Of a stretch of 30,451 bases of DNA, positions 1-30,451 are shown piece by piece. A program made the translations under genes and the position numbers. Each line of letters begins with the position of its first letter. Position 1 is the stretch's first letter. The DNA is from a virus. Under the pieces are notes generated by a model, which saw only the letters and a program-made list of their open reading frames with translations, was not told the origin of the DNA and did no database searches. The stretch lies in IMG/VR virus record IMGVR_UViG_3300007541_000116, positions 1 to 30,451 of that record, one strand, 5' to 3'.

Positions 1-1
1 A

Positions 2-481
2 AGTTCGCCTGCTTACATTGCTACTGTTATGAAATGGCCATTCTGTTGTAATGGATGGACTAATCAATGTCACAGTGAATATGAAGCTCAGGTATTATTC
101 TATAACACGGCTATGAGTGCTTGGAATTGGCAAAACGGTCTTGGTCCTATAGATGGATTATGCCCGTTTGATCCGACAACACAACAGATTGAATTGACAA
201 TGACATTAATGCCTGGGACATATTGGTTCCAGATCTCCCCATTTGAAAATAGTCAAGCTGGATATGTAAGTGAAGGCAATGGTGAAATAACAGTTTGTGG
301 ATTATTCTTTTTAAATTATGAAGATGAAGAAGATGAAGAAACTATTGAATTCAAAAATCCTATCATACGAGAAAATAGATTTAAAAAGGTTTTTCACCCA
401 AAATTTGGACTTCTTATTTATGATACTTATAGGAATAGGTATTATGATATTAGAATGAAACATTTTAATGTATTAAGATAA
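2..481 (+). CDS. 3' part of an unrecognised virion protein (5' end outside window)
   Basis: The frame is open from the first bases of the window, so the ATG at 29 is probably internal and the gene starts upstream. The visible part of about 159 residues begins with a Cys/Trp-rich stretch (CCNGWTNQC near the ATG), has beta-rich sequence, then an acidic run (YEDEEDEE) and a basic/aromatic C-terminus (RYYDIRMKHFNVLR). I do not recognise the family. Its place directly before the baseplate genes gp25 and gp6, on the same strand, suggests a tail or baseplate component, but that is inference from context. A 47-nt gap with a 12-bp palindrome follows. Confidence 0.6.
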   Translation, partial: SSPAYIATVMKWPFCCNGWTNQCHSEYEAQVLFYNTAMSAWNWQNGLGPIDGLCPFDPTTQQIELTMTLMPGTYWFQISPFENSQAGYVSEGNGEITVCGLFFLNYEDEEDEETIEFKNPIIRENRFKKVFHPKFGLLIYDTYRNRYYDIRMKHFNVLR

Positions 482-491
482 TACATTTAGG

Positions 492-503
492 CATACATGT
501 ATG
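492..503. promoter_or_regulatory. 12-bp perfect palindrome upstream of the gp25 gene
   Basis: CATACATGTATG reads identically on both strands and sits in the short intergenic gap, 26 nt before the gp25 ATG. A protein operator or small RNA hairpin is possible. No function can be assigned from sequence alone. Confidence 0.25.
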
Positions 504-528
504 TAGAATATATACAAAAAGTACACAT

Positions 529-888
529 ATGCTTAAAGATATTTACACAAGAGATGAACAGGCACCTAAGTATGATCCATTTCGTTTAGAAGTGGATGAT
601 AAACTATCCCAGCTTATTCTTAAAATAGAAAATGTACTTTTTACCAGAAAAACTGAAGTGCTTGGGGATTCTAATTTTGGCGCAAATCTTGATGATTTAG
701 TTTTTTCACTTGTGTATAATGAAAATACCATTGAAAATCAAATTAATAAGCAAATTCAAGCCTACTGTTTACAAGGTTCTGATTTTGGTATTAATACACA
801 GGTACAATTTTTTAAGACGCCTGAACGAAATGGTGCTCTTGTCGATATTTATATTAACGAAAGAAGAGTGTTAGGTGTCTTATTCTAA
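529..888 (+). CDS. 25: Baseplate wedge protein, gp25-like
   Basis: At 119 aa this is close to T4 gp25 (132 aa), a wedge component that contacts the sheath-proximal part of the baseplate and is conserved across contractile injection systems. The family pattern is visible: an N-terminal helix (DDKLSQLILKIENVLFT), a TRKTEVLGDSNFGANLDDLVF segment matching the gp25 TRKGSRPFDPEFGCDLSDQLF region, then a helix ending near IQAYC and two beta strands (VQFFKT, LVDIYINERRV). The gp6-like gene follows 14 nt later; 25-6 adjacency is typical of contractile-tail operons. The ATG has no Shine-Dalgarno sequence, only an A/T-rich leader. The family call is by eye and fairly secure. Confidence 0.82.
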   Translation: MLKDIYTRDEQAPKYDPFRLEVDDKLSQLILKIENVLFTRKTEVLGDSNFGANLDDLVFSLVYNENTIENQINKQIQAYCLQGSDFGINTQVQFFKTPERNGALVDIYINERRVLGVLF

Positions 889-902
889 AAATAATATAGT
901 GA

Positions 903-2735
903 ATGTCATTTTTTAGCAAAACAAGAATACAGGCTACCCAGCTATTTCAAGATGCATTTGATTTTTTAAGTCAAAAGTACGGTCAAGCAATTGAGGTATT
1001 TACCCCTGCATCGCCATTTGGGCAAATTTTAACTGTTTTGGCTAATCTTGCCGAACTAATATTCTTTTATATTGAAGCGGCAGCAACAGAATTAAATATA
1101 GCAAGAGCACGAAACATTGAATCAATTTATGGTCTATCTCGCTTAACTGGTCATAATCCAACTAGAGGAATTTCTGCAAGAGGAATTATAGGTATCAGAT
1201 TAAATACAAGCGCAGTTAGTCAAATAAGTGGAGATTATGTTCAAATTGAAAAAGGGACAACCTTACAAATAGCAGAAAACGGGTTAACTTATTTTCTTAA
1301 CTTTGATAGTGATTTTATAAGACTTCAAAAAACTGATCGCTCGTTTGTAAATGTTGAACTTATACAAGGCGAAATTGATACACAAACATTTACAGGAACA
1401 GGTACTGCACTACAGAGTTATAATCTTACAACGAATGATGCAACCGATCAATTCCTAGTTAAGGTTAAAGTAGATGGGGAACTGTATGAAAATGTTGAGT
1501 CATTATATGATATGTTACCTGGTCATAAAGCGGTTCTTGTTAAGACTGGTATAAACGGTGGCTTAAGTATATTCTTCGGTAATCAGCAATTTGGGTTTCA
1601 ACCTGCATTAGGGTCAACAATAGAAGTTGAATATGTTAAAACTAGAGGATCTTCTGGTAATATTGGAGGTAAGGGTTTAACACTGAAGTTTATAGACTCA
1701 GCAACAGATCAAAGCGGAAATGATGTTGATTTAAATGAGTTTCTTTCAATTAACATTGTAAGAAATCCTAACTTTGGTGGTAACCCAGAAGATCCTGATT
1801 TTACAAGACTTATTGCACCAATGACAAGCAGATCATTTGTTTTGGCCAATCCAAATAATTACATTTATTTTTTAAGTAGATATGATGCGTTTTCCTTTAT
1901 AGATGCATATAACACTAAAGATGATCAATATTTAGATGATGATAATATCGTTTATCTCTTTCTGATTCCTGATATTAATAAGAAACTAACCAGTGATGTT
2001 GATTATTTTAGCATTGATGAAGAAGAATTTAGCCTAACGACAGACGAAAAGGAACAGGTTATTGATATATTAAATGAAAGTGGACAACAGGTAGTGACCG
2101 CTGAAGTTAGAATACAAGATCCTATTATTAAAAGATATATTCTTAACGTTGTTATCAGATATTTTGAAAATTATGATAAGAACGAAATTAAAACGCAAAT
2201 CAGAAAAAATTTAAACGATTATTTCTTAAGTGTAAATAGAAGGGATCGTATTCCTAGATCTGACTTAATTACGATAGTTGAAAATGTTGATGGTGTTGAC
2301 TCTGTAAACGTCTTCTTTATATCAGAAGAAAACGAAAAGGCAATAAAGAATGGGTTTTATACAGTTCCTGTGTTTGGTACAGACCCTGCCACCGATCAAC
2401 AGGTTCTTATTGAAAATAAAAAGATTGTGTTAAATGAAGGTGATGATCCTAATTTAGGTTTAGATGAATTTGGTGATATTAAAATTGGCCCAAATGAGTT
2501 GGCTATTATTAGAGGTGGTTGGACTGATAGAAATGATAATTTCTATAATGAAATTCCAAAGGAAAATACATTATGTTCATTAAATGTATTCTTTAAAGAA
2601 TCTATTGTCAATAATCTCTATAATAAAACTCAACAGAATTCATTTAATAATCTAAAGAAACCTAGAGGAACATCTATTGCAACTGGAAGGCTTTCACAGG
2701 CTTCAAGTACAACATTAAAAAAGCTTAGACAATGA
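903..2735 (+). CDS. 6: Baseplate wedge protein, gp6-like (baseplate J family)
   Basis: This 610-aa protein is near the length of T4 gp6 (660 aa), which dimerises to form the inner ring of the baseplate. The N-terminus has helices of the gp6/J type (FDFLSQKYGQ, FGQILTVLANLAELIFFYIE), including the pattern in which an Ala-rich helix carries the Asn-Ile-Ala-Arg-Ala segment before the Gly-Leu-Ser-Arg-Leu-Thr-Gly-His motif near residues 80-90. Beta-rich domains follow, and the region around residues 400-480 contains the conserved wedge-type segment with VNRRDRIPRSDLITIVENVDGVDSVNV. It follows gp25 and its stop overlaps the next ATG by 4 nt (ATGA), implying translational coupling. Confidence rests on domain pattern and gene order. 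Confidence 0.82.
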   Translation: MSFFSKTRIQATQLFQDAFDFLSQKYGQAIEVFTPASPFGQILTVLANLAELIFFYIEAAATELNIARARNIESIYGLSRLTGHNPTRGISARGIIGIRLNTSAVSQISGDYVQIEKGTTLQIAENGLTYFLNFDSDFIRLQKTDRSFVNVELIQGEIDTQTFTGTGTALQSYNLTTNDATDQFLVKVKVDGELYENVESLYDMLPGHKAVLVKTGINGGLSIFFGNQQFGFQPALGSTIEVEYVKTRGSSGNIGGKGLTLKFIDSATDQSGNDVDLNEFLSINIVRNPNFGGNPEDPDFTRLIAPMTSRSFVLANPNNYIYFLSRYDAFSFIDAYNTKDDQYLDDDNIVYLFLIPDINKKLTSDVDYFSIDEEEFSLTTDEKEQVIDILNESGQQVVTAEVRIQDPIIKRYILNVVIRYFENYDKNEIKTQIRKNLNDYFLSVNRRDRIPRSDLITIVENVDGVDSVNVFFISEENEKAIKNGFYTVPVFGTDPATDQQVLIENKKIVLNEGDDPNLGLDEFGDIKIGPNELAIIRGGWTDRNDNFYNEIPKENTLCSLNVFFKESIVNNLYNKTQQNSFNNLKKPRGTSIATGRLSQASSTTLKKLRQ

Positions 2736-2992
2736 ATAATGATAGAGTAGGATTTCCAAGTGTATTTAAAGCAGCATATGAAACTGGCTGGGATATAAAA
2801 AACACAGGTTATGATTATGGAGATAAGCTTCTAAATAGGACTCTTTCAAATTATATGTTTAAAAATCCTAATGTTAAGCAATTTCTTGAAGGTTATCTTA
2901 ACCCAATAGTGGTTAAGTTACTTAATACTGTTAAGTACATCCGCATTTTTTACAACTATGCAGTACCTAAAGATTACCAAAAAATAAACTAA
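2732..2992 (+). CDS. Small unknown protein between gp6 and the gp7-like gene
   Basis: This 86-aa product overlaps gp6 by ATGA. It has an aromatic, Tyr/Asn-rich sequence with no motif I recognise; the middle (NVKQFLEGYLNPIVVKLLNTV) should be helical. The stop codon TAA at 2990-2992 is followed, in the same frame, by GAT and then the TTG that is the only sensible start of the next gene. The two could therefore be one protein interrupted by a single stop, a read-through pair, or a stop-restart coupled pair. As a separate protein it is probably a minor baseplate component. No T4 counterpart is evident; it does not resemble gp53. Confidence 0.6.
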   Translation: MNNDRVGFPSVFKAAYETGWDIKNTGYDYGDKLLNRTLSNYMFKNPNVKQFLEGYLNPIVVKLLNTVKYIRIFYNYAVPKDYQKIN

Positions 2993-2995
2993 GAT

Positions 2996-5900
2996 TTGAA
3001 TCGCTGGAAGAATTTAGCGTTCTTTGATAAGAACGGAAATAACTATAATTTTGATTATGATTCATCTGCTGATAAGTGGACTGGTAGCATATACTTACCA
3101 GAAGTGTCTACCGGTCTTTTTGAGGTTGGGCAAATCTTTATTCTTGAAGAATTTATTAATGTAAGTACAGGTTCTAAGAAGTGGGGATTTCCACATACTC
3201 TATCAGAAGGTGATACTGATGGGTGTGGTTGGAATGTTGATTGGAAAGAATCTGACCCATTAGAAATTTTACTTTTTCAATTTAATGTTGATTTTCAAAC
3301 AGGTACTCAATCTGCTCTGCTAAGAGAAGAAGATGGTCCACCGCTTGAAAAATATGATGAAATTTTCTATCAACTTGATTATGATCCTTCTCAAGTTTTT
3401 AATACCGAAGGTTTCTTAGAAACATCTGTCATTGTATCAGAAGCCTTGCAGATTAATGTTGCTATAAATTCTTTTACCGAAAATACATATAAGAGAACAC
3501 TTCTTATTACAGACACGTGCACCAATAAAACTGTAGCCGAAATAACAGTCTATGGTGAAACTATTGAAGAAGATGAGCGATTAAGGATAATGACCCAAAA
3601 CTTTGGTTATCAGGTTTTGTCAGATGATAGTACAGTTTTTAGAAATACCGACATAAATGAAATTTTACCAGATTTTATTGAAGTAAACAGAAAGAGAAAG
3701 GAAATGATGTTAGAAGGTCATAACATCTATCCATATATTGGGTCTTATAAAGGTCTTATTAATGCAATCAAGTTCTTTGGTTACAATAATCTTCAAATAA
3801 AAGAATTTTGGAAAAATGTAGATAAGACATCACCACAATTTGGTAAATATGTTCACAGTAACCCAATATCTATTTTTGATCCTACTGTTAAGTTAAACGA
3901 TAACTCATTTACATTACCTAATAAAAAGTTTAGAAAGACTAGCCTATTTAGTCTTATCTATAAGATTAATCAAATTAAGGAAGATTCATTTACCGATGAG
4001 GATTTGCCAATTACAGAAGAAACCAGTGATTTTACATTAGAAGAAGTTATAATCAAGCTGTTTGGTCTTAAAAGAAAGCTCGAAAAAGATTTCTTACCTC
4101 TTAATGCCAGAATTAAAGATATCGTTGGTGAGGCAGATTTCTTTGGTTTACAGGAAGTAACCAATACCATTAGTAGAAATGAAAAGAACAATATTATAGC
4201 AGGTATTGATGCTGAATTTAAAGTAACACCAAATGATTGTACATACTTGGAAGATTTAAGAAGTTTAATTAAACTCCTACCTCCATGTGCAGTTATAGAT
4301 TCTTCTCTAGTTGGTGAATCTTTTATTTGCCCAATACCAGGATATCCTGGTCAAAATATGGCATTAGGTCCTTATGGTACAGGTGAACAAATACCACTTC
4401 CTCCAATAGGACCTGATCCATACGGTGTGTTAGGTGAACCTATAAGTGGTAGTGATTTTACAATCTCCGATCTTGCTGATTTTTATCTTGCATATTTTAG
4501 TAAGTATGCACCAAACATAAATACGCTTGATCACATAGAAGGTAGATCTTCAAACAGATTACCAGATAAACCTGATATTCCTATCGGAGCTCCTATAGTT
4601 TTAGAAAATGATAGCTTTGGTAGGTTAACATGGGAAGATGTTGAATCAACATGGAATCAATTAGATAATGGTGGTGTCTATTATAAAATAGACTTTGAAC
4701 CAGTTGATCCACAGCAAGGTGATATTTTTACACTAAGAGATCCTCTTACCGGAACGGGCGCATCCTATACTGTTTTGGTAGGTGATACTGCCGTTGATGT
4801 TAGAAATGCAATCTATAATCAGTTATTTGCACTAAGAACTTCATTTGTTAGCCCTTGGTTATTTTATGACATTAGTCAAGAAACTACACCATCAGGACCA
4901 ACTATAAGAATATTTGGAGATACGCCCAATCGATTGGAAGTTAATGTTGAAAAGAATTTCCCTTGGAGTAATGCCACATTTAGAAAAGAACAGCTTCCTG
5001 GACCTATACTTTATACTTGGGATTCTATTATAAGAGGAAACTTTACTGAAATTGAGTGGACTGTTTATAAAGATGCTACCGAAATTTCTCCGGCATATTT
5101 CTTTACTGTTAGAGGATCGTTGGTAGATTATGAAAAGCTTCCACTAGTGTTACCTTATGTTGGTGATTACACAGTTGAGATGAAACTTTTTGATCTCTAC
5201 AATAACATATCATCAAAAGTTAAGACAGATTTTATTTGTGTTGATGCCAAGGAAGTTGAATATTCAGGTTGGTATCAAGCAAGGAAGTTAAAATATACAT
5301 GGGAGTCAGAGGGTTCATACCAATGGAATGATTATGGTTCATATTGGAATTTACCAATATCGCCTGAAGTAACATGGGATGAGGAAACCCCAAGTCTATA
5401 TGAATCCCTTGATACTGTTAATTCTATTCTAAATAACTTTGGGGTAAATTCATCATCCGATTTTCAAATTATGAATTTTCAAAATGATGGAAGTGTAAGT
5501 TTTGCAGGTCCTTACTATTGGGATAATATGACTAAAGGAAATTGGAATGACACATATCATTTATGGTGGGATGGTACTTGTGTATCTGGTGATACACCAG
5601 CATTCTTTGAATTCAGAGAAATTGTACCAAATTCATACTTAAGAATTATAGATAAAGATAGCAATGTAGGTGAATTCTTTTTTGATCCATCAATAACTAC
5701 TTTATCACAGGCTAAGTCTGCTCTTAATAATAGTACACTACCTATTATAAGCAAGTACATTTATAATCTTGTTCTTAATACAGCAAGTCAAGAACTTTAT
5801 ATCCAAGCTGTTGCCCGATATAATGGATCTTATGGAGACTTTATTGATGTTGATATTGTAGATGTTAATGGTGACAGAGTGTGTGCTGGTCAAACGACTG

Positions 5901-6259
5901 GTGTTACTGGCTCTCCCGCTATCGCATTTACTGGTTGTGATAGTATAATTTATAGGAGTGGGCAAAGTGTCTCATGTAATCCTACATGGAACACAGCAAA
6001 GTTTATAAATGATGGAAAAACATTACCAAGATATACATGGCTAATGTTCGTATATGATAAGTGTAAGATTGCAGGTAAAAAGAATCCTCGCTGGAGAATT
6101 AAAAATACATCTATAACCGGATCACCCGATATATATTTTGAAAGTAAATATTTGACATACCTATTTAAGGATCTAGGAAGATATGAAATTGAATTAGAAC
6201 TTGAGGATAGTAATGGAAACATTTACAGTAAAACAAGAAATATACTTATCATAAAATAA
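2996..6259 (+). CDS. Large baseplate wedge protein, probably gp7-like, with PKD/Ig-like modules
   Basis: At 1087 aa it matches the size and position of T4 gp7 (1032 aa), the wedge protein encoded right after gp6. Residues about 240-272 (IYPYIGSYKGLINAIKFFGY) resemble the gp7 and tail-protein-I segment in which a conserved Gly precedes a helix ending KFLF/KFFG. Two C-terminal segments look like PKD/Ig-type beta sandwiches: around residues 700-760 (VGDYTVEMKLFDLYNN) and at the extreme C-terminus (LGRYEIELELEDSNGN). The start is TTG at 2996: the previous in-frame codon but one is a stop, and the next Met is nearly 200 residues in. That unusual start, 3 nt after the upstream stop and in the same frame, is discussed in the findings. 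The gp7 assignment is moderate; a baseplate role is likely. Confidence 0.6.
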   Translation: MNRWKNLAFFDKNGNNYNFDYDSSADKWTGSIYLPEVSTGLFEVGQIFILEEFINVSTGSKKWGFPHTLSEGDTDGCGWNVDWKESDPLEILLFQFNVDFQTGTQSALLREEDGPPLEKYDEIFYQLDYDPSQVFNTEGFLETSVIVSEALQINVAINSFTENTYKRTLLITDTCTNKTVAEITVYGETIEEDERLRIMTQNFGYQVLSDDSTVFRNTDINEILPDFIEVNRKRKEMMLEGHNIYPYIGSYKGLINAIKFFGYNNLQIKEFWKNVDKTSPQFGKYVHSNPISIFDPTVKLNDNSFTLPNKKFRKTSLFSLIYKINQIKEDSFTDEDLPITEETSDFTLEEVIIKLFGLKRKLEKDFLPLNARIKDIVGEADFFGLQEVTNTISRNEKNNIIAGIDAEFKVTPNDCTYLEDLRSLIKLLPPCAVIDSSLVGESFICPIPGYPGQNMALGPYGTGEQIPLPPIGPDPYGVLGEPISGSDFTISDLADFYLAYFSKYAPNINTLDHIEGRSSNRLPDKPDIPIGAPIVLENDSFGRLTWEDVESTWNQLDNGGVYYKIDFEPVDPQQGDIFTLRDPLTGTGASYTVLVGDTAVDVRNAIYNQLFALRTSFVSPWLFYDISQETTPSGPTIRIFGDTPNRLEVNVEKNFPWSNATFRKEQLPGPILYTWDSIIRGNFTEIEWTVYKDATEISPAYFFTVRGSLVDYEKLPLVLPYVGDYTVEMKLFDLYNNISSKVKTDFICVDAKEVEYSGWYQARKLKYTWESEGSYQWNDYGSYWNLPISPEVTWDEETPSLYESLDTVNSILNNFGVNSSSDFQIMNFQNDGSVSFAGPYYWDNMTKGNWNDTYHLWWDGTCVSGDTPAFFEFREIVPNSYLRIIDKDSNVGEFFFDPSITTLSQAKSALNNSTLPIISKYIYNLVLNTASQELYIQAVARYNGSYGDFIDVDIVDVNGDRVCAGQTTGVTGSPAIAFTGCDSIIYRSGQSVSCNPTWNTAKFINDGKTLPRYTWLMFVYDKCKIAGKKNPRWRIKNTSITGSPDIYFESKYLTYLFKDLGRYEIELELEDSNGNIYSKTRNILIIK

Positions 6260-6277
6260 CAATCAAAAAATTAAAAC

Positions 6278-6931
6278 ATGGCAATATCAGTCACCGAAAT
6301 TCTTGGCACAGATTCTCTTTCAGGATCAAGAATCGTAATTAATGATAATTTCAACATCCTTGCGAGTGAAATTAACGCTATTGAAAACTATTTCAACCCA
6401 ACCGCTGGAACTATCACCAATCTTAATGATGTAAGAACAGAAGCATTACGAGTAGGATTAAGTACAGTACTACTTGATATTAATGCAAGTACATTTGATA
6501 TACTTGTTGATGTTGATATTGAAAACGGTGACCTTAGTCTTAATGGCGGTAATCTTATCAGAAATAACATTGATCCTCAAGTTATTAATGATACATTTGC
6601 AGGACCATCACTAACGGTTCAAATTGGTACAAGTACAGCAACACCACCATATACAGTTGAGAGGGTTGGTAACACTGGAACTGGTGCTCTAAATGTACTT
6701 CTGAATGACGGTGCTATTGGACAAGAAATTTTCTTTATCTATACTGAAAATGCAACTGGCGATGTTGAAATAAAAGGTGCTGTGAATGCTCTTGTATTAC
6801 CTGGTGCTGGTGCGACGCCTACTCTTACATTAAATGAAAAGGGTCAGAGCGTTCATCTTTTATGCGTTGACGATGGTACAGGTAATGGAGATTGGTACCT
6901 AATTGGTGGTAATGGGTATACAATATCATAA
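6278..6931 (+). CDS. Short fibre-like virion protein with shared N-terminal attachment motif
   Basis: This 217-aa protein has an N-terminal motif (MAISVTEILGTDSLSGSR, then IVINDNFNILASEIN) that is also present at the N-terminus of the collagen-like fibre at 18390 (MAITIKELLASDTLSDAV, then INFNFDQLL). In both, a conserved LS is followed by an IN-x-NF-x-x-L helix. The rest is beta-rich, low in charge and rich in Gly/Thr/Asn, ending GDWYLIGGNGYTIS, as in small phage appendage heads. I infer a trimeric appendage whose N-terminus docks on the baseplate. There is no specific T4 homologue that I recognise. It has an A-rich leader and no Shine-Dalgarno sequence. Confidence 0.55.
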   Translation: MAISVTEILGTDSLSGSRIVINDNFNILASEINAIENYFNPTAGTITNLNDVRTEALRVGLSTVLLDINASTFDILVDVDIENGDLSLNGGNLIRNNIDPQVINDTFAGPSLTVQIGTSTATPPYTVERVGNTGTGALNVLLNDGAIGQEIFFIYTENATGDVEIKGAVNALVLPGAGATPTLTLNEKGQSVHLLCVDDGTGNGDWYLIGGNGYTIS

Positions 6932-6944
6932 AAAAACATAAGTA

Positions 6945-7664
6945 ATGAAACATTTATCAACTTATAATGAATTTATGCTAAATGAAGCTACTAATATAAA
7001 CGATCCAGTATTAATAGCATTCAGAGCAGCTAAGATTAGACGTGAAAAAGAATTGGCTACACCGACTAAATCAAAGCGCAGGCCGCTTTATGGTAAACAA
7101 AGAGAAAGGGCTGAGGATGAATTGTGGGATATTAGTCTAGAATTAAAAGATCTTTATTCTGATAGAGGTCAGATTTTAATTGACATGGAACAAGAAGCTG
7201 AAGTTGAAGGTGGGCCGATTGCAGATGAATATGGTGATAAATTGAATAAGATTGAAGATGAAATTCAAAAACTCATTGCCAAGAGAAGCCGATTAGAGAT
7301 CAGATTGGCAGAACAATTTGAATACATCACAGAAACAATGACTGATGAATCAGAAGACTTTATCTTTGAGGGCGATGTTAATTATAAATCCGACAAATTT
7401 GCGCTAGTAAGAAAGGGTGGTTCCATTGGCTCAAAACCAGAATACCCTGTATTTATAAGTGGTAAAATGGCTTCAATTATAGAAACCAGTAATGATAAAG
7501 AAGCTCTTAAAGAAAAGGCAAAGACAATGACAAAATCCCTTTCACCCGGCGAAAGAAAATATTATGGGATGGGGTATTCTGTAATAGAAATTACACCCAG
7601 AAAGGTTAAAGAAATTGACTATTTGATTGATTTTAAAAAATCATCGGAAAATGATAACGTATAA
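6945..7664 (+). CDS. Putative capsid-targeted (internal head) protein with coiled coil
   Basis: The 239-aa product begins MKHLSTYNEFMLNEA. The TYNEF-x-LNE-A segment resembles the T4 internal-protein capsid-targeting sequence MKTYQEFIAE-A, cleaved after Glu by the gp21 prohead protease (consensus Leu/Ile-x-Glu, then usually Ala or Gly). Cleavage here would fall after Glu14. A charged helical/coiled-coil region spans about residues 50-130, followed by a second site fitting the consensus, IFE142-G143. The C-terminal domain of about 97 residues (SDKFALVRKGG to IDYLIDFKK) is not recognised. Its position between two tail genes is unexpected for a head protein. Targeting and cleavage are inference from motif similarity only. 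Confidence 0.5.
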   Translation: MKHLSTYNEFMLNEATNINDPVLIAFRAAKIRREKELATPTKSKRRPLYGKQRERAEDELWDISLELKDLYSDRGQILIDMEQEAEVEGGPIADEYGDKLNKIEDEIQKLIAKRSRLEIRLAEQFEYITETMTDESEDFIFEGDVNYKSDKFALVRKGGSIGSKPEYPVFISGKMASIIETSNDKEALKEKAKTMTKSLSPGERKYYGMGYSVIEITPRKVKEIDYLIDFKKSSENDNV

Positions 7665-7689
7665 AAAAATAATTATAAGAATTTAAGAT

Positions 7690-9804
7690 ATGGCAACAAC
7701 GCCTCTAATACGAACACCGCAAGCAGATGGTGGTACATTTTACACATTTTCTTCATCGGCAAGAGACTTATCTAGAACCCTCAATAATGAGAATCTTAGA
7801 TTAGTCTTTTCTAAGTTCGTATTACTTAATCTTCCTGATTTTGATCGCTTAGACTTTAATAGTTTTAGCAGCTATCAAAACTATATGCAATTTGATACCG
7901 TTGACGGTATGATTGCAAATGGAGGATTAAAGGCGGATCCCAATGTTAATTGGACAGAAAGTTTTCAGAATTATGCTCTTAACTTAGAGGAACTGATCAT
8001 TAGTGACACTGGATATGATAATACAACTAATCGTAGTGTAGCTGAAAGAGTGTTTTTTAAGTGGCTAAAAGAAACAGGTGCAATCAGATTTAGAACTGCT
8101 ACTACACTAGAGAGATCCGGTGCAGTGGTTGGACCAAGGTTTGTTGAAGAAGATGAAGTAACTACTGGGTCTGTTCAATACAGAAGAGTTGTGAAATACA
8201 TTGGTGATATTGATATCGTAAATAATGTCGATAAAGCTGGTGAAGCTTATACTGAACTCTATATTAATGTACCTACTGAAGCGGGCGGTACTCCTACAAT
8301 ACTTTTTGAGTCAATTGAAGATAATAACTATCAGCCTGGTCTAAAGATTCAAGGTAATAGTGAATTTATTCTTGGTAGAAATGCATCAACATCACATCCG
8401 CAAGGTTTAGATATAGCAGCATTTTATGATTATGATCAACCGCTATTAGGTGGAGGACCTGCCGGTTACACAGATCCTGATGCAAACTGGATGAATGAGC
8501 CAACACCTCCTACTACCACAGACTCTTATTTTACTGAGCCTGTATCATTTATTGATCCTACGAGTTCGGATATCAGAAAATACCCAGCAGATTATGGAAG
8601 TCCTGCTGGATTTAGTGGTGTTGCATATAGAAGATCAAGACTTGATGGAATTTCTGTTGACTTTAAGCCTAATGATTATCAACAGATTGTTAATAATCCA
8701 CAAGTTAGTACCATACAACAATTTAACGGTAGCGATTTAGCGAGTAGTTTTGAATTTAATGCTGTTCTTGTTTATTATGATATGGTTGACTTAAGCAATA
8801 GCGATAATAATGCAACCAATCTATATGGGATTCTTCTTCTTGATAATATCACGCCAACAACAGATGGTGGATTTATTCAAAGAGTACCTAAATTTAAGCC
8901 AAACCCTGTTACAGGACAGAATGGTAATTCATATGGGTTTAAACTTAACCTAAGATTTGATGCTTCACCTGGTACTGCTGGCATTGATACAATAGTTAAT
9001 GACTATAATACATTCTCAATGGGTCTGTTTGCAGATGCTACTGCACAGCTCCAAGAATCGGCAAGAATATTTCAAACGCAACAGCTTGAGATATCAGATT
9101 TAAAGCAAAGAGTACAAGGATTAGAAAATGTAATTAGCACAGTAAGTCAATTGTCATTTTTACAAAGTCAAATTGATAGTTTACAAAATCAAATTGATAA
9201 TGCATCTCTTGCATTTGCAGATGGGGCAAATCTTCTTGATCTTATTGCAAAAAATGCAGATGAAATACAAGCATTGGCAAATGGACAAGTTTCAACAACA
9301 CTTCAATATAATACCGATGTATTAAGACAAGGGTTTGGTATAATTGTTGATAAGACTGTACCTAACCAGGTTACATTATCATTAGGTTCACAAGAATATG
9401 CTATAATGGAACCTCTTGATATTAATGAAGATCCAATTACACCATCTTTACCTCTTAACATAAATGTTGCAACACCTTCTGTTTTTGCAGAACTATTGCC
9501 ATTTACAAATATGCTTAGGATTGATACACAGAATACAGCAGGTGGAGATTTATTAATTTACATAGATGATAGTGCTACGCAATTTAAAACTGGTCAAGTC
9601 ATACGAATTGTTTTTAATAACACGCTGAATATAGGTTCAAGAAATATCAAAATCTTTACAGATTCTTTAAACAGGTTGAACACTGGTGTTTATGGTGTAC
9701 AGGTTGCTAACATAACAAGTAGTGATATTTCATCTAAACCTATTATTGAGATTACTTGTCTTGAACAAGGCATACTTAGATTTGCCGTTGACATTATTAA
9801 ATAA
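7690..9804 (+). CDS. Large virion protein, probably baseplate or tail appendage, with trimer-type coiled coil
   Basis: The 704-aa product has a beta-rich, Asn/Thr/Asp-rich N-terminal two thirds, a coiled-coil-like segment at about residues 450-545 (LEISDLKQRVQGLENVISTV and following heptads with SQIDSLQNQIDNA), and a small beta domain at the C-terminus. The heptad segment contains a near-perfect 20-nt direct repeat of period 21 nt (9159-9199), meaning one heptad was duplicated. A beta domain, coiled-coil stalk and beta domain layout is usual for trimeric baseplate spikes and fibres. I see no T4 gp8-gp12 homology. Assignment to the virion is by composition and neighbours; the exact role is unknown. 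Confidence 0.55.
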   Translation: MATTPLIRTPQADGGTFYTFSSSARDLSRTLNNENLRLVFSKFVLLNLPDFDRLDFNSFSSYQNYMQFDTVDGMIANGGLKADPNVNWTESFQNYALNLEELIISDTGYDNTTNRSVAERVFFKWLKETGAIRFRTATTLERSGAVVGPRFVEEDEVTTGSVQYRRVVKYIGDIDIVNNVDKAGEAYTELYINVPTEAGGTPTILFESIEDNNYQPGLKIQGNSEFILGRNASTSHPQGLDIAAFYDYDQPLLGGGPAGYTDPDANWMNEPTPPTTTDSYFTEPVSFIDPTSSDIRKYPADYGSPAGFSGVAYRRSRLDGISVDFKPNDYQQIVNNPQVSTIQQFNGSDLASSFEFNAVLVYYDMVDLSNSDNNATNLYGILLLDNITPTTDGGFIQRVPKFKPNPVTGQNGNSYGFKLNLRFDASPGTAGIDTIVNDYNTFSMGLFADATAQLQESARIFQTQQLEISDLKQRVQGLENVISTVSQLSFLQSQIDSLQNQIDNASLAFADGANLLDLIAKNADEIQALANGQVSTTLQYNTDVLRQGFGIIVDKTVPNQVTLSLGSQEYAIMEPLDINEDPITPSLPLNINVATPSVFAELLPFTNMLRIDTQNTAGGDLLIYIDDSATQFKTGQVIRIVFNNTLNIGSRNIKIFTDSLNRLNTGVYGVQVANITSSDISSKPIIEITCLEQGILRFAVDIIK
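9159..9199 (+). repeat. Tandem heptad-encoding repeat, period 21 nt
   Basis: TTTACAAAGTCAAATTGATA at 9159-9178 recurs as TTTACAAAATCAAATTGATA at 9180-9199, one mismatch in 20. The period of 21 nt equals seven codons, one coiled-coil heptad, so this looks like a recent stalk extension by slippage or unequal exchange. Confidence 0.7.
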
Positions 9805-9820
9805 ATAACAAAACTGCTGA

Positions 9821-12800
9821 ATGGCTGAACAAAATTCAATATCAACTCTTTTACCTGAGCTCCTGAGGCTTTTTAATAACTCTCTAGAAAGTTTTGAGAA
9901 GGTTAATGAGGCTATTACGTCTAGTCAAGAATCAGTAACCATTGACTTACAAGCTAACGATGGCACCATAACAAAAGTGACAATACCTAGTTTTGGATTT
10001 CTTAAAAATTCTATAGATAGGCTTAATACGAATATAAACACCATTACAAATGTTAGTGGTGCAGGTAGTTCATTAAGACTGCCTGACGGGTCTTTTAGAA
10101 AGCTTGTTTTATCTAAATTACCAACAGAAGCACAGGACCTAAGTGAACTTAATTCGGTAAATAGCTTTAATATTAAGTCTAATTGGTTTTTTGAAGACCT
10201 AATTAACCCTCTGTTATATGTAACATTTAACATAACTGGGCAAGCTCCAATTGATACCGAGCGAGCAATTGTTAAAAGATACATTCTTGATGCAAACACA
10301 CAAGCAAAGAGAAATTATTTTGCAAATAATCTAAAAGGAAGATCTGATATTTCATATAATCAATTTTTACAAGATATTGTCGAAAGAAACATTTCATATG
10401 TTCTTGATGAATCTGTTATTGATTTACCGCCAAGAGTAAAAAGATATAGCGGTAAGTTTAGTGTAATCCGAATTTCAACTGTTGATGTAACCGAGGAAGT
10501 TAATGGCGTGACACAAACAGTACAAAAGAAACTATACAAGCTTAATAAACTATCGTATAGTGATTCTGAAGCAGATTTTTCAGACACCATTCAAATTAAG
10601 GTTGGTGATAGTCTTGAGGTTGTATCTAACCCGATTGATACCAGGTATAGAGTATTGCAAGTTGACAGCAGTACAAATTCCGTTGTGCTTGAATTAGTAG
10701 AAGGATCTAAAGCCATAGGAATCGGTGCAGATGTATTAAAAATAGGTTCAAATCTTAATGATAACCTTGAAATTGATGTAGCTGTTGGTTTTGATGAAAG
10801 ATGCGTTGTTTTTATTAAACCAATTGACCCAGATTCAAAAATACCCGCGGTTAACTGGTCACCTGGTAGTGCCTTTTACACAAGTGAGCTTACTACAATT
10901 AATGATGGTGGTAATGAACAAACCTTAGCTGAATTCTATCAAAATTCTGCTGTTGATTTTGGAAGATTTCTTCTTTCTTTTGCGGATGATAAGATACCTA
11001 CAAGCAGAGAAGGTTTAACACCAAATGCTCCTATTATTGAAAGTGATGATTTTGAAGTTAGACTTGTTAATGGACAGGTTACCAATTCTGATACGATTGT
11101 TCAATTACAAGATCTAAATGATCAAAAGAATAGTTTACAAGCATCTCTTAAGGAATTGGATTCAGCAATTGCTCAAAAGAAGACAAGAATCCAAACCACA
11201 AATTATCGTAGTAATGTTGAAAGAGATGCAGATAAAAATGAATTACAAGGTTTAATTACCGAAAGAAGTACACAAGCAGAACTGTTTTCGTCGGTTGTTA
11301 AAGAAATTGCAGCAAGAGCGCAGGGTGAGTCTGTTCAAAGTATTTTACCTAAGTATAGAGTTAGAGGATTTTGGAGAATGCCTGAAGAGAAATCTTCACC
11401 ATCAACCGGAGTACAGAGTATAATTAAATTTGTTGTAAGATATCGTTATCTATCACAAGATGGTGCCGCAAACCCGGTTGACCAATTTACATTCCAGGAT
11501 GGAAATAGCAGAAGCCAAGGCGCATTTTCAAATTATGAACAATTTGAAACTGTTATTAGACCTAGAGTTAAAAACTCAATCACAGGTAAATTTGAGTGGG
11601 CGCCAATCAATAATGAAAATGCTGATGAAATCAATATCAACCAATTAGACATTGCTATCAGAAAGGGTGAGATTGTAGAAATTCAAATTAAGTCAGTTTC
11701 AGAGGCAGGCTATCCAGCAAATCCTCTTATGAGTGATTGGTCAGACCCAGTTAGAGTTGAGTTCCCTGCTGATTTAAGTTCTGATAGTGCAGTTGACGCC
11801 ATTCTTGAACAAAACAGAGAAGATCTTGCAAAAGTAAATCTTGAAGAAGATCTGAACTCTAAAGGTATTAATGAACATTTAGCAACACAATTTACTGCAA
11901 ACGAAACCTTCTTTGCTCATACTGCTAATGTTATTGCTTCCGGATTCTTATCAGATAGCCAATCACCAATTAGTTTATTTGATAAGCTTGCACAAATCCA
12001 ATCGCAATTAGATGAATTTGCTGAGATTCTTAGAAGAGCTGCAGGTGAACTTAAAGTTTCTCTTATCGATGATCAAGGTAATGAAATCAGGGTTCTTAGA
12101 GATACTGTCACCAAGGTATTTGCTGGATTCTATTCACAGGAAGTTGAAAACTTGGATGATCCAAGGGGTGCAATTATATCTAAGACATTCTTTATAAACC
12201 TATCCAATGTTGAACAAACAACATTACAACTTATTGCAAGAGTTACTGGTAGTAGAACAAGAATGGTAAAACAATCAGAGAACCCCGGGTTTAGTTTATC
12301 CGAAGCATCATCAGGTTCTGTTATACTTCCTGCTACATATCCATATCTTGATAATAGTGCAAGTAATCAGAGCGATGGTGCTGCAACATATGCAACGAAT
12401 GATAGTGATTATAATACTTTACGCAAGTATGACCTAACTCCTATTCTTTTAACTGCTCCTGAAGTAAGTGCAGATAATCCACACGGTCAGATTAAATCGG
12501 TTGTTCCATTCCAATCTGCACAAGCAAAGAATCAGTTCATTTATTCAAGATATAGAGATGTATCATCAGAAGAAAGTTTCTATAGTTATATAAATCCTGA
12601 TGGAGATTATGTAATTAATCTTGATACTGCTGAAAATTTTTATAGCAGATCGGTACTTGACCTGTTTTCTGGTCCTTATACTGATGCAGATTTTATTTGG
12701 GGTGGAGGATTTGATCTTACTACTGGTGCAATTAGTCAGTCTTCAACATATTCAGGTGGTAATGATGATACTATCGAGATTCACATTGAACACCCATTTC

Positions 12801-13717
12801 TTAGAGCAGCTGGCACATCATCAGCATTCAATACATTTAAGAATGCGTACGAACAGATAACTGGTGATGATGTAACATTTGCAGGCGTATCACTCCCTTT
12901 AACATTATTACAGGTTTCTCAGTTATTTAATGCAGCTAGCGTGATATTTAGACAATCTAAATTTTCACCATTAACATCAGACCAAAGTAGAGGTAAACAG
13001 CAAAACATATACCTAAATGAAAATCTTGTTGATTTAACAGCTCTCCCGGGTACCGGTAATTATCCTACATCGTTAATAAAACTTGATGGAAGTTCACAAA
13101 CATTTGGTCAAAGTCCTACACTAAACATAGATCCATTGACAGCAGGACTTCCTGGATTAGCTACGGTTGAATATGACAGAAATGTTAAAACATCATTTGA
13201 TACATTTGACCAATATCTATTAGGAAGAAGAAGTTGTGGATCATATCTATTTATAGCATCTGATGATCATAACACTATACAAGTTGATGGTGATGCAGTA
13301 CAATCTACAAAACCTATTCAGTTTGGAAGTCAGAATTCACTAAATATACCTCTTGTATTCCAATACCGTATGACTGATTACTTTGGTTCAGGGAGTGGTG
13401 TTGATGGAGGTTTAGGAAATATTGCTGGAGATAGTACAGGATCAACTACAAATCTTACATATTCTAAAAAGATTGGTTTTGACATATATCCTAATGCTAA
13501 TGATGTTTATCAGTTTGATATTGAAGTATTTGCAAAATATAGACCTGATAATCTTAGCATAGATGTATTCCCAGCTGCAACAGTTACAAGAGGTTTACAA
13601 GATCTTGAAAGAACCGTTAGTTCACTCTCACCATCAGTAACAGAAACACGAGTTAATCAACAGGTTAGAGGAGAGCAAGGTTTTTCTAGAAGAAGTACAA
13701 ATTCAAATTCACGATAA
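9821..13717 (+). CDS. Giant virion protein with coiled coils and a fibronectin-III-like segment
   Basis: This 1298-aa product lies in the tail gene cluster. The N-terminus is helical (LLPELLRLFNNSLESFEKVN). A coiled-coil segment lies at about residues 430-500 (LKELDSAIAQKKTRIQ). A fibronectin-III-like stretch follows, at about 510-650, with strands such as KYRVRGFWRMPE and IKFVVRYRYLSQDG and the typical ending EIQIKSVSEAGYP...LSDWSDPVRVEFP-like pattern. More helices follow (about 660-780) and then a long beta-rich C-terminal half. I infer a baseplate periphery or fibre protein. No T4 homologue is recognised. The leader carries ATAAATA at 9801-9807. The stop is followed by a 47-nt gap that folds as a stem-loop. 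Confidence 0.5.
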   Translation: MAEQNSISTLLPELLRLFNNSLESFEKVNEAITSSQESVTIDLQANDGTITKVTIPSFGFLKNSIDRLNTNINTITNVSGAGSSLRLPDGSFRKLVLSKLPTEAQDLSELNSVNSFNIKSNWFFEDLINPLLYVTFNITGQAPIDTERAIVKRYILDANTQAKRNYFANNLKGRSDISYNQFLQDIVERNISYVLDESVIDLPPRVKRYSGKFSVIRISTVDVTEEVNGVTQTVQKKLYKLNKLSYSDSEADFSDTIQIKVGDSLEVVSNPIDTRYRVLQVDSSTNSVVLELVEGSKAIGIGADVLKIGSNLNDNLEIDVAVGFDERCVVFIKPIDPDSKIPAVNWSPGSAFYTSELTTINDGGNEQTLAEFYQNSAVDFGRFLLSFADDKIPTSREGLTPNAPIIESDDFEVRLVNGQVTNSDTIVQLQDLNDQKNSLQASLKELDSAIAQKKTRIQTTNYRSNVERDADKNELQGLITERSTQAELFSSVVKEIAARAQGESVQSILPKYRVRGFWRMPEEKSSPSTGVQSIIKFVVRYRYLSQDGAANPVDQFTFQDGNSRSQGAFSNYEQFETVIRPRVKNSITGKFEWAPINNENADEININQLDIAIRKGEIVEIQIKSVSEAGYPANPLMSDWSDPVRVEFPADLSSDSAVDAILEQNREDLAKVNLEEDLNSKGINEHLATQFTANETFFAHTANVIASGFLSDSQSPISLFDKLAQIQSQLDEFAEILRRAAGELKVSLIDDQGNEIRVLRDTVTKVFAGFYSQEVENLDDPRGAIISKTFFINLSNVEQTTLQLIARVTGSRTRMVKQSENPGFSLSEASSGSVILPATYPYLDNSASNQSDGAATYATNDSDYNTLRKYDLTPILLTAPEVSADNPHGQIKSVVPFQSAQAKNQFIYSRYRDVSSEESFYSYINPDGDYVINLDTAENFYSRSVLDLFSGPYTDADFIWGGGFDLTTGAISQSSTYSGGNDDTIEIHIEHPFLRAAGTSSAFNTFKNAYEQITGDDVTFAGVSLPLTLLQVSQLFNAASVIFRQSKFSPLTSDQSRGKQQNIYLNENLVDLTALPGTGNYPTSLIKLDGSSQTFGQSPTLNIDPLTAGLPGLATVEYDRNVKTSFDTFDQYLLGRRSCGSYLFIASDDHNTIQVDGDAVQSTKPIQFGSQNSLNIPLVFQYRMTDYFGSGSGVDGGLGNIAGDSTGSTTNLTYSKKIGFDIYPNANDVYQFDIEVFAKYRPDNLSIDVFPAATVTRGLQDLERTVSSLSPSVTETRVNQQVRGEQGFSRRSTNSNSR

Positions 13718-13764
13718 CCAATAGCTCTTCTTGATTCAGGATAAATAAAAAAAGAGTTTATTGG
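13718..13764 (+). promoter_or_regulatory. Stem-loop occupying the whole intergenic gap
   Basis: The 5' arm CCAATAGCTCTT (13718-13729) starts right after the upstream stop. The 3' arm AAGAGTTTATTGG (13752-13764) ends right at the next ATG. They pair over 12 bp, with one G-U pair and one bulged T. The 22-nt A-rich loop contains ATAAATA. The fold could be an RNA processing or stability element or a translation-control hairpin. No U-tract follows, so an ordinary intrinsic terminator is unlikely. Confidence 0.5.
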
Positions 13765-16700
13765 ATGGTTGAAAAAATATTGGATAAGTCTTCACATTCA
13801 CTTGTAAGAACTAATCCTAAGCTGACCACAAATGTTAAAGTTGTAAGTAATGGCTCTGACATTTTTTTAGAGTCATTTAGTGCGAATTCACAACTAGCAT
13901 CTTCTAGGTTTAAGTCATTTAAAGTTAATCCTAACTCAACTTATGATAAGGATATTTATAGATTTTATCAGGAAGGTAAATTTCCTAAAGAGTTAGCTTT
14001 TGAGGTATTTCAAAAATATGAAGATTTGAGTGTTCTTAATTCATATGATTCCCAGTATGAAATGTTTTATTCCGCAGGTGCAGAATCAATTTCGTCTGAA
14101 TCATATCCAGAAGATTTAGGCATATTGGCACCACTTTGGTTAAATGAACAGATACCTAATTATTTTGTTATTTTTAGATTAGATAACCCGGCTGCTATAA
14201 ACAATCTTAATTCAACCGATCCTAATGCCAATGAATTTTCTGCACAGACATCAATTGATTTTGAGAAATTTGTTCTCGAAAATTGTACAGCAATTAAAAC
14301 TTTTGACCTAACTGAAAACTCAAATCTTGGTAAGTACATTAGAAATTATAGATTTCAACAAAACTTCCCAATTGCACCATTAACCACAAGCTGGAGAAGC
14401 GATGAGCCTATTCTTTGGAATGGGATTTCATATCGAAATGGAGGTTTTACTAGTGTTGGTGAATATTCATATGAAGATTTAATTACAAGGGATAATACTA
14501 TTATTCAAAATGAATACTTTTTTACAAAGGGGTTTGAAAGAAATGGTGTTATACTAGCAAACCTACTTAATCTACAATTTTTATTTAGTGATAATAATGC
14601 AGATGAGTACTCACTGAACAGATACTTTGGTTTATATGTTAATGAAGTTGAGGAAGGTTCATTTGATTTATCAGGTGAAGGTTTTTACAAAGGAACCGAA
14701 AAATCACAAACACCTAAGATTACTTCTATTACTAAAGTGTCTGACCAGCTTAACGAACCGTTTGAGATACAAAATCCAAATGGAGTACTTCTTTACATCG
14801 ACGATACTACAGTTGAAACTGTTACAGGTATACCTACGCAGCAGAGGGTTAATGAAGTTGAATCAATTTTTTATGTAAAAGATAAAAATGATCAATTTCA
14901 TACAATCAAAAAAGGTTCTAAGTGGGGCACAAACCAAATACGATTATTTGATAAGAAAATTGATATTTCAACATTAACAGGTTATAAGAGACCTGATACA
15001 TTTGCCAATGCACAAATCATAAATAAAAGAAGCTCTGCGGTTTGTACATTTAAAGTGCTTGACCAAATGCCCGATGGAGTTTCTATTAAATTCTATGATG
15101 GGTTAAATTATACGGGCGAAGTTGCAGCAAGTAGTTCTTTAGCAGTTACACCAGGTACCAGTTTTCAAGCATTCTTTAATCCTAGTGGAACTGTTGAAGA
15201 AATTGCAAAATCAATATCACTTGCAATCAATGGTGGCATAAATAGAAGTAACCGATTTTTTGAAGCAAGTTATTCAGGAGATACTGTATATGTTAAGAGT
15301 TTATTTACAGGTAGCAGATTTAATAGGTTAAGATTTGAAATTAATTGGGATGAATATCCTGATGCAAATCTGCAATCATATCCAGAAACTAATGAAAGTA
15401 TACAATCAACGAATTTTGTTGGTGGTAATGATGTGATTGGTGGATTATTAAAAGTAGAAAAGGGTGATGAAGACCGTTTCAGAATAGGTAACTTTGTAAA
15501 AACTAAAGGTGGGTATGCAAAAATACTTACTTATGTACCTTATCTAGAAGAACCTATTAAAAGTGCATCCGAGGCTATCATAGGTTATACTGGCATAAAT
15601 GATTATGTTCTTATTGTGATAGATGAATCTGATGTTTTATTAACAGGTTCTAGTCAAGCTGCATTATATTCTGATTTTAAACCAAGCTTTGGTAGATTTT
15701 CATTTTTTCCAATACGAGATTTTGATTTTGATTTTTACAGTGAAGACTATTCCGATTTAGGAGAGCTATCATATGAAAGTTCTTACTATAACAGAACGAA
15801 TGGTACTCAATATATTGGCACTGGTACAAATCCGGACATAAGAAGATTTTATGATGACGGTGGGTTTGCAAACTTAATAGGTTTACTTAGAGATGCAGAT
15901 CCTGACGTTACGTTTGATAATGTTATACTTTCTGAATATGATAGATTAGAAGAAAATTATCTTAAATCACAGGCAATTGCATCAAGAGTTATACCTTACA
16001 TTAATAAGTGGGGATATTATAAAGAAGGTAAGAATGTTAGAAACTTACCGTATAGACTAAGTCTAAGTGAAGCATTTACGCTTTATAATTTTGCGCCAGG
16101 TAAGAGAGCACAATCACAAAGCCCTGATGCATTTTCTCATGAATGGTATTATCTTTCAAAGATTCCAACGTATTTTGGTACCGATGCGATAGAAGAATCG
16201 TGGAGTTACTTTAATGATATACCAGTGGATTCGATTCCTGCTGACCCTAACTCAGGTACACCGCATATTCCTGGGACATTTCAGAATGTAAGTAGAAACT
16301 ACTTTGATGAATATTTTATTGCTGATAAGTTTACTAAAGATTCTGATATTACCCTTATTGATAGACAAATCAGATATGGTAGATTCTTTGGTGGTAACAG
16401 CCAAAACTTTTCCCAAGCTTTTCTAAGAGGCGTAAAGATCATTGCTAAGAAAAAGGCATTAAATTCAAATAAAGCTAATTTTAATGCAAAGAAACTTGCA
16501 TATGTAAGAGACGGTAGTTTTAATGATTATAAGTTTTCTGCTATGATGGTGGTTAATTCACCGGATAAACCTAAGACTGAAATTAAGTTTATCAAAAATG
16601 AAAAGTGGAAAACTGTGACAATGTTAATCTTCTTAAGCTTATCGGATACTTGTATAAACGGTGGTGAAAATTACATAGACAGAACTTCTCTATATTCTCT

Positions 16701-18381
16701 TAACAATAGGTATGGTTATGATAATTCATGTGAAGTAATACAACAAACTGGTACAGAGTATCAATATGAAAACGGAGTTATGTCAGGTGCAATAAGCTTT
16801 ATTTCATCTGGGCAATACATAGTAGATCCTTCACAAACACTGGTTAGAGGACAGATTGATAATAATGGAAATCCTACAAGATTCTTGTCAGAGATAAGAA
16901 TAGGACTTGATGGTAAGTATATGCCTATTCAATTTGAAATTGACGGTGATACATATCGGATTGACGGTATATCTAAAGTGTTAACAGATGATCAGTTAAT
17001 TTGTAATAACATAACCAAGAATGGAGTACCTCTATCTTTACCTCAGTTTATTCCAACTAATCTTAACCTAAGAGATGCTACTTATACCATCATAGGAAGT
17101 GGGTTTGGCGAATATGTAAATCTTTTAAATGAAGTTTCATTTGCTAAGATTTTCCAAAATGTAAACCAAGGTTCACCTAATGTAATATATGAAACTGTTG
17201 ATGCTAATGGTAATACTATACTATTGCAGAACGGTAATCTTGCACAAACATTCACCATTGAATTAGTTGCACAGGATGATATCTTAAAGTCGGTTTATAT
17301 AGGTGTTTTACCAGACCAAAATAAGCCTACTGTATTTAACCTTGTTGATATAATAGGTTATGATTTATCATTACAAAGAAGGCCTAGAATAACACCGATA
17401 GCAAGACATAGTGGATATTATGAACCTATTTCTAAAGACATCACGTTTTTTAGAGATCCGTATTTAAACATAGATTTTGATCAACCTACAACAGGTGGCA
17501 CGGGTGCAACTGGTGGAGGATTTATACCAGATGAATTATATAAGCTTCGTGTATTGGAATATACAAGATATGCTAATACCCAGTTCTATTCACAAGATCC
17601 GAGATTTGGTCAAATTAAGAGATTATTTTATCATAAAGTAAATCAAGAAGATCCTTCAAGTATTCTTGAGTTATCAAGCGATAGTCCATTCTTAAGTCTA
17701 TATCCTCTGATTAATGAAGTTGGAATAGATTACCGAGACTTTTATATTTTCTCTTCAAATTGGGAACCTGGATATTTTAGAAAGAGCATTGATAAGTCAC
17801 AAGTAATATCCGTACCAGGAACAAGATCAATGCTGGAAAAGAAATCATTCTTTGGTTCAAAGTATTTAAAGATTCCTCAGCAAATAACTCTTGAAACATT
17901 TACACCATCAGAGTTTAATCAAGAAGCAGTTTTACAATCAGATCTTGTGGATGGTACATTTATGCATAATGAAACAAGAAGTACTGTTGAATTATACCTA
18001 TTCATACAAAAGAGATTAATCGATGAATTGTTTGAACCTATTAAAGAAACCTTCATCAAGTACTTGAATCCACTATTTAGTTTTGGCGAAGAAGATACAC
18101 TAGATGATGATGTTAGAAGATACATTACACAAAACGTACTTAAACTATATAAGATAAATTCAATTGATCTGTATGTTAGATCAACAAGATCACGAGAAGG
18201 TAACGTTTACACAACAGCCGAATTGAGTAATAGTGATAAGATAAACCAGGGGTTAGTTGTAAACGGTAATTTCTCATCAAGATTACTTAACAGTAATGCC
18301 TTCGATTCTAGACTAATATATAACAAGAAAGGCGGGTTCTCAGAGGCATTTGGATTTAGTGTAACCCTAATTAAAAAATAA
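13765..18381 (+). CDS. Giant virion protein of unknown family (1538 aa)
   Basis: This is the largest gene in the window. The protein is Asn/Ser/Tyr-rich and beta-dominated, with no signal peptide or membrane segment. The N-terminus (LVRTNPKLTTNVKVV, then FKVNPNSTYDKDIYRFYQEG) reads like a capsid- or baseplate-bound structural domain. Short Gly/Thr-rich linkers occur, for example TGGTGATGGGF near residue 1245. The C-terminal part has helical segments (LIDELFEPIKETFIKYLNP). No enzyme motif is visible. Its size and place between another giant virion gene and a tail fibre suggest a peripheral baseplate, whisker or long-appendage protein. Function is not assigned. Translation starts at the ATG immediately after the stem-loop. 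Confidence 0.5.
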   Translation: MVEKILDKSSHSLVRTNPKLTTNVKVVSNGSDIFLESFSANSQLASSRFKSFKVNPNSTYDKDIYRFYQEGKFPKELAFEVFQKYEDLSVLNSYDSQYEMFYSAGAESISSESYPEDLGILAPLWLNEQIPNYFVIFRLDNPAAINNLNSTDPNANEFSAQTSIDFEKFVLENCTAIKTFDLTENSNLGKYIRNYRFQQNFPIAPLTTSWRSDEPILWNGISYRNGGFTSVGEYSYEDLITRDNTIIQNEYFFTKGFERNGVILANLLNLQFLFSDNNADEYSLNRYFGLYVNEVEEGSFDLSGEGFYKGTEKSQTPKITSITKVSDQLNEPFEIQNPNGVLLYIDDTTVETVTGIPTQQRVNEVESIFYVKDKNDQFHTIKKGSKWGTNQIRLFDKKIDISTLTGYKRPDTFANAQIINKRSSAVCTFKVLDQMPDGVSIKFYDGLNYTGEVAASSSLAVTPGTSFQAFFNPSGTVEEIAKSISLAINGGINRSNRFFEASYSGDTVYVKSLFTGSRFNRLRFEINWDEYPDANLQSYPETNESIQSTNFVGGNDVIGGLLKVEKGDEDRFRIGNFVKTKGGYAKILTYVPYLEEPIKSASEAIIGYTGINDYVLIVIDESDVLLTGSSQAALYSDFKPSFGRFSFFPIRDFDFDFYSEDYSDLGELSYESSYYNRTNGTQYIGTGTNPDIRRFYDDGGFANLIGLLRDADPDVTFDNVILSEYDRLEENYLKSQAIASRVIPYINKWGYYKEGKNVRNLPYRLSLSEAFTLYNFAPGKRAQSQSPDAFSHEWYYLSKIPTYFGTDAIEESWSYFNDIPVDSIPADPNSGTPHIPGTFQNVSRNYFDEYFIADKFTKDSDITLIDRQIRYGRFFGGNSQNFSQAFLRGVKIIAKKKALNSNKANFNAKKLAYVRDGSFNDYKFSAMMVVNSPDKPKTEIKFIKNEKWKTVTMLIFLSLSDTCINGGENYIDRTSLYSLNNRYGYDNSCEVIQQTGTEYQYENGVMSGAISFISSGQYIVDPSQTLVRGQIDNNGNPTRFLSEIRIGLDGKYMPIQFEIDGDTYRIDGISKVLTDDQLICNNITKNGVPLSLPQFIPTNLNLRDATYTIIGSGFGEYVNLLNEVSFAKIFQNVNQGSPNVIYETVDANGNTILLQNGNLAQTFTIELVAQDDILKSVYIGVLPDQNKPTVFNLVDIIGYDLSLQRRPRITPIARHSGYYEPISKDITFFRDPYLNIDFDQPTTGGTGATGGGFIPDELYKLRVLEYTRYANTQFYSQDPRFGQIKRLFYHKVNQEDPSSILELSSDSPFLSLYPLINEVGIDYRDFYIFSSNWEPGYFRKSIDKSQVISVPGTRSMLEKKSFFGSKYLKIPQQITLETFTPSEFNQEAVLQSDLVDGTFMHNETRSTVELYLFIQKRLIDELFEPIKETFIKYLNPLFSFGEEDTLDDDVRRYITQNVLKLYKINSIDLYVRSTRSREGNVYTTAELSNSDKINQGLVVNGNFSSRLLNSNAFDSRLIYNKKGGFSEAFGFSVTLIKK

Positions 18382-18389
18382 TAGCCAAC

Positions 18390-20399
18390 ATGGCCATAAC
18401 TATCAAAGAACTTTTAGCTTCTGATACTTTATCAGATGCAGTGGATAAGATTAATTTTAACTTTGACCAACTTCTATTAAATGGAGGTGGACCACAAGGA
18501 CCAAATGGTCCAATAGGACCTATTGGACCAATAGGCGGTAGAGGTATCAGAGGTACTCAATGGTTTGAAGATCCAGCATCATCTCCTGGAACAAACCCAA
18601 ATTCTCTTACCTTTGCAGATTTAGAAGAAGGTGATAATTATTTACAATCGGACGGTACCGTTTGGGAATGGAATGGTACCGTTTGGGTTGCTACATCAGT
18701 AAATCTAACAGGCCCGCAAGGTGCAGCTGGAACATCAGGATTTTCCAGATTTGGTAATCCTATCAATAATCAACAGTCTATTTACATAAGTCCAATGCCA
18801 TTGGCAGTACAGAATGGTCTGGGTGGTCTGGGTGGTGATGGGGGTGCTAGTATTGCTAATGAAGCAGTCCCTACTCTTGTCGTTGGTGGTTTTGTTAGCA
18901 TAACACCAACCGTGAGTGGCCTAACTTATCAAAAAAGTTTAATAAGTGATTCTATGGCACAAAGCATAGAATCAACTGATTGCGCTATGCTCGTTCATCA
19001 GTTGGAATCAACCTCAACGGCTATTAAGTTTATGGGTGGTGATAACATATCTGATAATTATGAACAATCCAACCTTGCAAACTTAGCATTTATTTCACTT
19101 ATCAGCGATGACAGATTATTAATACAAGTTCCTAAGGCACCAATTGATGCAAGTTCTACTTACAATTTATCAGGCTATATTGTAAGCACGATAGAAACTG
19201 GACAATATCATCAATCAGGTAAACATATACATTTTATCACAGGACAGAGTTCCAATTCATCTGGTAGTGCATTTGAGAATTCTGATTTTAGGGTAACGGT
19301 CAACAGATCAGCAGGTACCGGCATTAATCCTAGAATACTTTTAGATGTAACTTCTATTGGTGGAGGTCTCCCTGCTTCTATTAACATTGGTTCAAACACG
19401 ACAATACCTGCATCTACCACTAATACTGGATCTGTAATTGTAACAGGTGGATTAATAGGATTGACCGGATCTTCTACTATAGGTCTAACAACATCTTCTA
19501 ATATATCCCAATTAGCAGTCGGAAACATTACACTTAATTCAGGTGCTGCTATTTCCGGAACTGCCACAGGAAACATTACATTTAATTCAAATAGCACAAT
19601 CCAACTTATTGCAACAAATGATTTAACCATTGATGTAACTGACGATATCATAATAAATGGTGGTGATAACCTAACGGCTAATATTACAGATGATATTGAT
19701 ATTGATGCTGGTAATGATTTTCTTCTAAGTACATCTGGTGCAAGTAGTACATTTGAAATTAATACATTATCAAATACATCAACAGGACAATCAGGAATTA
19801 TCAGGATTCTTGCAAACACAACGTCGGCCGCCCCCGCCGGATTATATAATGCAGTCGTACCAACTGGTCCTATTAGTGCAACAGGCGCACTAGTCCCTCG
19901 GGTTAGAATAAGAATACAGGGAAATAATCACATAAGAAACAGAAACGAAACTGCAAATCCTGCAAATAACGGAGTTCAAATATTAACAGGGAAGGATGAC
20001 CACATTTTACTTAGCGGTCAAATGAGAGTTGTTGGTAGTGGTCTTTCTGGATTAACTGGGTTCGGTACAGCTACTACTATGAATTGGTTGCGAGTTGGTA
20101 AAGTTGTACATGTTAGTGGCTATGGGCAATTCCCGACATGTACAGGAGATACATTAAGAATACCAGTACCAGTTGTTACATCACAGGATAATATAAATCT
20201 TGATAGTAGCTTTGGATATGTTCCTCGCGGTACCTGTATTATAACTAGTGGATTCGGTTCATCTTTAGGTGTAGTCAGTTCATTTAATGATGGCCTAACA
20301 TTTGATATTCAAAAATGGACGGCAGGTGGGCCTGCTGCAAATTGGGATAGTGGTGATTTTTATACATTTACATTTGCATACACATTATTTGGAGGATAA
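18390..20399 (+). CDS. Tail fibre / receptor-binding protein with collagen-like and beta-structured regions
   Basis: The 669-aa product starts with the attachment-type motif shared with the protein at 6278. It then has Gly-x-Y collagen-like repeats at about residues 33-50 (GPQGPNGPIGPIGPIGG) and a shorter one near 107-116. A long Thr/Asn/Ile-rich region with regular short strands (about 330-480, for example LTIDVTDDIIINGGDN) is compatible with a triple beta-helix stalk. The C-terminal domain of about 130 residues (MNWLRVGKVVHVSGYGQ to YTFTFAYTLFGG) resembles phage fibre head domains. I infer a trimeric distal fibre that contacts the host. DNA repeats in the Gly-x-Y region are listed separately. 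A chaperone or protease tip domain was not seen. Confidence 0.7.
   Translation: MAITIKELLASDTLSDAVDKINFNFDQLLLNGGGPQGPNGPIGPIGPIGGRGIRGTQWFEDPASSPGTNPNSLTFADLEEGDNYLQSDGTVWEWNGTVWVATSVNLTGPQGAAGTSGFSRFGNPINNQQSIYISPMPLAVQNGLGGLGGDGGASIANEAVPTLVVGGFVSITPTVSGLTYQKSLISDSMAQSIESTDCAMLVHQLESTSTAIKFMGGDNISDNYEQSNLANLAFISLISDDRLLIQVPKAPIDASSTYNLSGYIVSTIETGQYHQSGKHIHFITGQSSNSSGSAFENSDFRVTVNRSAGTGINPRILLDVTSIGGGLPASINIGSNTTIPASTTNTGSVIVTGGLIGLTGSSTIGLTTSSNISQLAVGNITLNSGAAISGTATGNITFNSNSTIQLIATNDLTIDVTDDIIINGGDNLTANITDDIDIDAGNDFLLSTSGASSTFEINTLSNTSTGQSGIIRILANTTSAAPAGLYNAVVPTGPISATGALVPRVRIRIQGNNHIRNRNETANPANNGVQILTGKDDHILLSGQMRVVGSGLSGLTGFGTATTMNWLRVGKVVHVSGYGQFPTCTGDTLRIPVPVVTSQDNINLDSSFGYVPRGTCIITSGFGSSLGVVSSFNDGLTFDIQKWTAGGPAANWDSGDFYTFTFAYTLFGG
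18507..18535. repeat. Nested inverted repeats in the collagen-like region
   Basis: GGTCCAATAG (18507-18516) and CTATTGGACC (18520-18529) are perfect 10-bp inverted arms with a 3-nt spacer. An overlapping pair, CCTATTGG and CCAATAGG (18519-18535), has a 1-nt centre. They arise from alternating synonymous codons for Gly-Pro-Ile triplets and make competing hairpins. Confidence 0.7.
18654..18687 (+). repeat. 13-bp direct repeat, period 21 nt, in the fibre gene
   Basis: GGTACCGTTTGGG occurs at 18654-18666 and again at 18675-18687. It encodes the doubled GTVW unit in DGTVWEWNGTVWVA. It is an in-frame short duplication between the two collagen-like stretches. Confidence 0.7.
18816..18833 (+). repeat. 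9-bp perfect tandem repeat in the fibre gene
   Basis: GGTCTGGGT is present twice in direct succession and encodes Gly-rich NGLGGLGG. The unit length keeps frame, so slippage would change the glycine run without breaking the gene. Confidence 0.65.
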
Positions 20400-20404
20400 A
20401 AATT

Positions 20405-20665
20405 ATGAATATAGAAGAAAAACTAAGGGTTAAAGAATTCGTAAAGGAGTATAATGAAATCTTTGCGATGGCAGATCTAATGCAAAAGAGTATTGAGAGT
20501 TTAGCAAAAAAACGAGACGCTCTCTTTGATAAAGCAGAAGATCTAAAATTAGAGGAACGTAAATTCATGGATGATATGATTAAAAAATACGGTCCTGAAA
20601 ATGTAACACCTAATAAATTATTAGCAATTGTAAATGAGGATATTGGAGAACATATTAAAGAATAA
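20405..20665 (+). CDS. Small helical coiled-coil protein, unknown
   Basis: This 86-aa protein is highly charged and almost entirely helical by sequence (EEKLRVKEFVKEYNEIFAMA, then helix KKRDALFDKAEDLKLEERKF), ending in a short YGPENVTPNKLLAIVNED segment. There are no Cys residues, signal or membrane segments. Spacing from the fibre gene is 5 nt. Its 3' end overlaps the next gene by 32 nt, if that gene uses the upstream ATG. I do not recognise the family. It could be a small chaperone, a virion linker or a partner of the membrane protein that follows. Confidence 0.6.
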   Translation: MNIEEKLRVKEFVKEYNEIFAMADLMQKSIESLAKKRDALFDKAEDLKLEERKFMDDMIKKYGPENVTPNKLLAIVNEDIGEHIKE

Positions 20666-21383
20666 AGATTTCATTATGATTGTGATGATAGCAGTGTTAA
20701 TCATGCTGCTATTTAAGCAATGTGGAGTTACAGAATCTGCTCGTCAAGAAACCGAAAGAGTACTACAAAATCAAGTTGCATTAAATGATACCATAAAAAA
20801 TTATAAGACTAAGGATGGTTTAAATGCTGCAGAAAAATTGGCGCTTCGGTTAACGCTTGACGAATTAAAGGATTCACTTAACTATGAAAGGTCAAAACCA
20901 CCTATTACAATAATTGAATATGAAACCCAAATTATAGAGAATATTGTTGAAGTACCAGTTTACATTAAAAGCGATTCACTATCAGAAAGACTTGAAATCA
21001 CGCAAAGTGATAAATGGGACAAGAGTAGCAGAGAGTTAATGATTTCTATCCCATTTGAAATTAAGAATGATAGTTTATATCCGGGTCTTGCTAATATTGA
21101 GTTAAAACAAAACATTTGGTTATCTGCAAGTATTTTACAAGATAAGAAAACCAAACAAGCATATGTAAACCTATTAAGCGATTATCCAGGTTTGACTTTT
21201 AATAATGCACAAGGTATTCTCATTGAACCTGATGATAAAGGATTTAAAGGTTTAAAATACAACAGCAGAAAAACACTAAGCTTAGGTCTTCAATTAGGAA
21301 TTGGACTTAGTCCATCCTCATTAGGGTTTACGCCTTATGTAGGAGTTGGTTTAACATATAGTCCTAAATTCCTACAATGGTAA
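20634..21383 (+). CDS. Membrane-anchored protein with periplasmic coil and barrel-like C-terminus; spanin-like candidate
   Basis: The 249-aa product has a short Lys-containing N-terminus, one hydrophobic segment (about residues 14-27, IMIVMIAVLIMLLF), then KQCG and a charged helical region (about 33-80). A mixed region follows, and the C-terminus is alternating glycine-rich beta sequence (LGLQLGIGLSPSSLGF, then PYVGVGLTYSPKF) ending in Trp. Barrel-like tails of this type, ending in an aromatic residue, resemble outer-membrane signals in Gram-negative bacteria. An inner-membrane anchor, coil and outer-membrane tail would suit a one-piece spanin that fuses membranes at lysis, but this is inference. 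FKQC does not fit a lipobox well. The start may instead be ATG 20676, which would remove the 32-nt overlap. Confidence 0.55.
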   Translation: MRILENILKNKDFIMIVMIAVLIMLLFKQCGVTESARQETERVLQNQVALNDTIKNYKTKDGLNAAEKLALRLTLDELKDSLNYERSKPPITIIEYETQIIENIVEVPVYIKSDSLSERLEITQSDKWDKSSRELMISIPFEIKNDSLYPGLANIELKQNIWLSASILQDKKTKQAYVNLLSDYPGLTFNNAQGILIEPDDKGFKGLKYNSRKTLSLGLQLGIGLSPSSLGFTPYVGVGLTYSPKFLQW

Positions 21384-21405
21384 TATTGTAAATAAATAAG
21401 AGAGA

Positions 21406-22758
21406 ATGGAATCATCAAGATTTGTACAATTATCAGAAGATATACTTGTTGAGTATATCTATACCGACCAGGCAGATCCTACTATATTTAATACCAGTGC
21501 ATATCCTATCGAAATTATGAGAGATGGGTATACCAACGGTTCATACTTTTTTAATACTGCTAACGTTGCCGCAACTATGGGTAACTATCGTGATATTTCT
21601 GCTGCCGCGATAAATGCTGATAAGACCATTTATGCAAGTTTAAATACCAGTGTAGGTGTACCTTATAATGATTTCGATACTCAACTTACACCAACTAGTC
21701 AACTATTACAATCATTTGCACCTAATCTTGATATTGAGTATGATAGAATAAAAATACACTTTGTTGCTGGGTATAGTTTTGATGATTATGACGGTGTTAT
21801 ATTTGACATAACTACACAAAGAAGGGATGGTGCTCCTATTAATTTGGCTGCTATAAATTTCTTAAGAACTGATACTCCTGTATTTAATCCAGACCCATTC
21901 TTATTAGGTGGAAGATTATATGTTACTTATATTGAATGGAGAGTACCTGCCTTATTCTATATGAATAACCGGTTTGTTACAAGTAATCCTAACCTACTTT
22001 CATATAAGTTAACCGAAGGGCGAGGCTTTATACCTACACCACCAATTACAATAACTGCAAAAGGAATATCACAAACAAGAGTAGAAAACGGATTTGATTT
22101 TTATGATGTTCAGGAAATTAATAGTGTTTCTATTTTAAGTAGAGATATTTATGATAACCTATTTGCACAAGTGATTGAGTCAGAGGTAGGTGACTATTTT
22201 GAAATAAGTGGTCAAGTATTAGGTTCAAGTCTTGCTAATTTTATTGCCACATTAAATTCTCAAGGTGGAAATTATGTAGCATTTCATGATGTTAGGGTAA
22301 ATGAACAAATCGGGACAACATTCGTAGAAACAAGTGCTCAAGCATTTACACAAACCACAGATTTCGATAATCCTATTTTGTTTAGACCTATCATATTAAA
22401 TAGTGCAATAGCTGTATCTTTTTCTATTGATTATACTCTTAGACTGTTTAATAGAGATGACAGTACACAAATTGTAAAAAGAGCAAGACTCTTATCGTTT
22501 GATGTTAAAAAGTACGGAAAGAGATTAATGAAAATAAACTTAGGAACGGTACCAACTGTTGCAAAGGTTTATAATAGACTTCAGCCTGACGATGGTCGTA
22601 GAATAGTTTTAGGTGGAACTGGTGTTAATGCAGCTGAAACTTCCGATCAAATTGCGCAAAATCTTGTAGTAAGAACACAATATGTTACAAGCTTTAGGGA
22701 CAGATTAAATGTTAAAGCATCTATTTCACCAGTTAAGATTCAAAATATAACAGAGTAA
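21406..22758 (+). CDS. Virion/tail protein of unknown family (450 aa)
   Basis: This beta-rich 450-aa protein starts MESSRFVQLSEDILVEYIYT and has no catalytic motif, signal or membrane segment. Strands such as YDRIKIHFVAGYSF and LYVTYIEWRVPALF and a C-terminal region with Lys/Arg-rich strands (KKYGKRLMKINLG) fit a structural protein. Its stop overlaps the next start (TAATG), and the following two genes are a BppU-like protein and a tail-tube-fold protein, so a baseplate or tail-tip role is likely. The leader contains ATAAATA at 21392-21398, 14 nt before the ATG. I do not recognise the family. Confidence 0.55.
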   Translation: MESSRFVQLSEDILVEYIYTDQADPTIFNTSAYPIEIMRDGYTNGSYFFNTANVAATMGNYRDISAAAINADKTIYASLNTSVGVPYNDFDTQLTPTSQLLQSFAPNLDIEYDRIKIHFVAGYSFDDYDGVIFDITTQRRDGAPINLAAINFLRTDTPVFNPDPFLLGGRLYVTYIEWRVPALFYMNNRFVTSNPNLLSYKLTEGRGFIPTPPITITAKGISQTRVENGFDFYDVQEINSVSILSRDIYDNLFAQVIESEVGDYFEISGQVLGSSLANFIATLNSQGGNYVAFHDVRVNEQIGTTFVETSAQAFTQTTDFDNPILFRPIILNSAIAVSFSIDYTLRLFNRDDSTQIVKRARLLSFDVKKYGKRLMKINLGTVPTVAKVYNRLQPDDGRRIVLGGTGVNAAETSDQIAQNLVVRTQYVTSFRDRLNVKASISPVKIQNITE

Positions 22759-23582
22759 TGGCTATAAACACAAACATATCAGTTTCAGAAAGAGAGTCTC
22801 AGATTTATAAAAGATTTAAGAACCTATCAGTTAATGAGGAGATATTACCGCAAGGCGACGGTAACATAAAGATATCTCCATTTGACGATTATGTTCTATT
22901 TACTCTGTATGATGAGACCGATGGTGAAGATACACCAATTGACTTATCAAATGTTGGCATGTTATACTTAACATTTATTGGAGAAACTGATGAAATACGA
23001 ATCCCTTATTTTACAAATGTAGAAGAACTTAATCTTGCGCAAGGACAAGTTTTGTTTAGAATTTCAAAAGAAGACAGTAAAAAGATCTTAGCATTAGATA
23101 ATAATAACTTCTATGTATCTTCGGCTATGACCTCGGCCGACGGCGCAGAATCGGATGAAAGTGTAATTTACACAGGTACATTTTCTTCTTTAACTGAGGC
23201 TGCCAGAAAGAGTTTAACCAGTACTATTGAAGAAGATAGGCTTCAATTTTCAAGAGAGCTTGCTACACTACAAACAGAAAATGCAGATCTTAAGTCACAA
23301 ATTGAACAGTTAACACAAATAATAGGTGAATTGATTACTACAATTGATACCTTAGATAAAAGTAACGCCGAACTTTCTAATGTGGTTGATGAATTGACAA
23401 AAGAAGCAACCAGTGAAAAAATAGAAGAAATTCAAAGAAGAGCTAGAGAAGCGCAAGCAGCATCAGAAACAGCTAAGAAAAATATACAAAAGAGTAAAAT
23501 TCTACAAGGGAAAGTTTCGGCTAGACCAGTTTCACAAAGTTCTATTAATAATGCAGCTAATAACTTACAAACATACTCATAA
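22758..23582 (+). CDS. BppU-like N-terminal domain plus long coiled coil; baseplate protein
   Basis: The 274-aa product has an N-terminal beta domain (about residues 30-150; ISPFDDYVLFTLYDETDGED, IDLSNVGMLYLTFIG, LAQGQVLFRISKED) resembling the BppU or Ig-like N-terminal domain of phage baseplate upper proteins. In those, a description of material properties in strand form precedes a stalk. Then comes a coiled coil (about 160-245; LQTENADLKSQIEQLTQIIG) and an Ala/Gln-rich C-terminal tail (AREAQAASETAKKN). It overlaps the upstream stop as TAATG and lies 2 nt from the tail-tube-fold gene. I infer that it connects tail or baseplate to an appendage. The BppU match is by eye. Confidence 0.55.
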   Translation: MAINTNISVSERESQIYKRFKNLSVNEEILPQGDGNIKISPFDDYVLFTLYDETDGEDTPIDLSNVGMLYLTFIGETDEIRIPYFTNVEELNLAQGQVLFRISKEDSKKILALDNNNFYVSSAMTSADGAESDESVIYTGTFSSLTEAARKSLTSTIEEDRLQFSRELATLQTENADLKSQIEQLTQIIGELITTIDTLDKSNAELSNVVDELTKEATSEKIEEIQRRAREAQAASETAKKNIQKSKILQGKVSARPVSQSSINNAANNLQTYS

Positions 23583-23584
23583 CC

Positions 23585-24139
23585 ATGTTCCTAAGCTCTA
23601 GAAATAATCAATTTAGATTTGAATTTCCAAGAAAGTTTATACCTGAAGAAGTAGTAAACAAGTATCGTCCATTTATCAATAAAATGCCAGGTGGCATGAT
23701 AAAGGAACCTATTGATCTTTTTAATTATGGGATTCAATCAATAAATTTACCTGGACCTTCATTTGATCCAGTAACACAAAAAGACTATCCCGGTTTTACT
23801 AGAAACTATAGAAGTGCTCAACCAACACAAGAACTGTTTGACAAGACAATGACATTGACTATGCAATCATTTGATGGGTTTATCAATTATTGGATGGCTA
23901 TTGATATTTTTGATGCGTATTATAAAAAGTCAGGAAAGGAGCCGTTTCTTGCCGATGGTGTAGGTATACAGATTATGGACGGTGAAGGTAATCTTTTTGT
24001 AACTGCACAGCTTAAAGAAATGATAATGACCAGTGTAGGTGCGCTTGACCTTAACTTTTCATCAAACACAATTGAGTTTCAAACATTTGATATAAATTTT
24101 GTGTATAATACACTTGATGTAACTGTAAATTTGGCCTAA
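23585..24139 (+). CDS. Tail-tube-fold protein (T4 gp19/gp54 type)
   Basis: The 184-aa protein is near the length of T4 gp19 (163 aa). Its C-terminus (GALDLNFSSNTIEFQTFDIN, then FVYNTLDV) matches the gp19 ending, where a Gly-x-Leu-x-Leu strand leads into SNNEIQTFEVTLALDY. The N-terminus (FRFEFPRKFIP) and a central IQSINLPGP strand fit the tube fold. Residues 94-112 (QSFDGFINYWMAIDIFDAYY) are the helix. It may be the tube protein itself or the tube-baseplate junction protein (gp54/gp48 role); the neighbouring baseplate genes favour the latter, since only one tube-fold gene is visible here. The stop is followed by a short A/T-rich gap with ATAAATA. Confidence 0.72.
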   Translation: MFLSSRNNQFRFEFPRKFIPEEVVNKYRPFINKMPGGMIKEPIDLFNYGIQSINLPGPSFDPVTQKDYPGFTRNYRSAQPTQELFDKTMTLTMQSFDGFINYWMAIDIFDAYYKKSGKEPFLADGVGIQIMDGEGNLFVTAQLKEMIMTSVGALDLNFSSNTIEFQTFDINFVYNTLDVTVNLA

Positions 24140-24160
24140 TATATAAACAAATAAATAGAT

Positions 24161-24517
24161 ATGAAAACATTTAAAGATTATCTTTCTGAAAATAAATCTG
24201 ATGCAACTGACATACTTAATACACTAAACGAATCATATGAATTAACTGCTGAGCAGGAAGCAGAAATTGATAAAGCAGTTGAAAGAATCTTGGAAGGTCA
24301 TAAAAACGGTGAAGATCTTGAAAAGATGATGGAAGAGATTGTTAACGAAGGTATTTTAGGATCTATATTAGGTGGTTTAACAGGATTTGCATTAGGAAAG
24401 ACTATTGGAAAAACAATAGCTAAAGTTTTAGGTATTGAGAAAGGCGTTTTATACGATTTGCTAACTAGTCGTTTAGTTGGAGCTGCGTTAGGTTCTGCTA
24501 TCGGCAAAAAGATTTAA
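24161..24517 (+). CDS. Putative capsid-targeted peptide with C-terminal glycine zipper
   Basis: The 118-aa product begins MKTFKDYLSE-N. This resembles the T4 internal protein leader MKTYQEFIAE-A and places a Leu-Ser-Glu prohead-protease type site at exactly residue 10. The acidic helical middle (about 11-62) contains further Ile/Leu-x-Glu sites (ILE45-G46) and the related IVNE63-G64. The last 55 residues are neutral to basic, hydrophobic and glycine-patterned (GILGSILGGLTGFALGKTIG, later VGAALGSAIGKKI). This is the glycine-zipper pattern seen in membrane-inserting or self-associating peptides. Cleavage would free this segment. Inference: a packaged precursor whose C-terminal peptide is delivered with the DNA. 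The next gene starts 2 nt later. Confidence 0.55.
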   Translation: MKTFKDYLSENKSDATDILNTLNESYELTAEQEAEIDKAVERILEGHKNGEDLEKMMEEIVNEGILGSILGGLTGFALGKTIGKTIAKVLGIEKGVLYDLLTSRLVGAALGSAIGKKI

Positions 24518-24518
24518 T

Positions 24519-25184
24519 ATGATATACATAGGTATTGACTTTTCGCTTAATTCCCCGGGCGTTTGCGTTAAGAAAGAATCGGGGGAATATCAATTCATTA
24601 CTTTCTTTAATTACGGAAATCGCATCTGGGGTGAGAAATCTCTCAAAGCATTTGAAATTCATGAACATCTTATAAATTCTAAGATTATAGGCGGTATACC
24701 TTATAATAGGGCAATAGACAGTAATGACTTCATACAGCGGGAAAGACAAAAAATAGAAGATGCAGATTCTATATCCAATCTTATTGTTAGTATTCTTACA
24801 CTAACTGCACATGACAGTTTTTCAGAAAAATCTAATGTCAAAATTTGTTTAGAAGGATTTTCCTATGGCTCAAAAGGAAATTCATTTATAGATATTATTC
24901 TTTATAACTCTTTGCTACGAAAAAAGTTAAAGGATTCATTCGGTTTAGAGAACATCTATATCTATCAGCCATCTGCTGTTAAGAAATTAGCAGGAAAGGG
25001 TAACGCAAATAAGCACTATATGATAGATGCATTTCAAAAGAATGTTTTAGATGATAAGGATTTAGCTAATTCAAGTTTTTGGCAATGGTGTCAAGGTAAA
25101 GATTATTCAAAAAGTATTCCTAAACCGATAGATGACCTGATTGACAGCTATTTTATACTTCAATCTGGACTTAAAGATACATAA
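24519..25184 (+). CDS. RuvC-like RNase H-fold Holliday junction resolvase
   Basis: The 221-aa protein has RuvC-type motifs in order: strand MIYIGIDFSLNSPGV with Asp7, a second acidic strand KICLEGFSYG with Glu112, the segment QPSAVKKLAGKGNANKHYM (150-168) that fits the conserved Lys-rich region before the last helix, and the final acidic pair Asp206 and Asp209 in IDDLIDSYF. The 3-residue Asp spacing matches RuvC. The enzyme would cleave branched DNA before packaging, the job done in T4 by the unrelated endonuclease VII (gp49). It has a long insertion between motifs compared with bacterial RuvC (about 170 aa). Neighbours: capsid-type peptide upstream, GroES-like downstream. A different RNase H-fold nuclease is possible. 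Confidence 0.75.
   Translation: MIYIGIDFSLNSPGVCVKKESGEYQFITFFNYGNRIWGEKSLKAFEIHEHLINSKIIGGIPYNRAIDSNDFIQRERQKIEDADSISNLIVSILTLTAHDSFSEKSNVKICLEGFSYGSKGNSFIDIILYNSLLRKKLKDSFGLENIYIYQPSAVKKLAGKGNANKHYMIDAFQKNVLDDKDLANSSFWQWCQGKDYSKSIPKPIDDLIDSYFILQSGLKDT
24550..24588 (+). promoter_or_regulatory. Inverted repeat near the start of the resolvase ORF
   Basis: ATTCCCC (24550-24556) and GGGGAAT (24582-24588) are 7-bp complementary arms with a 25-nt loop, starting about 30 nt into the gene. In this AT-rich genome such a GC block is unusual. The hairpin is weaker than the one at the primase start. Confidence 0.3.
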
Positions 25185-25274
25185 ATACTTTAAGTACCTA
25201 ATGCTAATTAAAATATATTGTTCTCCAAACTTTCAGATAAATTTTATATTGCACATTTTAAAAATTGTTTCACA

Positions 25275-25547
25275 ATGAATGCACTTGGTGATAGAATTTT
25301 TCTTATTAAGGATGAATTTCCTGAAAAAATAGGCAGCATTTATATGCCAGTTAATAATAGTCCTAAGTCTCCACCATATACAGGTATCATTAAATATGTA
25401 GGTGCTGATGTAGATGATGATGACATAAAACCAGGCGTTAGAATAGCTTTCCAAGATTTGGCTGGTGATGATATTGAAGTCAATGATGAAAGACTTTTAA
25501 TGATAAGATATCGAAATGTCACTGGAATTTTTTTAGAAAATTCCTAA
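25275..25547 (+). CDS. GroES-like co-chaperonin (gp31 role)
   Basis: From ATG 25275 the 90-aa product reads MNALGDRIFLIKDEFPEKIG, matching the GroES N-terminus LGDRV-x-V/I-K. A mobile-loop segment follows (EKIGSIYMPVNNSPKSP), in which Ile22-Tyr-Met sits where GroES has its GroEL-binding Ile-Val-Leu. Next come TGIIKYVGAD, PGVRIAF and a final strand pair ending RYRNVTGIFLE, as in GroES (97 aa). The acidic DVDDDD stands at the roof-loop position. T4 uses gp31 (111 aa) to replace GroES for capsid protein folding, so this protein probably caps host GroEL in phage assembly. A TTG at 25218 would add 19 residues not expected in the family, so ATG 25275 is preferred. ATAAATA lies 94 nt upstream (25181-25187). 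Confidence 0.85.
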   Translation: MNALGDRIFLIKDEFPEKIGSIYMPVNNSPKSPPYTGIIKYVGADVDDDDIKPGVRIAFQDLAGDDIEVNDERLLMIRYRNVTGIFLENS

Positions 25548-25707
25548 AATGGATGAAACCAGATCTCTATCCGAATATATAAACTACAAAGGAGTAATAA
25601 TTTACTCTTTTAAATTAGGCACTATACAGGCAAGTTAAATGGCAATCCCGGGCAAGTTAGATAACCCAACTGTAAGGCAATTTAATTAACAAAAAAAGGC
25701 AAATAAA
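25548..25707 (+). promoter_or_regulatory. Gene 32 leader with repeated GGCA motif and possible pseudoknot
   Basis: This is the longest non-coding gap in the window (160 nt). GGCA occurs at 25618, 25629, 25641, 25651, 25676, 25698 and 25710, mostly 10-12 or about twice that apart. GGCAAGTTA is repeated exactly at 25629 and 25651. A possible H-type pseudoknot pairs GGG (25650-25652) with CCC (25665-25667) and AGTT (25655-25658) with AACT (25668-25671), 37-58 nt before the ATG. The T4 gene 32 mRNA has an autoregulatory pseudoknot at a similar distance. Regulation here is inferred, and the stems are short. Two tiny ORFs (29 and 16 codons) also lie here and are not called as genes. Confidence 0.45.
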
Positions 25708-26619
25708 ATGGCACAAGAAGAATTTGACATCTTTAACTTAGGAGTAAAAGACCTAGACACCGGAGAAAAAGACAAAGGCGCATCCGACCTTTATACTCCA
25801 AAACCCGATCAAGGACAAGACGGGACTTACAAATCACTAATTCGTTTCCTACCTAATCCAAAGAATCCGCGTAAACCGTTTATTCGTAAATATGTTTATT
25901 GGTTGGAAGATGCTGAAGGTAATGGCTTTTATGCAGATTCACCTTCAACAGTTGGAGAAAAATGTCCAGTACAGGATATGTTCTTTAAACTCAGAAATTC
26001 TGATTCTGCAGTTGACAAGAAAATGTCAGAAGGTCTTAAGAGAAAGGAAGTGTATTATGCACTTGTACAAATCGTAAAAGACCCACAGAAACCAGACTTA
26101 GAAGGACAGGTTAAGGTAATGAAATTTGGTTATAAAATTAAGGCAAAAATTGATGAGGAACTTAATCCTCAATTTGATGAGCCAACTCAAGTGTTCGATC
26201 CGTTTGAAGGTAAGAACTTTGAACTTATTATTAGCAAAAAGGCAGGTTTCCCTAACTATGATGCATCTAAGTTCCAAGGAAAGAGAAGCTCTATGATTCT
26301 TAACGGTTCTCCTGTTAGTGATTCCAATGAAAGCAGAAAAGCTATTTTAGATTATCTAACTGATGCTCCTGATCTTAATAATTTTGATTACCAACCATGG
26401 ACCGATGATCAACGTAGAAAGATTATGAATGTTCTTTCTCAGTTCTCTTCACCTGGTAAGTCAATTGAAAATGTTACATCTAATGTAAATCGTGCGGCTG
26501 CTACTTCAAGAAAGGAAACAATTTCTGAACCTGAAGAAGATTTCTCAGAAGAAGATTTCTCTGTCAATAGTTCAGATGATGAAAACCTAGATGATTTTCT
26601 AAATGGTCTTGATCTTTAA
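25708..26619 (+). CDS. 32: Single-stranded DNA-binding protein, gp32-like
   Basis: The 303-aa protein matches T4 gp32 (301 aa) in length and in the core: SLIRFLPNPKNPRKPFIRKY, VYWLEDAEGNGFYADSPST, VGEKCPVQDMFFKLRN, KRKEVYYALVQIVKDP and GQVKVMKFGYKI (residues 42-143). The C-terminal tail (from about 274) is very acidic and ends DDFLNGLDL; in T4 this tail contacts replication partners. Oddities: the protein has only one Cys (Cys86) and no His, so the T4 zinc site (His-Cys3) is lost, and no Lys/Arg-rich LAST-type motif is seen at the N-terminus. The tail contains a 15-nt tandem repeat giving EEDFSEEDFS. It coats ssDNA in replication, recombination and repair. Confidence 0.9.
   Translation: MAQEEFDIFNLGVKDLDTGEKDKGASDLYTPKPDQGQDGTYKSLIRFLPNPKNPRKPFIRKYVYWLEDAEGNGFYADSPSTVGEKCPVQDMFFKLRNSDSAVDKKMSEGLKRKEVYYALVQIVKDPQKPDLEGQVKVMKFGYKIKAKIDEELNPQFDEPTQVFDPFEGKNFELIISKKAGFPNYDASKFQGKRSSMILNGSPVSDSNESRKAILDYLTDAPDLNNFDYQPWTDDQRRKIMNVLSQFSSPGKSIENVTSNVNRAAATSRKETISEPEEDFSEEDFSVNSSDDENLDDFLNGLDL
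26533..26561 (+). repeat. 15-nt tandem repeat in the gp32 acidic tail
   Basis: GAAGAAGATTTCTCA at 26533-26547 is followed by a copy at 26548-26561 that diverges at its last base. It encodes EEDFS twice. The unit is in frame and lengthens the acidic tail. Confidence 0.7.
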
Positions 26620-26621
26620 TT

Positions 26622-27692
26622 ATGACCACATCTGAAATAGGATCTAATATGAGAACCCGGATTATTGATAAAGTAGTCCGGGTTCTTTATAAATCTCACT
26701 CTCACCATCAAAAAAGAGAATATCTTGAGGGTCGGGATAGGCTAAACTTTGCATGTCCCTATTGTGGTGATTCTACTTCTGATCATAGAAAGAAGCGAGG
26801 TAATCTTTATTGGAATGACTTATACTTTCACTGTTATAATTGTGGAACTCATAAGTCGCTAGATGACTTTCTTAAAGACTTTGATAATAATTTTGAAGGT
26901 GAAGATAGAATTTCAATCATAAACTACATTAAGGAAAATCGAAAACACATTCAACATGGACAAAGTCTTAACTTTTATCTTTTTGATAAGATTGAAGAAT
27001 TATCATTATCATTCGATGATCTTACCACAGCATTTAACATTTATCGAATAAACGAGGCAACATATAGGGCATATCCTTATTTAAAGAGCAGACTTTTACA
27101 TAACAAATTAAATAAGTTTGCATATGATCCAAGAAGAAGAGAACTTTATGTTTTTAATCTAGATACTAAGAATAAAATTATAGGGTTTCAGATTAGACCT
27201 CTTGAAAGTACGGGTGGTCCTAAGTACAGAACATGGAATCTTGAAAGAATTTATGAAAAACTCAATCTAAAATTAGACGTTGAACCTTCTATACTTGAGG
27301 ATCTTAATAAGATATCAATGATATTTGGAATTCTTCAAATTGATATGAGCAGATCTTTCACAGTATTTGAAGGTCCTATAGATTCTTTCTTTATGTACAA
27401 TTCATTAGGTATGACGGGTGTAAAGAAACAAATAATTGAATTTGATGATATTCCTACTGTGAGGTATTTTTTTGATAATGACATTGAAGGTAAAAGTAGG
27501 ATGATAGATAAACTTAAGTCAAATCAGACTGTCTTTATGTGGAAGAAGTTACTTGATGATTTTTCTATCCCTTCAAAAAAGATAAAGGACTTAAACGACT
27601 TGGTGAAATATGAATATAAAAACAGAACAGGGTGCTTATCAAATTTGGATAGGTATTTTACAAACGATCCCTTAGATATTATTTTTATATGA
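26622..27692 (+). CDS. 61: DNA primase, gp61-like
   Basis: The 356-aa protein is close to T4 gp61 (342 aa), which makes RNA primers with the gp41 helicase. A zinc ribbon is visible: CPYCGD (Cys45, Cys48) and CYNCG (Cys71, Cys74). A Toprim-type catalytic core follows with Glu250 in FTVFEGPIDSFFMYN and the acidic pair in YFFDNDIEGK (Asp285, Asp287). The ATG at 26622 is 2 nt after the gp32 stop; an alternative ATG at 26649 is just before a strong hairpin. The 3' end overlaps the next gene by ATGA, so expression is coupled to UvsY and UvsW. No helicase domain is fused to it. Confidence 0.85.
   Translation: MTTSEIGSNMRTRIIDKVVRVLYKSHSHHQKREYLEGRDRLNFACPYCGDSTSDHRKKRGNLYWNDLYFHCYNCGTHKSLDDFLKDFDNNFEGEDRISIINYIKENRKHIQHGQSLNFYLFDKIEELSLSFDDLTTAFNIYRINEATYRAYPYLKSRLLHNKLNKFAYDPRRRELYVFNLDTKNKIIGFQIRPLESTGGPKYRTWNLERIYEKLNLKLDVEPSILEDLNKISMIFGILQIDMSRSFTVFEGPIDSFFMYNSLGMTGVKKQIIEFDDIPTVRYFFDNDIEGKSRMIDKLKSNQTVFMWKKLLDDFSIPSKKIKDLNDLVKYEYKNRTGCLSNLDRYFTNDPLDIIFI
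26652..26690 (+). terminator. Strong hairpin with short U-rich tail at the 5' end of the primase gene
   Basis: AGAACCCGGA (26652-26661) and TCCGGGTTCT (26677-26686) are perfect 10-bp arms. The stem extends inward by five more pairs (two G-U) to a GATAA loop (26667-26671), giving about 15 bp, then TTAT. It is GC-rich amid AT-rich DNA and lies 33 nt after the gp32 stop. It looks like a partial terminator/attenuator separating abundant gp32 from the scarcer primase, although it sits inside the primase ORF. A translation-control hairpin blocking ATG 26649 is the alternative. Confidence 0.55.
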
Positions 27693-27904
27693 TAAAAACA
27701 TATAATGAATTTGTGAACGAAGAATTGGATGAATTTTTTCAAGATGCTTATGATAGCAATAAAAAACTTAAGCTTATACCTAAGTTTAAGTCAGACTTAA
27801 ATGATGTATCTTTATCCAAAGATATTGAAATTGAAGCACCTAAGAAAAAGTTTAAGCCTAAAGTAAAGATAATGAATAAAAAACAAGATAAAGGTATTTT
27901 CTGA
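27689..27904 (+). CDS. Small putative capsid-targeted basic protein
   Basis: The 71-aa product begins MIKTYNEFVNEELDEFF; KTYNEFVNE closely resembles the T4 internal-protein leader KTYQEFIAE. A protease site after Glu11 would have Val at position -3 instead of Leu/Ile, so cleavage is less sure. The C-terminal third is strongly basic (PKKKFKPKVKIMNKKQDKG), as in DNA-associated internal head proteins. It overlaps the primase by ATGA and UvsY by TGATG. A small head protein inside a replication operon is unusual. An alternative is a small replication accessory factor whose leader-like sequence is a coincidence. No other motif is seen. Confidence 0.55.
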   Translation: MIKTYNEFVNEELDEFFQDAYDSNKKLKLIPKFKSDLNDVSLSKDIEIEAPKKKFKPKVKIMNKKQDKGIF

Positions 27905-28353
27905 TGGCATTTGATGATCAAGAAATAAAGACAGCAAACGAGGAACTTGAAAAAAGAATTATCAAGGATCGTGCTGATTGGGTAGAAAAGATTAAATTTG
28001 TTGTAGCAGATACAAAAGATATGAGAAAACTGACAGGGTGTCAAGTACAGATGTTATCGTATAGACAAACTCTTGTTGATAAAATGTCAGAATTTAAGGC
28101 TACAATATATAAAAGGAATGGATCATGGGATCGTTACTTTAAAACATTATATCGTGACTATTCATTAAACTATGACATAAAATTAAGTGGATCCGAAAAG
28201 GCACAATTTATTAAAGCCGATTTGTCTGCACTTAAGGTACAAATAAAACTTTTGGAAAATCATATTGAATTTTACCAGGAGTGTATTCGGACTTTAGATA
28301 ATTTAGCATTTGCAATTAGAAACCGAATAAAACTTAACGATGATGAATTTTAA
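27904..28353 (+). CDS. uvsY: UvsY-like recombination mediator
   Basis: The 149-aa protein is close to T4 UvsY (137 aa), which loads the UvsX recombinase onto gp32-coated ssDNA. It is all-helical by sequence, with Lys/Arg-rich N-terminal helices (EELEKRIIKDRADWVEKIK) and a motif-like block (KRNGSWDRYFKTLYRDYSLN) resembling the UvsY GRGDGDEFSMDRYEK region. The C-terminal half (ALKVQIKLLENHIEFYQECI, then RTLDNLAFAIRNRIKL) parallels the UvsY helices that end LDAIKSRGFAIKH. UvsW follows with a TAATG overlap, as expected from T4 where these genes are neighbours. UvsX is not in the window. Confidence 0.75.
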   Translation: MAFDDQEIKTANEELEKRIIKDRADWVEKIKFVVADTKDMRKLTGCQVQMLSYRQTLVDKMSEFKATIYKRNGSWDRYFKTLYRDYSLNYDIKLSGSEKAQFIKADLSALKVQIKLLENHIEFYQECIRTLDNLAFAIRNRIKLNDDEF

Positions 28354-29858
28354 TGGAATTAGCACTATCCGATAACAAAAAGTTCCTGATCATCAATTCT
28401 TGTACAGAGCTTGAATACGAACAGTTAAAAACAAGCTTAACAAAGAAAATTGAAGGTTGGCGGTTCCACCCTCTTGTAAAAAGAGGCGTTTGGGACGGTA
28501 ACATAACTTTCTTAAAAAAGAATAAAATACCTGCAGGTCTTTGGAAAGAGATTGTTGATATTTGTAAAGAATATGATTTTCAACTAACTCTTACTGGGGT
28601 AACCAGAATATTTGATCAAGATTTAACCGAAGAATCTTTTAGACTATGGGTTGATGATTTTTTCAAAAATCATAAAGAGCTTAAACCTAGAGAATATCAA
28701 ATAGATGCGGCATTTAAGATTCTTAAATATAGAAGATGTTTAGCCGAACTTGCAACATCTGCAGGTAAAACCCTTATATCATTTATGGTTATAGCATATA
28801 TGATGGAGGTTTTAGGTAAAAAGAGAATCTTAATGATTGTTCCTAATGTCAGTCTTGTTATACAAGCCACTGGTGATTTTGAGGAATACAACATGGGTAG
28901 AGTTCCAATTAGGGTTCAACAGATTTATTCAGGTGCAAAACTTAGACCAAGCTCAAACATCGTAGTTGGTACATATCAATCTTTAACAAAAAAGGAAGAT
29001 GATTATTTTGAACAATTTGATGCAGTATTGGTTGACGAAACACATAAGGCAAAAGCAAATTCAATACAAAGTATCATGGATAAATGTTGGCATTGTGATT
29101 ATCGTTTTGGACTAAGTGGTACTATTCCAAAAAGAGGCACTGTTAATAGATTAAGTCTTATGTCAGCAATGGGACCGCTTGTTACTCAGGTAAAAGCAAA
29201 CTTCCTACAAGAAGAAGGATTCATATCAAATTGCAAAGTACTACAATTTCACATGGATTATGCAACAGATTCACAAAAAGAATCATTTGCCTTTCTTTCA
29301 AGAAATCCTAGAGATAGAAAGAAATTATTTGATTTAGAGCGAAATTTCATAAACCAACACGAAAGACGTCTTAATTTTGTTACGGGTGTTATTGGCAAAT
29401 GTAAAGGTAATTCATTGGTTCTTTTTCATAAAATCACATACGGTGAAGCTATTTATCAAAAGCTTAGAAAAACTACTGATAAAAAAGTTTTCTATGTCGA
29501 TGGTTCAATAAGCAGTGATCTTAGAGAGGAGTTTAAAGCAAGAATGGAAAAGGGTGATGATATTATTATTGTAGCATCTTATGGTACTTTTTCAACGGGT
29601 ATTTCAATTAAGAAGATTCATAATATCTTTTTTACAGAATCATTTAAGAGTGAAGTTATTATTAGACAATCCATAGGTAGAGGTTTACGAAAACATCACA
29701 GTAAAGATACCGTTAAGATTTATGATTTTATTGACGATTTTAGATGGAAAGATAATGATGGAGAATGGACAAATTATACATATAGACACGGAATAGAAAG
29801 AAGAAAGATATATCGAGAAGAAAAATTTCCGTTTGAAGTTCAAGACATCAGATTTTAA
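28353..29858 (+). CDS. uvsW: UvsW-like superfamily 2 DNA/RNA helicase
   Basis: At 501 aa it matches T4 UvsW (503 aa), which remodels branched DNA, drives fork regression and removes R-loops so that replication shifts to recombination-dependent initiation. The N-terminal domain (about 1-105) has the UvsW pattern EGWRFHPLVKRGVWDGNITF. Helicase motifs are clear: REYQIDA (Q-like), Walker A ATSAGKT (134-140), DETH (228-231), SGT (255-257), a VASYGTFSTGISIKKIH block (408-423) and QSIGRGLRKH (439-448). The C-terminus ends FPFEVQDIRF. It is the last gene of the gp32-gp61-71aa-UvsY-UvsW block. Confidence 0.93.
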   Translation: MELALSDNKKFLIINSCTELEYEQLKTSLTKKIEGWRFHPLVKRGVWDGNITFLKKNKIPAGLWKEIVDICKEYDFQLTLTGVTRIFDQDLTEESFRLWVDDFFKNHKELKPREYQIDAAFKILKYRRCLAELATSAGKTLISFMVIAYMMEVLGKKRILMIVPNVSLVIQATGDFEEYNMGRVPIRVQQIYSGAKLRPSSNIVVGTYQSLTKKEDDYFEQFDAVLVDETHKAKANSIQSIMDKCWHCDYRFGLSGTIPKRGTVNRLSLMSAMGPLVTQVKANFLQEEGFISNCKVLQFHMDYATDSQKESFAFLSRNPRDRKKLFDLERNFINQHERRLNFVTGVIGKCKGNSLVLFHKITYGEAIYQKLRKTTDKKVFYVDGSISSDLREEFKARMEKGDDIIIVASYGTFSTGISIKKIHNIFFTESFKSEVIIRQSIGRGLRKHHSKDTVKIYDFIDDFRWKDNDGEWTNYTYRHGIERRKIYREEKFPFEVQDIRF

Positions 29859-29901
29859 GTTAATCTAGGTAGATATATAAAAAAACAAAAAATAAAAAGA
29901 A

Positions 29902-30451
29902 ATGGCTAGAAACGTAAAAAAGTTTTCTGACTTAATCACCGAGTCTGAAAATAAGCGCTCTGATATCATGGGAATTATTAATAAGCTTGGTTATTCAAGT
30001 ATTGATGAAATCAAAAAGGAAAAAAGCATTCTTTCTAAATTAGAGGCTCTTTTAAAAGAACTGCCAGGCATGCAAGATGTTTCGGAAGATGAAGCCGAAG
30101 ATATTGAAGATGGAATTAAGAAAGATGGTGAACCTAAATCTATAGAAGATAAGGAAGGTGAATTTGAAGAAGACTTTGAATCTGCTGAAGATGGTGAAGT
30201 TGCTGAAGATGCCGCCGAAGAAATTGAAGATGACACAGTAAAGACTGGAGAGCCTACCGAATTAGATGATGAAGAGGGTGAAGAGCTGGTGGATGATGAA
30301 GAAGATGTACAATCAACACCAGGAAAGTCTGCTGATGCTGATGCTGGTACAGAAATTCCTAAAAAGAGAATTCTTTCATTTGATGAATTTGTTGCAGGTA
30401 ATCCAAACCCTGCAGGTTACCCAAAACTGGGTGGAGAATCTGATGATCTTG
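29902..30451 (+). CDS. Acidic protein, possibly head scaffold or internal protein (3' end outside window)
   Basis: An ATG at 29902 opens a frame that runs off the window after 183 codons. The N-terminus MARNVKKFSDLITE-S again has the leader-like pattern, with Ile-Thr-Glu14 as possible prohead-protease site. A helical part follows (about 16-60), then a very acidic region with two 23-residue related units at 65-87 and 105-127 (both contain IED and GEP and end EGE), 40 residues apart. Residues 155-165 (KRILSFDEFVA) echo the leader motif inside the protein. Acidity and the leader suggest a prohead core or internal head protein; this is inference. The leader 29859-29901 is A-rich with no Shine-Dalgarno sequence. 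Confidence 0.6.
   Translation, partial: MARNVKKFSDLITESENKRSDIMGIINKLGYSSIDEIKKEKSILSKLEALLKELPGMQDVSEDEAEDIEDGIKKDGEPKSIEDKEGEFEEDFESAEDGEVAEDAAEEIEDDTVKTGEPTELDDEEGEELVDDEEDVQSTPGKSADADAGTEIPKKRILSFDEFVAGNPNPAGYPKLGGESDDL

Follow-up and report, generated by a model that had tools for sequence, protein, structure and literature searches.

Scaffold-repeat-like N-terminal leaders as candidate head-loading tags in a marine T4-like phage and its huge relatives

Four proteins encoded by a marine T4-like phage begin with leaders resembling the capsid-targeting (CTS) leaders of phage T4. These leaders probably belong to a T4-type cargo-loading system, much expanded in this lineage, in which the tag resembles one repeat of the head scaffold; docking, cleavage, packaging and ejection would be the predicted steps. 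By analogy with T4, proteins bearing the tag are expected to be targeted to the head, cleaved, packaged and ejected.

The window analyzed here is an entire viral contig of 30,451 bases, which is fragmentary and lacks head genes. Its genes run from a baseplate gene resembling gp6 and further probable tail genes to genes for RuvC-like, GroES-like, gp32-like, primase, UvsY-like and UvsW-like proteins. Nearly the entire window was syntenic with a 181,663-base contig (G001), at approximately 143-175 kb of the latter, and the right half of the window also with an 88,677-base contig (G013); most proteins common to the window and these contigs were 38-77% identical. The nearest database record was LR756500, an uncultured 462-kb phage. 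Megablast of the right-hand window end against phage records returned no match, and profile searches of all four leader proteins returned no informative family. The original prediction placed the tagged genes between tail and replication genes, an arrangement that holds locally in the window but not in relatives, where tagged genes are scattered genome-wide.

Leaders encoded in the window

The leaders predicted at 6945, 24161, 27689 and 29902 are present in the translated sequence exactly as described: MKHLSTYNEFMLNE/AT (6945), MKTFKDYLSE/NK (24161), MIKTYNEFVNE/EL (27689) and MARNVKKFSDLITE/SE (29902), where the slash marks the predicted cut. Their quality is unequal: the 24161 and 27689 leaders are canonical and conserved, while the other two depart from the strict pattern. 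In T4 IPIII, residues 4 and 7 govern targeting and residues 8 and 10 govern processing (PMC9026906). The equivalent aromatics are F4 and Y7 in 24161, Y5 and F8 in 27689, Y7 and F10 in 6945, and F8 only in 29902. After the second aromatic, the cleavage motif reads L-S-E in 24161, V-N-E (a variant) in 27689, L-N-E shifted by one in 6945, and I-T-E in 29902. Both targeting aromatics are conserved in 24161 and 27689, the conserved leader positions in these two families are the equivalents of IPIII residues 4, 7, 8 and 10, and 24161 has L/I-x-E (L-S-E) directly after the second aromatic. Of the four, 24161 and 27689 support the description as T4-type capsid-targeting leaders, and for 6945 it is plausible; 29902, for which the case is weaker, has the look of an acidic, multiply cleaved core-type protein.

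The 24161 protein (24161..24517, + strand) contains 118 residues: the leader, a variable linker, a second L-N-E/S site and a glycine-rich, hydrophobic C-terminal half. The leader (residues 1-10, 24161..24190, + strand; predicted cut after E10) was identified by conservation and as the top match of a scaffold-repeat matrix. The second conserved site, L-N-E (residues 21-24, 24221..24232, + strand), was identified by conservation and may allow a second cut before S25. In total, 243 relatives of this protein were found in viral contigs, and the leader, which keeps all four targeting and cleavage residues of the T4 CTS, was conserved across 81 sequences. Among 43 distinct coding sequences, mean entropy was 0.09 bits at residues 1-10, 1.40 bits at residues 11-21 and 0.55-0.99 bits in the remainder beyond residue 25; L22, N23, E24 and S25 were near-invariant (0.16 bits) and flanked by variable stretches. 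Codons of the invariant residues differed synonymously, so the constraint on the leader is at the peptide level. The LR756500 relative has a longer N-terminus, yet carries FKTFNSFVNE/N. The G013 copy reads MKTFKDFKQE/G and lacks L/I-x-E, and no leader is present in the Lak phage relatives; the tag is therefore dispensable to this protein family. The gene adjoins a tail gene in synteny. The structure model was of low confidence (69 pLDDT), and a fold search with it found no match. The C-terminal half (window 24350-24514) is glycine-zipper-like, with a sub-threshold Pfam score, and it is this part whose conservation extends to the Lak phages; it may have a membrane role after ejection.

The 27689 protein (27689..27904, + strand) contains 71 residues, is encoded between the primase and UvsY genes, and carries its leader at 27689-27721. 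Across 33 sequences, Y5, F8, V9 and E11 were held and residues 6, 7 and 10 varied. Its V-N-E differs from the T4 consensus of L/I-x-E; V was present at this position in 22 of 117 scaffold repeats.

The 6945 protein (6945..7664, + strand; 239 residues) is a probable two-domain cargo polyprotein. Its leader (6945-6986) has one additional residue between the second aromatic and L-x-E. A leader-like site, FEYITE/T (7317..7334, + strand), lies at the domain junction; in alignment, its Glu coincides with that of the N-terminal leader borne by a stand-alone second domain (L220). This second domain stands alone in other contigs with leaders of its own (MERIKSYTEFINE/S and MKHIQNFDNFINE/S), and the first domain was found within a longer protein, after FDSFLNE/A (L211). 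Similarly, the last domain of a 577-residue G001 relative of the 29902 protein occurs on its own in G013, as a protein of 72 residues bearing the leader MARLLGFNDFLNE/N. Domain exchange of this kind would be expected of a portable loading-and-cutting signal. The 6945 gene is an accessory insertion, since G001 lacks it between its two conserved neighbors. The first domain (NDPVLxxxRAAK ... IDMEQEAEPEGGPIA) is also part of numerous larger proteins of phages (L210-L254), usually directly after an x-E site. Flavobacterium phage immuto gp079 (L255 24006-26531), four genes before terL, also has part of this domain; immuto was rejected as a source of proteomics, its protease being separate and tag enrichment absent.

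The 29902 protein (29902..30451, + strand) is acidic, runs off the window end and has its leader-like sequence at 29902-29943. An internal FDEFVAG (30379..30399, + strand) corresponds to FAEFVAE/K and FEDFIKE/K in a comparable internal context in relatives. A closer relative reads RIKKFSELLTE/S; distant relatives keep only the I-x-E/S site, without the double aromatic. In both G013 and G001, the protein is strongly acidic and contains two internal motif sites. Judged from these sequences, 29902 is less likely to be a payload than an acidic core-type protein that undergoes cleavage, and its relatives share their acidity with T4 gp67, a likeness to a cleaved core component.

Among called window genes, a late-promoter-like TATATAAA box was found only upstream of 24161 (24140..24147, + strand) and 29902 (29874..29881, + strand). 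In G001 the box lies upstream of the portal gene, the protease-scaffold gene and several tagged genes. It was modestly enriched upstream of tagged genes (9 of 41 vs. 85 of 1,065, p 0.006); with several boxes tested, this result is no more than suggestive. No enrichment upstream of tagged genes was seen for the T4 late box TATAAATA. The TATATAAA boxes suggestively fit late expression alongside head genes.

Protease-scaffold fusion in relatives

The original prediction depended on a gp21-type prohead protease being encoded in the genome. The 30-kb fragment lacks such a gene, but both syntenic contigs, G001 and G013, have one, as does LR756500. The G001 gene (18182-19903) encodes a Peptidase S77 (PF03420) protein (55.1 bits vs. 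a cut-off of 27) and lies between the portal and major capsid protein genes; the order is the same in LR756500. The profile of its family had a single PDB match, T4 gp21 (5jbl, E 1e-4), which was also the best match in a fold search with the structure model, used for the protease fold only as confidence in its scaffold part was low. By sequence, fold and gene position, the G001 protein is a gp21/MEROPS S77 prohead protease.

This polypeptide of 573 residues consists of the protease followed by nine 14-residue repeats, YSEYLAENLDKSI and variants. Of the 31 relatives examined, 29 had nine repeats; another had ten, and the last an unbroken run of seven. Repeat positions 1, 4, 5 and 7 (Y, Y/H, L/I/V, E) are the leader positions. 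A separate gp22-type scaffold gene beside gp21 was not found in G001 or LR756500; the repeats lie within the protease polypeptide. The motif-like repeats and the gene position suggest that this region is a scaffold cleaved at many sites. As with T4 gp21 and gp22, an S77 protease encoded between the portal and the major capsid protein is combined with a coiled, predicted-helical scaffold with many putative cut sites. T4 encodes the two as separate genes, whereas in this lineage they form a single polypeptide, whose repeats are regular, 14 residues long and 9-13 in number.

A related protease was present in 1,275 phage records. Just two of these, LR756500 and the 634-kb LR745206, covered 80% or more of the fusion in alignment, and phages of 636, 642 and 735 kb covered 71-75%. 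In the best cultured protease matches, headed by Salmonella phage SE_PL, protease and scaffold are encoded by separate genes. The repeat array is degenerate in LR756500 and clean, with 12-13 repeats, in the 642- and 735-kb phages. Most of the smaller relatives had 9 repeats, and phages of 462 to 735 kb had 12-13 (L107 8001-9719, L260, L259, LR756500 226725-228623); in this handful of genomes it looks as if scaffold repeat number follows capsid size.

The N-terminus of the major capsid protein (G001 20011-21939; relatives L106-L185) contains two conserved candidate cut sites, LINE/A and HNLNE/S. Directly 3' of the capsid gene, G001 22041-23111 encodes a protein with the leader KTYSEFLNE/G and the motif SFEYVAE/S near its C-terminus; because of these two motifs, both ends of the protein may be cut.

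During head assembly, an N-terminal aromatic-xx-aromatic-aliphatic-x-Glu peptide would draw unrelated proteins into the prohead core, which would consist of the gp21-type protease and, joined to it in one polypeptide, the scaffold of 14-residue repeats. Since the repeats carry an almost identical motif, the tag probably docks like a single detached repeat, and we infer, as a new proposal, that it acts by imitating one. The protease would cut behind Glu in scaffold repeats and leaders alike, the scaffold would be cleared, and the cargo would remain with the DNA and be ejected into the host. Of the window proteins, 24161, 27689 and probably 6945 would be cargo, and 29902 would probably be a cleaved core protein.

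Leaders that are cleavage propeptides only, the motif marking the protease cut site and prohead entry depending on other contacts, would also account for a conserved Glu and aliphatic residue, which suit gp21 specificity, and for like sites inside proteins and at the two major capsid positions. This reading is nonetheless unlikely, because the two aromatics, which are targeting positions in T4 IPIII (PMC9026906), are as conserved as the cleavage residues, and many unrelated folds have the leader alone in common. A targeting tag that is also cleaved remains the preferred reading. The tag is like the CTS of T4 IPI-IPIII, which gp21 processes, in its position, in its length of approximately 10 residues, in having Glu at the cut as well as the four functional residues, and in that the lineage has a gp21-type protease. 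Unlike the T4 CTS, 24161 has a second site after a linker, and the scaffold of this lineage comprises leader-like repeats fused to the protease.

Leader motif in the window and across genomes

A T4-style pattern, [FY]x[EDNQKST][FYLI][ILVM]xE ending at residue 8-18, was found in 3 of the 25 window proteins (0.09 expected from the interior rate), and the strict aromatic-xx-aromatic-aliphatic-x-E pattern in two (0.15 expected). Both patterns were devised after the claim was seen, so independent tests were needed. A matrix was built from 117 distinct scaffold repeats of relatives, with leaders kept out of training, and whole proteomes were scanned. In the window, the 24161 leader ranked first of 9,616 positions at 9.3 bits (best non-leader 3.8), 27689 ranked sixth and 29902 twelfth; the 6945 N-terminal leader was not recovered from the window proteome. 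Shuffled window N-termini attained 9.3 bits in 14 of 2,000 trials. The same matrix ranked the T4 IPII and IPIII leaders fourth and fifth of 51,101 positions, and the strict pattern in T4 also found the gp23 cleavage site FGSFLTE/AEIGG (E65). T4 gp61.1 (NC_000866, 18966-19130, gene 61.1; L186), a hypothetical protein of 54 residues, resembles an unrecognized CTS-tagged protein because its N-terminus reads MKTFKEFIKE/D.

Recovery of the leaders by a matrix of scaffold repeats bears on whether head assembly is involved at all. A regulatory N-terminus, or a signal directing proteins elsewhere in the infected cell (membrane, replication site or compartment), might be considered given the position of 24161 beside a tail gene and of 27689 between primase and UvsY genes. 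It is improbable, however, as the motif is tandemly repeated in a protein fused to the head protease, and its T4 relatives are known head substrates.

The strict motif ending at residue 8-18 was then counted genome-wide, with the interior rate of the same proteins as expectation. Observed counts, approximate because genes were called by a simple longest-ORF rule, were 5 in G013 (0.33 expected), 5 in G001 (0.66), 9 in the freshwater relative G012 (0.54), 23 in the 462-kb LR756500 (1.9), 29 in the 642-kb LR756502 (3.3) and 53 in the 735-kb LR756501 (3.0; P 3e-46). N-terminal shuffles of LR756502 and LR756501 gave means of 2.5-3.0 and a maximum of 8. No enrichment was found in the control phages immuto (1 observed, 0.63 expected), 50 kb of phiKZ (0, 0.10) and lambda (0, 0.23). 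The size of LR756501 matches the 735-kb genome that was the largest phage genome as of 2020 (PMC7162821). T4 has three tagged proteins compared with 23 to 53, enzymes and repeat proteins included, in the large relatives. Copying of tags as recent DNA cassettes was generally unsupported, since LR756500 leaders differ by synonymous codons; a few neighbors are near-identical.

Chance resemblance among N-termini of K-, F-, Y- and E-rich proteins from an AT-rich genome, suggested by just 2-3 of 25 window proteins matching post hoc patterns and by the departures of 6945 and 29902 from the strict form, is disfavored for 24161 and 27689 and scarcely credible overall, given conservation over 81 (24161) and 33 (27689) sequences with synonymous codon change, enrichment in relatives down to P 3e-46, agreeing shuffle controls and negative control phages.

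Tagged proteins and their possible role

The majority of tagged proteins had no family assignment. Tags were found on leucine-rich repeats, a DUF2201 metallopeptidase-VWA protein, polynucleotide 3'-phosphatase, ATP-grasp, DUF5661, DUF5824, DUF5856, radical SAM and DHH proteins, methyltransferases, T4-type RNA ligase 1 and polyphosphate kinase 2 (PPK2), and a looser leader on a cytidylyltransferase. The tagged RNA ligase 1 is at L324 11690-12958 (LR756502), and the tagged polynucleotide 3'-phosphatase at L007 23091-23720 (LR756500). In T4, these two types of enzyme serve in tRNA repair; packaged repair enzymes could therefore immediately counter host (anticodon) nucleases.

In other large phages, phiKZ and SPN3US, numerous proteins undergo proteolytic processing and are packaged and ejected (PMC5694885, PMC13282480). 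SPN3US has several propeptides of more than 100 residues and no confirmed counterpart of gp22 (PMC5694885). The tags described here, in comparison, are 9-16 residues long and scaffold-repeat-like, and none was present in the 50 kb of phiKZ tested. A literature search, most subscription journals lying outside it, found no paper tying the CTS to this huge-phage lineage, and a literature text search for the exact leader strings gave no match.

The tags may, with about even chances, reflect a general cargo-loading code: a protein joined to a scaffold-repeat unit would co-assemble with the core, be freed by the cut that destroys the scaffold and be delivered with the DNA. Huge phages would have expanded this code to tens of cargoes (approximately 50 at 735 kb), including nucleic-acid repair enzymes that might immediately oppose host defenses.

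If true, the tag would provide a readable rule to tell which of the numerous uncharacterized proteins in huge T4-like phages are carried in the virion and act at infection onset, and T4 capsid targeting would gain a concrete sequence hypothesis, namely that the tag mimics a scaffold unit. The non-DNA contents of very large capsids would become a testable list, and the tags would be usable for loading chosen proteins into large phage heads. The presence of the tag in dozens of proteins of the largest known phage genome suggests that many ready-made proteins are carried into hosts.
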